Source: Pseudomonas sp. 10S4 (lineage in GTDB: Bacteria > Pseudomonadota > Gammaproteobacteria > Pseudomonadales > Pseudomonadaceae). Taken from it: a DNA stretch of 64,000 nt. The translations under genes were made by a program, and so were the position numbers. The stretch spans positions 2,170,001-2,234,000 of the forward strand of contig NZ_CP133774.1 in assembly GCF_034344865.1 (NCBI RefSeq). The letters are read 5' to 3'. This document shows positions 1 to 64,000 of this stretch, one piece after another. The notes beneath the pieces were generated by a model. That model was not told the origin of the DNA. It did no database searches and was given only the letters and a program-made list of their open reading frames with translations. Within the stretch, counting starts at the first letter, position 1, and the number at the start of each line of letters is the position of its first letter.

Positions 1-130
1 GGGCAATCTGGCGAATCTCGTCTTTATAGTCGTTGGGATCGAAGAGGTGGGTCAGGGCAAAGCCCAGCGCCACAATGATCAGCAACAGCCCGAGAAGTAC
101 CAGACCCAGGATTTTGCCGAACGCTTTCAT
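1..130 (-). CDS. AsmA family protein, N-terminal end (partial)
   Basis: Only the first 43 codons are inside the window; the gene runs off the left edge. The ATG is at 128-130 on the minus strand. The translation begins MKAFGKILGLVLLGLLLI and continues with ALTHLFDPNDYKDEI. This is one N-terminal membrane anchor followed by the 'FDPNDYK' segment that is typical of AsmA-family proteins, which have a large periplasmic domain and are linked to outer-membrane lipid homeostasis. The family call rests on this short stretch alone, so the type of AsmA protein cannot be told. Confidence 0.72.
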   Translation of the reverse strand, partial: MKAFGKILGLVLLGLLLIIVALGFALTHLFDPNDYKDEIRQIA

Positions 131-206
131 GGGCGAGTCCTTGTAGTTAGTCGAATTCGAAAAATAGCCGGGGAGTATAGCGCCCCAAAACTGACGACCG
201 GTCAGT

Positions 207-611
207 TCATGTCGGCAGTACATCCAATGGCACGTTCAGTTTGGCCGCCAGTGCCTGGGCTTCCAGGTGCCCGGCAGGCGCTAGCAAATGTAATGTCGCG
301 CCCGATTGCGACGCCATTTTCTGCGCTTCGTTCACCAACCGCTCTGCCACGCCACGGCGACGGGTGATTTTTCGCACGCAAATTTGCGACAAATGCCAGA
401 CGTTCGGTTGACGTTGCAGGCGTCCGGCGCCCAGCAGCCGATCGTTGAAGCGCCCGGCAATCAGTGAGCCGTCCCGCAGGCAGCCTTCGATCAACTGCAC
501 GTCACCGGCAAACGGTGCAAACAGCCAGTGCGGCGCATCGCGGTAGATCTTTTGCAGGTCTTGCTGATCCTGGTAAGTGGCTTCGGTCAGCGGCTCGACA
601 ATGATCGGCAT
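207..611 (-). CDS. PanZ/PanM-like acetyl-CoA sensor, GNAT fold
   Basis: A 134-residue GNAT-fold protein. It resembles E. coli PanZ (PanM), the acetyl-CoA-binding partner that promotes maturation of aspartate decarboxylase PanD and restrains coenzyme A synthesis. Matching blocks are DLQKIY near residue 18, AGRFNDRLLGAGR near 52-64 and VRKITRRRGVAERL near 79-92; the last is the acetyl-CoA pyrophosphate loop (R-R-x-G-V/A). The length fits the family (127 residues in E. coli). The family match is from memory and the regulatory role is inferred. No panD lies in the window. A general N-acetyltransferase is the alternative. Confidence 0.68.
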   Translation of the reverse strand: MPIIVEPLTEATYQDQQDLQKIYRDAPHWLFAPFAGDVQLIEGCLRDGSLIAGRFNDRLLGAGRLQRQPNVWHLSQICVRKITRRRGVAERLVNEAQKMASQSGATLHLLAPAGHLEAQALAAKLNVPLDVLPT

Positions 612-647
612 AGCGGTTCCTGTGAGTTTGTACGGGTATCAAGCCCC

Positions 648-713
648 GTAGGAGCAAGGCTTGTCGGCGTTAGCGTCCTTTAGATCGCCTTCGCGGGCAA
701 GCCTCGCTCCTAC
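648..713. repeat. REP doublet in the panZ-MFS gap
   Basis: Two inverted copies of a REP sequence of the subtype 'GTAGGAGC(A/G)AGGCTTG', facing each other. The left copy is degenerate: it ends TTGTCGGCG where the right copy implies TTGCCCGCG. It sits in the 330-bp gap 612-941 between two divergent genes. I see nothing else certain in that gap. Confidence 0.85.
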
Positions 714-941
714 CGGTGAATGGCGATTTGGAGTCGTACGAGAACAGATGACATACAAAAGGTGATGTCAGTTTGGTTTTTCTGTCACGAGCAAATGGTA
801 ACCTCTGCCGGTTCGTCCGTCCTTCTGCGACTGAACATCGCGCCCAAACGGGTTTCACCCAAAAAACGGTCATGCCTGCGTGCATAAAGGCTGTGGGTGA
901 AGAGTGGCTGGCGAACCATACTAATAATTGGGGGATACAGA

Positions 942-2606
942 ATGAGCACGAGCATAACGGCGGACGGCCTCAAGGCCGGCCAGCCCGCGTTCCTGTCCAA
1001 GGAACGCATCATCGCCAAGCCCGGTTTCAACCGTTGGCTGGTACCACCGGCCGCTTTGGCCATCCACCTTTGCATCGGCATGGCCTACGGCTTCTCGGTG
1101 TTCTGGTTGCCGCTGTCCAAAGCCCTGGGCGTGACCGCTCCAGTCGCTTGCGCGCCGGACATGAGCTTCATCTCGCAAGTTTTCTCATCTCAATGCGACT
1201 GGCCGATCTCGATGCTCGGCTGGATCTACACCCTGTTCTTCATCTTCCTCGGCTGCTCGGCAGCGATCTGGGGTGGCTGGCTGGAACATGCCGGGCCACG
1301 CAAGGCTGGTGTTGTATCGGCACTGTGCTGGTGCGGCGGTTTGCTGATTTCGGCGCTGGGGATTTATACCCACCAGATCTGGCTGATGTGGATCGGCTCC
1401 GGGGTCATTGGCGGTATCGGCCTGGGCCTGGGTTACATTTCGCCGGTCTCGACCCTGATCAAGTGGTTCCCGGACAAGCGCGGCATGGCGACGGGCATGG
1501 CGATCATGGGCTTCGGTGGCGGCGCGATGGTTGGTGCTCCGCTGGCTGCGGCATTGATGAGCCATTTTGCTTCGCCAACTGGCGTGGGCGTATGGCAGAG
1601 CTTCCTGGTGATGGCCGCGATCTACTTCGTGTTCATGATCGGTGGCGCACTGTCCTACCGCGTTCCGCCAACCGGCTGGAAGCCTGAAGGCTGGACGGCT
1701 CCGGCGAAAAAAGTGGCGAACGCGATGATCACTCATCGTCATGTCCACGTGAACGTGGCGTGGAAAACCCCGCAATTCCGTCTGGTGTGGCTGGTGCTGT
1801 GCCTGAACGTGTCCGCCGGTATCGGCATTCTCGGCATGGCTTCGCCGCTGTTGCAGGAAGTGTTTGGCGGTAAATTGATCGGTGTTGACCTGCCATTCGG
1901 TCAGCTGGACGCCGGGCAACTGGCTTCCATCGCGGCCATTGCGGCCGGTTTCACGGGGTTGCTGAGCCTGTTTAACATCGGTGGCCGGTTCTTCTGGGCA
2001 TCGTTCTCCGACTACCTGGGCCGCAAAAACACCTATTTCGTGTTCTTCGCCCTGGGCTTTGCCCTGTACGCACTGATCCCGAACCTTGGTCACCTGGGTA
2101 ACGTTGCGCTGTTCGTAGCGGCGTTCTGCATCATCCTGTCGATGTACGGCGGTGGTTTTGCGACTGTTCCGGCCTACCTCGCGGACCTGTTCGGTACGCA
2201 AATGGTCGGCGCGATCCACGGTCGTCTGCTGACCGCGTGGGCGGCGGCGGGCGTGCTGGGGCCGGTGTTGGTGAACTACCTGCGTGAATATCAGCTGAGC
2301 ATCGGCGTTGAACGTGCTGCCGCTTACGACATCACGCTGTACATCCTCGCGGGCCTGCTGGTGCTGGGGTTCCTGTGCAACCTGCTGGTTCGCCCGGTGG
2401 CCGACAAGTACTTTATGACCGACGCGCAACTGGCTGCCGAACAGGCGCTGGGCCACGACAAGGGTGCTGACAGCAGCACTGTGCTGGAGTGGAAGGCCGC
2501 GCCGGGCAGCAAGCCGTTGGCGATTGCTGCGTGGTTGGTGGTGGGTATTCCGTTGGCGTGGGGTGTTTGGGTGACCCTGCAGAAAACAGCAGTACTGTTC
2601 CACTAA
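942..2606 (+). CDS. OFA-family MFS transporter (oxalate/formate antiporter-like)
   Basis: A 554-residue membrane protein of the major facilitator superfamily. The N-terminal segment contains PPAALAIHLCIGMAYGFSVF, a typical OFA first helix. Later come an MFS loop at DKRGMATGMAIMGFGGGAM and a C-terminal half with NIGGRFFWASFSDYLGRKN, the second MFS signature. I count about 12 hydrophobic helices plus an extra C-terminal one near the end (IAAWLVVGIPLAWGVWVTL). The start at 942 is chosen because GGGGGA lies just upstream; an in-frame ATG at 897 would add 15 residues that do not look like protein. The family imports or exchanges small organic acids. The substrate cannot be read from the sequence and no oxalate or formate enzyme is nearby. 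Confidence 0.85.
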   Translation: MSTSITADGLKAGQPAFLSKERIIAKPGFNRWLVPPAALAIHLCIGMAYGFSVFWLPLSKALGVTAPVACAPDMSFISQVFSSQCDWPISMLGWIYTLFFIFLGCSAAIWGGWLEHAGPRKAGVVSALCWCGGLLISALGIYTHQIWLMWIGSGVIGGIGLGLGYISPVSTLIKWFPDKRGMATGMAIMGFGGGAMVGAPLAAALMSHFASPTGVGVWQSFLVMAAIYFVFMIGGALSYRVPPTGWKPEGWTAPAKKVANAMITHRHVHVNVAWKTPQFRLVWLVLCLNVSAGIGILGMASPLLQEVFGGKLIGVDLPFGQLDAGQLASIAAIAAGFTGLLSLFNIGGRFFWASFSDYLGRKNTYFVFFALGFALYALIPNLGHLGNVALFVAAFCIILSMYGGGFATVPAYLADLFGTQMVGAIHGRLLTAWAAAGVLGPVLVNYLREYQLSIGVERAAAYDITLYILAGLLVLGFLCNLLVRPVADKYFMTDAQLAAEQALGHDKGADSSTVLEWKAAPGSKPLAIAAWLVVGIPLAWGVWVTLQKTAVLFH

Positions 2607-2669
2607 GATGTTGTCCGGGCTGGCCTGAGCCTGAGAGGCCCAGGTCAGCCCTGCATAGCATCGAACCCT

Positions 2670-2758
2670 GTGGGAGCGGGCTTGCTCGCGAAGAGGGAGT
2701 GTCAGTCGACATCTATGTTGCCTGGCACACCGCTTTCGCGAGCAAGCCCGCTCCCACA
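2670..2758. repeat. REP doublet upstream of hisB
   Basis: Two inverted copies of TGTGGGAGCGGGCTTGCTCGCG, separated by about 45 bp, between the MFS gene and hisB. It fills part of the 312-bp gap 2607-2918. The rest of the gap holds the likely hisB promoter. Confidence 0.92.
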
Positions 2759-2851
2759 TCTATGGTTCCCCCTTTTCTGCAAAATGGTTGTACGGACATG
2801 TCTATCCCCGACAGCACGGGGGTCTGTCCGTCAGGGATATCACGTATCGTG

Positions 2852-2880
2852 TTTCTGTTTGGCGCCCGCGCCCCTATAAT
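2852..2880 (+). promoter_or_regulatory. Candidate sigma-70 promoter of the his operon
   Basis: A perfect -10 box TATAAT at 2875-2880 lies 39 bp before the hisB start. A weak -35 (TTTCTG, 2852-2857) is 17 bp upstream of it. I found no attenuator-like His-rich leader peptide. Confidence 0.5.
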
Positions 2881-2918
2881 GGCTGCCTTTTTCGCCCAAT
2901 GATTTTGCGGAGCTGGTG

Positions 2919-3512
2919 ATGGCCGAACGTAAGGCGTCTGTCGAGCGCGACACTCTGGAAACCCAGATCAAAGCCTCGATCAACCTGGATGGCACCGGAA
3001 AGGCCCGATTTGATATCGGTGTACCTTTTCTTGAGCACATGCTCGACCAGATCGCCCGTCACGGGCTGATCGACCTGGATATTGTCAGCAAGGGCGACCT
3101 GCATATCGACGACCACCACACGGTGGAAGACGTCGGTATCACCCTGGGTCAGGCCTTTGCCAAAGCCATCGGCGACAAAAAAGGCATCCGTCGCTACGGC
3201 CACGCCTACGTACCGCTCGATGAAGCGCTGTCGCGCGTGGTGATCGACTTCTCCGGCCGTCCTGGCCTGCAGATGCACGTTCCCTATACCCGCGCCACCG
3301 TTGGCGGCTTCGATGTTGACCTGTTCCAGGAATTCTTCCAGGGCTTCGTCAACCATGCTCTCGTCAGCTTGCACATCGACAACCTGCGTGGCACCAACAC
3401 TCACCACCAGATCGAAACCGTGTTCAAGGCTTTCGGCCGCGCCCTGCGCATGGCTGTAGAGCTGGATGACCGCATGGCCGGTCAGATGCCATCGACCAAA
3501 GGCGTTCTGTAA
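2919..3512 (+). CDS. hisB: Imidazoleglycerol-phosphate dehydratase HisB
   Basis: A 197-residue enzyme that dehydrates imidazole-glycerol phosphate to imidazole-acetol phosphate, the sixth step of histidine synthesis. It is the monofunctional form, without the N-terminal phosphatase found in enteric bacteria. Metal-binding His clusters are clear: [14 protein letters not shown] near residues 43-56 and [11 protein letters not shown] near 67-77, with a second set [15 protein letters not shown] and GTNTHHQIE. The ATG at 2919 is preferred over the GTG at 2916 because it gives the usual length. It opens the his cluster, and its stop overlaps the hisH start by one base (TAATG). Confidence 0.97.
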
Positions 3513-4150
3513 TGCAGACGGTCGCGGTTATCGATTACGGCATGGGCAACCTGCACTCGGTGGCCAAGGCCCTCGAGCACGTCGGTGCCGGCAAGGTCTT
3601 GATCACTAGCGATGCCGATGTGATTCGCGAAGCCGACCGGGTGGTATTCCCCGGCGTCGGCGCGATTCGCGACTGCATGGCGGAGATCCGTCGCCTGGGC
3701 TTCGACTCGCTGGTGCGTGAAGTCAGCCAGGACCGTCCGTTCCTCGGCATCTGCGTCGGCATGCAAGCCTTGCTCGACAGCAGTGAAGAGAACGAAGGCG
3801 TTGACTGCATCGGCCTGTTCCCGGGCGCGGTGAAGTTCTTCGGCAAAGACCTGCATGAAGACGGCGAACACCTGAAAGTCCCGCACATGGGCTGGAACGA
3901 AGTGAAGCAGACGGTGGATCACCCGCTGTGGCACAACATTCCGGACCTGGCGCGTTTCTACTTCGTGCACAGCTACTACATCGCTGCCGGCAATGCGCGG
4001 CAAGTGGTGGGTGGCGGTCACTATGGTGTCGATTTCGCTGCGGCGCTGGCCGATGGCTCGCGTTTCGCCGTGCAGTTCCACCCGGAGAAGAGCCATACCC
4101 ATGGCCTGCAATTGCTGCAGAACTTCGCCGCGTGGGATGGTCGCTGGTAA
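3512..4150 (+). CDS. hisH: Imidazole glycerol phosphate synthase, glutaminase subunit HisH
   Basis: A 212-residue class I glutamine amidotransferase. It supplies ammonia to HisF, which closes the imidazole ring and releases AICAR. The nucleophile elbow is [11 protein letters not shown] with the catalytic Cys at about residue 85. The His-Glu pair is in [10 protein letters not shown] near residues 190-199. The N-terminus [14 protein letters not shown] is typical. It shares one base with hisB and is followed directly by the DUF2164 ORF, so the genes are probably co-transcribed and translationally coupled. Confidence 0.97.
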
Positions 4151-4408
4151 ATGGCCGTCAAGAAGAAGCCGCCGATCCTGACCCTCACTCCCGAACAGGA
4201 GAACGAGGCCAATCACAAGATCAAGCGGTTCATGGAGGATCGTTTCGAACTGGACCTGGGTTCGTTCGAAGCGGGGGAAATCCTTGAGCTGTTTACCCGC
4301 GAAATTGCGCCGCACTATTACAACAGGGCGATTTTCGATGTGCAGACGCACCTTAAAGAAAGGTTCGAAAGCATCGAAAGCGACCTGTGGGCGCTCGAGA
4401 AAAACTGA
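4151..4408 (+). CDS. DUF2164 family small protein
   Basis: An 85-residue soluble protein that starts on the base after the hisH stop codon. It matches what I know as DUF2164: a compact charged protein with LTPEQENEANHKIKRFMEDRFELDLGSFEA-type sequence, then EILELFTREIAPHYYNRA and a charged C-terminus. No catalytic motif or membrane segment is visible. The zero spacing to hisH and its place between hisH and hisA suggest co-expression with the his operon. Its function is unknown to me, and a role in histidine synthesis is only suggested by position. Confidence 0.85.
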   Translation: MAVKKKPPILTLTPEQENEANHKIKRFMEDRFELDLGSFEAGEILELFTREIAPHYYNRAIFDVQTHLKERFESIESDLWALEKN

Positions 4409-4450
4409 TTTTCGAGCGAAGCTGAACAATCGAATTTGAAGGTTTGCCAG

Positions 4451-5188
4451 ATGCTGATTATTCCCGCTATCGATCTCAAAGACGGTGCCTGTGTTCGTCT
4501 GCGCCAGGGCCGCATGGAAGATTCCACGGTGTTCTCCGATGACCCGGTGAGCATGGCTGCCAAGTGGGTGGAGGGTGGTTGCCGCCGTCTGCATCTGGTC
4601 GACCTGAACGGCGCCTTCGAAGGCCAGCCGGTCAATGGCGAAGTGGTCACCGCGATCGCCAAGCGCTACCCGAACCTGCCGATCCAGATCGGCGGCGGTA
4701 TCCGTTCCCTGGAAACCATCGAGCACTACGTGAAAGCGGGCGTGAGCTACGTGATCATCGGCACCAAAGCCGTGAAAGACCCGGCCTTCGTTGCTGAAGC
4801 TTGCCGCGCGTTCCCGGGCAAAGTGATTGTTGGTCTGGATGCGAAAGACGGTTTCGTCGCCACCGACGGCTGGGCCGAAATCAGCACCATTCAGGTCATC
4901 GACCTGGCCAAGCAGTTCGAAGCTGATGGCGTGTCCGCGATCGTTTATACCGACATCGCCAAAGACGGCATGATGCAGGGCTGCAACGTTTCGTACACCG
5001 CGGCGCTGGCCGCTGCCACGCGTATTCCTGTGATCGCGTCCGGCGGTATTCACAACCTCGGTGACATCAAGTCGCTGCTCGACGCCAAGGCGCCAGGCAT
5101 CATCGGCGCGATCACCGGCCGGGCGATCTACGAAGGCACCCTCGACGTCGCTGAAGCGCAAGCTTTCTGCGATTCGTACAAAGGCTGA
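4451..5188 (+). CDS. hisA: ProFAR isomerase HisA
   Basis: A 245-residue (beta-alpha)8 barrel that isomerises ProFAR to PRFAR, the fourth step of histidine synthesis. The N-terminus [17 protein letters not shown] contains the catalytic Asp in AIDLKDG. The second catalytic Asp is in [12 protein letters not shown] near residues 169-180, and phosphate-binding loops are at IGGGIRSL and ASGGIHNL. The start at 4451 follows GAAGGTTTGCCAG. An upstream in-frame ATG at 4436 would add five residues and is less likely. The gap to hisF is nine bases. Confidence 0.97.
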
Positions 5189-5197
5189 GGACTGACC

Positions 5198-5968
5198 ATG
5201 GCGCTGGCCAAACGCATCATCCCTTGCCTGGACGTGGACAACGGCCGGGTGGTCAAGGGCGTCAAGTTCGAGAACATCCGCGACGCCGGTGACCCGGTGG
5301 AAATCGCCCGCCGCTACGACGAGCAGGGTGCCGACGAGATTACCTTTCTCGACATCACCGCCAGCGTCGATGGCCGCGACACCACGCTGCATACCGTCGA
5401 GCGCATGGCCAGCCAGGTGTTTATCCCGCTGACCGTCGGCGGTGGCGTGCGCACCGTGCAGGACATTCGCAACTTGCTGAATGCCGGCGCGGACAAGGTT
5501 TCGATCAACACCGCCGCGGTGTTCAACCCGGAGTTCGTCGGCGAAGCCGCGCAGCATTTCGGCTCGCAGTGCATCGTCGTCGCCATCGACGCGAAGAAGG
5601 TTTCACTGCCGGGCGAAACCCCGCGCTGGGAAATCTTCACCCACGGCGGCCGCAAACCGACCGGTCTCGACGCCGTTGAATGGGCGAAGAAGATGGAAGG
5701 CCTGGGCGCCGGTGAAATCCTGCTGACCAGCATGGACCAGGACGGCATGAAAAACGGCTTCGACCTGGGTGTCACCCGCGCGATCAGCGATGCGCTGGGT
5801 ATTCCGGTGATCGCCTCCGGCGGCGTCGGCAACTTGCAGCATCTGGCCGACGGCATCCTCGAAGGCCACGCCAGTGCGGTGCTGGCGGCGAGTATTTTCC
5901 ACTTCGGCGAATACACTGTGCAGGAAGCCAAGGCCTACATGGCTCATCGCGGAATCGTGATGCGCTAA
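5198..5968 (+). CDS. hisF: Imidazole glycerol phosphate synthase, cyclase subunit HisF
   Basis: A 256-residue (beta-alpha)8 barrel partner of HisH. It cyclises PRFAR with ammonia to imidazole-glycerol phosphate and AICAR. The catalytic Asp residues are in [15 protein letters not shown] (residue 11) and [11 protein letters not shown] (about residue 130). Phosphate-binding glycine loops are at [11 protein letters not shown] and [12 protein letters not shown]. It closes the his cluster. No clear terminator follows, and the next gene starts 72 bp downstream. Confidence 0.97.
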
Positions 5969-6040
5969 ACATACAGGCCAGTGGACAGCATGGCGGGCTC
6001 AAGGCACTCTTGGGCACGCCATGGATTCCGGTAGCCCGAC

Positions 6041-6796
6041 ATGCTCAAACGTCTTCTTCTCGTCCTCGCCAGCGCCTCTGTATTGCTCATCAATGCAGCC
6101 CACGCTGAAGAAAGTCCTGCCACCGACCTGGTGCTGCTGACCGAAAACTTCCCGCCGTACAACATGGCGATGAATGGCAAAAACTTTGCTCAAGACGAGA
6201 ACATCAATGGCATCGCCGTGGACATCGTCCGCGAGATGTTCAAGCGCGCCAACATCACCTACAGCCTGACGCTACGTTTCCCTTGGGAGCGAATCTACAA
6301 GATCGCCCTCGAAAAACCCGGTTACGGCGTATTCGTGATGGCGCGGCTGCCGGACCGCGAGAAGCTCTTCAAATGGGTCGGCCCTATCGGTCCGGACGAC
6401 TGGATCATGCTGGCCAAGGCAGACAGCAAAATCACCCTCGAAACGTTGGAACAGGCGCGCAAGTACAAGATCGGCGCCTACAAGGGTGATGCGATTGCCG
6501 AGACGTTGGCCAAGCAAGGTCTGAAGACGATTGTGGTGCTGCGGGATCAGGACAACGCGAAGAAACTGGTCAACGGCCAGATTGATCTGTGGGCCACAGG
6601 CGATCCGGCGGGGCGGTACCTGGCTCGGCAGGATGGCGTGACGGGGCTTAAGACTGTGCTGCGGTTCAACAGCGCCGAGTTGTACCTGGCGCTGAACAAG
6701 GATGTGCCGGACGAAACCGTTGCCAAGCTGCAAGCGGCGCTGGATCAGTTGCGCAAAGAAGGTGTGGTGGACGAGATCATGGCGAAGTATCTCTAG
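6041..6796 (+). CDS. Periplasmic solute-binding protein, SBP_bac_3 type
   Basis: A 251-residue secreted protein. The signal peptide is MLKRLLLVLASASVLLINAA, with cleavage likely after AHA near residue 22. The body resembles the family 3 binding-protein fold: LLTENFPPYNMAMNG at the start, GIAVDIVREMFKRANI near residues 58-73, and IGAYKGDAIAETLAKQG where lobe 2 usually begins. No ABC permease or ATPase is adjacent, so it may serve a transporter encoded elsewhere or be a sensor-type binding protein. A polar amino acid ligand is the usual guess for this family, but the residues do not settle it. Confidence 0.8.
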   Translation: MLKRLLLVLASASVLLINAAHAEESPATDLVLLTENFPPYNMAMNGKNFAQDENINGIAVDIVREMFKRANITYSLTLRFPWERIYKIALEKPGYGVFVMARLPDREKLFKWVGPIGPDDWIMLAKADSKITLETLEQARKYKIGAYKGDAIAETLAKQGLKTIVVLRDQDNAKKLVNGQIDLWATGDPAGRYLARQDGVTGLKTVLRFNSAELYLALNKDVPDETVAKLQAALDQLRKEGVVDEIMAKYL

Positions 6797-6852
6797 GACC
6801 CATCAACAAACCGGGCTCCACACAAAACCCTGTGGGAGCGAGGCGTGGCAGA

Positions 6853-7629
6853 TTACCGGTACACCCCATCCTTTCCATGCCCAGCCATCGCCTTGTTGCT
6901 GCGCACGCTGATCATCAACTTGATATCAATCCAGTCGATGCCCTGAGCCTTCAGCTTCGGCAACTCCCGCTCCAGCACCGCCAGCGTCTGCGGATATGGG
7001 TGCCCGATCATCACCGCCGAACCCTGCTTGTGCGCGAGGCTGATCGCAGTCTGTAACTGAGTGAAGATCGCGGCTTCTGTGCGCTCATCATCGAGAAACA
7101 CATCCCGCGAAACGCTGGCCAATCCAATCTTCTGGGCCTCGGCCGCTGCAACCGTCTGCGCGCTGGTTCGGCTGTCGACGAAGAACTTGTGCCGACGCTG
7201 CAGCTCCGCCATCAGCCAGGCCATGGCCGGTTGCTGAGCGGTCATGCGACTGCCCATGTGATTGTTGATGCCGGCGGTATAGGGCACAGCCTTGAACGCG
7301 GCGTCGAGGCGTTTTTCCAGCTCTTCGAGGGGAAGGTCAGGATGCCAGGCGAACGGGCCGGTGGCCGGGTCCATGGGCATATGCAGGATGACGATCTTGC
7401 CGGCACGATGGGCTTCGCGGGCGAATTCGGCGGCATGGGGTGTGTCGGGCATGATCGCCGTGGTCACCGGGCCGGGCAGGGCGAGCACGCGACGATCCCG
7501 GGGCAGGTTTTGCCCCAGGTCATCGATGATCAGTGTCAGGTAAGCCTTGTGAGGCGATGACTTGGCGGGATCTGCGTGAGCAGCACCCGCCAGACAGCAC
7601 AACAGGACGAGGAAAAACCGCAGGCGCAT
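6853..7629 (-). CDS. Divergent polysaccharide deacetylase, YibQ family
   Basis: A 258-residue secreted protein with a signal peptide (MRLRFFLVLLCCLAGAAHA). It has a divergent NodB-like fold, with LTLIIDDLGQNLPRDRRVLALP (quoted in part: LIIDDLGQN), ILHMPMDP, NNHMGSRMT and VMIGHPYPQTL. These match the family whose E. coli member is YibQ. The motifs that bind metal in true deacetylases are only partly kept, so activity is uncertain. It is the last gene of a likely envC-ctpA-yibQ unit: the ctpA stop and this ATG are one base apart. A cell-envelope role is inferred from that context. Confidence 0.85.
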   Translation of the reverse strand: MRLRFFLVLLCCLAGAAHADPAKSSPHKAYLTLIIDDLGQNLPRDRRVLALPGPVTTAIMPDTPHAAEFAREAHRAGKIVILHMPMDPATGPFAWHPDLPLEELEKRLDAAFKAVPYTAGINNHMGSRMTAQQPAMAWLMAELQRRHKFFVDSRTSAQTVAAAEAQKIGLASVSRDVFLDDERTEAAIFTQLQTAISLAHKQGSAVMIGHPYPQTLAVLERELPKLKAQGIDWIDIKLMISVRSNKAMAGHGKDGVYR

Positions 7630-7630
7630 C

Positions 7631-8968
7631 TCAGCGGCCGGAGGTGATGCTCAGCCCTTTGAGCAGGCTCAGGGCCTGGGCCAGTTGGTAGTCGTCATCC
7701 TGCGGCATGGCTTTGGCTTTGGTTTTGCTGCCGGAACCGGTCGGTTTGTCGGCGCCGCCGTTGCCATTGCCCAAGTGACCTTGCAGATCGGCTTCCTTGA
7801 AGTAATCGCCATCCTGCTCGTTGGTGATCTTGGCCTTGCGCACTTCGATGTCCGGCACGATGCCCTGGGCCTGGATCGAGCGACCATTCGGCGTGAAGTA
7901 CAGTGCGGTGGTGATCTTCAGGGCGCGGTCGTTGTTCAGCGGCAGCACGGTTTGTACCGAGCCTTTGCCGAAACTGGTGGTGCCCATCAGCACTGCGCGT
8001 TTCTGATCCTGCAAGGCACCGGCGACGATTTCCGACGCCGAGGCGCTGCCGCCGTTGATCAGCACGACCATTGGCACGGCTTCGCTTTCGTCTTTGCCGG
8101 TGGCAGAGAAGCGCAGTTCAGAGTTGGCGATGCGGCCCTTGGTGTAGACGATCAGGCCCTTGGTGATGAAGTGATCGACCACTTCAACCGCCGCTTGCAG
8201 CACGCCGCCCGGGTTGTTACGCAGGTCGAGGACGATGCCGTTGAGCTTCTTGCCGTTGTCCTTGCGCAACTTGGCCAGGGCCTTGGAAACCTCTTCGCCG
8301 GTCTTGACCTGGAACTGGGTGATGCGGATGTAGCCGTAGCCCGAATCCAGCAGCTGAGCCTTGACGCTCTTCACTTGAATGGTGGCGCGGACCAGGGTCA
8401 CGTCGAACGGCGTACCGCCATCGCGAACCAGGGTCAGGGTGATCTTCTGGCCGAGCTTGCCGCGCATCTTGTCCACGGCCTCGGTCATGCTCTGGCCGCG
8501 AGTCGGGGCGCCGTTGATCTTGACGATAAAGTCGCCGGCCTGGATGCCCGCTTTGGAAGCCGGGGTGTCATCGATTGGCGAAACCACTTTGATGAAACCG
8601 TCTTCGGCGCCGACTTCGATGCCCAGGCCGCCGAATTCGCCGCTGGTGCTTTCCTGCAGTTCAGCGAAGTCTTCCGGGCCCAGGTAGGCGGAGTGCGGAT
8701 CGAGGTTGCTGAGCATGCCCTTGATGGCATTTTCCAGCAGGGTCTTGTCGTCTACCGGTTCGACATAGGCAGCCTTGATCCGGTCCATGACCTCGGCAAA
8801 GGTGCGCAACTCTTCCAGCGGCAATGGCGCCTTGGTGGTCGCAGCCGTGCCCGCAGGTGCAGGAGCTGGCGCCGCTACCGGGGCAGGCTGAGCGGCAAAC
8901 GCCAGAGGCGCGCCGATCACCAGGGCGATCGTCAGGGCCAGCGAGGTAAGGCGGGACAAATGCAGCAT
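7631..8968 (-). CDS. ctpA: S41-family C-terminal processing peptidase CtpA
   Basis: A 445-residue periplasmic serine protease. It has a signal peptide (to about residue 25, APLAFA), a linker rich in Ala and Pro, a PDZ domain at about residues 100-175 (GLGIEVGAEDG, GIQAGDFIVKING) and an S41 catalytic domain. The catalytic Ser is in GGSASASEIVAGAL and the Lys in TSFGKGSVQTVLPL, a Ser-Lys dyad. The C-terminal tail is Gly/Lys-rich and poorly ordered. In Pseudomonas, CtpA trims peptidoglycan cross-link hydrolases, which fits its place next to the hydrolase activator gene envC. The start ATG is 8966-8968 on the minus strand. Confidence 0.93.
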   Translation of the reverse strand: MLHLSRLTSLALTIALVIGAPLAFAAQPAPVAAPAPAPAGTAATTKAPLPLEELRTFAEVMDRIKAAYVEPVDDKTLLENAIKGMLSNLDPHSAYLGPEDFAELQESTSGEFGGLGIEVGAEDGFIKVVSPIDDTPASKAGIQAGDFIVKINGAPTRGQSMTEAVDKMRGKLGQKITLTLVRDGGTPFDVTLVRATIQVKSVKAQLLDSGYGYIRITQFQVKTGEEVSKALAKLRKDNGKKLNGIVLDLRNNPGGVLQAAVEVVDHFITKGLIVYTKGRIANSELRFSATGKDESEAVPMVVLINGGSASASEIVAGALQDQKRAVLMGTTSFGKGSVQTVLPLNNDRALKITTALYFTPNGRSIQAQGIVPDIEVRKAKITNEQDGDYFKEADLQGHLGNGNGGADKPTGSGSKTKAKAMPQDDDYQLAQALSLLKGLSITSGR

Positions 8969-9002
8969 GTCGAACGAACTCCTAATGTAGGTGACTCAAC
9001 GC

Positions 9003-10295
9003 CTATCCTTGCGCGTGGCACCATTGCGCTGGATCACTCGGGTGACCCTGCTGACGAATTGCAAAATACAGCGCTGGTGTGTCCTGCCCGCCACTGTTAC
9101 CGACAGTGGAGATGGACTCACCGGCTTTAACCACGTCACCCGCAGACTTGAGCAGCGTCTGGTTGTGACCGTAAAGACTCAAAAAACCGTTGCCGTGGTC
9201 CAGAATCACCAGCAGCCCGGCACCGCGCAACCAGTCGGCAAACACCACGCGGCCACCGTGCACGGCATGCACCTGGCTGCCGGCGGAGGCGCTGATCATT
9301 ACGCCGTCCCACTTGGTCCGGGCATCGTCGCCGCGGCTTTCGCCGAAGCGTGCCAACAGTCGACCATCAACTGGCCATGGAAGTTTGCCGCGGGCTGAAG
9401 CAAATGCGCCGCCAAAGGTCTCGCCAGAACTTGAAACCAGCGCGCCGGGTGTCGATTTAGCGGGTTTGCGTGGGGCATCGGTGGTGGCATCTGCCTGAGC
9501 CTGAGCCTCACGTAAACGCTTTTTTCGGCTTCCTGCTGGGCGATCAGCGCTTTTTGTCGCGCTTCTTCTGCCTCACGGGCCTGGCGGGCCAAGGTTTCTT
9601 CGATGGTTTTAAGGACTTTAGACAGGTCTGCCTGATCCTGCTCGCGAGTGGCGAGCTTCTGATCGCGAGCCTTTACGTCGTCATTGAGCTTGGCCAGGAC
9701 TTTTTGGCGTTCCTGGCGGACCTTGTCGAGTTCGTCACGCTGGCTGTCGAGGCTGCTTTTCTGTACCAGCAACTGCGCCTGCTGCATGGAAATGTCTTTT
9801 TCGACGTTGGCCAGTTGGCGCAGGGTTTCGTTGAAATTCTTCAGCTGCTCCAGGCGGGCCTGGCTCAGGTAGTCGTAATAAGTGAGGGTGCGGGCAAATT
9901 TTTCCGGGTTTTGCTGGTTGAGCAGCAGCTTGAGGTACTCCTGACGACCGCTTTGGTAGGCCGCTCGGGCCTGAATGGCGATCAGTCGTTGCTGTTCAAT
10001 GCGCGCGCTCTGGAGTTTTTTTCTCACCATCGAGTCGCTGTAGCTCGGATTCGCTTTTCTTCAGCTCTTTTTGCAGCGCGTCGACCTGCTTCTCGAGCTT
10101 GCCCATCTCGGTCTCGGTGCCTTTGAGGTCCTTTTGCACACCGGATTTTTCTTCCTGCAGCTTGCCCAGCAGTTTTTTCAGCTCGGCAATGTCCTGACGC
10201 GTAGCGTCCAACTGTTGTTGGGTTTGCGCGCGCTCGTCAGCAAAGGCCGGTTGGAGCAGGCAAGTCAGAGCGAGGGCTATCAGGACGCGAAGCAT
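9003..10295 (-). pseudogene. envC: Murein hydrolase activator EnvC, two compensating frameshifts
   Basis: As written, the reading frame breaks twice; restored, it gives about 430 residues. The parts are a signal peptide (MLRVLIALALTCLLQPAFA), a long coiled coil (residues about 25-260) and a C-terminal LytM/M23 domain with GDDARTKWDGVMISA, VHAVHGGRVVFADWLRGAG and ILDHGNGFLSLYGHN. The first break is a run of seven T at 10016-10022 where six would keep frame (…DGEKK-LQSAR…). The second is a run of six T at 9520-9525 where seven would keep frame (…EAEKK-RLREAQ…). EnvC activates amidases at the septum. Because frame is restored at the end, either this is sequencing error in two homopolymers or the coiled coil is genuinely broken. 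Gene context (gpmI, ctpA, yibQ) supports the identity. Confidence 0.85.
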
Positions 10296-10407
10296 AGAGG
10301 CGGGTGATACCAGGGAAAGGGACGGCCTAGTATGCCCGGCAAGCGCCGCAAAAAAAATGCCCATTTCGGACTGTGTGATAACTGGCCTGAAAAACACCCA
10401 AAACCAA

Positions 10408-10497
10408 TGTGGGAGCGGGCTTGCTCGCGAAAGCGGTATGTCATTCAACATTGATGTCGACTGACATACCGCTTTCGCGAGCAAGCCCGCTCCCACA
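10408..10497. repeat. REP doublet between envC and gpmI
   Basis: A long near-perfect inverted repeat. Two REP copies face each other and the stem extends past them (GAAAGCGGTATGTCA against TGACATACCGCTTTC), with a loop of about 18 bp. It could act as the gpmI transcript end. Confidence 0.93.
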
Positions 10498-10523
10498 GGG
10501 TATTTCGGTGTTTGATAGACCGA

Positions 10524-12053
10524 TTACACCAGAATCGAAGTACCCGTCATCTCTTTCGGTTTCTCAAGGCCCATCAACATCAGCATGGTCGGCGCCACGT
10601 CCGCCAGCACGCCGCCATGGCGAACCTTGAAGTCACGCTTGCCGACATAGATGAACGGCACCGGCTCGGTGGTGTGAGCGGTGTGGGCCTGGTGGGTTTC
10701 TTCGTCGGACATTTTCTCGCAGTTGCCGTGGTCGGCAGTGATCAGCGCTTCGCCACCCACCTTTTCCAGGGCATCGACGATGCGGCCGACGCACAGGTCC
10801 AGGCATTCAACGGCTTTGACTGCCGCGTCGAACACGCCGCTGTGGCCGACCATGTCGCCGTTGGCGTAGTTGACCACGATCACATCAAAACGCTGGTTTT
10901 CGATGGCATCGACGATGCGATCGGTGACTTCCGGGGCGCTCATCTCTGGCTGCAAGTCATAGGTGGCGACTTTTGGCGACGGGATCAGGATGCGTTCTTC
11001 GCCCGGGAACGGTTCTTCACGACCGCCCGAGAAGAAGAAGGTCACGTGGGCGTACTTCTCGGTTTCGGCGATGCGCAGTTGGGTCTTGCCGTTTTTCGCC
11101 AGGTAGTCGCCCAGCACGTTTTCCAGGCTGCCGGCGGCGAAGGCCGAAGGCGCAGGAATGCTGGCGGCGTATTGGGTCAGCATGACGAAACCGGCCAGTT
11201 TCGGCTGGCGAGCCCGTTCGAATTCCTTGAAACCGTCTTCGACAAACACGCGGGTTAGTTCACGGGCACGGTCGGCGCGGAAGTTCATGAACACCACGGC
11301 GTCACCGTCTTCGACTTTCACCGGCTCGCCGATGGAAGTGGCTTTGACGAATTCGTCGCTCTCGCCACGTTCATAGGCCGCTTGCAGACCTTCCTGGGCG
11401 GTGGCGGCGTTGAATTCGCCATTGCCGTCGACAATCAGGTTGTAGGCCTCGGAGACGCGATCCCAGCGGTTGTCGCGGTCCATGGCGAAATAACGGCCGA
11501 TGATGCTGGCGATCCGGCCTTTACCCAGGGCCTGGAACGCTGCGTCGAGCAGTTCGATGGACGACTGGGCGCTTTTCGGCGGTGTGTCGCGACCGTCGAG
11601 GAAGGCGTGCAGGTAGATTTTTTCGGCGCCGCGCTTGAAGGCCAGTTCGGCCATGGCGACCAAGTGATCCTGGTGGCTATGAACGCCGCCATCGGACAGC
11701 AGGCCCATGAAGTGCACGGCTTTGCCGGCAGCCACGGCTTTATCCACGGCGGCACAAATGGTCGGGTTTTCGAAGAATTCACCGTCGCGGATCGATTTGG
11801 TCACGCGGGTGAAGTCCTGATACACCACACGGCCGGCACCGAGGTTCATGTGGCCGACCTCGGAATTACCCATTTGGCCGTCGGGCAAGCCGACGTCCAT
11901 GCCACTGCCCGAGATCAAACCGTTCGGTACGGTAGCGGTCAGACGGTCCAGGACAGGCTTCTTGGCCGAGTACACGGCGTTGGCTTCGTGGCTCTCACTG
12001 TGACCGAAGCCATCGAGAATGATCAGGACCAAAGGTTTAGGCGTGGTAGTCAT
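10524..12053 (-). CDS. gpmI: Cofactor-independent phosphoglycerate mutase GpmI
   Basis: A 509-residue enzyme that interconverts 3- and 2-phosphoglycerate in glycolysis and gluconeogenesis. It is the Mn2+-dependent, alkaline-phosphatase-like type. The first metal motif is [14 protein letters not shown] near residues 8-21, the phospho-Ser site is in [15 protein letters not shown] near 60-74, and the C-terminal metal motif is [12 protein letters not shown] near 440. I chose ATG at 12051-12053 (MTTTPKPL); a GTG three codons upstream is possible. It is divergent from yibN, as in E. coli. Confidence 0.96.
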
Positions 12054-12145
12054 GGATTCCACTCGTGGCTGAGTTAAAAAGAGGGCGATGGAAAAGGGAG
12101 TGGCAGTTTAAAGCGAAGTTCCGACCGCGTCACCGCCGGACGGGG

Positions 12146-12174
12146 TTTGGCCCACCATAGGGGCTGTGTATACT
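12146..12174 (+). promoter_or_regulatory. Candidate sigma-70 promoter for yibN-grxC
   Basis: TATACT at 12169-12174 with TTTGGC at 12146-12151, spacing 17 bp, ends 32 bp before the yibN start in the gpmI-yibN divergent gap. Confidence 0.45.
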
Positions 12175-12206
12175 GGCCCACTTTTAACGCCCTGGAACCA
12201 CCTTAA

Positions 12207-12620
12207 ATGCTTGATCACCTGATTGCATTTGCCACCACCCACTATTTGCTGGCCGGTATTTTCGTTGTTCTGCTGGCTCTGCTGATCGCCCATGAGATGA
12301 AAGGCGGCGGCCGCAGCCTGAGCACCGGCGAGCTGACCGGGCTGGTCAACAAGGACGCAGGCGTGGTGATCGACATTCGTTCGACCAAGGATTTCGCCGC
12401 TGGCCACATCGTTGGCGCGTTGAACATTCCTCACGACAAACTCACCGCTCGCATCGGCGAACTGGAAAAGCACAAGGCCAAGACCATCATCCTGGTTGAT
12501 GCCCAAGGCCAGACTGCCGGCACTCACGCTCGCGAACTCTTGAAAGCCGGCTTCACCGCCGCCAAGCTGTCCGGCGGGATTTCCAGCTGGAAAGGCGACA
12601 ACCTGCCGCTGGTGAAGTGA
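12207..12620 (+). CDS. YibN-like membrane-anchored rhodanese without catalytic Cys
   Basis: A 137-residue protein with one N-terminal membrane segment (ATTHYLLAGIFVVLLALLIA) and a rhodanese-like domain (VVIDIRSTKDFAAGHIVGA, then AAKLSGGISSWKGDNLPLV). At the place of the active-site loop Cys-x-x-Gly it reads ILVDAQGQTAG, so Asp stands where the sulfur-carrying Cys should be. This also fits my memory of E. coli YibN. Sulfurtransferase activity is therefore unlikely, and a structural or membrane-protein biogenesis role is possible. Next downstream, after one base, is grxC, then secB. Confidence 0.87.
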   Translation: MLDHLIAFATTHYLLAGIFVVLLALLIAHEMKGGGRSLSTGELTGLVNKDAGVVIDIRSTKDFAAGHIVGALNIPHDKLTARIGELEKHKAKTIILVDAQGQTAGTHARELLKAGFTAAKLSGGISSWKGDNLPLVK

Positions 12621-12621
12621 T

Positions 12622-12876
12622 ATGAGCAACGTCGTCGTCTACTCCAGCGATTACTGCCCTTACTGCTCGCGAGCCAAGTACCTGCTCGAGAACAAAGGCG
12701 TGGCCTTCGAAGAGATCAAGGTCGATGGCAAGCCGCAGGTGCGCGCCGCCATGGCTCAGAAGGCCGGGCGTACGTCCGTGCCGCAGATCTGGATCGGCGA
12801 GCGCCACATTGGCGGTTGTGATGATTTGTTTGCCCTTGAGCGCGCCGGCAAGCTCGACGCCATGCTCAAGGCCTGA
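12622..12876 (+). CDS. grxC: Glutaredoxin 3
   Basis: An 84-residue class I glutaredoxin, a glutathione-dependent thiol-disulfide reductase. The active site CPYC is at about residues 11-14 (SSDYCPYCSRAKYLL). The cis-Pro loop is GRTSVPQIWIGERHIGG and the GG-x-D motif GGCDDLF follows. The start ATG at 12622 comes one base after the yibN stop, so the two are likely coupled. The order yibN-grxC-secB is shared with E. coli. Confidence 0.95.
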   Translation: MSNVVVYSSDYCPYCSRAKYLLENKGVAFEEIKVDGKPQVRAAMAQKAGRTSVPQIWIGERHIGGCDDLFALERAGKLDAMLKA

Positions 12877-12932
12877 CTTAAGCACCCAAGAACAGCAAAC
12901 CCTAAAAGACCAAAGATCAGAAAGGATCTGAG

Positions 12933-13424
12933 ATGACTGACCAACAGAACACTGCAGCTAGCGAAGAAGAAACCGCACCGCAATTCTCCTTGCAGCGCAT
13001 CTACGTACGTGACTTGTCCTTCGAAGCCCCGAAAAGCCCGGCGATCTTCCGCCAGCAGTGGGAGCCGAGCGTCGGTCTGGATCTGAACACCCGTCAAAAG
13101 GCCTTGGAAGGCGACTTCCACGAAGTCGTGCTGACTTTGTCCGTGACCGTGAAAAACGGTGAAAACGGCGAAGTGGCGTTCATTGCTGAAGTGCAACAGG
13201 CCGGGATCTTCCTGATCAAGAACCTGGACGACGCTTCGATGAGCCACACCCTGGGTGCGTTCTGCCCGAACATCCTGTTCCCGTACGCTCGCGAAACCCT
13301 GGACAGTCTGGTGACCCGCGGTTCGTTCCCGGCCCTGATGCTGGCCCCGGTGAACTTCGACGCACTGTACGCACAAGAACTGCAACGCATGCAGGCGGCT
13401 GGCGAGACTCCGACCGTTCAGTAA
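12933..13424 (+). CDS. secB: Protein-export chaperone SecB
   Basis: A 163-residue cytosolic chaperone. It works as a tetramer, holding precursor proteins unfolded and handing them to SecA. Family sequence is clear: [16 protein letters not shown] at residues 18-33, [39 protein letters not shown] and [33 protein letters not shown] precedes the ATG. It follows grxC by 56 bp, and a REP doublet marks the end of the unit. Confidence 0.97.
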
Positions 13425-13450
13425 ACGGTCCTGAGTCAACGCAAGTCCAA

Positions 13451-13540
13451 TGTGGGAGCGGGCTTGCTTGCGAAAGCGGTGTAACAGTCAACGATGATGT
13501 TGAATGTTATGGCCCCTTCGCGAGCAAGCCCGCTCCCACA
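13451..13540. repeat. REP doublet between secB and trmL
   Basis: Two inverted REP copies (TGTGGGAGCGGGCTTGC and its complement) between the converging ends of secB and trmL; it may block read-through from both sides. Confidence 0.92.
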
Positions 13541-13553
13541 TTTGTTATGTGTG

Positions 13554-14009
13554 TTACTTGAAACCGAGCTGACGCCAGCCTTCATACACCGCGACGGCCA
13601 CGGTGTTCGACAGGTTCAGGCTGCGGCAGCCTTCGCGCATCGGCAGGCGCAGGCGTTGTTCGCCGGGCAGGGCGTCGAGCACTTCGGCTGGCAAGCCACG
13701 GCTTTCCGGGCCGAACAGGAACGCATCGCCCTCGGCGAAGCTGGCGTCGTGAAACGGCCGCGAGCCCTTGGTGGTGAAGGCGAACAGCCGTGGATGACCG
13801 AGGCTTTCCAGGCAACTGGCGAGGTCGGCATGGCGTTGCAGGGTGGCGTACTCGTGGTAATCGAGGCCGGCCCGGCGCAGGCGCTTGTCGTCCATCTCGA
13901 AGCCCAGCGGCTCGATCAAATGCAGGTGGCAGCCACTGTTGGCGCACAGCCTGATAACGTTGCCGGTATTCGGCGGAATTTCTGGTTGGAAAAGGATGAC
14001 GTGAAACAT
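13554..14009 (-). CDS. trmL: tRNA (cytidine/uridine-34-2'-O)-methyltransferase TrmL
   Basis: A 151-residue SPOUT-class methyltransferase that methylates the ribose of the wobble base in certain tRNAs-Leu. The typical opening MFHVILFQPEIPPNTGNVIR is followed by LFGPESRGLP near residues 98-107 and PMREGCRSLNLSNTVAVA near 120-137, the trefoil-knot SAM site. The reading frame stays open upstream, but the ATG at 14007-14009 gives the normal family length. Its start codon overlaps, on the opposite strand, the start of the next gene (CATG). Confidence 0.94.
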   Translation of the reverse strand: MFHVILFQPEIPPNTGNVIRLCANSGCHLHLIEPLGFEMDDKRLRRAGLDYHEYATLQRHADLASCLESLGHPRLFAFTTKGSRPFHDASFAEGDAFLFGPESRGLPAEVLDALPGEQRLRLPMREGCRSLNLSNTVAVAVYEGWRQLGFK

Positions 14010-14448
14010 GCACGGCTCCGAAGGTAAAGATGAGCGGCATTCTACGCCGCCCGTGGACAACCGTTCGAAACTATTCCCGCGGGTCATCGGTTCGCTGGCG
14101 ATTGTCGGGGTGATGGTCGGCCTGATGATTGGTCGCCTGACCACGCCTGACCCCAGCCAATTGCAGCAGGTCGACGTGACGAGCGACGGGCTGGTGGTGT
14201 GGTTCAACAACGAACCCAAGTCCCACGGCGAGATCGTCGACGGCAGTCTTGCGTTGCTGTTCGAGGCTGAAGGCAAGGTGCAGAAAGGTCAGCTCAAGCT
14301 CAACGGCAAAGACGTGAACTGGCGCGTGCGTTCGAGTGATGGGGGGTTGTTGCTGACGGTGGTGGCGGCCCGGCCACTGCTGGGCGAGTGGGCCGGTAGC
14401 GAGGTCGATGACCGCTGGCGGCTGGAGATCCATCTCCGAGAGCAATAA
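14008..14448 (+). CDS. Small single-pass membrane protein, unknown function
   Basis: A 146-residue protein that I do not recognise by name. It has a short charged N-terminus, one membrane segment at about residues 26-46 (VIGSLAIVGVMVGLMIG) and a probable periplasmic beta-rich domain (VDVTSDGLVVWFNNEPK, ALLFEAEGKVQKGQLKLNG, DRWRLEIHLREQ). The ATG at 14008 shares CATG with the divergent trmL start. A GTG at 14053 in frame is the alternative and would start near the membrane helix. The downstream stop merges into a tandem repeat. Confidence 0.72.
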   Translation: MHGSEGKDERHSTPPVDNRSKLFPRVIGSLAIVGVMVGLMIGRLTTPDPSQLQQVDVTSDGLVVWFNNEPKSHGEIVDGSLALLFEAEGKVQKGQLKLNGKDVNWRVRSSDGGLLLTVVAARPLLGEWAGSEVDDRWRLEIHLREQ

Positions 14449-14650
14449 AAGAGGGAATCCCCGGCCTGCCTGTACCAAGGTTCCCAAAACGGCAGGGACT
14501 CGCGCTTTGCGGCGTAAGTCCCGGTGTAAAGAAGGAACCCCTGACCTGCCTGTATCAAGGGCCCCAAAACGGGGTGGGCTCGTCGCTTGTGCGGTGTGAG
14601 CCCGGTGTAAAGAGGGGAATCCCCGGCCTGCCTGTACCAAGGTCCCCGAA
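14448..14650. repeat. 80-bp tandem repeat, about 2.5 copies
   Basis: Units begin at 14448, 14528 and 14609 with AAAGAGGGAATCCC-like starts, followed by GGCCTGCCTGTACCAAGG. Each full unit ends with CCCGGTGTA, so the period is 80-81 bp. The copies differ by scattered substitutions. It begins on the last base of the preceding gene's stop codon. On the minus strand it reads as an open repeat (…WYRQAGDS…LYTG…), which is probably not a real protein. Confidence 0.85.
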
Positions 14651-14742
14651 ACTGGGTAGTGAACTGAATCACTGAATGGACTATTGCAGGGGGCGTGCCA
14701 GGTTTTAACAAGTTGATACAGAAAGTCGTCAAGAGACGCTGA

Positions 14743-14766
14743 AAGCCCCGTAATACGGGGATTTGT
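14743..14766. terminator. Candidate bidirectional terminator
   Basis: A perfect stem CCCCGTA/TACGGGG at 14746-14760 flanked by AAAG on the left and ATTTG on the right, in the 555-bp gap 14449-15003. The rest of that gap holds the 80-bp repeat and a REP doublet. Confidence 0.5.
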
Positions 14767-14876
14767 CGTGTTTTCTGAGTGGTTTTTATTGCAATTGCTG
14801 GTGGGGTTTTGGATCGATTGCCGTGCTCGATTGCGGTTCACGGTGCATTGCGGCGGTGCACTAAGGCCCTAAAAGC

Positions 14877-14969
14877 ATCGCGAGCAAGCTCGCTCCCACA
14901 GGGTTCGTTGGTGTTCACGCAATCGCGAATACCCTGAAAATCCACTGTGGGAGCGAGCTTGCTCGCGAT
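14877..14969. repeat. REP doublet downstream of ntrC
   Basis: Inverted REP copies of the subtype ATCGCGAGCAAGCTCGCTCCCACA, 30 bp past the ntrC stop codon. Confidence 0.92.
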
Positions 14970-15003
14970 TGGGTCTAACAGTCAGCGATGATTTAAAGGC
15001 TGC

Positions 15004-16440
15004 TTAACCCTCATCCCCCTCATCATCATCCCCGCCATCAACCTTCATCCCCAATTCCTTGATCTTGCGCGTCAGGGTATTACGCCCCCAACCCAGCAAA
15101 ACCGCAGCATCACGGCGGCGGCCGGCGGTGTGTTTGAGGGCGGTTTCGATCATGATCCGCTCGAAGGCCGGCACAGCACTGTCGAGCAGGCTGGACTGAC
15201 CGCGAGCCAACGCCTGGTCGGCCCACTGACGCAGCGCCTGCTCCCAGTTGGTCACCGGTGCCGAATCCTGCGGCAGGTTCAGCAGTTCTGGCGGCAGGTC
15301 ACTGATGTGCACTTCGCGACCCGAAGCCATCACCGTAATCCAGCGGCAGGTGTTCTCCAGCTGACGCACGTTGCCGCCCCACGGCAGGTTCTTCAGGTAT
15401 TCCTCGGTCTCGCTTTTCAGCAGCTTCGGCTCCACCGCCAGTTCTTGCGCGGCGCGGCTGAGGAAGTGCTTGGCCAGGGTCGGGATGTCTTCGCGACGGT
15501 CCGACAGCCGTGGGATATGAATGCGGATCACGTTGAGACGGTGGAACAAGTCCTCACGGAATTTCCCGGCGTGCACCAGGGTTTCCAGATTCTGGTGGGT
15601 CGCAGCGATGATCCGCACATCGACCTTCACCGGCGTATGACCGCCGACGCGGTAGAACTCGCCGTCCGCCAACACCCGCAGCAAACGGGTCTGGGTGTCC
15701 GCCGGCATGTCGCCGATTTCATCGAGGAACAACGTGCCGCCGTCAGCCTGTTCGAAACGCCCGCGCCGCAGATTGGCCGCGCCGGTGAACGCGCCTTTCT
15801 CATGGCCGAACAGTTCGGATTCCATCAGATCTTTAGGAATCGCCGCCATGTTCAACGCAATGAACGGCGACGCCGCCCGGGGGCTGTGACGGTGTAGGGC
15901 GTGGGCCACCAGTTCTTTACCGGTACCGGATTCGCCGTTGATCAACACGGTGATGTTGGAGTGGCTCAAGCGCCCGATGGCGCGAAACACTTCCTGCATC
16001 GCCGGCGCTTCACCGATGATTTCCGGGGTGCGGGTCAGGGCGACCGGGACTTCCAGGCCTTGCTGTTCCTGAGCGTGCTGATTGGCGCGCTTGACCAGGG
16101 ACACCGCTTCATCGACATCGAACGGCTTGGGCAGGTATTCGAACGCGCCACCCTGATAGGAGGCGACAGCGCTGTCCAGGTCGGAGTGGGCGGTCATGAT
16201 GATGACCGGCAGCCGTGGGTGTTGTTCGCGAATCCGCGCCAGAAGGTCCAGGCCGCTGGCACCCGGCATGCGGATGTCGGAGATGATCACGTCTGGCTGC
16301 TGGCGCGCCAGGCGGCTCATCACGCCATCGGCGCTGTCGAAGCTTTGCGTGGTCATGCCTTCTTGCTGCAAGGCTTTTTCCAGGACCCAACGGATAGAAC
16401 GGTCGTCATCGACGATCCACACGGTTTCACTACGGCTCAT
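15004..16440 (-). CDS. ntrC: Nitrogen regulation response regulator NtrC
   Basis: A 478-residue sigma-54-dependent activator. The receiver domain is at 1-120 with phospho-acceptor Asp in PDVIISDIRMPG (about residue 54). The AAA+ domain has Walker A GESGTGKE, the sigma-54 contact loop ESELFGHEKGAFTGA and Walker B GGTLFLDEIGDMP. A Fis-type HTH is at the C-terminus (GRRRDAAVLLGWGRNTLTRKIKEL). The tail is acidic (DGGDDDEGDEG). It overlaps ntrB by four bases. It activates glnA and nitrogen-scavenging genes when phosphorylated by NtrB. Confidence 0.97.
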   Translation of the reverse strand: MSRSETVWIVDDDRSIRWVLEKALQQEGMTTQSFDSADGVMSRLARQQPDVIISDIRMPGASGLDLLARIREQHPRLPVIIMTAHSDLDSAVASYQGGAFEYLPKPFDVDEAVSLVKRANQHAQEQQGLEVPVALTRTPEIIGEAPAMQEVFRAIGRLSHSNITVLINGESGTGKELVAHALHRHSPRAASPFIALNMAAIPKDLMESELFGHEKGAFTGAANLRRGRFEQADGGTLFLDEIGDMPADTQTRLLRVLADGEFYRVGGHTPVKVDVRIIAATHQNLETLVHAGKFREDLFHRLNVIRIHIPRLSDRREDIPTLAKHFLSRAAQELAVEPKLLKSETEEYLKNLPWGGNVRQLENTCRWITVMASGREVHISDLPPELLNLPQDSAPVTNWEQALRQWADQALARGQSSLLDSAVPAFERIMIETALKHTAGRRRDAAVLLGWGRNTLTRKIKELGMKVDGGDDDEGDEG

Positions 16441-17522
16441 GTCGATGTGGCTCCTTGTTCCAGTGGCAGAAAGATCGAGAAAGTGGTGTGGCCTGGGTGG
16501 CTGTCACACTCGATCAAGCCCTGGTGCTGGCTGATGATGTTCTGGGTAATGGCCAGGCCCAGCCCGGTACCGTCCGGGCGGCCGCTGACCATGGGAAAGA
16601 AGATGGTTTCCTGCAAATCCGCAGGAATGCCCGGGCCGTTGTCGATGATCTCGATCTTGGTCACCAGGCGATGGCGCACATGGCCGATGGTGAACTGGCG
16701 CATGGTGCGGGTGCGCAGGCTGATGCGGCCCAGGCGCAGCTCGTTCTGGCTGCTGATGGCCTGCATGGCGTTGCGCACGATGTTCAGAACGGCCTGAATC
16801 ATTTGTTCGCGGTCGATCAATACGTCGGGAATGCTCGGGTCGTAGTCACGCACCAAGGTGATGCAGCCCTGGCTTTCGGCTTCCACCAACTGACTGACGC
16901 GTTCCAGCACTTCGTGGACGTTGCACATGGCCAGCGACGGCAGTTTGTTCGAGCCGAGCATCCGGTCCACCAGGTTTCGCAGGCGGTCGGCTTCTTCGAT
17001 GATGACGTTGGTGTAATCGCGCAGGCTTTCTTCCGGCAGCTGGCGGGCGAGCAATTGCGCGGCGCCGCGAATCCCGCCCAGCGGGTTTTTTATTTCGTGA
17101 GCGAGGCCGCGTACCAGCATCTTGCTGGTTTCCTGCTTGGACAGCTGCGCCTCCTCCTTGGTGATCCGCAGCAAGCGGTCACGCGGGTGGACTTCCAGCA
17201 GCAGCATCGTGTCGCCGTTACTCAGGATCGGCGTCACCGCGTAGTCGACGGTCAGGGTTTGGCCGGTGAGCGCGGTGAGCATCGCTTCGCGCTTGGTAAA
17301 CGGGTGCGCCTGCTCGACGGCTTGGCGCAAGGAGTTCAACGCCTCGGTGGATTCGGTGAACAACTCACTGATGAACTGCCCATGGCTACGCTGGCCGCTG
17401 ATGGCCAGCAGCATCTCCGCCGCCGGGTTCATGTACTCAAGGCGCAGTTCAGCGTCGAGCAGGATGGTCGCGGTGGTCAGGTTGTCGAGTAGCAGTCGAT
17501 GCAGTGCGTCGCTAATGGTCAT
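16437..17522 (-). CDS. ntrB: Nitrogen sensor histidine kinase NtrB
   Basis: A 361-residue cytosolic kinase/phosphatase controlled by PII proteins. A PAS domain covers about residues 10-115 (TTATILLDAELRLEYMNPAA), the phospho-His is in RGLAHEIKNPLGGIRG near residue 140, and the HATPase domain has N box NIVRNAMQAI, G1 IIDNGPGIP and G2 GTGLGLAI. The start codon at 17520-17522 directly abuts the left arm of a large inverted-repeat element, so its ribosome binding site lies within that element and no strong Shine-Dalgarno is visible. Confidence 0.96.
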   Translation of the reverse strand: MTISDALHRLLLDNLTTATILLDAELRLEYMNPAAEMLLAISGQRSHGQFISELFTESTEALNSLRQAVEQAHPFTKREAMLTALTGQTLTVDYAVTPILSNGDTMLLLEVHPRDRLLRITKEEAQLSKQETSKMLVRGLAHEIKNPLGGIRGAAQLLARQLPEESLRDYTNVIIEEADRLRNLVDRMLGSNKLPSLAMCNVHEVLERVSQLVEAESQGCITLVRDYDPSIPDVLIDREQMIQAVLNIVRNAMQAISSQNELRLGRISLRTRTMRQFTIGHVRHRLVTKIEIIDNGPGIPADLQETIFFPMVSGRPDGTGLGLAITQNIISQHQGLIECDSHPGHTTFSIFLPLEQGATST

Positions 17523-17791
17523 AGTAGGGCGTGCTCACCGTAAATGGCGAATCGCGTTGGCGCTGTGATCGCGCCAGGCAAGGCGTAGGACGCAGAGAAT
17601 GGCGTTCCCTTTTCAAGTCCTACAACGCAGCATGGCGCGATCACAGCACCAACCCGTAGGGCAAAGCCCCACGAGACGCAATTCTTCGTTACTTGTCGTT
17701 CATTTGAAGCAACCAAACTTCTCTCCTCGTGCCTAGCCTTGCGTCTCGTGGGGCTTTGCGCGATCGCCATTTACGCTGAGCACGCCCTACT
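17523..17791. repeat. Nested inverted-repeat element, three-way-junction form
   Basis: Outer arms 17523-17556 and 17759-17791 pair over about 33 bp (one mismatch, one bulge). Inside are two more hairpins. Arms 17556-17576 and 17633-17653 share GCTGTGATCGCGCCA, with an inner GTAGGA/TCCTAC stem. Arms 17661-17681 and 17739-17759 pair perfectly over 21 bp (GCAAAGCCCCACGAGACGC…). The layout resembles a Y-shaped fold. I see no target-site duplication and no transposase. It occupies most of the 495-bp gap 17523-18017 between ntrB and the DUF4124 gene. Confidence 0.85.
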
Positions 17792-17973
17792 CCCTCTTTT
17801 GGAGCAGGGCGCGCGCAAGAACTAAGCGCTGATGCGGGGAAAATGCAAAAACCAAACCAAAGCTCCGAAAAGAAGCGTTTAAGGCCTGAAACGGGCGTTT
17901 AACGCTCGATCGCGTGGCGTTCTGCCAGCTTTCGCGGGTACTTTCGAACCAAAATGGGTTTTCAAGTGGGAAC

Positions 17974-18006
17974 GGTGCAACCGTTTGCACCAATATAGTG
18001 CGCAAA
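17974..18006. promoter_or_regulatory. Overlapping dyads, candidate NtrC sites of the ntrBC promoter
   Basis: GGTGCAA and TTGCACC form a perfect dyad at 17974-17991. An overlapping dyad GCACCAATATAGTGC lies at 17988-18002 inside TTTGC…GCAAA. Both resemble the known NtrC box (GCAC-N7-GTGC and relatives). The site is upstream of ntrB, on the far side of the inverted-repeat element. Confidence 0.5.
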
Positions 18007-18017
18007 GCTGAACGAGG

Positions 18018-18638
18018 TTAGAAGAACTTCAGGAAGGGGTTTTTCTCTTCGGGAGGTTTGTCTTTGAGCGGGCATTCCGGCCGTTGGCCGTAGTCGGTGA
18101 GGGTGCAGGGCTTGACCTGGCGCTTCTGCGCCAGAGAGGTGCGGAGCATGTTGAACGGCTGATTGGCTGTGCGCTCAACGGTGCGACCCTGTTCGTCGAG
18201 GATTTCCACCGACAGGTTATGACTGCCGCGGTCGATATTGCTCAAAGCGAACACCGGGCTGAGGCCTGGCTCTGCTGTGGGCTGGCCGTCGAGTAACAAA
18301 CGGTAGCGGTGGCCGCGTTGCAGTCCGGGTTCGCTGGTAACGCTGACGATCAATTCGCCGGCGTTGCTACGGATCGTCGCGTCCGGTTCCGGCACCAGCA
18401 CGCGGAGCATGTCGTAGTGGAACAGCGGTTTTTCTTCGGGTTTGGTCGCAGCAACCAGCGGCGCGGCACCGGTCGGATTGGCGGGCATGCGATTGCTGGT
18501 GGCCAGCGGCACCCGCTTGGCGTTGCCGGGGCGTGGCTGGTCGGTAAAGACCCGATTGCCCTGGGCGTCGACGTAGGTATAAACGTCCGCCGTCGCCGGC
18601 AGGGCGAGCAGGCAGGCGACCAGCAGCCAGCACCTCAA
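18018..18638 (-). CDS. DUF4124 secreted protein, distal copy
   Basis: A 206-residue exported protein with a signal peptide (MRCWLLVACLLALPATA) and an N-terminal DUF4124 domain (DVYTYVDAQGNRVFTDQPRPG). The C-terminal half is Ig-like or beta-rich (GELIVSVTSEPGLQRGHRYRLLLDGQP, quoted in part: HRYRLLLDGQP; SNIDRGSHNLSVEILDEQG). It is a clear paralogue of the next gene: both share 'RLLLDxQP' and 'NIDRGxHxL'. The two overlap by four bases, so they are co-transcribed between glnA and ntrB. Function is unknown, and a periplasmic place is inferred from the signal peptide. Confidence 0.83.
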   Translation of the reverse strand: MRCWLLVACLLALPATADVYTYVDAQGNRVFTDQPRPGNAKRVPLATSNRMPANPTGAAPLVAATKPEEKPLFHYDMLRVLVPEPDATIRSNAGELIVSVTSEPGLQRGHRYRLLLDGQPTAEPGLSPVFALSNIDRGSHNLSVEILDEQGRTVERTANQPFNMLRTSLAQKRQVKPCTLTDYGQRPECPLKDKPPEEKNPFLKFF

Positions 18639-19144
18639 GGTTTATGCACCCGTTGCACGGTGAAGGTCACGCTTGGACTTTGCTGCACGAGGTTTTCGCC
18701 ACTGATCACCTGTACCGCGAGACTGTGATCGCCGCGATCAATGTTCACCAGTTGCAGGATTGGCACGTTGCTCGGTTGACCGTAAGGCTGGTTGTCCAGC
18801 AACAGCCTGAACAGATGCGGGCCTTGCAGGCGTGGCTTGATCAGCACGCTGACGGTGAAGGTGCCGTTGTTGGCGCGCAGGGCTTCCTCGGTGGGCAGGC
18901 CGGTGAGTTCAAGCACCTCGTAGGCGCTGCGGGATTGTTCACGGCTGGTGGCTTCGGCAGGAGGAGCGGTAGGCGCCGAGGGTGCGACGCTGTTGAGCGG
19001 CGGCAACTCAACCGGCTGCGCTTTGACGCCATCGGGCGGCTGATTGCTGTATGCAGTGTTGCCGGCGGCGTCGGTGTACTTATAGATCTGCGCTGCGGCG
19101 GGCAGGGCGATCAACAGCAACATCAGTAGAAAACCACGACCCAT
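18635..19144 (-). CDS. DUF4124 secreted protein, proximal copy
   Basis: A 169-residue exported protein with a signal peptide (MGRGFLLMLLLIALPAAA) and a DUF4124 opening (QIYKYTDAAGNTAYSNQPP). A Pro/Ala-rich linker at about 48-66 leads into a beta-rich domain (FTVSVLIKPRLQGPHLFRLL, VNIDRGDHSLAVQVI). It is shorter than its downstream paralogue, which has an added Cys-containing C-terminus. It lies after the glnA terminator in the same direction. No catalytic residues are apparent. Confidence 0.83.
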   Translation of the reverse strand: MGRGFLLMLLLIALPAAAQIYKYTDAAGNTAYSNQPPDGVKAQPVELPPLNSVAPSAPTAPPAEATSREQSRSAYEVLELTGLPTEEALRANNGTFTVSVLIKPRLQGPHLFRLLLDNQPYGQPSNVPILQLVNIDRGDHSLAVQVISGENLVQQSPSVTFTVQRVHKP

Positions 19145-19292
19145 AAGATTGACCGCAAGCGAAGGTGTTGGATTGCAGCATAGGTCACGGGTGGCGGTTG
19201 TCCCTAGTGGTTAACATTTGGGCATGATTTACCAAAATCCTCCAAACGCCACAAACCCCCTGTGGGAGCGTCAGTCGTTAAATCGTGGGCAC

Positions 19293-19317
19293 AAAAAAGG
19301 CCTCCCGAAGGAGGCCT
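19293..19317 (-). terminator. Rho-independent terminator of glnA
   Basis: On the minus strand the stem AGGCCTCC/GGAGGCCT with loop TTCG is followed by TTTTTTG. It starts 36 bp after the glnA stop. A plus-strand T-run also follows, so it may work both ways. A truncated REP half (TGTGGGAGCG) lies next to it at 19261-19270. Confidence 0.88.
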
Positions 19318-19352
19318 CTTTTTGTCACGCCGCTTGCGCAGGCGCTACCGGA

Positions 19353-20759
19353 TCAGCAGCTGTAGTACAGCTCATATTCCAGTGGGTGTACGAAGGTGCG
19401 GACCTTGATTTCTTCTTCGCTTTTCAGAGCGATGTAAGCGTCGATGAAGTCATCGGAGAACACGCCGCCTTTGGTCAGGAACGCGCGACCTTTGTCCAGC
19501 TCTTCCAGGGCTTCTTTCAGGCTGCCGCAAACTTGTGGGATCTCTTTCGCCTCTTCAGGCGGCAGGTCGTACAGGTTTTTGTCAGCTGCGTCGCCAGGGT
19601 GGATCTTGTTCTGGATGCCGTCCAGGCCAGCCATCAACAGTGCAGCGAAGCCCAGGTACGGGTTAGCTGCTGGATCCGGGAAGCGAGCTTCGATACGGCG
19701 AGCGCGAGGGCTGGACACGTAAGGAATACGGATCGAAGCGGAACGGTTGCGAGCCGAGTAGGCCAGCATTACCGGAGCTTCGAAACCTGGGACCAGACGC
19801 TTGTAGGAGTTGGTCGACGGGTTGGTGAAGCCGTTCAGGGCCTTACCGTGCTTGATGATGCCGCCGATGAAGTACAGGGCGGTATCGGACAGGCCGGCAT
19901 AGCCTTCGCCAGCGAAGGTGTTCTTGCCATCTTTAGCGATGGACAGGTGAACGTGCATACCCGAACCGTTGTCGCCGTACAGAGGCTTAGGCATGAAGGT
20001 CGCGGTGCGGCCGTATGCATCAGCAACGTTGTGTACGCAGTACTTCAGGGTTTGAACTTCGTCAGCCTTGGCAACCAGGGTGTTGAACTTCACGCCGATT
20101 TCGTTCTGGCCGGCAGTCGCCACTTCGTGGTGGTGAACTTCGATGGTCAGGCCCATCTCTTCCATGGCGTTGCACATGGAGGTACGGATTTCGTGGTCGT
20201 GGTCGAATGGCGGAACCGGGAAGTAACCACCCTTGACGCCTGGACGGTGGCCGCGGTTGCCGCCTTCCACGTCCTGGTCGGACATCCACGAACCTTGTTC
20301 GGAGTAGATTTTGAACATCGAACCGGAGATGTCGGACTTGAACTTCACCTGGTCGAAGATGAAGAACTCTGGCTCCGGACCTACGAATACGGTGTCGCCG
20401 ATACCAGTCGATTTCAGGTATTCCTCGGCACGCTTGGCGATCGCACGTGGGTCACGGTCGTAGCCTTGCATGGTCGAAGGCTCGATCACGTCGCAAACCA
20501 GGATCAGGGTTGGCTCTTCGGTGAACGGGTCGAGAACGGCAGTGCTGTCGTCCGGCATCAGAATCATGTCGGAGGCTTCGATGCCTTTCCAGCCAGCAAT
20601 GGAGGAACCGTCGAACATTTTGCCTTCTTCGAAGAAAGCATCATCCAGCGCGTCGCGAGCCGGCATGGTCACGTGGTGCTGAGTGCCTTTGGTGTCCGTG
20701 AAGCGCAGATCAATCCACTTGACGTCATGATCTTTGATGAGTTGAACCGACTTCGACAT
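19353..20759 (-). CDS. glnA: Glutamine synthetase, type I
   Basis: A 468-residue enzyme that makes glutamine from glutamate, ammonia and ATP; it works as a dodecamer. Signatures are [17 protein letters not shown] near residues 49-65, the ATP-binding block [17 protein letters not shown] near 257-273, and the adenylylation site loop [19 protein letters not shown] with Tyr at about 397. The last residues are LEYELYYSC. The minus-strand start is preceded by GGAGGACAC. A -24/-12 promoter lies about 100 bp upstream and a terminator follows. Confidence 0.98.
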
Positions 20760-20857
20760 AGTGTCCTCCGGGTGGCTTCGGGCTTAGTAGTGGATGCCCT
20801 TAGAATGTGGGTGATGCCGGCGCGAATACTCTGCCATGGCAACCTGCCTCACAAGGG

Positions 20858-20873
20858 AGCAAATTGCATGCCA
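20858..20873 (-). promoter_or_regulatory. Sigma-54 (-24/-12) promoter of glnA
   Basis: On the minus strand it reads TGGCATGCAATTTGCT: GG and GC have the exact 10-bp spacing and match TGGCAYG-N4-TTGC. Transcription would start near 20847, about 88 bp before the glnA ATG. A half-palindrome GCACCAAAACAGG around 20984-20996 may be part of an NtrC enhancer. The 329-bp gap 20760-21088 also holds the thiI promoter. Confidence 0.82.
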
Positions 20874-21019
20874 GTGCCCCACCATGGGTTTTTTGCCCCA
20901 ATATCACGCTTATAGAGGCTTATTGCGCCGCAAAGCTGAAATTACCGCCCTGTAATGTAGCGTCTAATTCCATAAATGACCTGTTTTGGTGCGTTCTAAA
21001 CCTTCTGCATATTAACTGG

Positions 21020-21047
21020 TTAAACCTTGAGCAATTTCCGCTATAAT
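21020..21047 (+). promoter_or_regulatory. Candidate sigma-70 promoter of thiI
   Basis: TATAAT at 21042-21047 with TTAAAC at 21020-21025 (16 bp apart), 41 bp before the thiI ATG. Confidence 0.5.
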
Positions 21048-21088
21048 CCGCGCCCCCTTTTTCGGCTGGCCCAGCGCGCGCTGTTTTC

Positions 21089-22543
21089 ATGAAACTAATC
21101 GTAAAAGTCTTTCCCGAGATCACCATCAAGAGCCGCCCGGTACGGATGCGTTTCATCCGCCAGTTGGCCAAAAACATCCGTGCTGTGCTCCGCGATCTGG
21201 ACCCGGCTGTGGTGGTGAACGGCGTGTGGGACAACCTCGAGCTGGAAACCCGCGTCAGCGAGCCCAAAGCCCTGAAGGAGATGACCGAGCGCCTGAGCTG
21301 CATGCCGGGCATCGCGCATTTCCTGCAGGTCGACGAATACCCGTTGGGTGACTTCGACGACATCGTTGCCAAGTGCAAGCAGCACTATGGCGATGCGTTG
21401 GCCGGGAAGATCTTTTCGGTGCGCTGCAAGCGCGGCGGGCACCACACGTTCTCGTCCATGGACGTGGAAAAATACGTCGGCAGCCAACTGCGTCGTCAGT
21501 GCGGTGCCGCCGGGATTTCCCTGAAAGAGCCGGAAATCGAAGTTCGCATCGAAATTCGCGACCAACGGTTGTACGTGATCCACAGCCAGCACAACAGTAT
21601 CGGCGGTTATCCGCTGGGAGCGCTGGAGCAGACGCTCGTGCTGATGTCCGGCGGCTTTGACTCGACAGTCGCCGCCTACCAGATCATGCGCCGTGGCCTG
21701 ATGAGCCATTTCTGCTTCTTTAATCTGGGCGGACGAGCCCATGAACTGGGCGTTATGGAAGTCGCGCACTTCATCTGGAAGAAGTACGGCAGCTCCCAAC
21801 GCGTGTTATTTGTCAGTGTGCCGTTCGAGGAAGTACTGGGAGAAATTCTCGGGAAAGTCGATAACAGTCATATGGGCGTAGTTTTGAAGCGTATGATGTT
21901 GCGCGCTGCATCGAAGATTGCCGACCGGCTGGACATCGATGCGCTGGTGACTGGTGAAGCGATCTCCCAGGTTTCGAGCCAGACGCTGCCGAACCTGTCG
22001 TTGATCGACTGCGTGACCGAGAAGCTGGTCTTGCGCCCGCTGATCGCCAGTCACAAGCAGGACATCATCGACCTGGCCACCGAAATCGGCACTGCCGACT
22101 TCGCCAAGCACATGCCGGAATACTGCGGGGTCATCTCGGTGAACCCAAAGACCCACGCCAAGCGCAACCGCGTGGAGTACGAAGAACAACAGTTCGACAT
22201 GGCAGTCCTTGAGCGTGCGCTCGAGAACGCCAAACTGGTACCGATCGATCGCGTGATCGACGAATTGGGCCAGGACTTGCAGATCGAAGAAGTCAGCGAA
22301 GCTCTGGCGGGCCAGATCATCATCGACATCCGTCACCCGGATGCCGCTGAAGACGAGCCGCTGGAACTGGCTGGCATTGAGGTACAGACGATGCCGTTTT
22401 ATGCATTGAACGCTCGTTTCAAGGAACTGGACCCTACTCGCCAGTACCTGCTGTATTGCGACAAAGGCGTGATGAGTCGCCTGCATGCCCACCATTTGCT
22501 CAGTGAGGGGCATGCCAATGTGCGCGTTTATCGACCGAGCTAA
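21089..22543 (+). CDS. thiI: tRNA uridine 4-sulfurtransferase ThiI
   Basis: A 484-residue enzyme that makes 4-thiouridine at tRNA position 8 and can supply sulfur for thiazole synthesis. It has an N-terminal ferredoxin-like domain, a THUMP domain (residues about 60-165), a PP-loop ATP domain with [15 protein letters not shown] near 187-200, and a C-terminal rhodanese domain. The rhodanese Cys is present in [13 protein letters not shown] (residue 457), unlike the YibN homologue in this window. A second Cys, in [13 protein letters not shown], could form the disulfide partner. It is divergent from glnA. Confidence 0.96.
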
Positions 22544-22681
22544 GTGCCCGGGGCTGTTTGCCTGTGGCCTGCGTCACCGGCCCCCGACGCCGCCGTCAAG
22601 CTGTAACGGCTTTGCCGGACTCTACTGTTAATCGCTGCCAAGACTTGTCAGCACACCGAATCCTCTGATCGAGATACACAA

Positions 22682-24502
22682 GTGATCGAAAATCTACGCA
22701 ACATCGCCATCATTGCTCACGTTGACCATGGTAAAACCACCCTGGTAGACAAACTCTTGCGTCAATCCGGCACCCTGGAGCGCAACGAGCTCAACGACGA
22801 GCGAGTGATGGACTCCAACGACCAGGAGAAAGAGCGCGGTATTACCATTCTGGCGAAAAACACCGCCATCAACTGGAACGGCTACCACATCAACATCGTG
22901 GACACCCCGGGCCACGCCGACTTCGGCGGCGAAGTTGAACGCGTAATGTCGATGGTTGACTCCGTTCTGCTGCTGGTTGACGCTCAAGACGGCCCTATGC
23001 CGCAAACCCGTTTCGTGACCAAGAAGGCTTTCGAAGCCGGCCTGCGTCCAATCGTGGTTATCAACAAGGTTGACCGTCCAGGCGCACGTCCGGACTGGGT
23101 TCTGGACCAGATCTTCGACCTGTTCGACAACCTCGGTGCTACCGAAGAACAGCTGGACTTCAAAGTTGTCTACGCCTCGGCCCTGAACGGCATTGCCGGT
23201 CTGGAACACACCGACATGGCTGAAGACATGACCCCGCTGTACCAGTCGATCGTCGACAACGTACCAGCACCGAAAGTTGACCGTGACGGTCCGTTCCAGA
23301 TGCAAATCTCGGCACTGGACTACAACAGCTTCCTGGGCATTATCGGCGTTGGCCGTATCGCTCGTGGTCGCGTCAAGCCGAACACCCCGGTTGTGGCTAT
23401 CGATGCTGATGGCAAACGCCGTAACGGCCGTATCCTGAAGCTGATGGGTCACCACGGTCTGCACCGCATCGACGTTGAAGAAGCAGCTGCCGGCGACATC
23501 GTCTGCATCAGCGGCTTCGACCAGCTGTTCATCTCCGACACCCTGTGCGACCCACAGAACGTTGAAGCGATGAAGCCGCTGACCGTTGACGAACCAACCG
23601 TTTCGATGACCTTCCAGGTTAACGACTCGCCGTTCTGCGGCCGTGAAGGCAAGTTCGTCACCAGCCGTAACATCAAAGAGCGTCTGGACAAAGAACTGCT
23701 CTACAACGTTGCCCTGCGCGTTGAAGAAGGCGACACCGCCGACAAGTTCAAAGTCTCCGGCCGTGGTGAGCTGCACCTCTCGGTACTGATCGAAACCATG
23801 CGTCGCGAAGGCTTCGAAATGGGTGTTGGTCGTCCGGAAGTGATCATCCGTATGGTTGACGGCGTCAAGCACGAACCGTACGAAAACGTGACCATCGACC
23901 TGCCAGAAGAATCGCAAGGTTCGATCATGGAACAGATCGGTATCCGTAAAGGCGACCTGACCAACATGGTTCCGGATGGCAAGGGCCGTGTGCGCCTTGA
24001 GTACAACATCCCGGCTCGTGGCTTGATCGGTTTCCGTAACGAGTTCCTGACCCTGACCTCCGGTGCAGGCATCCTGACCTCGATCTTCGACCGTTACGAC
24101 GTGATGAAGTCCGGCGACATGTCCGGCCGTCAGAACGGCGTGCTGGTTTCGGTTGCTACCGGTAAGGCTCTGACTTACTCGCTGGAAACCCTGCAGGCTC
24201 GCGGCAAACTGTTCCTGGGTCACGGCGAAGACGTGTACGAAGGTCAAATCGTCGGCATCAACAGCCGCGACAACGACCTGGGCGTCAACCCAACCAAAGG
24301 CAAGAAGCTCGACAACATGCGTGCCTCGGGTAAAGACGAAACCATCGCTCTGGTTCCGCCTATCCGTTTCACCCTGGAACAAGCTCTGGAATTCGTTCAA
24401 GAAGACGAATTGTGCGAAGTCACTCCTAAGTCCATCCGTCTTCGTAAGAAGATCCTGGGCGAAAGCGAGCGTACCCGCGCTGCCAAGAAAAGCGGCAACT
24501 GA
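22682..24502 (+). CDS. typA: Ribosome-associated GTPase TypA/BipA
   Basis: A 606-residue translational GTPase involved in ribosome assembly and stress adaptation. G1 is [16 protein letters not shown] (residues 9-24), the switch I region has KERGITI, G3 is [16 protein letters not shown] and G4 is [20 protein letters not shown] (quoted in part: NKVD). EF-G-like domains III and V and the BipA-specific C-terminal domain ([19 protein letters not shown]) follow. The start is GTG at 22682. The codons are strongly optimised (many GTT, GAA, CGT), as expected for a well-expressed gene. A terminator follows. Confidence 0.97.
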
Positions 24503-24525
24503 GTTTCGACTTAGTTAAGGCTTAA

Positions 24526-24561
24526 AAAAACGCCCCCGACCGCAAGGTCGGGGGCGTTTTT
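24526..24561 (+). terminator. Rho-independent terminator of typA
   Basis: Stem AAAAACGCCCCCGACC, loop GCAA, then GGTCGGGGGCGTTTTT: a GC-rich hairpin with a T-tail, 24 bp past the stop. Confidence 0.95.
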
Positions 24562-24598
24562 GTTTGTCTGGGGTTTGTGCGGTGTTTCACCTGGCCCC

Positions 24599-24665
24599 TT
24601 CGCGGGCAAGCCTCGCTCCTACAGGTTTAGCGTTTCCCTTGTAGGAGCGAGGCTTGCCCGCGAAA
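24599..24665. repeat. REP doublet after typA
   Basis: Inverted copies of the subtype CTTCGCGGGCAAGCCTCGCTCC between the typA terminator and the convergent YkgJ-like gene. Confidence 0.9.
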
Positions 24666-24693
24666 GCAATCGGTCAGACGGCGAGATTCCGGA

Positions 24694-25137
24694 TCAGAAC
24701 TTCTCGAGCGTACGACGGCTACTGCTGGTCTCACGCGCCACTTCTTTAGGCTTGTAAGCGCAATACCCCGGCCGCGGGCCGATTTTCGGGTGGTTGCGGC
24801 AAGTATCCGGGCGCTTTTCATAAATAGTGCACAGACGGCTCTTACGATCCAGGTACAGGCAATCGTTGTTGCTCATGCGCTGGAGGGTGAAGATCTCGGA
24901 CTTCTGGTTGTAACGCTCGACGATCCCTTCCTTCTGCAAACGCTTGGCGATGTTCTTCGCCGGTTCGCCGCGCTCGAACTCGTCGACGATGCCGATACGG
25001 ATCAGATCCTTGATCTTGACCTCAACCGGCAAGGTGCAGCAGCTGGACACGCAGGAGCCGCACATCGGGGCAGAGTACTTGGCCCAGGTATCGAGGCGGT
25101 CGATCTCCGCGGCGGCGATCAGGTTGGACTTCATCAT
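24694..25137 (-). CDS. YkgJ-family cysteine cluster protein
   Basis: A 147-residue protein of the YkgJ/CxxCxxCC group, thought to bind zinc or iron. Eight Cys are visible: MCGSCVSSCCTLP near residues 25-37, NDCLYLDRKSRLCTIYEKRPDTCRNH-type sequence with two well-spaced Cys near 92-113, and GYCAYKPKE near 124-132. No signal peptide is seen. The start is MM (25137 or 25134). It is read toward typA. The biochemical role of the family is not established to my knowledge. Confidence 0.86.
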   Translation of the reverse strand: MMKSNLIAAAEIDRLDTWAKYSAPMCGSCVSSCCTLPVEVKIKDLIRIGIVDEFERGEPAKNIAKRLQKEGIVERYNQKSEIFTLQRMSNNDCLYLDRKSRLCTIYEKRPDTCRNHPKIGPRPGYCAYKPKEVARETSSSRRTLEKF

Positions 25138-25392
25138 CGGTTGTTACCAGCGTGCATCAGGGCGCGCGATCATACCGGGACTGGTGGATTTTTGAACAAC
25201 CTTTCGCCAGATTTTTTGCGATATCGCCAAATAACCCGTGTGTTCCGGCACGGCCCCTGCATTGATTCAGCCACATGCCAACGTAATGCCGAGCTATCTC
25301 GCACTATCAGGAAAAACTGCCGAACCAGAGCCCATGCCGCCTGTCAGACCGTCTAGGCTCAGACAATTCCAAGCTCGCTCGAGGTCCTATCG

Positions 25393-27843
25393 ATGACTCA
25401 AGAACCACTTGTTCGCGAAGCAGAGGTGGCCGCATTCCGCGACGCCGTCTTGACCAAACTCACCTACGCGGTGGGCAAAGACCCGGATCACGCCTTCGAC
25501 CACGACTGGTTCGAAGCCATTGCCTTGGCCGCGCGCGATCACATGGTCGAGCACTGGATGGACCATACGCGGCAGATCTACCGCAAAGGTCAGAAGCGGG
25601 TTTACTACCTCTCCCTTGAATTCCTGATTGGCCGCTTGCTCTACGACAGCTTGAGCAACCTCGGCCTGCTGGACGTTGCCCGCGAGGCGCTGACCGAACT
25701 CGGCGTCGATCTGGAACGCATCCGCCTGCTGGAGCCCGATGCGGCGCTCGGCAACGGCGGCCTCGGTCGCCTGGCCGCGTGCTTCATGGAAAGCATGTCG
25801 ACCCTCGGCATCGCCGGCCATGGTTATGGCATTCGTTATGAACATGGGTTGTTCCGCCAGGCCATCGTTGATGGCTGGCAGCAGGAGCAGACCGAACACT
25901 GGCTGGATTTCGGTAACCCGTGGGAGTTCGAACGGCCGGAAGTCGTCTACCCGATCGGCTTCGGCGGCAGTGTCGAAACCGTGACCGACGAGGCCGGCAA
26001 GTCTCGCCAGGTCTGGACCCCGGCAGAAACCGTGCGGGCCATTGCTTACGACACCCCGGTGGTCGGCTGGCGCGGTGCGAGCGTCAACACCCTGCGCCTG
26101 TGGCGTGCCCGCGCCATGGAAGATTTGCACCTGGAGCGCTTCAACGCCGGCGACCACTTGGGCGCTGTGGCCGAAGTGGCCCGGGCCGAAAGTATTTCCC
26201 GCGTGCTGTACCCGGCGGACAGCACCGAAGCCGGCCAGGAACTGCGCCTGCGTCAGGAATACTTCTTCGTCGCCGCGTCCCTGCAGGATTTGCTGCGCCG
26301 CCATCGCAACATGCACACCTCGGTGCTGACCCTGGGCGACCACGCGGCGATCCAGCTCAACGACACTCACCCCTCAATTGCCGTGGCCGAACTGATGCGC
26401 CAACTGGTCGACGTCTACGATGTTGCGTGGGATGCCGCGTGGCAGGTGACGGTCGACACACTTTCGTACACCAACCACACCTTGCTGCCGGAAGCGCTGG
26501 AAACCTGGCCGGTCGGTTTGATGGAACGCATGCTGCCGCGGCACATGCAGATCATTTACCTGATCAACGCCCAGCACATCGATTCGCTGCGGGCCAAAGG
26601 CATCCACGACTTTGACGTGTTGCGCGCGGTGTCACTGATTGAAGAAGACAACGGCCGCCGCGTGCGTATGGGCAACCTGGCGTTCCTCGGTTCCCACAGC
26701 GTCAACGGCGTATCCGGGCTGCACACGCAGCTGATGCGCAAGACTGTGTTTTCCGAACTGCACAAGCTCTACCCGGATCGGATCAACAACAAGACCAACG
26801 GCATCACCTTCCGCCGCTGGCTCTACCAGGCCAACCCCGAGCTGACGGCGATGATGGTCGACGCCCTGGGTCCCGATCTATTGGATAACGCCGAGCAGCG
26901 GCTGATCGAACTGGAACCGTTCGCCGAGAAGACTGCATTTCGCAAGGCCTTCGCAGATCAGCGGCTGCACAGCAAGAAAGCCCTGGCGTACCTGATTCAC
27001 GAACGGTTGGGCATCGCGGTCAACCCGGCGGCGATGTTCGACGTGCAGGTCAAGCGGATCCACGAATACAAACGGCAGTTGCTCAACCTGCTGCACACCG
27101 TCGCGCTGTACCAGGCGATTCGTGCCGAGCCGGAAATCGACTGGGTGCCGCGCGTGAAGATCTTCGCCGGCAAGGCGGCGGCCAGTTATCACCAGGCCAA
27201 GCTGATCATCAAACTGACCAACGACATCGCCCGGGTGGTGAACAACGACCCGACGGTGCGCGGTTTGCTCAAGGTGGTGTTCCTGCCCAACTACAACGTC
27301 AGCCTGGCGGAGAGCATCATTCCGGCGGCGGATTTGTCGGAGCAGATTTCCACAGCCGGCTTCGAGGCCTCGGGCACCAGCAACATGAAGTTCGGCCTCA
27401 ACGGTGCGCTGACCATCGGCACCCTCGATGGCGCCAACGTCGAGATGTGCGAACGGATCGGCGCCGAGCACATGTTCATCTTCGGCCTTAGCGCTCAGCA
27501 GGTGGAAGCGCGCAAGCAAAATCATGAGTTCAATGCGACGCCGGATATTGCGGCGTCCCATCGACTTAATGACGTGCTACAAGCGATTCGTGGCGGGGTG
27601 TTCTCGCCGGATGATCCGTCCCGTTATGCAGGTTTGATCGATTCGCTGATCGACTATGACCGCTTCCTGGTTTGCGCCGATTTTGACTCCTACTGGGACG
27701 CCCAGATGCGCGTCGAGGCGCACTGGCATGATTCTCAAGCCTGGTGGCGTTCGGCGGTGTTGAACACGGCGCGCATGGGCTGGTTCTCGTCGGACCGGAC
27801 GATTCGTGAGTACGCGACGGAAATCTGGAAGGCGTTGGAGTAA
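25393..27843 (+). CDS. glgP: Glycogen/starch/maltodextrin phosphorylase
   Basis: An 816-residue PLP enzyme that releases glucose-1-phosphate from alpha-glucans. The N-terminal domain has RVYYLSLEFLIGRLLYDSL and AALGNGGLGRLAACFMESM (active-site glycine loop). The C-terminal domain has FNVQ-type core DVQVKRIHEYKRQLLNLLH and the PLP-Lys block EASGTSNMKFGLNGALTIG, with Lys in SNMKFGL near residue 662. Length matches bacterial phosphorylases. It stands alone; other glg genes are not in the window. Before it is a 255-bp gap in which I see no clear motif. Confidence 0.96.
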   Translation: MTQEPLVREAEVAAFRDAVLTKLTYAVGKDPDHAFDHDWFEAIALAARDHMVEHWMDHTRQIYRKGQKRVYYLSLEFLIGRLLYDSLSNLGLLDVAREALTELGVDLERIRLLEPDAALGNGGLGRLAACFMESMSTLGIAGHGYGIRYEHGLFRQAIVDGWQQEQTEHWLDFGNPWEFERPEVVYPIGFGGSVETVTDEAGKSRQVWTPAETVRAIAYDTPVVGWRGASVNTLRLWRARAMEDLHLERFNAGDHLGAVAEVARAESISRVLYPADSTEAGQELRLRQEYFFVAASLQDLLRRHRNMHTSVLTLGDHAAIQLNDTHPSIAVAELMRQLVDVYDVAWDAAWQVTVDTLSYTNHTLLPEALETWPVGLMERMLPRHMQIIYLINAQHIDSLRAKGIHDFDVLRAVSLIEEDNGRRVRMGNLAFLGSHSVNGVSGLHTQLMRKTVFSELHKLYPDRINNKTNGITFRRWLYQANPELTAMMVDALGPDLLDNAEQRLIELEPFAEKTAFRKAFADQRLHSKKALAYLIHERLGIAVNPAAMFDVQVKRIHEYKRQLLNLLHTVALYQAIRAEPEIDWVPRVKIFAGKAAASYHQAKLIIKLTNDIARVVNNDPTVRGLLKVVFLPNYNVSLAESIIPAADLSEQISTAGFEASGTSNMKFGLNGALTIGTLDGANVEMCERIGAEHMFIFGLSAQQVEARKQNHEFNATPDIAASHRLNDVLQAIRGGVFSPDDPSRYAGLIDSLIDYDRFLVCADFDSYWDAQMRVEAHWHDSQAWWRSAVLNTARMGWFSSDRTIREYATEIWKALE

Positions 27844-28029
27844 CTTTTAGCAATAATTGCGAGCAAGGCCCAACGCCTGTTGGGCCGGATCGATATACTA
27901 AGCGTCAGTTTTGCCGGATGTTTCAGTGGCGTCTGCGAGAACGCCTTCGCGGGCAAGTCGAAGACGTCAGCACAAACACCACAAGGCTTCTGGACTTGCT
28001 CGGCAATGGGCCGCTTAGGGATATCGACC

Positions 28030-31000
28030 ATGCAATGGATTTTGATGCTGATTGGCTTGGCGCTGGGCTGGATACTCGACGAGTCGTTCATCGATGCGCT
28101 GTTGGGTGCTTTGTTCGGGTTAGGCATTGGCCAAGCTTTTCGCATTGGCCGTTTAGGCAAGCAAGCTGCCGAGCAGCACCGTTTGCTCGAGCAGACGCAG
28201 GTGGCGCTCAATACATTGCTGCAACGACTGATATTGCTGGAAGGGGCTGGCTTCAAGGCACCGGAAACCAGTGAGCCAGTTGTCAGTGAGCCCGTCGCAG
28301 CCCCTGAATTCATTCTCGACGACATCCCCGTCGATCCCCCCGTCGACTCCCCGGAGCTACTCTGGGAACTCCCGCCCGGACTCGAACCGATCACCGCCAC
28401 GGCCTCCGAAACCAGCCGTCCGCTGCCGGCCGATGTCTGGACGCCGGAACCGATCGCTCGCGAACCGCGACAACCGGCAGCCCCGCGCGAACCTAACGTT
28501 TTCGACCGCGCCATCAACGGTGCGCGCAACTGGCTGTTCGGTGGCAACACCGTGCTGCGGGTTGGCGTGGTGCTGTTGTTCCTCGGTCTGGCGTTCCTGC
28601 TGCGCTACGCCACCGAAGGCATGGTGGTGCCGATCGAGATGCGTTACGCCGGTGTCGCCGCCAGTGCTTTGGGCTTGCTCGCATTGGGCTGGTGGCTGCG
28701 TCATCGCAACAACCAATTTGCGCTGATGTTGCAAGGTACCGGGATCGCCGTGTTGTACCTGACGGTGTTCGCCGCAATGCGCTTGCACCCGATACTCGAC
28801 CCGACGGCGGCCCTGGGCCTGCTGGTCGCGGTGACGGTGTTCTCGGCGATTTTGGCGATCACCCAGGATTCCCTGGCCCTGGCCTGCGTCGCCGCACTGG
28901 GCGGTTTCGCCGCGCCGATCCTGACCTCGACCGGCGCTGGTAGCCATGTCGCGCTGTTCAGCTACTTCGTCTTGCTCAACACCGGCATCCTCGCGATTGC
29001 CTGGTTCAAGGCTTGGCGGCCACTCAACCTGATCGGTTTTGTCGGCACCTTTGGCATCGGCTTCGCCTGGGGCGCGCGTTCTTACACGCCGGAGTTGCTG
29101 TGGAGCACCGAGCCATTCCTGATTCTGTTCTTCCTGATGTACCTGGGCATTGGCCTGTTGTTTACCCGGCGCAAGTTGTTGGAGATGAGCGACTCGCCTG
29201 AAGACGAGAGTCGTCAGGCATTGCTGCACTGGTCGGCGCGCAAGGGCGATTACGTCGACGGCACGATGCTGTTCGGGCCGCCGCTGGTGGGCTTCGGTTT
29301 GCAATTCGCGCTGGTCCAGCATCTGGAGTTCGCTGCCGCGTTCAGTGCGCTGGCGCTGGGTATGCTCTATATGGGCCTGGCCCGATTGCTGATGGGCGGT
29401 CGCGCCTTGTTGCTGGCGGAAACCTGTCTTGCACTCGGAGTGATCTTCGCCAGCCTGGCGATCCCCTTGGGCCTCGACGCGCGTTGGACTGCTGCGGCTT
29501 GGGCGGTGGAGGGCGCGGGGATCTTCTGGCTCGGCCTGCGTCAGCAACGACCGCTGGCTCGCGCTTTCGCCTTGCTGCTGCAACTCGGTTCTGCGCTGGC
29601 GTTTCTCAGTAAGTTGCAGACCGGCGAAAGCAGCCTGTTGGACGGTTCGCCACTGGGCGCATTGATGCTCGGCGTGGCGTTGCTGTTCAGCTTCTACCAA
29701 TTGCGCAAAGCCTTGCCGGAGCAGGCCTCGGAGTGGGAGCGCCAAGGCTTGCCGGTGTTGGCTTGCCTCGGTCTGATGTTCCTTTATTTGCTGGCGCCGC
29801 TGTTCTTCCTCACCCACGGCACGGCGATCAGCTGGGCGCTGGCCGGGTTGGCGACGTTGTTTATTGGCCTGCGCCTGCAATCGCGCACGTTCCTGTTCAC
29901 CGCGTTTGCCGTGCAATTGCTCGGCGGCGCGTTGTTCCTGTTGCGGTTGCACGGGACAAGCGATGGTTCCGCCGCGGTGTTCAGCGCTGGCTGGAGCGGT
30001 TTACTCAGTGCCTCGCTGATTGGCCTGGCGTTGATCGCCGGCATGTTGCTGGCAGCCCGCGATGAGATGGTGCGCAACGATGCGCGCTTGCTGCGTGGTT
30101 TGTCGGTGATTTTGCTGGCCGGTCTGGTGCTGATCAACCTCGCCGTGCTGTTCGTGCTGCCATGGCAAACCGCGAGTGCGGTGTGGGCCGCCAGCGGTTT
30201 GTTCATCATTTGGCTGAGTCTGTACCTCAAGCAGCGCGTGAGTTTTGTCTTCGGTCTGCTGTTGCAGGTGATCGGTGGCGCGGCGTTCCTGTTTGCCGGG
30301 CCGGACTTGCTCGGGCCGTTGGCCAGCGAAGGTCTGAAGCCTTTGGCCCACAGCGGTTTCTGGACGCCGCTGGTGCTCGGTTTGGCCGCACTGGTTGGCG
30401 CCTGGCGCTTGCAACTGGGCAATCACGGGTCGGCGTTCGATGTACTGAGCCTGAATCGCTTGTCTGAACTGCTGCTGGTGTGGGGCGCAGGCTGGTGGGC
30501 GCTGGCGTGGATCAGTGAAGTGCTGCGCTTTGCGCCTGTGGATCTGCAAGCGACCTTGCTGCTGGCGGTCGCGGCACTGAGTGTCGCGCTGTGGACGCTG
30601 TTGTCGCTGCGCCTGAAATGGTCGGCGCTGGGCTTGCTCTGCACCTTGCTGATTCCGGCGGCGGGGCTGGTGTTGGTCGCCGCGTGGCATTCGCGCTATC
30701 ACCCAGCGGCCAACTTCGGCTGGCTGGTGTGGGCGGCGGTATTTGCCGTGCACTTCTTCTCCCTGCGGCGTTTGGCGCCGATGCTACCGGCGCGCGCCCT
30801 CAGCACCGCCCATGTGCTCGGCTGCTGGCTGTTGATCGGTGTGCTGGCGCTGGAGCTGCGTTACGGCTTGCTGCTGTTGTCAGAGCAGTACAACGCCTGG
30901 CGCTGGTTGGGCTGGGCGATTTTGCCGAGTGTGTATTTGGTGTTGACGGCCGCGCCACGCAACTGGCCATGGCCGGTATCGGCGTATCCGCGCGAATACC

Positions 31001-31629
31001 GTGTCTACGCGGCGGCGCCGTTGGCCTTGCTGATGCTGGGCTGGTTCTGGTTGGCGAACTGTGTCAGCGACGGCACCGCCGAGCCGCTGCCTTACGTGCC
31101 GCTGATCAACCCGCTGGAATTGGGCCTGCTGTTTGCGTTGTTCGGCGTTTACGTCTGGTCGCGCAGCGCGGTGACGCAATTTGCGCTGCCGAAGTTTTAC
31201 GCCGAGCACGCCACGCAATTGATCGCCGGTGTTTCGTTGTTTGTCTTTTTCTCCGCAGTGGTCACGCGTACGGCCCACCATTGGGGTGGCGTGCCGTTTG
31301 AGCTGGATTTGCTGCTCGCATCGATGCAAGTGCAGGCCGGTCTATCGATCGTCTGGACCCTTATGGCGCTGGGTCTGATGATCGGCGGCCACCTGCGGCA
31401 TCGCCGTGAAGTCTGGCTGATCGGCGCCGCGCTGATTGGCGTGGTGGTGGCCAAACTGTTCTTCATTGAATTGAGTAACCGTGGCGGACTCGCCCGGATC
31501 GTCTCGTTTATCGGCGTTGGCGTGTTGCTGCTGGTGGTGGGCTATTTCGCCCCGTTGCCGCCCAAGCGCGTCGAGGCTGCGCCGGATGCTGAAAAACCGG
31601 ACCCGGAAACCGAAGGAGTGTCGTCTTGA
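28030..31629 (+). CDS. DUF2339 large polytopic membrane protein
   Basis: A 1199-residue protein. After a first helix (WILMLIGLALGWILD) comes a Pro/Glu-rich cytosolic or periplasmic linker (about residues 75-155, with EPVVSEPVAAPEFILDD). It is then almost wholly hydrophobic, with more than 25 potential helices (for example VGVVLLFLGLAFLLRYATEG and the conserved AALGGFAAPILTSTG). That is the DUF2339 pattern. The start at 28030 follows TAGGGATATCGACC; the frame is open upstream but that part is not protein-like. It overlaps the next gene by four bases. The tail EKPDPETEGVSS is acidic. Function is unknown; a transporter or envelope-lipid role is a guess. Confidence 0.85.
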   Translation: MQWILMLIGLALGWILDESFIDALLGALFGLGIGQAFRIGRLGKQAAEQHRLLEQTQVALNTLLQRLILLEGAGFKAPETSEPVVSEPVAAPEFILDDIPVDPPVDSPELLWELPPGLEPITATASETSRPLPADVWTPEPIAREPRQPAAPREPNVFDRAINGARNWLFGGNTVLRVGVVLLFLGLAFLLRYATEGMVVPIEMRYAGVAASALGLLALGWWLRHRNNQFALMLQGTGIAVLYLTVFAAMRLHPILDPTAALGLLVAVTVFSAILAITQDSLALACVAALGGFAAPILTSTGAGSHVALFSYFVLLNTGILAIAWFKAWRPLNLIGFVGTFGIGFAWGARSYTPELLWSTEPFLILFFLMYLGIGLLFTRRKLLEMSDSPEDESRQALLHWSARKGDYVDGTMLFGPPLVGFGLQFALVQHLEFAAAFSALALGMLYMGLARLLMGGRALLLAETCLALGVIFASLAIPLGLDARWTAAAWAVEGAGIFWLGLRQQRPLARAFALLLQLGSALAFLSKLQTGESSLLDGSPLGALMLGVALLFSFYQLRKALPEQASEWERQGLPVLACLGLMFLYLLAPLFFLTHGTAISWALAGLATLFIGLRLQSRTFLFTAFAVQLLGGALFLLRLHGTSDGSAAVFSAGWSGLLSASLIGLALIAGMLLAARDEMVRNDARLLRGLSVILLAGLVLINLAVLFVLPWQTASAVWAASGLFIIWLSLYLKQRVSFVFGLLLQVIGGAAFLFAGPDLLGPLASEGLKPLAHSGFWTPLVLGLAALVGAWRLQLGNHGSAFDVLSLNRLSELLLVWGAGWWALAWISEVLRFAPVDLQATLLLAVAALSVALWTLLSLRLKWSALGLLCTLLIPAAGLVLVAAWHSRYHPAANFGWLVWAAVFAVHFFSLRRLAPMLPARALSTAHVLGCWLLIGVLALELRYGLLLLSEQYNAWRWLGWAILPSVYLVLTAAPRNWPWPVSAYPREYRVYAAAPLALLMLGWFWLANCVSDGTAEPLPYVPLINPLELGLLFALFGVYVWSRSAVTQFALPKFYAEHATQLIAGVSLFVFFSAVVTRTAHHWGGVPFELDLLLASMQVQAGLSIVWTLMALGLMIGGHLRHRREVWLIGAALIGVVVAKLFFIELSNRGGLARIVSFIGVGVLLLVVGYFAPLPPKRVEAAPDAEKPDPETEGVSS

Positions 31630-32999
31630 GTCAGAAGCTGAACCTGGGTTGGTTGGGTGCTGTTGCGCTGGGCGTGACGCTGTCCACCAGCGCGCAAGAA
31701 AAACCGGCGGACTTCAGCACGCAAGTGCCGTTGTCCGTGAGCGGCGAAGGCCCGTGGTATCGCCTCGAACTACCGTTGAGCGTGCAATTGAACGCGCGGC
31801 AGACCGATCTCAGCGACGTGCGTGTATTCAACGCGGCCGGCGAGGCGCAGGCCTATGCCGTGGCCCGGGAAACCGCGCAGTCCGCCGAAAATCGTACCGT
31901 GACCGACGTGAAGTGGTTCCCGCTGTACAGCTCGGCAGACGCCACCGAACGTGCGCCGAGCGTGCGCGTGCAATCGAGCGCCAACGGCACGCTGGTGGAA
32001 GTGCAGCCATCGACTCAACTGGAGGCCGGCGAAGAAGTGCTGCGCGGCTGGTTGCTCGACGCGAGCGCGATCAAGGCGCCGTTGCAGCAGTTGATCCTCG
32101 ACTGGACCAGCGAGCGCGAGGGCTTCCAGCGTTTCAGTATCGAAGCCAGCGACGACTTGCAGCATTGGCAGTCGTGGGGCGAAGGGCAGGTGGCGCGGTT
32201 GTCGTTTGCCGACGAACGGGTCGAGCAACATGAAGTCGGTTTGCCGGGGCAGTCGGCGCGCTATCTGCGCTTGCTGTGGAACACCCCGCAATCGGCGCCG
32301 GTGCTGACTTCGGCACAACTGGAAAGCGCCAGTACCCACAGCCTGCCGCTGCCGTTGGTCTGGTCGCAACCGTTGGCCGGCACCAGCGTGAAGTCCGGTG
32401 AATACACCTGGCAGTTGCCGATGGGGCTGAATGTCGAGCGGGTCCAGGTCGACTTGAGCCAGCCCAACAGCCTGGCGCCGGTGACCTTGTCCGGGCGACG
32501 CGAGAGCAGTTTGCCTTGGCAGCCACTGAGCAGCGGGTTGCTCTATCGCCTGACCCAAAATGGCCAGGATGTGGTGCAAAACGAATTGCAGTTGCCGGGG
32601 CAAACCGTGCAGCAGTTGAAGCTGAGCGTGGATGAACGCGGTGGTGGCTTGGGCGCTGCGGCGCCGACCGTGAAGTTCGCCGTGCGTTCGACGCAAGTGG
32701 TGTTTCTGGCGCGTGGCGCCGGGCCGTATACGTTGGCGCTGGGCAGTGCGACAGTGAAGACGGCGAATTTGCCGTTGTCGACGTTGATTCCGGATTACAG
32801 CCCGGCCAAATTTGCGACGTTGGGCAAGGCCACGGTTGATGGCGGGGCGGTAGTGACGCCGGTATCGCCAGCGGTTACCACTGCGACGGCTGACACCAAC
32901 TGGAAGAAGTTCGGGCTTTGGGCGGTGTTGCTGCTCAGTGTGCTGTTCCTGGCGGTGATGGCGGCCAGTCTGTTGCGTAAACCCCCAGCCAAATCCTGA
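31626..32999 (+). CDS. DUF3999 domain protein, membrane-anchored
   Basis: A 457-residue exported protein that starts at TTG inside the stop codon of the DUF2339 gene (TTGA), with GAAGGAG upstream. It has a signal peptide (LGWLGAVALGVTLSTSAQ), a large beta-rich periplasmic region (residues about 25-420, with AGEAQAYAVAREN-like and RFSIEASDDLQHWQSWGEG stretches that look like carbohydrate-binding or galactose-binding-type beta modules), and one C-terminal helix (LWAVLLLSVLFLAVMAASLL) with a short basic tail. The four-base overlap suggests the two proteins act together. No known activity. Confidence 0.84.
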   Translation: MSQKLNLGWLGAVALGVTLSTSAQEKPADFSTQVPLSVSGEGPWYRLELPLSVQLNARQTDLSDVRVFNAAGEAQAYAVARETAQSAENRTVTDVKWFPLYSSADATERAPSVRVQSSANGTLVEVQPSTQLEAGEEVLRGWLLDASAIKAPLQQLILDWTSEREGFQRFSIEASDDLQHWQSWGEGQVARLSFADERVEQHEVGLPGQSARYLRLLWNTPQSAPVLTSAQLESASTHSLPLPLVWSQPLAGTSVKSGEYTWQLPMGLNVERVQVDLSQPNSLAPVTLSGRRESSLPWQPLSSGLLYRLTQNGQDVVQNELQLPGQTVQQLKLSVDERGGGLGAAAPTVKFAVRSTQVVFLARGAGPYTLALGSATVKTANLPLSTLIPDYSPAKFATLGKATVDGGAVVTPVSPAVTTATADTNWKKFGLWAVLLLSVLFLAVMAASLLRKPPAKS

Positions 33000-33021
33000 G
33001 AATGGCTGGCGCTACGCGCCA

Positions 33022-33115
33022 TTCGCGAGCAAGCCCGCTCCCACAGTGGATCAGCGTTATGACAGAGATTTTGTTCACAACACAGGTCAAATGTGGAAGC
33101 GGGCTTGCTCGCGAA
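33022..33115. repeat. REP doublet before fbp
   Basis: Inverted copies TTCGCGAGCAAGCCCGCTCC and GGAAGCGGGCTTGCTCGCGAA. The 303-bp gap 33000-33302 also holds the fbp leader, in which I see only an RBS (CCTCCGGAGCC). Confidence 0.9.
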
Positions 33116-33302
33116 GGCGGCTTATCTGCCGGCGAAAATGTTCAATTTGCCTTCGATCCCCAAACCACATCCGCACCATTTCGAACTACGCTAAACCCCG
33201 CGCATGAACTCTATTGGGCGTATCACGTCTGATAGGAGGAAATGCGCCTCGACTCGCGTTAAACTGCGCGGGTTTTTAGCCCCCATTCCTCCGGAGCCTT
33301 CC

Positions 33303-34314
33303 ATGTCCCGCGTTACCCTGAGTCGCTATTTGATTGAGCAGACCCGTAGCAACAACACTCCTGCCGATCTGCGGTCTCCTGATCGAAGTGGTGGCGCGCG
33401 CCTGCAAGGAAATCAGCCACGCCGTCTCCAAGGGCGCCCTGGGCGGCGTTTTGGGCAGCATGGGCACTGAAAACGTCCAAGGCGAAGTGCAGAAGAAGCT
33501 CGACGTAATCTCCAACGAGATCCTGCTCGAAGCCAACGAATGGGGCGGTCACCTGGCCGGCATGGCGTCCGAAGAAATGGACAATGCCTACCAGATCCCG
33601 GGCAAATACCCGAAAGGCGCGTACCTGCTGGTATTCGACCCACTGGACGGCTCGTCGAACATCGACATCAACGCCCCGGTCGGTACGATCTTCTCCGTAC
33701 TGCGTTGCCCGAACGAATACCTGACCCAGAACGAGCCTTTGAATGAAAAGGCTTTCCTGCAACCAGGCACCCAACAAGTAGCCGCCGGTTACGCCATCTA
33801 CGGCCCGCAGACCATGCTGGTGCTGACCCTGGGTGACGGCGTTAAAGGCTTTACCCTGGACCGTGAAATGGGCAGCTTCGTGCTGACCCATGAAGACATC
33901 CAGATCCCGACTTCCACTCAGGAATTCGCGATCAACATGTCCAACCAGCGTCACTGGGAAGCGCCGGTACAACGCTACGTCGGCGAATTGCTGGCTGGCG
34001 AAGAAGGCCCGCTGAAAAAGAACTACAACATGCGCTGGGTTGCCGCGATGGTTGCCGACGTGCACCGCATCCTGACCCGTGGTGGCCTGTTCATGTACCC
34101 ACGCGATAGCCGCGAGCCGTCCAAGCCAGGCAAACTGCGCCTGATGTACGAAGCCAACCCGATGTCGTTCCTGGTTGAACAAGCCGGCGGCGCTTCCACC
34201 GATGGTCACCAGCGCATCCTCGACATTCAGCCTGAAGGCCTGCACCAGCGCGTAGCGGTGTTCCTTGGTTCGAAAGAAGAAGTCGAGCGCGCCACGGCTT
34301 ACCACAAGGAATAA
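33303..34314 (+). pseudogene. fbp: Fructose-1,6-bisphosphatase class 1, one-base frameshift
   Basis: With one base removed it gives 336 residues, the usual length. The N-terminus [20 protein letters not shown] is in the first frame. After CTGCGG, the sequence TCTCCTGATC should read TTCCTGATC ([11 protein letters not shown]); the C at 33376 is extra. The rest is intact: metal site [20 protein letters not shown] near residue 110-129, [14 protein letters not shown] and LLVEQAGG-like [19 protein letters not shown]. It would dephosphorylate FBP in gluconeogenesis, which is essential for growth on organic acids. A real knockout would be costly, so an error in the sequence is the simpler reading. 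RBS AGCC after GGAG is present. Confidence 0.9.
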
Positions 34315-34318
34315 ACCC

Positions 34319-34921
34319 ATGACCGCGCCCTGGCAGCCGTTGCTCGAATGGTGGTTCGGATCTTCCGAATCACCTGACGACGTAGCGGCTGACAAGGGCA
34401 AGTTGTGGTTCGGCAAGCGCGACAGCCAGGACCTCGAAGCGCAGACGCGTTTCGGGGACTGGGTCGAGCAGGCACTGGCCGGCGGATTGACCGACTGGGC
34501 GCAACGCCCTGAAGGTTGGCTGGCTCTGGTGCTGCTACTCGATCAACTCCCGCGAATGATCTTTCGCGACACTCCCAAATCCTTCTCTGGTGATCTCCGG
34601 GCCCAAGCCCTGGTGGCACAAGGCATTGCCGCGGATTTTGATCGGCAGTTACGGCCGATTCAGCGGGTGTTCATCTATTTGGTGTTTGAGCATTGCGAGA
34701 ATCTGGCGGTGCAGAACGAGGCGGTTTCGCGCTTTATCGAGTTGGTCGCGCAGCAGCCTGAGGCTGACCGGACAGTGTTTGCCGATAATCTGGATTATGC
34801 CGAGCGGCATCAGAAAGTGATTGCGCGGTTTGGTCGGTTTCCGCATCGCAATGCGGTGTTGGGGCGCGAGTCTACGGCTGAAGAGTTGGCGTTTCTTTCG
34901 GGGCCTGGGTCTCGGTTCTGA
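34319..34921 (+). CDS. DUF924 family protein
   Basis: A 200-residue soluble helical protein. It starts two bases past the fbp stop. The family pattern is visible: LLEWWFGSSESPDDVAAD at the start, KLWFGKRDSQDLE, FGDWVEQALAG, LALVLLLDQLPRMIFRDTP near residues 67-85, and a C-terminal RFPHRNAVLGRESTAEELAFL. DUF924 proteins look like TPR-type repeats and have no known enzyme activity. Co-transcription with fbp is likely from the tight spacing. Confidence 0.9.
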   Translation: MTAPWQPLLEWWFGSSESPDDVAADKGKLWFGKRDSQDLEAQTRFGDWVEQALAGGLTDWAQRPEGWLALVLLLDQLPRMIFRDTPKSFSGDLRAQALVAQGIAADFDRQLRPIQRVFIYLVFEHCENLAVQNEAVSRFIELVAQQPEADRTVFADNLDYAERHQKVIARFGRFPHRNAVLGRESTAEELAFLSGPGSRF

Positions 34922-34944
34922 TTCTTCGTTGCGGCTCAGGCCGT

Positions 34945-34966
34945 CATCGCGAGCAAGCTCGCGATG
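34945..34966. repeat. Short REP-core palindrome
   Basis: A 22-bp near-perfect palindrome, CATCGCGAGC AA GCTCGCGATG, between the convergent DUF924 and chemoreceptor genes. It looks like a collapsed REP doublet and may end transcription. Confidence 0.7.
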
Positions 34967-34983
34967 AGGCCCTCAAGGGCGCG

Positions 34984-36876
34984 TTAGATCCTGAAGCTAC
35001 CCACCAACTGCTTCAACCGCGCCGCCTGCTGCTCAAGGTCCGAGCAGGCCCGCAACGTTGCTTGTAAGTTCTCCACCCCTTCCTGGTTCAGCGTGTTGAT
35101 CTCGGTAATGTCGACGTTGATCGACTCCACCACAGCGGTCTGCTCTTCGGTCGCGGTCGCCACCGACTGGTTCATCCCGTCGATCTCACCGATACGCTGC
35201 GTCACGCTGCCCAGGCGCTCACCGGCCTGGTTGGCGATGCCGACGCTGCTTTCGCTCTGGCGCTGGCTGTCGGTCATGGTGCTTACCGCTTCCCGGGCGC
35301 CGACTTGCAGTTCTTCGATCATCTTCTGCACTTGCTGCGCCGAATCCTGAGTGCGGTGGGCGAGGTTACGCACTTCGTCCGCCACCACGGCAAAACCGCG
35401 CCCGGCTTCACCGGCACGCGCTGCTTCGATGGCCGCGTTCAGTGCCAACAGGTTGGTCTGCTGGGAGATGCTGGTAATCACTTCCAGAATCTGCCCGATG
35501 TTCACGGTGTTGCTGTTGAGCGTCTCGATGTTGCCGCACGAATCGCTGATCTTCGCCGACAACTGCTGCATCGCAGCGATGGTTTTATCCACTACCTGCT
35601 GACCGTCCTCGGCCAAGGCGCGAGCATCGCTGGAGTGCTGAGAGGCGAGGGCGGCGTTTTGGGCGATTTCCTGGGCGGCGGCGCCGAGTTCGTTGATCGC
35701 GGCGGCCACGCTGCTGGTGCGCGAAGATTGCTGGTCGGAGTTGTACATCGACGAGTTCGAGGCCGCGACCACACGCAAGGCCACTTCGTTGACCTGGCCA
35801 GTCGCCGAGGCCACTTCGCGGATCGAGGTGTGAATACGTTCCACAAAGCGGTTGAACGAAGTGCCCAAGGCGCCGAACTCATCCTGGCCATGAATGATCA
35901 GACGCTTGGTCAGGTCGCCTTCACCTTCGGCGATGTCATGCATTGCGCGGCCCATGGTCAGCAGCGGTTGCATCAGGAAGCTGATCAGCATGCCCAGCAG
36001 CGCGATGATGATCACCACGGCGATGACCATGGCAATGATCGCCGAGGTACGGAATTCGCTAAGCATCGAGAACGCGGTGTCCTGGTCGAGCACCAGCGCC
36101 ACGTACCAGTCCGCCGACGGCACACCGTTGACGTGGGTGAAGGAGATGAACTGGCGCTTGCCGTCGAGCTCGACTTCTTTCATGCCCGGGCTGACTTTTG
36201 GCGCGCCGTTCGGGTAGGCATCGGTGAGGGTCTTGAGCACCAGTTTGCTGTCCGGGTGAATCAGGATCTTGCCCTCGGCGCTGACGATAAACGCATGGCC
36301 GTGACCGCCGAAGTTCAGCGAGTTGATGATTGCGCTGACGCTGGTCAGGTCAATGTCCGCACCGGCGACGCCGATCATCTGGTTCTCATGCTGCACGGGA
36401 GTCGCGACGGTGATTACCAGTTTGCCGGACGACGCGGCGATGTACGGTTCGGTGACGATGGTTTGTCTGGCGCTGTCGGCGGCCTTGTACCAGCCACGGG
36501 CGCGCGGGTCGTAATCGGCGGCGCGATTGCCGACTGGAATCGAGGTCATCACGCCTTCGGTGCTGCCGAAGTAGCTCAACTGAAAGTTGCCGGTGTAGGC
36601 CGGTAGGTCTATGGCACGTTTCAGGCTGGCCGGGGCGCTGCCATCCACGGCAATCTGCTGGGACAGCGATTGCAGCAATTGGATGCGGCTTTCCAGCCAG
36701 GTCTGGATGTTGCTGGTGGTCAGGCTGCCGAGTTCCTGCATCGAGGATTCGGTACTGCTGCGCAGGGTCTGGCGCTGGCGGTAGTCGTTGAAGAGGATGA
36801 AACAAGCGAATGCAACGGCCACTACGAGGGCAGCAGCCGACAAGATCTTGTGGCTGAACTTCATGTTTCTGGTCAT
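34984..36876 (-). CDS. Methyl-accepting chemotaxis protein with dCache sensor, amino-acid type
   Basis: A 630-residue chemoreceptor of the PctA/CtaA kind. It has helix 1 ([20 protein letters not shown]), a double-Cache periplasmic domain (about residues 35-275), helix 2 ([22 protein letters not shown]), HAMP and a 40H-type signalling domain with hairpin tip [20 protein letters not shown] (quoted at 20) and [13 protein letters not shown]. The ligand domain has [22 protein letters not shown] sequence, then [15 protein letters not shown] and GVAGADIDL. These match the known amino-acid motif (Y, R, W, Y, D) of dCache_1AA receptors, so amino acids are the likely ligands. The start may be MTRN (36876) or MKFSHK (36864). 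Confidence 0.9.
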
Positions 36877-37161
36877 TAAATGAGCTACCGCGGAGGGGAC
36901 TGGTCAACAAGGGGAGCGGCAATTTGCCACGCCTGCGGCTTTGCGCTGCTTCTATGTCGACAGGCCTGCGCCAAAGATTAGGCGGATTTTTATGAAAACC
37001 GACGAAATGCCCAACAGTGCGAGAAAGTCGCTGATTTATTGGCAAAAGGCAGACGAGCGGCCTGATAAATAGCCGGGCGGTCGGGGAACCAGATGGGGGT
37101 TTTCTCTTCTAAGCTTCAGCTTGGCAGCCATGCCATTCCCCTTCGCCCCAGGAGCTACACC

Positions 37162-37416
37162 ATGTCGCTGCGATCTATCGCCTTGCTCTCGTTCTGCGTG
37201 TTGTTGGTCGCGTGCAGCAAGGTCAATCAGGAGAACTACTCCAAGCTGTCGGCCGGCATGGCCAAGGCCGAGGTTGAAACCTTGCTGGGTAAACCCGCTG
37301 ATTGCTCGGGCGCACTGGGCATGTCCAGTTGCACCTGGGGCGACAAAAACAGCTTTATCAGCGTGCAGTATGCCGGTGACAAAGTGCTGATGTTTTCCGG
37401 CCAAGGCCTGAAATAA
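37162..37416 (+). CDS. Small lipoprotein, BamE/SmpA-like fold
   Basis: An 84-residue lipoprotein. The lipobox is CVLLVAC-S, with the lipidated Cys at about residue 18. The body NYSKLSAGMAKAEVETLLGKP resembles the SmpA/OmlA (BamE-like) repeat 'Y-x-x-l-x-x-G-M-x-x-x-e-V-x-x-l-l-G-x-P', followed by CSGALGMSSCTWGD, in which two Cys could form a disulfide. The ATG at 37162 follows AGGAGCTACACC. An upstream in-frame ATG (37093) would bury the signal peptide. Role unknown; periplasmic and membrane-attached is a safe inference. Confidence 0.82.
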   Translation: MSLRSIALLSFCVLLVACSKVNQENYSKLSAGMAKAEVETLLGKPADCSGALGMSSCTWGDKNSFISVQYAGDKVLMFSGQGLK

Positions 37417-37447
37417 ACCGGGGCTATGCGCCCACGGGAGAAAAACA

Positions 37448-38017
37448 ATGAAGCGGTTATTGATAGTCCTTTTTGCCGGCCTGGTATTGGCCGGCTGCGC
37501 CTCTTCTGGCGTAGATCCGTTGGCGCCCAAGACCGTCAACAGCGTCAACCTCAAGCGTTACCAGGGCACCTGGTACGAGTTGGCCCGCCTGCCGATGTAC
37601 TTCCAGCGCAACTGCGCGCAATCGGAAGCCCATTACACCCTTAAGCCTGACGGCAACGTGGCGGTGCTCAATCGCTGCCTGACGCCGGACTGGCAGTGGG
37701 AAGAAGCCAAGGGCACGGCTTATCCACAGGTGCCGGGCAAGACCGACAAGCTGTGGGTCGAGTTCGATACCTGGTTTTCGCGGTTGATTCCGGGTACGGC
37801 GAAGGGTGAATACTGGGTGCTGTACGTCAGCGACGACTACAAGACTGCCATTGTTGGCGACCCGAGCCGCAAGCACTTGTGGCTGCTGTCACGGACCCCG
37901 ACGGTCAACGGTGTGGTGCGTGAAGAACTGCTGAGCAAGGCGCGGCAGCAGGGCTACGACACCACGCGGCTGATCTGGCGTGCGTCGGATACGAAGATGG
38001 CCAAGACCTCGAACTAA
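37448..38017 (+). CDS. blc: Outer-membrane lipocalin, Blc-like
   Basis: A 189-residue lipoprotein. The lipobox is VLAGC-A with the Cys at about residue 18, followed by a non-Lys/Asp +2 residue, consistent with the outer membrane. The lipocalin signature is LKRYQGTWYELARLPMYFQ (the G-x-W motif), with a second block GEYWVLYVSDDYKTAIVGDP and a third, LWLLSRTP. It is the bacterial lipocalin type that binds fatty acids or lysophospholipids. It starts 31 bp after the previous lipoprotein; GGGAG precedes the ATG. The two may be co-transcribed. Confidence 0.92.
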   Translation: MKRLLIVLFAGLVLAGCASSGVDPLAPKTVNSVNLKRYQGTWYELARLPMYFQRNCAQSEAHYTLKPDGNVAVLNRCLTPDWQWEEAKGTAYPQVPGKTDKLWVEFDTWFSRLIPGTAKGEYWVLYVSDDYKTAIVGDPSRKHLWLLSRTPTVNGVVREELLSKARQQGYDTTRLIWRASDTKMAKTSN

Positions 38018-38035
38018 AGGCCGGCAAAGCACCCA

Positions 38036-38125
38036 TGTGGGAGCGGGCTTGCTCGCGAAGGCGGCTTACCAGTCAACGAAGATGTTGAATGTTATGGCCT
38101 CTTCGCGAGCAAGCCCGCTCCCACA
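38036..38125. repeat. REP doublet between blc and hutF
   Basis: Inverted copies of TGTGGGAGCGGGCTTGCTCG between two converging genes. Confidence 0.92.
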
Positions 38126-38137
38126 TTTTGTTTGGGT

Positions 38138-39502
38138 TTAGCCCAGCAGATCGCGCAAGACTTGGGTGAACGCCCGGTTGCTTTCCTCTTCCCCGGCATG
38201 ACGCCCGTCACGCACAACCCACTGGCCGTTGACCAGCACATCGCGCACCTGGCGATCGCCGCCGGCAAACAACCAGCGATTCAGAATCCCGTCGCCGCTG
38301 GCCGTCGCCAGGTATGGATCGTTGCCGTCCAGTACCAGCCAATCCGCACGCTTGCCGACTTCCAGCGCGCCGATCGGCTGCCCCAGCGCCTGAGCGCCGC
38401 CATCCAAAGCCGCGTCATACAGCGTGCGGCCAACCATCGGCTGATCCGCGCCATACAAGCGATTACGCCGCTGATCCCGCAGGCGCTGGCCGTATTCCAG
38501 CCAGCGCAATTCCTCCACCACACTCAATGACACATGGCTGTCGGAACCAATGCCCATGCGCCCGCCCTGAGCGAGGAAATCCACCGCCGGGAAAATCCCG
38601 TCGCCGAGGTTGGCTTCGGTGGTCAGGCACAGGCCGGCGATGGCGCGACTCTTGGCCATCAGCGTGACTTCTTCCGGGTTGGCGTGGGTCGCGTGGACCA
38701 GGCACCAGCGCTGATCGACTTCGGTATTTTCATACAGCCATTGCAGCGGACGACGACCGCTCCAGCTCAGGCAGTCATCGACTTCCTTCTGCTGTTCGGC
38801 GATGTGAATGTGCACCGGGCACTGCTTGTCGCTGGCGGCCAGCACTTCGCTGATCTGCTGCGGGGTGACCGCGCGCAACGAGTGGAAACACAGACCCAGC
38901 GACTGCGCCGGTTGCTGCGCGAGGATCGGCTGCAAGCGCGACTGAAGCTTGAGGTAGTTTTCGGTGCTGTTGATAAAGCGGCGCTGGCCTTCGTTCGGGG
39001 TCTGGCCGCCGAAACCGGAGTGGCTGTAGAGCACCGGCAGCAAGGTCAGGCCGATACCGGCGGAGCTGGCCGCCTGGCTGATGCGCAGCGCTAGTTCGGC
39101 AGGGTCGGCGTAAGGCTGGCCATTGGTGTCGTGGTGTACGTAATGAAATTCCGCGACCGAGGTGTAGCCGGCCTTGAGCATTTCGATGTATAGCTGGCGG
39201 GCGATCACGCCGAGCTGGTCCGGGCTGATTTTTCCGACGAGGCGATACATCAAATCGCGCCAGGTCCAGAAACTGTCGTTCGGATTGCCCGCCACTTCCG
39301 CCAGCCCGGCCATGGCCCGCTGGAACGCGTGAGAGTGCAAATTCGGCATACCCGGCAGCAGCGGACCGCTTAGCCGTTCGGCACCATCTGCGTGGGAATC
39401 GGCCTGGATATGAGTCAAAACGCCGTCGGCGCTGACCTCAAGACGTACATTGTTGGCCCATCCACTAGGCAGCAGCGCGCGTTCGGCAAAGAAGGCGGAC
39501 AT
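38138..39502 (-). CDS. hutF: Formimidoylglutamate deiminase HutF
   Basis: A 454-residue amidohydrolase that hydrolyses N-formimino-L-glutamate to N-formyl-L-glutamate and ammonia, the first half of the five-step hut route. The metal site is GMPNLHSHAFQRAMAGLAE near residues 52-70, with later His in CPVHIHIAEQQKEVDDCLS, LVHATHANPEEV and the Asp in MGIGSDSHVSLSVVEELR. It forms its own unit, facing away from hutC across a 107-bp gap with HutC-type operators. Confidence 0.96.
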   Translation of the reverse strand: MSAFFAERALLPSGWANNVRLEVSADGVLTHIQADSHADGAERLSGPLLPGMPNLHSHAFQRAMAGLAEVAGNPNDSFWTWRDLMYRLVGKISPDQLGVIARQLYIEMLKAGYTSVAEFHYVHHDTNGQPYADPAELALRISQAASSAGIGLTLLPVLYSHSGFGGQTPNEGQRRFINSTENYLKLQSRLQPILAQQPAQSLGLCFHSLRAVTPQQISEVLAASDKQCPVHIHIAEQQKEVDDCLSWSGRRPLQWLYENTEVDQRWCLVHATHANPEEVTLMAKSRAIAGLCLTTEANLGDGIFPAVDFLAQGGRMGIGSDSHVSLSVVEELRWLEYGQRLRDQRRNRLYGADQPMVGRTLYDAALDGGAQALGQPIGALEVGKRADWLVLDGNDPYLATASGDGILNRWLFAGGDRQVRDVLVNGQWVVRDGRHAGEEESNRAFTQVLRDLLG

Positions 39503-39528
39503 GGTTCAGCACCCCATCGTGTGTTATT

Positions 39529-39544
39529 TGTATATACATATACA
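39529..39544. promoter_or_regulatory. HutC-type operator between hutF and hutC
   Basis: TGTATATACATATACA holds a TGTA-TA-TACA palindrome at 39529-39538 and a second overlapping TATAC/GTATA half. The TGTA-N2-TACA form is the known Pseudomonas HutC recognition core, so both divergent units are probably repressed here. Confidence 0.72.
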
Positions 39545-39609
39545 GACGTTTGCCTGCTCGGTAAACTCCGGCAAGCTAGTAGCCCTCAACAAATGAACAA
39601 GGAATAACC

Positions 39610-40371
39610 GTGACGACTCCGTCTGCCACATTGCCGCCGAATGCCAATCTGAGCGCCAATCTGGGCGACAGTCCGGCGCCCTTGTACGCCCGCGTCAAAC
39701 AGATGATCACCCAGCAAATCGACAGTGGAAACTGGCCGCCGCACTACCGCGTTCCGTCGGAAAGCGAGCTGGTCAATCAACTGGGCTTCAGCCGCATGAC
39801 CATCAACCGCGCCTTGCGCGAGATGACCGCCGACGGTCTGCTGGTGCGCATGCAGGGTGTCGGCACCTTCGTCGCCGAACCGAAAAGCCAGTCTGCCCTG
39901 TTTGAAGTGCACAACATCGCCGACGAAATCGCCTCCCGTGGCCATCGCCACACCTGCAAGGTGATCACCCTCGAAGAAGAGTCCGCCGGTTCCGAGCGCG
40001 CGTTGGCGCTGGACATGCGCGAAGGCCAGAAGGTCTTCCACTCGCTGATCGTGCATTTCGAAAACGATATTCCGGTGCAAATCGAAGACCGTTTCGTCAA
40101 CGCGCTGGTGGCGCCGGAGTACCTCAAGCAGGACTTCACTCTGCAAACGCCTTACGCCTACCTGAACCAGGTCGCGCCGCTGACCGAAGGCGAACACGTG
40201 GTCGAGGCGATTCTGGCCGAGGCCAGCGAGTGCAAATTGCTGCAGATTGAAAAGGGCGAGCCGTGCCTGCTGATTCGTCGCCGCACCTGGTCCGGCCGTC
40301 AGCCGGTGACCGCCGCCCGTTTGATCCACCCCGGTTCCCGTCATCGTCTGGAAGGTCGTTTCCATAAATAG
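39610..40371 (+). CDS. hutC: Histidine utilisation repressor HutC (GntR/UTRA)
   Basis: A 253-residue GntR-family regulator. An N-terminal winged HTH covers about residues 22-90 (APLYARVKQMITQQIDSGNW, then VPSESELVNQLGFSRMTINR), and a UTRA effector domain covers about 105-245 (CKVITLEEESAGSERALALD, RFVNALVAPEYLKQDFT, RRRTWSGRQPVTAARLIHPG). Urocanate is the known inducer. The GTG start at 39610 is preceded by AAGGAATAACC. It is followed by hutD after ten bases, so hutC and hutD are one unit. Confidence 0.96.
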   Translation: MTTPSATLPPNANLSANLGDSPAPLYARVKQMITQQIDSGNWPPHYRVPSESELVNQLGFSRMTINRALREMTADGLLVRMQGVGTFVAEPKSQSALFEVHNIADEIASRGHRHTCKVITLEEESAGSERALALDMREGQKVFHSLIVHFENDIPVQIEDRFVNALVAPEYLKQDFTLQTPYAYLNQVAPLTEGEHVVEAILAEASECKLLQIEKGEPCLLIRRRTWSGRQPVTAARLIHPGSRHRLEGRFHK

Positions 40372-40381
40372 AGAGCCATAA

Positions 40382-40951
40382 ATGAGTCAGTTCAAGGTTC
40401 TACGCGCAAAAGATTACCCGCGCATGCCGTGGAAAAACGGCGGCGGCAGCACTGAGGAAATCACCCGCGATACCGGCACCGGTCTCGATGGTTTCGGCTG
40501 GCGCCTGTCGATTGCCGATATCGGTGAGTCGGGCGGCTTCTCGACGTTCGCAGGCTACGAGCGAGTGATCACTGTGCTGCAAGGCGAGGGCATGACGTTG
40601 CGCGTCGATGGCCAGGACACGCGAGCATTGTTACCGCTGGACCCGTTCGCCTTTAGCGGTGAAAGCCAGGTTTCGTGCACTCTGCTCGGTGGGCCGATTC
40701 GGGATTTCAACCTGATTTATGCACCAAAGCGCTACAGCGCGCGGTTGCAGTGGCTGGACGGCGAGCAGCGGTTTTTCAGTTCGGCGGGCACGGTGTTGGT
40801 GTTCAGCGTCACCGAGCTGCTTGAAGTGAAGGTCGGTAACAGCGACGCACAACTGGGTCGCCATGATTGCCTGCAACTCGACGGTAATGACGGTCTGCTG
40901 GAAGTCTCCAGTAACGGACCTTGCTGTGTGATCGAGCTGATCGCACGCTGA
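40382..40951 (+). CDS. hutD: HutD family protein
   Basis: A 189-residue cupin-fold protein. The family hallmark is seen at the start: DYPRMPWKNGGGSTEEI near residues 12-28, then GFGWRLSIADIGESGGFSTF and GYERVITVLQGEGMTL. HutD sets an upper limit on hut expression in P. fluorescens and is reported to bind formylglutamate; that is literature memory, not visible here. The place directly after hutC fits. A REP doublet follows the gene, then the hutU promoter region. Confidence 0.93.
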   Translation: MSQFKVLRAKDYPRMPWKNGGGSTEEITRDTGTGLDGFGWRLSIADIGESGGFSTFAGYERVITVLQGEGMTLRVDGQDTRALLPLDPFAFSGESQVSCTLLGGPIRDFNLIYAPKRYSARLQWLDGEQRFFSSAGTVLVFSVTELLEVKVGNSDAQLGRHDCLQLDGNDGLLEVSSNGPCCVIELIAR

Positions 40952-40963
40952 TTCGAAATCCCT

Positions 40964-41055
40964 TTCGCGGGCAAGCCTCGCTCCTACAGGACTGACGTCG
41001 ATCCCCCGATTGGTGATCGACGCAAAACCTGTAGGAGCGAGGCTTGCCCGCGAAG
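40964..41055. repeat. REP doublet between hutD and hutU
   Basis: Inverted copies of TTCGCGGGCAAGCCTCGCTCC. It separates the hutCD unit from the hutU promoter in the 470-bp gap 40952-41421. About 200 bp between it and the operator show nothing I can name. Confidence 0.9.
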
Positions 41056-41274
41056 CTTTTAAGCTACACAACCCCGTTTCCCCTCGCGCACCAATTTGTT
41101 ACCGAACGCCCCAGCGTGGCGCAAAACCACGCTCAAGTAACAGCCATCATCCTCGCGCAAAAATCCCCTCGAAAAATTTCATCTCCCGCAAAACCCTTGA
41201 TCTACGGGCTTTCAGCCCTTCCAAGAGCTTTTCTTGAAGGCCCTTCCAGCAAGTTGGCCGCTTGATTGCATATG

Positions 41275-41288
41275 CTTGTATGTACAAG
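41275..41288 (+). promoter_or_regulatory. HutC operator before hutU
   Basis: CTTGTATGTACAAG: six-base inverted arms around a TG centre, the TGTA-N2-TACA form. It sits about 80 bp upstream of the candidate sigma-54 site and 134 bp before the hutU start, so HutC may act there with an activator. Confidence 0.78.
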
Positions 41289-41368
41289 TAAAGACGTATG
41301 CGTATGAGTCGACCGAGACTCCTCGCAGCGTCCACTGATTCGCTTGTGGCGCTTTGACGCGCACAGGC

Positions 41369-41384
41369 TGGCTTGCCCACCGCC
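41369..41384 (+). promoter_or_regulatory. Weak candidate sigma-54 promoter of hutU
   Basis: TGGCTTGCCCACCGCC has GG and GC at the 10-bp spacing and the TGGC element, but CC replaces TT before the GC. Expected start near 41395, 27 bp before the GTG. Sigma-54 control of hutU is known in related strains. Confidence 0.38.
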
Positions 41385-41421
41385 AGGGCTGGTTTGAATT
41401 GATCGCTGAGGAGTCTTTTTC

Positions 41422-43119
41422 GTGACTGACAATAAGCCTACTGCTACTCCATTTACGAAGCATCGTGACGTCGAAATCCGCGCTGCCCGCGGTAACAAGT
41501 TGACCGCCAAGAGCTGGATGACTGAAGCGCCGCTGCGCATGTTGATGAACAACCTCGACCCCGAAGTCGCCGAGCGTCCCGACGATCTCGTCGTCTACGG
41601 CGGCACCGGGAAGGCCGTCCGCAGCTGGGAGGCGTTCGACGCGATCGTGCGCACCCTCCGTGAGCTCGAGGACGACGAGACCCTGCTCGTGCAGTCCGGC
41701 AAGCCGGTCGGGGTCTTCCGCACCCACACCTGGGCGCCACGGGTGCTGATCGCCAATTCCAACCTCGTCGGGGACTGGGCGACGTGGCCCGAGTTCCGCA
41801 AGCTCGAGCAGGCCGGGCTGACCATGTACGGCCAGATGACCGCCGGTTCGTGGATCTACATCGGCACCCAGGGCATCCTGCAGGGCACCTACGAAACCTT
41901 CGTTGAAGCCGGTCGCCAACACTACAACGACAACCTCGCCGGTCGTTGGGTCCTGACTGCCGGCCTCGGCGGCATGGGCGGCGCTCAGCCTTTGGCCGCG
42001 ACCCTGGCCGGCGCTTGCTCGCTGAACATCGAATGCCAGCAGGTCAGCATCGATTTCCGTCTGAACAGCCGTTATGTCGATGAACAAGCCACCGACCTCG
42101 ACGACGCGCTGGCCGGCATCGCCAAATACACCAAGGAAGGCAAGGCGATTTCCATCGCCCTGCTGGGCAATGCGGCGGAAATCCTGCCGGAACTGGTCAA
42201 GCGCGGCGTGCGCCCGGACATGGTCACCGACCAGACCAGCGCCCACGATCCGCTCAACGGCTACCTGCCAGCCGGCTGGACTTGGGAAGAGTACCGCGCT
42301 CGCGCCAAGACCGAGCCGGCTGCCGTGGTGAAAGCCGCCAAGCAATCGATGGCGGTGCACGTTCAAGCGATGTTGGACTTCCAGAAAATGGGCGTACCGA
42401 CCTTCGACTACGGCAACAACATCCGTCAGATGGCACAAGAAGAAGGCGTGGAAAACGCCTTCGACTTCCCAGGCTTCGTCCCGGCTTACATCCGTCCGCT
42501 GTTCTGCCGCGGCATCGGTCCGTTCCGTTGGGCTGCACTGTCGGGCGATCCGCAAGACATCTACAAGACCGACGCCAAGGTCAAAGAACTGATCCCGGAC
42601 GACGCGCACCTGCACAACTGGCTGGACATGGCCCGCGAGCGCATCAGCTTCCAGGGTTTGCCGGCACGTATCTGCTGGGTTGGCCTGGGCCTGCGCGCCA
42701 AGCTCGGTCTGGCGTTCAACGAAATGGTTCGCAGCGGTGAATTGTCCGCGCCAATCGTCATCGGTCGCGACCACCTGGACTCCGGTTCGGTAGCCAGCCC
42801 GAACCGCGAAACCGAGTCGATGCAAGACGGTTCCGACGCTGTGTCCGACTGGCCACTGCTCAACGCCCTGCTGAACACCGCGAGCGGCGCGACCTGGGTT
42901 TCCCTGCACCACGGCGGCGGCGTCGGCATGGGCTTCTCCCAGCACTCGGGCATGGTGATTGTCTGCGACGGTACGGACGAAGCGGCCGAGCGTATCGCTC
43001 GCGTCCTGCACAACGACCCGGCGACCGGCGTTATGCGTCACGCCGATGCGGGTTACCAGATCGCGATCGACTGCGCCAAGGAACAAGGCCTGAACCTGCC
43101 GATGATTACCGGCAAGTAA
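41422..43119 (+). CDS. hutU: Urocanate hydratase HutU, mosaic N-terminal third
   Basis: A 565-residue NAD-dependent enzyme that converts urocanate to imidazolonepropionate. Visible features are the N-terminal [20 protein letters not shown], a [17 protein letters not shown]ossmann loop near residue 180 and the C-terminal [19 protein letters not shown] and [19 protein letters not shown] start at 41422 with GAGGAGTC upstream. Residues about 47-155 (41560-41886) differ from the rest: GAG, CTC and GGG codons dominate, and the protein reads [20 protein letters not shown] and [21 protein letters not shown] associate this form with actinobacterial urocanases, not Pseudomonas ones. The frame is intact and conserved residues are kept. 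See the finding on this segment. Confidence 0.93.
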
Positions 43120-43130
43120 CACGCAAAACC

Positions 43131-43220
43131 TGTGGGAGCGGGCTTGCTCGCGAAGAGGTCGGCACATTCAACATCTGTGCTGGCTCACCCACCGCTTTCG
43201 CGAGCAAGCCCGCTCCCACA
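43131..43220. repeat. REP doublet after hutU
   Basis: Inverted copies of TGTGGGAGCGGGCTTGCTCGCG between hutU and the NCS1 permease, inside the presumed operon. Confidence 0.92.
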
Positions 43221-43285
43221 AAAAAGCGGTTTCCACACCAATCGGTTTCACCGCAATTCCCATAACAATCCACAGAGGTTGAATC

Positions 43286-44759
43286 ATGGCTGTTAACAGC
43301 GATCGTGCAGGCAGTAAACCGTTGATCGAGAAACGTTCGATCGACTACATCCCGGAAGCGGAAAGACACGGTCGTCTATTAAGTCAGTTCACTCTGTGGC
43401 TGGGTGCCAACCTGCAAATCACCGCGATTGTGACCGGCGCTCTGGCCGTCGTACTCGGCGGCGATGTGTTCTGGTCGTTGATCGGTTTGCTGATCGGGCA
43501 ACTGCTCGGCGGCGGCGTCATCGGCGCTGCACGCGGCCCAAGGCCCGCAATTGGGCTTGCCGCAGATGATCTCCAGCCGCGTGCAATTTGGCGTGTATGG
43601 AGCGGTGATTCCGCTGGTGTTGGTGTGCCTGATGTACATCGGCTTCTCGGCCAGCGGATCCTTGCTGGCGGGGCAAGCGGTGGCGCAGTTGCTGCACGTT
43701 GAAGACTGGGTCGGCATCGTGCTGTTCGCCGGCTTGATCATGGTCTTCACCATCTTCGGCTACCGGGTGATTCACGGCATCGGCCGGATCGCCAGCGTGC
43801 TCGGTGTGATCGCCTTCGTTTACCTGTTCTACAAACTGTTGGCCGGCAACGACATCATGGCGTTGCTCGGTAACAAGCATTTCTCCCTGGCGAGTTTCCT
43901 GTTGGCGGTGTCGCTGTCGGCGTCCTGGCAGATCGCGTTCGGCCCTTACGTGGCGGACTACTCGCGTTACCTGCCGCGCAGCACCTCAGCCGTGAAAACC
44001 TTCTGGGCCGTGGGCCTGGGTTCAGTGCTCGGGGCGCAGGCGTCGATGGTCTTCGGTGTATTCGCCGCGGCCCTGGCCGGTTCGCAATTCGCTCACCACG
44101 AAGTCTCGTTCATCGTCAGCCTCGGTGGCACCGGCATCGTCGCCGGTCTGCTGTACTTCGCGGTGGCGTTCGGCAAAGTCACGGTGACCACGCTCAATGC
44201 CTACGGCAGCTTCATGTCGATCGCGACGATCATCAGCGGTTTCCGTGGCAGCCGACACATCCCGAGTGCGGTGCGCCTGCTGTACATCTTCATCATGGTG
44301 TCGCTGGCGACGGCCCTGGCGTTGCTAGGCAAGGACTCGTTCCTCAAGGACTTCTCCGCGTTCATTCTGTTCCTGCTGGCGTTTTTCACGCCGTGGAGCG
44401 CGATCAACCTGGTGGACTTCTACTGCATCACCAAAGAACGCTACGACATCCCTGCATTGTCCAACCCGAACGCTCGCTACGGTCGCTGGAACATCATGGG
44501 CATCAGCATCTACGTGTTCGGCGTGTTGATTCAGATGCCGTTCATTTCTACCCACTTCTACACCGGTCCTCTGGTGGCGAGCCTCGGTGATACCGACATC
44601 TCGTGGATCATTGGTCTGGTGGTGCCGGCGGCGCTGTATTACTTCGCGGCCAAGAAATGGCACAGTCCTGTACCCGATCGTTTGATCCTGCCGGTCGAGC
44701 AGGGCGCGGATCAGCACGAACAAAAGCTGAGTGGGGCTGGTCGCGCTACTGCGGTTTAG
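43286..44759 (+). pseudogene. NCS1-type (cytosine permease-like) transporter, one-base frameshift
   Basis: With one base removed it gives about 490 residues, a 12-helix NCS1 permease. The first frame carries IEKRSIDYIPEAERHGRLLS and LWLGANLQITAIVTGALAVV, the typical NCS1 opening. Near 43522 the sequence GTCATCGGCGCTG should read GTCATGGCGCTG, after which the frame continues HAAQGPQLGLPQMISSRVQF. The C-terminal half is intact (VDFYCITKERYDIPALSNP). Position inside the hut operon suggests urocanate uptake; a urocanate transporter of this type is reported for P. fluorescens, as I recall. A natural defect would affect growth on urocanate more than on histidine. Confidence 0.88.
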
Positions 44760-44839
44760 ACGCGACTGGATGTGGGCAGGGGCAGGGTGGATGCCTCTAG
44801 ACTGCCGTAAGCCAACTCATGATTAGGAGTGTCACAACA

Positions 44840-45808
44840 ATGCAATCGAACAAGACCCTGCTGACCACATTGCTTTCCATGGGCCTGCTGGCCAGTGCCG
44901 GCGCCACTCAGGCAGCCGGTTGGTGCGAGTCGGGCAAGCCGGTGAAGTTCGCCGGCCTGAACTGGGAAAGCGCGATGCTGCTGACCGACGTGCTGCAAGT
45001 CGTGTTGGAGAAAGGCTACGACTGCAAGACTGACAGTCTGCCGGGCAACTCCATCACCATGGAAAACGCCCTGAGCAGCAACGACATTCAAGTGTTTGCC
45101 GAAGAATGGGTTGGCCGCAGCGAGGTCTGGAACAAGGCTGAGAAGGCCGGCAAAGTCGTTGGTGTCGGCGCTCCGGTGGTCGGTGCGGTCGAAGGCTGGT
45201 ACGTGCCGCGTTACGTGATCGAAGGCGATGCCAAGCGCAAGCTGGAGCCGAAGGCCCCGGACCTGAAGAACATTGCAGATCTGGCCAAGTACTCCGCCGT
45301 GTTCAAGGATCAGGAAGAGCCCTCCAAGGGCCGTTTCTACAACTGCCCGGCCGGCTGGACCTGTGAACTCGACAACAGCGAAATGCTGAAAAGCTATGGC
45401 CTGGAAAGCACCTACACCAACTTCCGCCCAGGCACCGGCCCGGCGCTGGATGCGGCGGTGCTGTCGAGCTACAAGCGTGGCGAGCCGATCCTGTTCTACT
45501 ACTGGTCGCCAACCCCGCTGATGGGCCAGGTTGATCTGGTCAAACTCGAAGAGAAGCCAGGCGTGGACAAGAGCGTGACCATCAAGGTCGGCCTGTCCAA
45601 GACCTTCCATGAGGAAGCCCCGGAACTGGTGGCCGTGCTGGAAAAGGTCAACCTGCCAATCGACATCCTCAACCAGAACCTCGGACGCATGACTAAAGAG
45701 CGGATCGAATCGCCAAAACTGGCCAAGATCTTCTTGAAGGAACATCCTGAAGTCTGGCACGCATGGGTGAGCGACGACGCAGCCAGGAAAATCGATGCGG
45801 CCTTGTAG
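44840..45808 (+). CDS. hutX: Histidine/betaine-type ABC substrate-binding protein HutX
   Basis: A 322-residue periplasmic binding protein of the OpuAC/ProX fold. It has a signal peptide (LLTTLLSMGLLASAGATQAA) and KFAGLNWESAMLLTDVLQVVLEKGYD at the start of lobe 1 (quoted in part: NWESAMLLTDVL). Aromatic box candidates are EEWVGRSEVW, VEGWYVPRY and PILFYYWSPTPLM. Two Cys pairs are seen (WCESG with GYDCKTD, and YNCPAGWTCELD). Start at 44840 with TAGGAGTG upstream. It is the first of three genes hutX-hutW-hutV. Histidine is the probable ligand from location only. Confidence 0.93.
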   Translation: MQSNKTLLTTLLSMGLLASAGATQAAGWCESGKPVKFAGLNWESAMLLTDVLQVVLEKGYDCKTDSLPGNSITMENALSSNDIQVFAEEWVGRSEVWNKAEKAGKVVGVGAPVVGAVEGWYVPRYVIEGDAKRKLEPKAPDLKNIADLAKYSAVFKDQEEPSKGRFYNCPAGWTCELDNSEMLKSYGLESTYTNFRPGTGPALDAAVLSSYKRGEPILFYYWSPTPLMGQVDLVKLEEKPGVDKSVTIKVGLSKTFHEEAPELVAVLEKVNLPIDILNQNLGRMTKERIESPKLAKIFLKEHPEVWHAWVSDDAARKIDAAL

Positions 45809-45878
45809 ATTAAGCCTCTCCGACTGCCGGCAATGGCAGTCGGACACTTGATCGCAACCCCTTGATTGAGAGTCTCTT

Positions 45879-46730
45879 ATGTTTCCCGAAAGTTTTACTT
45901 TTTCCATCGCCGACTGGGTCAACACTTGGGTTGATTCGCTGGTCACCAACTACGGCGACGTGTTCCGGCACATCTCCGACACCTTGTTGTGGGCCATCGT
46001 CAATCTTGAAGGCATGCTGCGTGCGGCGCCCTGGTGGCTGATGCTGGCAATCGTGGGCGGCATTGCCTGGCACGCGACCCGCAAAGTGGTGACCACGGCT
46101 GTCATCGTCGGGCTGCTGTTCCTGGTGGGTGCGGTCGGCCTCTGGGACAAGCTGATGCAGACCCTGGCGCTGATGATGGTAGCGACGATCATTTCGGTGC
46201 TGATCGGCATTCCGCTGGGCATTCTCTCGGCGCGCAGCAATCGCCTGCGTTCGGTGCTGATGCCGTTGCTGGACATCATGCAGACCATGCCGAGCTTCGT
46301 GTACCTGATCCCGGTGCTGATGCTGTTCGGCCTGGGTAAGGTCCCGGCGATTTTTGCCACGGTGATCTACGCCGCGCCACCGCTGATCCGCCTGACCGAT
46401 CTGGGTATTCGCCAGGTTGACGGTGAAGTGATGGAAGCGATCAACGCCTTCGGTGCCAATCGTTGGCAGCAACTGTTTGGCGTGCAACTGCCGCTGGCCC
46501 TGCCGAGCATCATGGCCGGGATCAACCAGACCACCATGATGGCCCTGTCGATGGTAGTGATTGCCTCGATGATCGGTGCCCGTGGCTTGGGCGAAGACGT
46601 GTTGGTGGGGATTCAGACCCTCAACGTCGGACGTGGGCTGGAGGCCGGTCTGGCGATCGTGATTCTGGCAGTGGTCATCGACCGCATTACTCAGGCGTAT
46701 GGTCGGCCACGGCATGAGGTGAGCAAATGA
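45879..46730 (+). CDS. hutW: ABC transporter permease HutW
   Basis: A 283-residue inner-membrane protein of the proline/glycine-betaine permease type. Helices include TTAVIVGLLFLVGAVGLWD and LMMVATIISVLIGIPLGILS. The EAA-type loop is EVMEAINAFGANRWQQLFGV, which contacts the ATPase. It starts about 70 bp after hutX and overlaps hutV by four bases (ATGA). It would form the channel of the HutXWV importer. Confidence 0.94.
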   Translation: MFPESFTFSIADWVNTWVDSLVTNYGDVFRHISDTLLWAIVNLEGMLRAAPWWLMLAIVGGIAWHATRKVVTTAVIVGLLFLVGAVGLWDKLMQTLALMMVATIISVLIGIPLGILSARSNRLRSVLMPLLDIMQTMPSFVYLIPVLMLFGLGKVPAIFATVIYAAPPLIRLTDLGIRQVDGEVMEAINAFGANRWQQLFGVQLPLALPSIMAGINQTTMMALSMVVIASMIGARGLGEDVLVGIQTLNVGRGLEAGLAIVILAVVIDRITQAYGRPRHEVSK

Positions 46731-47557
46731 GCAACGCAGCCATCAGCAAAATCGAAGTCAAAAACGTCTTCAAGATTTTCGGCAACCGTTCCAAGGACGC
46801 GCTGGGCATGATTGCCCAGGGCAAGACCAAGGATCAGGTGCTGGCCGAAACCGGCTGCGTGGTCGGCGTGAACGACTTGTCGCTGAGCATCGGCACTGGC
46901 GAGATCTTCGTGATCATGGGCCTGTCGGGTTCCGGCAAATCGACCCTGGTGCGTCACTTCAACCGCCTGATCGACCCGACCAGCGGCGCGATCCTGGTAG
47001 ACGGCGTGGACATCCTGCAATACGACATGGAAGCCCTGCGCCAATTCCGTCGTCACAAGATCAGCATGGTGTTCCAGAGCTTCGGCCTGCTGCCGCACAA
47101 AACCGTGGTGGATAACGTCGCCTACGGCTTGAAAGTGCGTGGCGAGAGCAAGCAAATGTGCTCGGAGCGCGCGCTGCACTGGATCAACACCGTGGGCCTC
47201 AAGGGCTACGAAAACAAATACCCGCACCAGCTCTCGGGCGGCATGCGTCAACGTGTGGGCCTGGCCCGCGCCCTGGCGGCGGATACCGACATCATCCTGA
47301 TGGACGAAGCGTTCAGCGCCCTCGACCCTCTGATCCGCGCCGAAATGCAGGACCAGTTGCTTGAACTGCAAAAGACCCTGCACAAGACCATCATCTTCAT
47401 CACCCACGACCTCGATGAGGCCGTGCGCATCGGCAACCGCATCGCGATCCTCAAGGATGGCCGGCTGATCCAGGTCGGCACACCGAAAGAGATCCTGCAC
47501 TCGCCGGCGGATGAATATGTGGATCGGTTCGTACAGCGACGGGCCGCGGTGGTTTAA
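46727..47557 (+). CDS. hutV: ABC transporter ATP-binding protein HutV
   Basis: A 276-residue ATPase. Walker A is MGLSGSGKSTLVRH near residue 64, Q-loop VFQSFGLLPHKTVVDN, signature LSGGMRQRVGLARAL near 168-182, Walker B DIILMDEAFSALDPL and H-loop IIFITHDLDEAV. Unlike ProV, it ends soon after the nucleotide-binding domain and lacks C-terminal CBS domains. The start ATG lies inside the hutW stop region. It powers histidine import with HutX and HutW. Confidence 0.95.
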   Translation: MSNAAISKIEVKNVFKIFGNRSKDALGMIAQGKTKDQVLAETGCVVGVNDLSLSIGTGEIFVIMGLSGSGKSTLVRHFNRLIDPTSGAILVDGVDILQYDMEALRQFRRHKISMVFQSFGLLPHKTVVDNVAYGLKVRGESKQMCSERALHWINTVGLKGYENKYPHQLSGGMRQRVGLARALAADTDIILMDEAFSALDPLIRAEMQDQLLELQKTLHKTIIFITHDLDEAVRIGNRIAILKDGRLIQVGTPKEILHSPADEYVDRFVQRRAAVV

Positions 47558-47582
47558 CAGATTTGCGGGCGGTGAAGTCTAT

Positions 47583-47655
47583 TGTGGCGAGGGGCTTGCC
47601 CCCGTTGGGCTGCGCAGCAGCCCCAGCGCTCGAACGGGGCAAGCCCCTCGCCACA
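47583..47655. repeat. Different palindromic repeat before hutH1
   Basis: Long arms TGTGGCGAGGGGCTTGCCCC and GGGGCAAGCCCCTCGCCACA flank an inner stem GGGCTG/CAGCCC. It differs in core sequence from the other REPs (GCGAGGGG), and is a second repeat subfamily inside the hut operon. Confidence 0.85.
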
Positions 47656-47694
47656 GGGTTTCATTGATCAATAGAATTTTGTATGAGGCTCCAG

Positions 47695-49218
47695 ATGTCC
47701 CAGGCTAATAAAATCGTTATTACAGGCGACCACCTGCGTTGGCAGGATGTGGTGGCCGTCGCCCGTCATGGCGCACAGCTTGAGCTGTCGACCGAGACCT
47801 GGGCGCGGATCGACAATGCCCAGACGATCGTCCAGCGGATCGTCGCCAGCGGCGAGCGCGCCTATGGCGTCAACACCGGCCTCGGCGCCTTGTGCAACGT
47901 CTCGCTCAAAGACGAACAACTCAGCCAACTGTCGCGCAACACGTTGCTCAGCCACGCTTGCGGCGTCGGCGCGCCATTGGCCGACGAACAGACTCGCGCA
48001 ATTATCTGTGCCGCGATCCGTAACTACAGTCACGGCAAATCCGGCATTCATCGCCAAGTGGTTGAAGGCCTGTTGGCGCTGCTCAATCGCGGCATCACTC
48101 CGCAAGTGCCGTCTCAGGGTTCGGTGGGTTACCTGACTCACATGGCCCACATCAGCATTGCGCTGTTGGGTGTCGGCAATGTCAGCTATCGCGGGCAGAT
48201 CGTTTCCGCTCAGCAAGCCTTGGCCGAAGAAGGTCTGCAACCGGTTCAGCTCGGCGCCAAGGACGGTTTGTGCCTGGTCAACGGCACGCCGTGCATGACC
48301 GGCCTCAGCTGCCTGGCGTTGGCTGACGCGACGCGTCTGGTGCAATGGGCTGACGTGATCGGTGCCATGAGTTTCGAAGCCCAGCGCGGTCAGATCGCCG
48401 CGTTCGATGCCGAGATCATCGCGCTCAAACCGCACCCGGGCATGCAGCAAGTCGGCATCAACCTGCGGGCGTTGCTCGATGGCAGTGAAGTGATCGCCAG
48501 CAGTAAAGGTATTCGTACTCAGGATGCGCTAAGTATCCGTTCGATCCCGCAAGTTCACGGCGCTGCTCGCGATCAGCTTGAGCACGCCAGACAGCAGATC
48601 GAAACCGAACTCAACTCGGTCACCGACAACCCGATGCTGCTGGGTACTCCGGACAACTATCGTGTGATGTCCCAAGCCAACCCGCACGGCCAATCGGTCG
48701 CGATGGCGGCGGACTTGCTGGCGATTGCCATGGCCGAAATCGGCTCCATCGCCGAGCGTCGCCTGGACCGTTTGATCAACCCGCACGTCAGTGGTTTGCC
48801 GGCGTTCCTGGTGGCTAATCCGGGGGTGAACTCCGGGATGATGATCGTCCAATATGTCGCCGCTTCGCTGTGTGCGGAAAACCGTCAACTGGCGCAACCG
48901 GCAGTGCTCGACAACTACGTCACTTCGGGCTTGCAGGAAGACCATTTGAGCCTGGGCACCAACGCCGCGCTGAAGCTGCATCGCGCCCTGGAAAACTGCA
49001 CGCAGATCCTCGCCATCGAGTACCTGCTGGCGGCCCAGGCGTTTGAATTCTTGAAAGAGCAACGTTTCGGCGCGGGTACCGATGCCGCTTGGCGTCTGCT
49101 GCGCGAACGCGTCCCGGCTTACGACCAGGACCGCTGGCTGGCGCCGGATATCGCTGCTGCTGCCAGTGTGTTGAAAGACCCGATTTTGCTGCACAAGGCT
49201 TTACCCAACCTCAACTGA
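47695..49218 (+). CDS. hutH1: HutH-like ammonia-lyase homologue lacking the MIO triad
   Basis: A 507-residue member of the aromatic amino acid ammonia-lyase superfamily. Histidase-like parts remain: AYGVNTGLGALCN (Tyr 57), LLSHACGVG (His 87), CLVNGTPCMTG and QEDHLSLGT. The Ala-Ser-Gly triad that cyclises to the MIO cofactor is absent: the loop reads QGSVGYLTHMAHIS at residues 141-154, three residues shorter than in HutH2. Further changes compared with HutH2 are QDALSIR for QDPYSLR and NPHGQSVA for NFHAEPVA. Normal lyase chemistry is therefore unlikely. The gene is intact, has ordinary codons and sits in the operon, so it is not simple decay. The start at 47695 follows GAGGCTCCAG. Confidence 0.9.
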   Translation: MSQANKIVITGDHLRWQDVVAVARHGAQLELSTETWARIDNAQTIVQRIVASGERAYGVNTGLGALCNVSLKDEQLSQLSRNTLLSHACGVGAPLADEQTRAIICAAIRNYSHGKSGIHRQVVEGLLALLNRGITPQVPSQGSVGYLTHMAHISIALLGVGNVSYRGQIVSAQQALAEEGLQPVQLGAKDGLCLVNGTPCMTGLSCLALADATRLVQWADVIGAMSFEAQRGQIAAFDAEIIALKPHPGMQQVGINLRALLDGSEVIASSKGIRTQDALSIRSIPQVHGAARDQLEHARQQIETELNSVTDNPMLLGTPDNYRVMSQANPHGQSVAMAADLLAIAMAEIGSIAERRLDRLINPHVSGLPAFLVANPGVNSGMMIVQYVAASLCAENRQLAQPAVLDNYVTSGLQEDHLSLGTNAALKLHRALENCTQILAIEYLLAAQAFEFLKEQRFGAGTDAAWRLLRERVPAYDQDRWLAPDIAAAASVLKDPILLHKALPNLN

Positions 49219-49350
49219 AATCCACAACACCAGCGTGCCAAGGCGCCAGCCCCTCTCAAAAAGTCGGGAAGCGACGGACAACGGAAAACTCCGGAGCGTC
49301 TGGTTAGTACTCTTCTTAACAAAAGAAGAAACTCACAAAAGGAGAACGAT

Positions 49351-50883
49351 GTGACTGCGCTTAATTTGATTCCCGGCCAACTGAGCCTTGCCCAACTGCG
49401 TGATGTTTATCAGCACCCGGTCAAAATCACCCTCGACAACAGTGCCTCGGCCCAGATCAACGCCAGCGTTGCCTGCGTGGAACAGATCCTCGCTGAAAAC
49501 CGCACCGCCTACGGCATCAACACCGGTTTCGGTCTGCTGGCTTCGACCCGCATCGCCAGCGAAGACCTGGAAAACCTCCAGCGCTCGCTGGTGCTGTCCC
49601 ACGCTGCCGGTGTGGGCGAGCCGATCAGTGACGCGTTGGTGCGACTGGTCATGGTGCTCAAGGTCAACAGCCTGAGCCGTGGTTTTTCCGGCATTCGCCG
49701 CGTCGTGATCGACGCGCTGATCGCGCTGATCAACGCCGAGGTTTACCCGCACATTCCATTGAAAGGTTCGGTCGGGGCATCCGGCGACTTGGCGCCTCTG
49801 GCCCATATGTCCCTGGTGCTGTTGGGTGAAGGCAAGGCTCGCTACAAAGGTGAGTGGATGGAAGCCACCGAAGCGCTGAAAGTCGCCGGTCTGACCCCGC
49901 TGACCCTGGCTGCCAAAGAAGGTCTGGCGCTGCTCAACGGCACTCAGGTTTCTACCGCTTACGCATTGCGTGGCTTGTTCGAAGGCGAAGATCTGTTCGC
50001 TGGTGCCCTGGCCATTGGTGGTCTGACAGTTGAAGCGGTCTTGGGCTCGCGCTCGCCGTTCGATGCACGCATCCACGCCGCTCGTGGCCAGAAAGGCCAG
50101 ATCGACGCCGCTACCGCTTACCGCGATTTGCTGGGTGAGCGCAGTGAAGTCTCCGATTCGCACGAGAACTGCGAAAAGGTTCAGGACCCATATTCCCTGC
50201 GCTGCCAGCCGCAAGTCATGGGCGCCTGCCTGACCCAGTTCCGTCAGGCCGCCGAAGTGTTGGCCGTCGAAGCCAACGCCGTTTCGGACAACCCGTTGGT
50301 CTTCGCTGCTGAAGGCGACGTGATCTCCGGCGGTAACTTCCACGCCGAACCAGTGGCCATGGCCGCTGACAACATGGCCTTGGCCATTGCTGAAATCGGT
50401 TCCCTGAGCGAACGCCGCATCTCACTGATGATGGACAAGCACATGTCGCAACTGCCGCCGTTCCTGGTGGCCAATGGCGGCGTGAACTCCGGCTTCATGA
50501 TCGCCCAAGTGACCGCAGCGGCATTGGCCAGCGAAAACAAGGCGTTGTCCCATCCGCATTCGGTAGACAGCCTGCCGACTTCCGCGAACCAGGAAGACCA
50601 CGTGTCGATGGCTCCGGCGGCTGGCAAGCGTCTGTGGGAAATGGCCGAAAACACCCGCGGTGTGCTGGCGGTGGAATGGCTGGCGGCGTGCCAGGGTCTG
50701 GACCTGCGTGACGGTCTGAAGACTTCGACGAAGCTGGAAAAGGCCCGTGCCATCCTGCGCGCTGAAGTGCCGTTCTATGAGAAGGACCGTTTCTTCGCAC
50801 CGGACATCAATGCGGCGAGCGAGTTGTTGTCGACCCGTTGCCTGAATGAATTGGTGTCGGCGAAGTTGCTGCCTAGCCTGTAA
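49351..50883 (+). CDS. hutH2: Histidine ammonia-lyase HutH2
   Basis: A 510-residue enzyme that removes ammonia from histidine to give urocanate. The MIO-forming triad is present in [20 protein letters not shown] (Ala143-Ser144-Gly145). Other catalytic residues are visible: Tyr in [12 protein letters not shown], His in [10 protein letters not shown], Asn in [10 protein letters not shown], Tyr and Arg in [11 protein letters not shown] and Glu in NQEDHVSM. The start is GTG at 49351, since the ATG two bases before reads directly into TGA; AAAGGAG precedes it. Probably the working histidase of the locus. Confidence 0.96.
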
Positions 50884-50890
50884 TGGCCTC

Positions 50891-50954
50891 TTCGCGAGCA
50901 GGCTCGCTCCCACAGGGTTTACGCAATCCAATGTGGGAGCGAGCCTGCTCGCGA
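50891..50954. repeat. REP doublet between hutH2 and hutT
   Basis: Inverted copies of the subtype TCGCGAGCAGGCTCGCTCCCACA, filling most of the 111-bp gap. Confidence 0.9.
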
Positions 50955-50994
50955 TTCGATTTTTGCGTCGAATAAAAATAATTAAGGACGAGAA

Positions 50995-52404
50995 ATGCAA
51001 CCACAAACCAAGGGTTTGAAACGCGGGCTCTCTGCCCGACATATTCGCTTCATGGCGCTGGGGTCGGCTATCGGCACCGGGCTGTTTTACGGTTCTGCCT
51101 CGGCCATTCAGATGGCCGGGCCTGCGGTTCTGCTCGCTTACCTGATCGGCGGCGCGGCAGTGTTCATGGTCATGCGCGCCCTCGGTGAGATGGCGGTGCA
51201 CAACCCGGTGGCCGGCTCTTTCGGCCAGTACGCCAGCACCTATCTGGGGCCGATGGCGGGCTTCATCCTCGGTTGGACCTACGCGTTTGAAATGGTCATC
51301 GTCGGCATGGCTGACGTCACCGCATTCGGTATTTACATGGGCTTCTGGTTTCCGGAAGTCGCCCGCTGGATCTGGGTACTCGGCATCGTTTCGGTGGTCG
51401 GCGGCTTGAACCTGTGCAACGTCAAAGTCTTCGGTGAAATGGAGTTCTGGTTGTCGCTGCTCAAGGTTGCAGCCATCGTTGCGATGATCCTCGGTGGCTT
51501 CGGCATCATGTTGTTTGGCATCAGCACAGCGCCCGGTGCCCAGGCGACCGACATCAGTAATCTCTGGAGCCACGGTGGCTTCATGCCGAACGGCGTGGGC
51601 GGCTTGATCGCTTCGTTCGCCGTGGTGATGTTTGCGTTTGGCGGCATTGAAATCATCGGCGTTACGGCTGGTGAAGCCAAAGACCCGCAGCATGTGCTGC
51701 CCCGGGCGATCAACGCCGTGCCGTTGCGTATTCTGCTGTTCTACGTGTTGACGATGTTTGTGCTGATGTCGATTTTTCCGTGGCAGCAGATTGGCAACCA
51801 GGGCAGCCCGTTTGTGCAGATTTTCGACAACCTGGGGATCAGCTCGGCGGCGACCATTCTCAATATCGTGGTGATCTCGGCGGCGATTTCGGCCATCAAC
51901 AGTGACATCTTCGGCGCTGGCCGCATGATGTACGGTCTGGCCCAGCAAGGACACGCACCCAAGGGCTTCGCCCGCCTGTCCGGGAATGGCGTGCCATGGA
52001 TGACCGTGGTGGTGATGAGTGCGGCGCTGCTGCTGGGTGTGCTGCTGAATTACCTGATTCCGGAAAACGTGTTTCTGCTGATCGCTTCCATCGCGACCTT
52101 CGCCACGGTGTGGGTCTGGCTGATGATCTTGTTCACCCAGGTGGCCATGCGTCGTTCCATGAGTGCCGAGCAGGTCGCCCAGTTGAAATTTCCGGTGCCG
52201 TTCTGGCCCTATGCGCCGATGGCGGCGATAGCCTTCATGCTGTTCATCTTCGGCGTGCTGGGCTATTTCCCGGACACCCAGGCTGCATTGATTGTTGGCG
52301 TGGTCTGGATCGTGCTGTTGGTGTTGGCCTACCTGACCTGGGTGAAACCAGCGGCAGGGCAGGCGGCGCTGGTAACGCAGGAACCTTCTTTTTCTCATCG
52401 ATAA
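50995..52404 (+). CDS. hutT: Histidine permease HutT (amino acid/polyamine/organocation family)
   Basis: A 469-residue 12-helix transporter of the amino acid permease type. N-terminal [25 protein letters not shown] is the typical AAT family opening (quoted in part: [19 protein letters not shown]). It includes [20 protein letters not shown] near residues 63-82, and a helix 6 [19 protein letters not shown]. Context in hut makes histidine the likely substrate. GGACGAGAA precedes the ATG, and hutI begins 16 bp later. Confidence 0.93.
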
Positions 52405-52420
52405 CCTAACGGAGGCCAGG

Positions 52421-53629
52421 ATGAAAACGCTCTGGCAACACTGTCACGTCGCAACCATGGCGCAAGGCGTCTACTCGATCATCGAGGATGCGGCCATCGT
52501 GACGTCCGGTGCGCACATTGAGTGGGTCGGCCCGCGCAGCGAACTGCCGGCCGGCGAATACCCGGCCGTCAACGATTTGAAAGGGGCCTGGGTCACCCCG
52601 GGCCTGATCGACTGCCACACCCACACAGTGTTCGGCGGTAATCGCAGCGGCGAATTTGAACAGCGCCTGCAAGGCGTCAGCTACTCGGAAATCGCCGCGG
52701 CGGGTGGTGGCATCGCCAGCACCGTGCGCGCCACTCGCGCGGCCAGCGAAGACGAACTGTTCGCCAGCGCCGCCAAGCGTCTGAAAAGCCTGATGCGCGA
52801 CGGCGTGACCACGGTCGAGATGAAGTCCGGCTACGGCCTCGATCTGGCCAGCGAGCGCAAGATCCTGCGGGTCATTCGTCGCCTCGGCGCCGAGCTGCCG
52901 GTCAGCGTGCGCAGCACCTGCCTGCGCCTGCGCCACGCCTTGCCGCCGGAATATAAGGATCGCGCCGACGATTACATCGACCACATCTGCGCCGAGATGC
53001 TGCCGGCCCTGGCTGCCGAAGGGTTGGTGGATGCGGTCGACGCGTTCTGCGAATACCTGGCGTTCTCGCCGGCCCAGGTCGAGCGCGTGTTCATCACTGC
53101 CCAGGCACTCGGTTTGCCGGTGAAGCTGCATGCCGAGCAGTTGTCGTCCCTGCACGGTTCGAGCCTGGCGGCGCGTTACCACGCACTGTCGGCCGATCAC
53201 CTGGAGTTCATGACCGAAGACGACGCCATCGCCATGGCCGAGTCCGGCACTGTCGCGGTGCTGCTGCCGGGTGCGTTCTACTTCCTGCGCGAAACCCAGT
53301 TGCCGCCGATGGACGCCCTGCGCAAACACGGGGTGAAAATCGCTATCGCCAGCGACCTCAATCCCGGCACTTCGCCGGCGTTGTCATTGCGCTTGATGCT
53401 GAACATGGCCTGCACCTGTTTCCGCATGACCCCGGAAGAAGCACTGGCCGGCGCAACCATTCATGCTGCCACGGCGCTGGGCATGGCCGAGACTCACGGG
53501 TCGCTGGAAGTTGGCAAGGTCGCAGACTTCGTCGCCTGGCAAATCGATCGTCCCGCTGACCTGTCGTACTGGCTGGGCGGCGACCTGGAAAAACGCATCG
53601 TGCGTCACGGTGTCGAAACAAGTATTTAG
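52421..53629 (+). CDS. hutI: Imidazolonepropionase HutI
   Basis: A 402-residue amidohydrolase that opens the imidazolone ring to give formimino-glutamate. The metal His pair is [19 protein letters not shown] near residues 63-81, with Tyr and Glu in [18 protein letters not shown]. Later His residues are in [12 protein letters not shown] and the Asp in [13 protein letters not shown]. It starts after GGAGGCCAGG. Ten bases separate it from the hutG start. Length is normal. Confidence 0.96.
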
Positions 53630-53639
53630 GAGAGCAGTT

Positions 53640-54443
53640 GTGGATAAGGTTCTGAACTTCAAACAAGGCCGCGTGCCGCTGCTGATCAGCATGCCCCACG
53701 CTGGCCTGCGCCTGACCCCGGCGGTCGAGGCCGGGTTGATGCCCGACGCACGCAATCTGCAGGACACCGACTGGCACATTCCGCTGCTTTACGAATTCGC
53801 CGCCGAGCTGGGTGCCAGCACCCTGGATGCCGAGTACTCGCGGTATGTCATTGATTTGAACCGGCCGTCCGACGACAAGCCGCTGTACGCTGGCGCGACC
53901 ACCGGTCTGTACCCGGCAACGCTGTTTGACGGCACTCCATTGTTCCGCGAGGGCATGGAGCCGTCTGCGGCGGAGCGGGCGACCTATCTGGAGCAAGTCT
54001 GGACGCCTTACCACAGCACGTTGCAGAACGAGCTGGCGCGACTGAAGGCCGAGTTCGGCTACGCACTGTTGTTCGATGCGCACTCGATCCGCTCAGTGGT
54101 CCCGCACCTGTTCGACGGCAAACTGCCGGACTTCAACCTCGGCACCTTCAACGGCGCCAGTTGCGATCCTCAGTTGGCCTCTCAGTTGGAAGCGATCTGC
54201 GCCAGGCACACCGATTACAGCCATGTGCTGAACGGCCGCTTCAAGGGCGGCCACATCACCCGGCATTACGGCAACCCGGCCGAGAACTTCCACGCGGTGC
54301 AACTGGAGCTGGGGCAGTGCACGTATATGGAAGAGTTTGAACCGTTCCGTTACCGGCCTGATTTGGCGGCGCCGACGCAGGTGGTGTTGAAGGAGTTGCT
54401 GCAAGCGTTTTTGGCTTGGGGCCAGAAACACTACAAACGCTAA
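53640..54443 (+). CDS. hutG: N-formylglutamate deformylase HutG
   Basis: A 267-residue enzyme that releases formate and glutamate from N-formyl-L-glutamate, the last hut step in pseudomonads. Family blocks are LLISMPHAGLRLTPAVEAGL near the start, TLDAEYSRYVIDLNRPSDD near residues 60-78, LLFDAHSIRSVVPHLFDG and FKGGHITRHYGNP. GTG at 53640 with AGGAGAGCA upstream gives the right length; the frame is open further upstream inside hutI. It ends the ten-gene unit, with a REP doublet after it. Confidence 0.95.
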   Translation: MDKVLNFKQGRVPLLISMPHAGLRLTPAVEAGLMPDARNLQDTDWHIPLLYEFAAELGASTLDAEYSRYVIDLNRPSDDKPLYAGATTGLYPATLFDGTPLFREGMEPSAAERATYLEQVWTPYHSTLQNELARLKAEFGYALLFDAHSIRSVVPHLFDGKLPDFNLGTFNGASCDPQLASQLEAICARHTDYSHVLNGRFKGGHITRHYGNPAENFHAVQLELGQCTYMEEFEPFRYRPDLAAPTQVVLKELLQAFLAWGQKHYKR

Positions 54444-54460
54444 CACCTGACACATAACCC

Positions 54461-54550
54461 TGTGGGAGCGAGCTTGCTCGCGATGAGGCCAGAACATTCA
54501 ACATTTATGTTGCCTGTCGGTCCGCCATCGCGAGCAAGCTCGCTCCCACA
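54461..54550. repeat. REP doublet after hutG
   Basis: Inverted copies of TGTGGGAGCGAGCTTGCTCGCGA at the end of the hut operon. Confidence 0.92.
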
Positions 54551-54709
54551 GGTTTTTCATTCACCTTGAAATCTGATCGGGACTGTCGCCACCGTGCAAA
54601 TCTCGGTCGCCACAGTTCGCTTTTACCCTCTCGACGCTGCGTAATGTTCTGGGCACGGTGCATGAAGACACCGGACCCCATAATAATCTGCCGCACGAGA
54701 ACGCTATTC

Positions 54710-55666
54710 ATGACAAGCACCAAAGGTTTGTTCACCCGTTGTCTCTCAATCCTCTGCGGTACCGCGCTTCTGAGCACCAGCGTTCTGGCCAGTGAAGATG
54801 CTTCCTGCAAAGCCGTGCGCATGGGCGTGGTCAACTGGACCGACGTGATCGCCACCAGCGGCATGGCCGAGGTGTTGCTCAATGGCCTCGGCTACGAAAG
54901 CAAGCAAACCAGCGCCGTGCAGCAAATCATCTTCGCCGGCATCCGCGACAAGCGCCTCGATATCTTCCTGGGGTATTGGAAACCGGCGATGGACAAGAAC
55001 ATCGCACCGTTCATCGCCGCCAATCAGCTCAAGGTCATGGAAAAGCCCAGCCTTTCCGATGCCCAGGCCACCCTCGCTGTTCCTGACTACGTGGCCGCCG
55101 CCGGCCTGAAAACCTTCGCCGATATCGCCAAGTTCAAAGACAAGCTCGGCGGCAAGATCTATGGCATTGAGCCGGGCAGCGGCGCGAACACCACCATCAA
55201 AACCATGATCGAGACCAATCACTTCGGCTTGAAGGATTTCAAACTGATCGAGTCCGGTGAGGCCGGCATGCTCGCCGCCGTGCAACGGGCGGTGAACCGC
55301 AAGGAGTTCGTGGTGTTCGTCGGCTGGACCCCGCACCCGATGAACATCAACATGAAGATCGCCTACCTGACCGGCAGCGAAGACGTCTACGGCCCGAACG
55401 AAGGCGCGGCGACCGTCTCCACCGTCACCGCCCCGGACTACGCCGAACGCTGCCCGAACGTGAATCGCCTGCTGCAAAACCTGACCTTTACCGCATCCCA
55501 GGAAAGCCAGTTGATGGTGCCGATCATGGAACGTAAAACGCCTCAGGATGTGGCCAGGCAGTGGCTGCGTGATCATCCGCAAGATTTGCAGCGCTGGCTG
55601 GCGGGTGTCAGCAGTGTGGACGGCAAGGATGGTGTGGCGACGGTTCAGGCCAGCCTGAAAAACTGA
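54710..55666 (+). CDS. Choline/betaine ABC substrate-binding protein, ChoX-like
   Basis: A 318-residue secreted binding protein. It has a signal peptide ending near SVLASEDASC. Lobe motifs are VRMGVVNWTDVIATSGMAEV, LDIFLGYWKPAMDKNIAPF, YGIEPGSGANTTIKTMIE and EFVVFVGWTPHPMNINMKIA. Aromatics in NWTD, GYWKP and GWTPHPMN are placed as in ChoX, which binds the quaternary amine through Trp residues. It is related to HutX at fold level but clearly different. No permease or ATPase is adjacent. The ATG at 54710 is chosen because it gives the signal peptide. Confidence 0.88.
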   Translation: MTSTKGLFTRCLSILCGTALLSTSVLASEDASCKAVRMGVVNWTDVIATSGMAEVLLNGLGYESKQTSAVQQIIFAGIRDKRLDIFLGYWKPAMDKNIAPFIAANQLKVMEKPSLSDAQATLAVPDYVAAAGLKTFADIAKFKDKLGGKIYGIEPGSGANTTIKTMIETNHFGLKDFKLIESGEAGMLAAVQRAVNRKEFVVFVGWTPHPMNINMKIAYLTGSEDVYGPNEGAATVSTVTAPDYAERCPNVNRLLQNLTFTASQESQLMVPIMERKTPQDVARQWLRDHPQDLQRWLAGVSSVDGKDGVATVQASLKN

Positions 55667-55682
55667 GGGCAGGCGCTGAACC

Positions 55683-55772
55683 TGTGGGAGCGGGCTTGCT
55701 CGCGAAGAGGGCGTGTCAGTCGACATTAATGTTTCCTGATCCACCGCCTTCGCGAGCAAGCCCGCTCCCACA
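55683..55772. repeat. REP doublet after the ChoX-like gene
   Basis: Inverted copies of TGTGGGAGCGGGCTTGCTCGCG, in the gap before the hydrolase gene. Confidence 0.92.
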
Positions 55773-55806
55773 GGGTTACGTCGCATAGTCACAATCCCCT
55801 GAATTG

Positions 55807-56739
55807 ATGGACAGCAAGCCCATGGCTCCTTATCCCCTCACCAACCAAATGTCAGCCTTCGTCGAGAAAACTCTCGGCTTCAGCAGCGCCGACAGTAGCC
55901 TGACCGGGTTGCGCCAGGCCTATAGCGAGATGTGCCAAGCGTTCACCCCGCCACGTCCCGCCGGGCTTGAGGTCACCGACTTCACGCTGTCGGGCGTGGA
56001 GGTGCGTTCCTATCGACCACCGGTGACGCCACCGACCAGCGGCTGGCCATGCATGTTGTATCTGCACGGCGGTGGCTGGGTGGTCGGGGATCTGGATTCC
56101 CACGACTTCATCTGCGCTGAACTGGCGGCAACGCTGGGGGCGATGGTCGTCGCCGTGGATTATCGGTTGGCGCCCGAGCATCCGTTCCCGGCGGGGTTCG
56201 AAGATTGCCTTAAAGTCTGGCGAGCCCTGCGCTCGGGGCCATTCTGGTTCGATCCCGAACGAATGATCGTAGCCGGGGACAGCGCTGGCGCAAACCTGGC
56301 CGCTGCGCTATGCCTGTCTTTGCGCGACACAGGCGAGCCGTTGCCCACCGCCCAGGTTTTGATTTATCCGGGGCTGGGCGGCGATCACCGATTATCGTCT
56401 CGCAGCGAATGCGCGGACGCGCCGCTGCTCAGCAGCAGCGACCTGGATTGCTATCACGCACTTTATTTACGCGGCACCCCACAACCGGGTGCCTATGCCA
56501 TGCCCTTGCTCGCCGAGGATTTCAGCGGTTTACCACCGGCGTTGATCGCCGTGGCGCAATTCGACCCATTGCGTGACGACGGTGTGAGCTATGCCGAGCG
56601 ACTCAACGCCGCAGGTGTGAGCGCCACGCTTTATTACGGAGAGGGGCTGGTTCACGGCTGTTTGCGGGGGCGCGGGCAAGTCGCCGAGGTCGACCGACTC
56701 TATGAAACGCTGCTCGGGTTTCTGGCTGACAGGCTCTGA
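55807..56739 (+). CDS. Alpha/beta hydrolase, hormone-sensitive lipase family
   Basis: A 310-residue esterase-type enzyme. The oxyanion motif HGGGWVVGDLDSHDF is near residues 88-102, the nucleophile GDSAGANLAAAL near 157-168, the acid Asp in QFDPLRDDG and the His in EGLVHGCLRG. All belong to the HSL group (family IV). It would hydrolyse short acyl esters; the substrate is unknown. ATG at 55807 or the later one at 55822 are possible starts, and neither has a good RBS. Confidence 0.87.
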   Translation: MDSKPMAPYPLTNQMSAFVEKTLGFSSADSSLTGLRQAYSEMCQAFTPPRPAGLEVTDFTLSGVEVRSYRPPVTPPTSGWPCMLYLHGGGWVVGDLDSHDFICAELAATLGAMVVAVDYRLAPEHPFPAGFEDCLKVWRALRSGPFWFDPERMIVAGDSAGANLAAALCLSLRDTGEPLPTAQVLIYPGLGGDHRLSSRSECADAPLLSSSDLDCYHALYLRGTPQPGAYAMPLLAEDFSGLPPALIAVAQFDPLRDDGVSYAERLNAAGVSATLYYGEGLVHGCLRGRGQVAEVDRLYETLLGFLADRL

Positions 56740-56843
56740 CGCTGCAAGGGCATGCTCATTGACGTAATTCGGGTTTATGATGCCGGACGGCAGAATAATT
56801 GAAGTCCCCCCAGGGATGACCTCGACCCCTTACGGAGCGTGCA

Positions 56844-57818
56844 ATGCAGACTTTGTACCCGCAGATCAAACCCTACGCCCGGCACGATCTGGCCGTCGAT
56901 AAAACCCACACGCTGTATGTCGACGAAAGCGGTTCACCGGAAGGTTTGCCGGTGATGGTGTTCATCCACGGCGGCCCAGGCGCCGGGTGTGATGCCCAAA
57001 GCCGTCGGTACTTCGACCCAAACCTGTACCGCATCATCCTCTTCGACCAGCGCGGCTGCGGTCGCTCCACGCCCCACGCCAACCTTGAGAACAACACCAC
57101 CTGGGATCTGGTCGCCGACCTCGAGCGGATCCGCAAACACCTGAACATCGAGAAATGGGTGCTGTTCGGCGGCTCCTGGGGATCGACCCTGGCGCTGGCC
57201 TACGCGCAAACCCATCCGGAGCGTGTCCACGGTCTGATCCTGCGCGGGATCTTTCTCTGCCGCCCGCAGGAAATCGAGTGGTTCTACCAGGCTGGCGCCA
57301 GCCGTCTGTTCCCCGACTACTGGCAGGACTACATCGCGCCGATCCCGCTGGACGAGCGCGGCGACTTGCTCACCGCTTTCCACAAGCGCCTGACCGGCAA
57401 CGATCAAATCGCCCAGATGCACGCAGCCAAAGCCTGGTCCACCTGGGAAGGCCGAACCGCGACCTTGCGTCCGAATCCGCTGGTGGTTGATCGCTTCTCC
57501 GAGCCACAACGCGCACTCTCGATTGCTCGCATCGAATGCCACTACTTCACCAACAACGCTTTCCTTGAGCCGAACCAGCTGATCCGCGACATGGGCAAGA
57601 TCGCTCATTTGCCCGGCGTGATCGTTCATGGCCGCTACGACGTGATCTGCCCGCTGGACAACGCCTGGGAATTGCATCAGAACTGGCCAAACAGCGAACT
57701 GCAGGTGATCCGCGATGCGGGTCACGCCGCGTCCGAACCGGGCATCACCGATGCGTTGGTGCGTGCCGCTGGTCAGATGGCCCGACGCTTGCTTGATCTG
57801 CCGCCTGAAGAAGCATGA
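56844..57818 (+). CDS. pip: Prolyl aminopeptidase (proline iminopeptidase)
   Basis: A 324-residue alpha/beta hydrolase, peptidase family S33, that cuts N-terminal proline. The oxyanion block is [20 protein letters not shown], nucleophile [20 protein letters not shown], with family-specific [17 protein letters not shown]. The catalytic Asp is in [13 protein letters not shown] and the His in [10 protein letters not shown]. Its stop overlaps the dtd start by four bases, so the two are co-transcribed. RBS GGAGCG before the ATG. Confidence 0.95.
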
Positions 57819-58252
57819 AGGGCCTGCTGCAACGCGTGCGTGGCGCGCGAGTCGAGGTAGCGGGGGAAGTGGTTGGCGCGGTAGACCAGGGTTTACTGGT
57901 GCTGGTGGCTGTCGAGCCCGAGGACACTCGGGCCAGCGCCGACAAACTTCTGCATAAGCTGCTTAACTATCGTGTATTCAGCGACGCCGAGGGCAAGATG
58001 AATCTGTCCCTGGCGGATGTCGGCGGTGGGTTGCTGCTGGTCTCGCAGTTCACCCTGGCCGCCGACACCAAGAGCGGGCTGCGGCCGAGTTTTTCGACCG
58101 CGGCACCTCCGGCCCTGGGCGAAGAACTTTTCGACTATCTATTAGGCAAAGCGAAACAGATGCATGGCACTGTGGCATCAGGTAGATTCGGCGCGGATAT
58201 GCAGGTTCACCTGGTCAATGATGGCCCGGTAACCTTCCTGTTACAGACCTGA
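57815..58252 (+). CDS. dtd: D-aminoacyl-tRNA deacylase
   Basis: A 145-residue proofreading enzyme that removes D-amino acids (and glycine from tRNA-Ala). [20 protein letters not shown] opens the protein, the [17 protein letters not shown] block holds the active-site Thr/Gln region near residues 76-92, and the C-terminal [13 protein letters not shown] contains the Gly-cis-Pro motif. It is coupled with pip by the ATGA overlap. A weak stem (GCCCCT/AGGGGC) follows at 58254-58280. Confidence 0.95.
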
Positions 58253-58459
58253 CAGCCCCTGAAACAGGTTTTTAGGGGCATTTCGACTGAAAACAGGGGG
58301 TTTTCGCGATAAATACTTTGTTACCCCTGATGCGTTGTAACGCGGCCTACTAGATAATCGCGCGCTACGGGGATCAGCGTTCGTTGGTCCATTTTGACTT
58401 AGGTAGAGACTTGCCCGGAACCTATTGGGGAATCATTTAGCCCCATAGGAGTCGGAACA

Positions 58460-58531
58460 ATGCTCGCCAACTTGGCAAGAGTGGTCTGTAGGGCCGGTTT
58501 TTTCATGCGGCACACCTCACAGGCCCTTTAA
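58460..58531 (+). CDS. Candidate 23-codon leader ORF upstream of opgG
   Basis: ATG at 58460 has a strong, well-spaced Shine-Dalgarno (TAGGAG, eight bases before). It encodes a 23-residue cationic peptide (MLANLARVVCRAGFF…SQAL) and ends in TAA at 58529-58531. It sits 43 bp before the likely opgG start, in the 321-bp gap 58253-58573. A small GGGG/CCCC stem lies just upstream at 58430-58445. It could be a leader peptide or attenuator. I do not recognise it, and it may be chance; the good RBS is the main support. Confidence 0.42.
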   Translation: MLANLARVVCRAGFFMRHTSQAL

Positions 58532-58573
58532 CTGGCCGTTGGTTTTTTGATCTGTTTTCGGCGAGGGTTGCTC

Positions 58574-60406
58574 GTGATTGTTAGTCCCTGTAATGCACCA
58601 AAATTGTCTGCCAAACGGTTCCGAAGCGCACTGGTAGCGGGCTCTGCACTGCTCTGCCTGTTCAGCGCCGGCCAGCTTTGGGCATTCAATCTGGATGATG
58701 TATCGGTCAAGGCAAAAGAGCTGGCCGGGCAGAAATACGAAGCCCCGCGCAGTAACCTGCCGAACGAATTCCGCGATATGAAATTCGCGGACTATCAAAA
58801 AATTCGCTTCCTGACCGAAAAAGCCGAGTGGGCCGATCAGAAAACCCCGTTCAAACTGTCGTTCTATCACCAGGGCATGCATTTCGACACGCCGGTGAAG
58901 ATCAACGAAATCACGGCCAACACCGTCGAAGAGATCAAATACGACCCAAGTCGTTTCGATTTCGGCGATTTGAAGTTCGATCCTAAAGCCACCGAACAAC
59001 TGGGTTATGCCGGTTTCCGTGTGCTGTACCCGATCAACAAGGCTGACAAACAAGACGAAATCATGACCATGCTCGGCGCGAGCTACTTCCGCGTTGTCGG
59101 CAAGGGTCACACCTATGGCTTGTCCGCTCGCGGCATGGCCATTGATACCGCATTGCCGTCCGGCGAAGAGTTTCCGCGTTTCACCGAGTTCTGGATTCAA
59201 CAACCAAAACCGGGTGACAAGCACCTGGTGATCTTCGCTCTGCTGGATTCGCCACGCGCTACCGGTGCCTATCGCCTGACCCTGCGTCCGGGCAGCGACA
59301 CCGTTGTCGACGTCAAGGCCCAGATGTTCCTGCGTGACAAAGTCACCAAGCTTGGCATTGCGCCGCTGACCAGCATGTTCCTGTTCGGCGCCAACCAGCC
59401 GTCGAAAGTGCTGAACTATCGTCGCGAACTGCACGACTCCAGCGGTCTGTCGATCCACTCCGGCAATGGCGAATGGATCTGGCGCCCATTGAACAACCCG
59501 AAACACCTGGCGGTGAGCAACTTCGCCATCGAGAACCCGCGCGGCTTCGGCTTGCTGCAACGTGGCCGTGACTTCAGCCACTACGAAGACCTCGATGACC
59601 GTTACGACAAGCGCCCAAGCGCCTGGATCGAACCAAAAGGCGATTGGGGCAAGGGTTCTGTAGACCTGGTGGAAATTCCGACCGCCGACGAAACCAACGA
59701 CAACATCGTTGCCTTCTGGAGCCCGGAAAAACTGCCTGAGCCCGGCCAACCACTCGACGTCGCCTATCGCATGCACTGGACCATGGACGAAGCCGCCATC
59801 CACGCCCCGGACAGCGCCTGGGTTAAACAGACTCTGCGTTCCACCGGTGACGTTAAGCAGTCCAACCTGATCCGTCAGCCGGATGGCAGCGTTGCCTATC
59901 TGGTGGACTTCGAAGGCCCGTCCCTGGCCGCATTGCCGGAAACTGCTGACGTGCGCAGCCAGGTCAGCGTTGGCGACAATGCCGAACTGGTCGAGAACAG
60001 CGTGCGTTACAACCCTGAAACCAAGGGCTGGCGCCTGACGCTGCGCATGAAAATCAAAGACCCGAGCAAGGCCACCGAGATGCGTGCAGCCTTGGTCGAG
60101 AACATCGTGCCTGAGGATCTGGCCAAGTCTTCGATCCCAGCCTCCAATTCTTCTGTTGCCAAGGCCGACAAGGTCGCCGCTAGGCAGCAAGAGAAAGAGG
60201 ACAAGGAAGCCAAGGACGCCAAGCAAGCCAAGCAAGCGGACGCCAAGCAGGCCGATGCCAAGCCAGTTGCCGATGCCAAGAACAAGGACAACAAAGACGC
60301 CAAGCAGCCTGCTGCTGCGAACGCGGCCCCAGCCACACCGGAATCGACAGCGACTGAAGAAGTCCTGACCGAGACCTGGAGCAACCAGTTGCCTGCCGAT
60401 GAGTAA
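58574..60406 (+). CDS. opgG: Osmoregulated periplasmic glucan synthesis protein OpgG/MdoG
   Basis: A 610-residue periplasmic protein that builds or branches the beta-glucan backbone made by OpgH. A signal-like N-terminus ([20 protein letters not shown]) precedes the OpgG domain ([58 protein letters not shown]). The C-terminus is a low-complexity tail from about residue 533, rich in Lys, Ala, Asp and Gln (for example [16 protein letters not shown]). I chose GTG at 58574; an upstream in-frame start at 58547 is also open. It overlaps opgH by eight bases. Confidence 0.93.
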
Positions 60407-62970
60407 TTCTCAAGTACAGCCAGAGACTCTATCGGAGTATCTGGCGCATCTACCGATGACCGACGAGCAGCGCGCGGAACTCGCGGGCTGCCAGTCCTTC
60501 AGCGAACTGCACCAGCGACTTTCGTCCTCGACGTTCGACGCACCGACCGAGGCTGCTCAAGCCTCGGTGGGCAAGCGTCTGATCCTGAACAGTGCCGAAG
60601 AGCTGGAAGAGGCCGAGATGCTGGCGGTCGACGCCAGTGGTCGTGTCGTACTCAAAGCGACCCCGCCGATCCGCCGGACGAAAGTTGTGCCGGAGCCATG
60701 GCGCACCAACATTCTGGTGCGTGGCTGGCGCCGGATGACCGGTCGCACCAATCCGCCGGCGCCGCCGAAGGATGAACGCGTGTTGCCGCGCCGCTCGCTG
60801 GCGCACCGTCGGTTCGATCCGTCGCTACATTCTGCTGGTGCTGATGCTCGGCCAGACCATCATTGCCGGCTGGTACATGAAAGGCATCATGCCGTACCAG
60901 GGCTGGGCGTTCGTCGACCTGAACGAAGTGCTGCATCAATCGTTGATGCAAACCGCCACGCAAGTGCTGCCATATGCGCTGCAAACCAGCATCCTGATTC
61001 TGTTCGGGATTCTGTTCTGCTGGGTGTCGGCCGGTTTCTGGACGGCACTGATGGGCTTCCTCGAGTTGCTCACCGGTCACGACAAATACCGCATCTCCGG
61101 TAAAAGCGCCGGCAACGAGCCGATTGCCAAGGACGCACGCACCGCACTGGTGATGCCGATCTGCAACGAAGACGTACCGCGTGTATTCGCCGGTCTGCGG
61201 GCGACCTTCGAGTCGGTTGCGGCCACGGGTGACCTGGACCGCTTCGACTTCTTCGTCCTCAGCGACAGTAACGAAACCGATATCTGCGTCGCCGAGCAAC
61301 AGGCCTGGCTGGACGTGTGCCGTGAAGCCAAAGGCTTCGGCAAGATCTTCTATCGCCGTCGTCGCCGTCGCGTTAAACGCAAAAGCGGCAACCTCGACGA
61401 CTTCTGCCGTCGTTGGGGCGGTGACTACAAGTACATGGTTGTGCTCGACGCGGACTCCGTGATGAGCGGCGAATGCCTGACCAGTCTGGTGCGCTTGATG
61501 GAAGCCACGCCGGATGCGGGGATTATCCAGACCGCGCCACGGGCGTCAGGCATGGACACCCTTTATGCGCGCATGCAGCAATTTGCGACCCGTGTGTATG
61601 GACCGCTGTTCACCGCCGGCCTGCACTTCTGGCAGTTGGGTGAATCCCACTACTGGGGCCACAACGCGATCATCCGCATGAAACCGTTTATCGAGCACTG
61701 CGCCCTGGCGCCGTTGCCAGGTAAAGGTGCATTTGCCGGTGCGATCCTGTCCCACGACTTCGTCGAAGCTGCGCTGATGCGCCGTGCCGGCTGGGGCGTG
61801 TGGATTGCCTACGACTTGCCGGGCAGCTACGAAGAGCTGCCGCCGAACCTGCTCGACGAACTCAAACGTGACCGTCGCTGGTGCCACGGTAACCTGATGA
61901 ACTTCCGGCTTTTCTTGGTCAAAGGCATGCACCCGGTGCACCGTGCGGTGTTCCTGACCGGCGTGATGTCTTACTTGTCGGCACCGTTGTGGTTCTTCTT
62001 CCTCGTGTTGTCCACGGCGCTGCTGGCGGTGAACACGCTGATGGAGCCGCAGTACTTCATGGAGCCGCGACAGCTTTATCCGCTGTGGCCGCAATGGCAC
62101 CCGGACAAAGCCGTCGCGCTGTTCTCGACGACCATCGTGCTGCTGTTCCTGCCGAAGTTGTTGAGCATCATCCTGATCTGGGCCAAGGGCGCGAAAGAGT
62201 TCGGTGGCAAGTTCAAGGTGACGTTCTCGATGCTGCTGGAGATGCTGTTCTCCATGTTGCTGGCGCCGGTGCGGATGATTTTCCACACCCGTTTCGTACT
62301 CGCCGCGTTCCTCGGCTGGGCTGCGACCTGGAACTCGCCGCAACGTGACGACGACTCCACTCCCTGGAGCGAAGCGGTCAAACGCCACGGTCCGCAAACC
62401 TTGCTGGGCTTCTTCTGGGCCTTGCTGGTGATCTGGCTGAACCCGAGCTTCCTCTGGTGGCTGGTGCCGATCGTCGGTTCGTTGATGCTGTCGATCCCGG
62501 TGTCGGTGATCTCCAGTCGTGTTGGCCTGGGCCTGAAGTCCCGTGACGAGAGCCTGTTCCTGATCCCTGAGGAATACAATCCGCCACAGGCCTTGCTGGC
62601 GACCGACCAGTACACCCACGAAAACCGTTATCACGCGTTGAAGGACGGCTTTATTCGGGCGGTGGTCGATCCACAGCAGAACGCCTTGGCGTGCTCGTTG
62701 GCGACGTCCCGTCACGGTCAGGCCGAGCCGATTGAGTTTTTGCGCGCCGAGCGCGTTCGTCATGCGTTGAAGGCCGGGCCTGCCGGGCTGAACAACCATG
62801 AGCGCCTGCAACTGCTGAGCGATCCGGTGGCACTGGCTCGCTTGCATGAGCAGGTCTGGAGCGAAGGCCACGCCGAGTGGCTGGACGCCTGGCGGCAATC
62901 GGTGAAAGCCGATCCCCATGCGCCGTTGCTGCCGCTCAAGCCTCTGAGTGCACAGCCTCAGTTGGCCTGA
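60399..62970 (+). pseudogene. opgH: Glucans biosynthesis glucosyltransferase OpgH/MdoH, one-base frameshift
   Basis: With one base removed it gives about 856 residues, the usual length. The first frame carries the cytosolic N-terminus (to [12 protein letters not shown]). Near 60786-60796 an extra base (GCGCCGCTCGC for GCGCGCTCGC is one option) shifts the frame, after which it continues [20 protein letters not shown], eight membrane helices and a GT2 domain. The catalytic Asp motif is [13 protein letters not shown] and the R/Q-x-x-R-W motif is in [14 protein letters not shown]. OpgH polymerises glucose from UDP-glucose across the inner membrane. Either real knockout or error is possible; the rest is clean. 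Confidence 0.9.
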
Positions 62971-63006
62971 CGAAAACCCCGCTTCCTTCAGACTCGGGGC
63001 GCTTCA

Positions 63007-63076
63007 AAAAGATCGCAGCCTTCGGCAGCTCCTACGGATGTATATCGTGTAGGAGCTGCCGAAGCTGCGATCTTTT
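63007..63076. repeat. Long hairpin repeat after opgH
   Basis: Arms at 63007-63035 and 63049-63076 pair over about 28 bp (AAAAGATCGCAGC…GCTCCTAC and its complement), with a 13-bp loop and T-rich flank. It is a third repeat family and probably the opgGH terminator. Confidence 0.85.
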
Positions 63077-63253
63077 GCTTTTCTGCCCTACAACAAGCCA
63101 ACAAATCCTCCGTAAACCCTTGTGCAAACGAACGAGTGCGTTAGCATCCGTCCCCGAATTGGTGCGCCCGGGCAGCTTTCTGTTCGTATCTATCGGTTTT
63201 CAAAGGAAAATCGTCGATTGTGCGCCTCACAACGCAATGGTTTTGGGGGCTTG

Positions 63254-64000
63254 ATGATGAAGAAGTATCTGTCGATGCTGCTGGTCGGCGTCACGGCATT
63301 GGTTGCAGTCAACGCGGCGCAGGCCGGCGCCATCGATGACGCGGTCAAGCGTGGCACGCTGAAAGTCGGCATGGACCCGACCTACATGCCATTCGAAATG
63401 ACCAACAAGCGCGGCGAGATCATCGGGTTCGAAGTCGACATCCTCAAAGCTATGTCCAAGGCCATGGGCGTCAAGCTGGAGCTGGTGTCCACCGGCTACG
63501 ACGGCATCATCCCGCGCACCGTCGATGACCGACAAGTTCGACATGATCGGCAGCGGCATGACCCTGACCCAGGAGCGCAACCTGCGCCTGAACTTCAGCG
63601 AACCGTTCATCGTGGTCGGCCAGACCTTGCTGATCCGCAAGGACCTGGAAGGCACCATCAAGTCCTATAAAGACCTGAACACCGACGACTACCGCATCAC
63701 CTCCAAGCTCGGTACCACCGGCGAGATGGTTGCCAGGAAGCTGATCTCCAAGGCCAAGTACCACGGCTACGACAACGAGCAGGAAGCCGTGCTCGACGTG
63801 GTCAACGGCAAGGCCGACGCCTTCATCTACGACGCGCCGTACAACGTTGTGGCGGTGAACAAGGTCGGTGCCGGCAAACTGGTGTTCCTCGACAAGCCGT
63901 TCACTTACGAGCCGCTGGCCTTCGGCCTGAAGAAGGGCGACTACGACAGCCTCAACTTCATCAACAACTTCCTGCACCAGATTCACGAAGACGGCACCTA
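63254..64000 (+). pseudogene. Periplasmic amino-acid-type binding protein, frameshifted, partial
   Basis: The gene runs off the right edge. A signal peptide (MMKKYLSMLLVGVTALVAVN) precedes a family 3 binding fold: LKVGMDPTYMPFEMTNKRGE, GFEVDILKAMSKAMG and GYDGIIP. Then the frame shifts by one near 63510-63524 (CCGCGCACCGTCG precedes the ATGACCGACAAG of the second frame). It continues KFDMIGSGMTLTQERNLRLN and VNGKADAFIYDAPYNV. Start ATG is 63254 or 63257. Probably an amino acid transporter component; whether the break is natural is unknown. Confidence 0.82.

Follow-up and report, generated by a model that had tools for sequence, protein, structure and literature searches.

Polishing errors can arise when reads of a foreign species map to the conserved regions of a genome, rRNA above all, while the rest of the genome remains good, as described in one report (PMC9600527). 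The gene considered here is hutU of Pseudomonas sp. 10S4. It lies in a window of 64,000 nucleotides, positions 2,170,001-2,234,000 of NZ_CP133774.1, and the assembly itself is designated G000. The actinobacterial stretch found in this gene is, with high probability, an artefact of the assembly, in which the consensus was corrected with Cryobacterium-like reads. It is almost certainly not a real feature of the organism. The coordinates are collected in Table 1.

Table 1. The hutU gene with its parts (window positions) and the corresponding region of the second hutU copy (contig positions).
Feature	Position	Strand	Basis or remark
hutU CDS, urocanate hydratase, 565 aa	41422..43119	+	Frame intact; Pseudomonas sequence apart from the patch
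Native 5' part of hutU	41422..41559	+	Comparison with G216, discriminating residues
Foreign patch in hutU, Cryobacterium-like, codons 47-155	41560..41886	+	Protein and DNA comparison
Native 3' part of hutU	41887..43119	+	Comparison with G216, discriminating residues
Second hutU, patch region	G000:C1:5113105-5113472	-	DNA match to the window patch

The window copy of hutU is spanned by a single open frame, and the frame of the recipient is kept despite the patch. The first base differing from the same-species genome G216 is 41562, and residue 153 is the last discriminating one. The edges of the patch are clean and fall within the conserved stretches NNLDPEV and GTYET, in agreement with the coordinates and joins given by the first-pass annotation. 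The value of GC3 is 0.936 in the 109 codons of the patch and 0.781 in the remaining 456. The ratio of GAA to GAG is 1:7 in the patch versus 19:5 elsewhere in hutU (Fisher p = 0.0016). GGG occurs four times in the patch versus none in the rest of the gene, and CTC accounts for 6 of 109 codons versus 7 of 456 outside. It had been claimed that GAG replaces GAA entirely; the dominance of GAG holds, but one GAA is left, at the left edge of the patch. Ordinary codon variation is rejected as the cause because the protein identity itself changes.

The 115 amino acid residues around the patch are 99% identical to the urocanase P0003 of Cryobacterium sp. MDB1-18-2, while the other full-length proteins among the best 120 of 8000 scored are 91-95% identical to the patch. 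By bit score P0003 is outranked by two fragmentary proteins, P0001 and P0002, yet their identity is 85-86% and they contain repeats of all or parts of the region. G216 and P0003 differ at 31 sites within residues 47-155, and at every one of them the window copy has the residue of P0003. In the remainder of hutU, 193 sites are of the G216 type, two columns are of the P0003 type (both are shared gaps near the N-terminus) and two are neither. These residues, together with the shifted codon bias, bear out the original proposal that codons 47-155 are foreign to Pseudomonas and of actinobacterial origin, and they narrow the origin to Cryobacterium. The affinity was established by protein comparison, and the DNA comparison used Arthrobacter and a plasmid collection. 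Searched against the plasmid collection, the patch DNA is closest to Streptomyces (82.3%) and Tsukamurella (81.0%), then to Azospirillum (80.2%). The suggestion that the patch is simply the most actinobacterium-like stretch of hutU is not supported by Arthrobacter DNA, against which 64 of 468 hutU windows outscore it. Codons from about 441 to 500 are similar to Arthrobacter DNA, yet they are not overwritten.

It is important to compare the gene with its Pseudomonas relatives. G216 is 99.7% identical to G000 over 21.7 kb of the window with four gap openings, so that the DNA around hutU is clean. The mismatches between the two genomes number 0-3 per 100 bp in the hutU background. In the four bins at 41500-41899 they rise to 13, 35, 28 and 18, and then fall to 0. 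Across the patch the identity between G216 and the outgroup genome G005 is 96%, versus 72% for G000 and G216 and 71% for G000 and G005, and five named Pseudomonas loci (L033-L037) agree with G216. The patch DNA as a query finds matches in 275 of the 298 genus genomes, G000 counted in. The tract itself is absent from the other 297, the same-species G216 included. The best DNA match elsewhere in the genus, among the matches listed best first, is 78%, which excludes a patch common to other Pseudomonas. The native alleles of hutU, aceE, rpoB, rpoC, tuf and 16S are all present in G216.

Foreign sequence is found in several unlinked conserved genes of the assembly, rRNA included: the six 16S genes, aceE, hutU and a second hutU. 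The six 16S genes are 87.0-88.4% identical to the 16S of G216 and 90.5-91.9% identical to that of Arthrobacter, the baseline between the latter two being 82.2%. In the copy L204, the 356 informative sites comprise 192 Arthrobacter-like, 142 Pseudomonas-like and 22 that are neither. They form a blockwise mosaic, with bins 250-949 Arthrobacter-like at 103 of 127 sites, and bins 100-249 and bin 1000-1049 Pseudomonas-like at 61 of 67 and 23 of 25 sites, respectively. Against the plasmid collection, the ten best matches of the G000 16S are all actinobacterial, while those listed for the 16S of G216, also ten, are gammaproteobacterial throughout. The spacer adjoining the G000 16S genes is mostly equal to that of G216, with one differing stretch in L206 and L208. 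For 23S, the G000 copies are 94.7-95.4% identical to the G216 copy L191, to which the own copies of G216 are 99.8% and 96.6% (L196) identical; judged by these identities, the signal of foreign sequence appears weaker than in 16S. The rRNA of G216 gives fragmentary 23S matches (G216:C1:1850024-1851924 and G216:C2:386191-387433) and one 16S match only, and its operons are therefore incompletely assembled.

The patch in aceE of G000 has the sequence of an actinobacterial AceE, with indels that break the frame. A part of 60 residues is 100% identical over 98% of its length (59 of 60 residues) to the AceE proteins from Cryobacterium sp. PH31-AA6 and 10I5; the top bit score belongs to an incomplete protein from a Planctomycetota MAG, at 90% identity. 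Thus both hutU and aceE are nearest to Cryobacterium; the 16S genes were compared with other actinobacteria. The aceE gene is a single open frame of 920 residues in G216 and 929 in G005 (stop to stop) and is split in G000. The rpoB gene, which is the sole match to PF00562 in each genome, is a single frame of 1363 residues in G216 and G005. In G000 it is found as pieces of 549 and 673 residues (stop to stop), and its patch consists mainly of inserted bases. Similarly, rpoC has 1418 residues in G216 and is broken in G000 into 434 and 1026 (stop to stop); its patch looks actinobacterial. One copy of tuf has 407 residues in G216 and is broken to 328 in G000, while the other frame is intact with 443 residues in both. 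For the tuf patch, Nocardia (79.2%) gives the nearest match, followed by Pseudomonas chlororaphis (78.0%). No cell is viable without RpoB and RpoC, and for this reason the breaks in their genes belong to the assembly rather than to the organism.

A broader comparison of G000 with G216 covered 464 kb, part of it also with G005, and 366 kb could be aligned. It contains 71 divergent patches, of which 44 were at least 100 bp long. A counterpart in G005 exists for 27 of these 44, leaving 17 without one. In four of the 27 it is G000 that stands apart, by an identity difference of at least 0.10: hutU, two patches in a permease gene, and aceE. The other 23 look like ordinary variation or are not decided either way. 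Most divergent patches are not of the hutU kind. Clusters of small insertions are unusable as a genome-wide marker, since divergent intergenic DNA also yields them (43 insertion and 38 deletion clusters). At window 14211-14370, where a frame of 426 residues in G216 has only 256 in G000, the identity of G000 to G005 (0.86) exceeds that of G216 to G005 (0.78), a pattern unlike that of hutU. A C4 antisense RNA is located outside the window (L138 4238-4327; Rfam RF01695, 60.4 bits).

The NCS1-type permease gene is situated 3' of hutU (window 43600-44790) and differs from G216 by about 30%. Its patch is 92% identical in DNA to the genome G129 and 92% in amino acids to P. purpurea, apart from an island close to the native sequence at about 43903-44071. 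The frame is shifted by one additional C at 43522, which is not seen in six aligned relatives. The nearest relatives of the patch are other Pseudomonas, which excludes more foreign DNA of the hutU type. By its sequence, the permease patch belongs to another allele class of Pseudomonas, more likely gained by ordinary exchange within the genus.

A second hutU copy (L113 6884-8643; G000:C1, about 5.112-5.114 Mb) adjoins a shortened hutH-like frame, and the nearby genes, named by eye, are presumably those of an amino-acid ABC transporter. The later part of its patch region is the same foreign DNA as in the window, while the first part is Pseudomonas-like, and the patch is longer by a net 12 bases. 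Over the following 1217 bp there are eight mismatches to the window copy and no gap. The 3' parts of the two copies are 99% identical and the upstream flanks about 80%. The patch query has a single match in G216. The sharing of foreign sequence might suggest gene conversion, with the window patch copied from this second gene. However, its Pseudomonas-like patch start, the extra bases in the remainder and the Pseudomonas 3' part exclude it as the donor and leave this reading a negligible probability. The second hutU looks like a further target of the same error.

The best single explanation for hutU, aceE and 16S is the presence of Cryobacterium-like contaminant reads in the consensus correction. 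A Pseudomonas genome would have been corrected with reads that included, or consisted entirely of, those of a Cryobacterium-like actinobacterium. Foreign reads would map where the genes are sufficiently alike, and there the native bases would be overwritten or bases inserted; where the genes are too different, the native sequence would be retained. In the window hutU, the overwritten stretch would by chance have stayed in frame. We infer that polishing was the responsible step and that a single contaminant supplied the reads. The hutU patch is assigned by parsimony, from sequence comparison, and probably shares its cause with the other patches. The number of patches, several with frame-breaking indels, fits consensus correction with foreign reads. 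It also bears on the earlier suggestion of a chimeric assembly or PCR product: an artefact is supported, while a single chimeric join or PCR product is not, as patches occur in all six of the 16S genes and in aceE, rpoC, tuf and the second hutU. A hybrid or mixed-culture consensus blending two organisms, with no separate polishing, would likewise put patches into conserved genes. This is very unlikely, however, since the patches are short, have native DNA on both sides and recur in six rRNA operons, and the neighbouring DNA is clean, with the few gap openings given above.

Real recombination across phyla, in which Cryobacterium DNA replaced codons 47-155 at conserved ends to give a chimeric working urocanase, had been the other proposal. 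The intact frame and the sharp edges in conserved stretches are what recombination would give and count against an artefact, and the assembly is a single contig with a completeness of 99.55%. The inserted bases of rpoB, the tuf patch nearly as close to Pseudomonas as to Nocardia, and the parts of hutU equally similar to Arthrobacter but left unaltered also fit an artefact poorly. The foreign blocks of 16S agree with overwriting where foreign reads can map, while the pattern in hutU is not clear-cut. On the other side, natural exchange would leave a viable genome free of similar patches. Here rpoB, rpoC and aceE are broken, the six 16S genes are mosaic with actinobacterial-type stretches, and the tract is missing from every other genome of the genus that was searched, G216 included. 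Actinobacterial sequence that also overwrites parts of 16S and genes needed for life indicates an artefact and not natural gene exchange. Recombination is thus left without support and is even less probable than a blended consensus. Less probable again is a compromise, namely a genuine recent exchange of the 109 codons in frame between Cryobacterium and Pseudomonas, with the other patches being separate assembly errors. Among the papers listed for hutU and transfer, none concerned this subject as judged by title, and no paper was found for the strain name.

Reading the patch as an artefact of consensus correction disposes of a striking but false example of recombination across phyla. It also flags a single-contig genome with a listed completeness of 99.55% and contamination of 1.23%, in which there are errors in the six 16S genes and in several that are essential. 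Both 16S databases and searches for horizontal transfer can be misled by an entry of this sort, and a 16S sequence at odds with a genome of the same species is a cheap alarm.

In comparison with bacterial homologous recombination or gene conversion, the hutU patch is alike in being a short foreign tract with clean edges in conserved stretches. G000 differs in its donor from another phylum, in the many unlinked tracts, rRNA included, and in the broken essential frames. The polishing errors described in PMC9600527 are similar in that foreign reads cause errors in conserved regions and the remaining genome is good. In that case metagenomic reads were involved and the errors were reported for rRNA, whereas in G000 protein genes are affected too, and the errors are known from the assembly alone.
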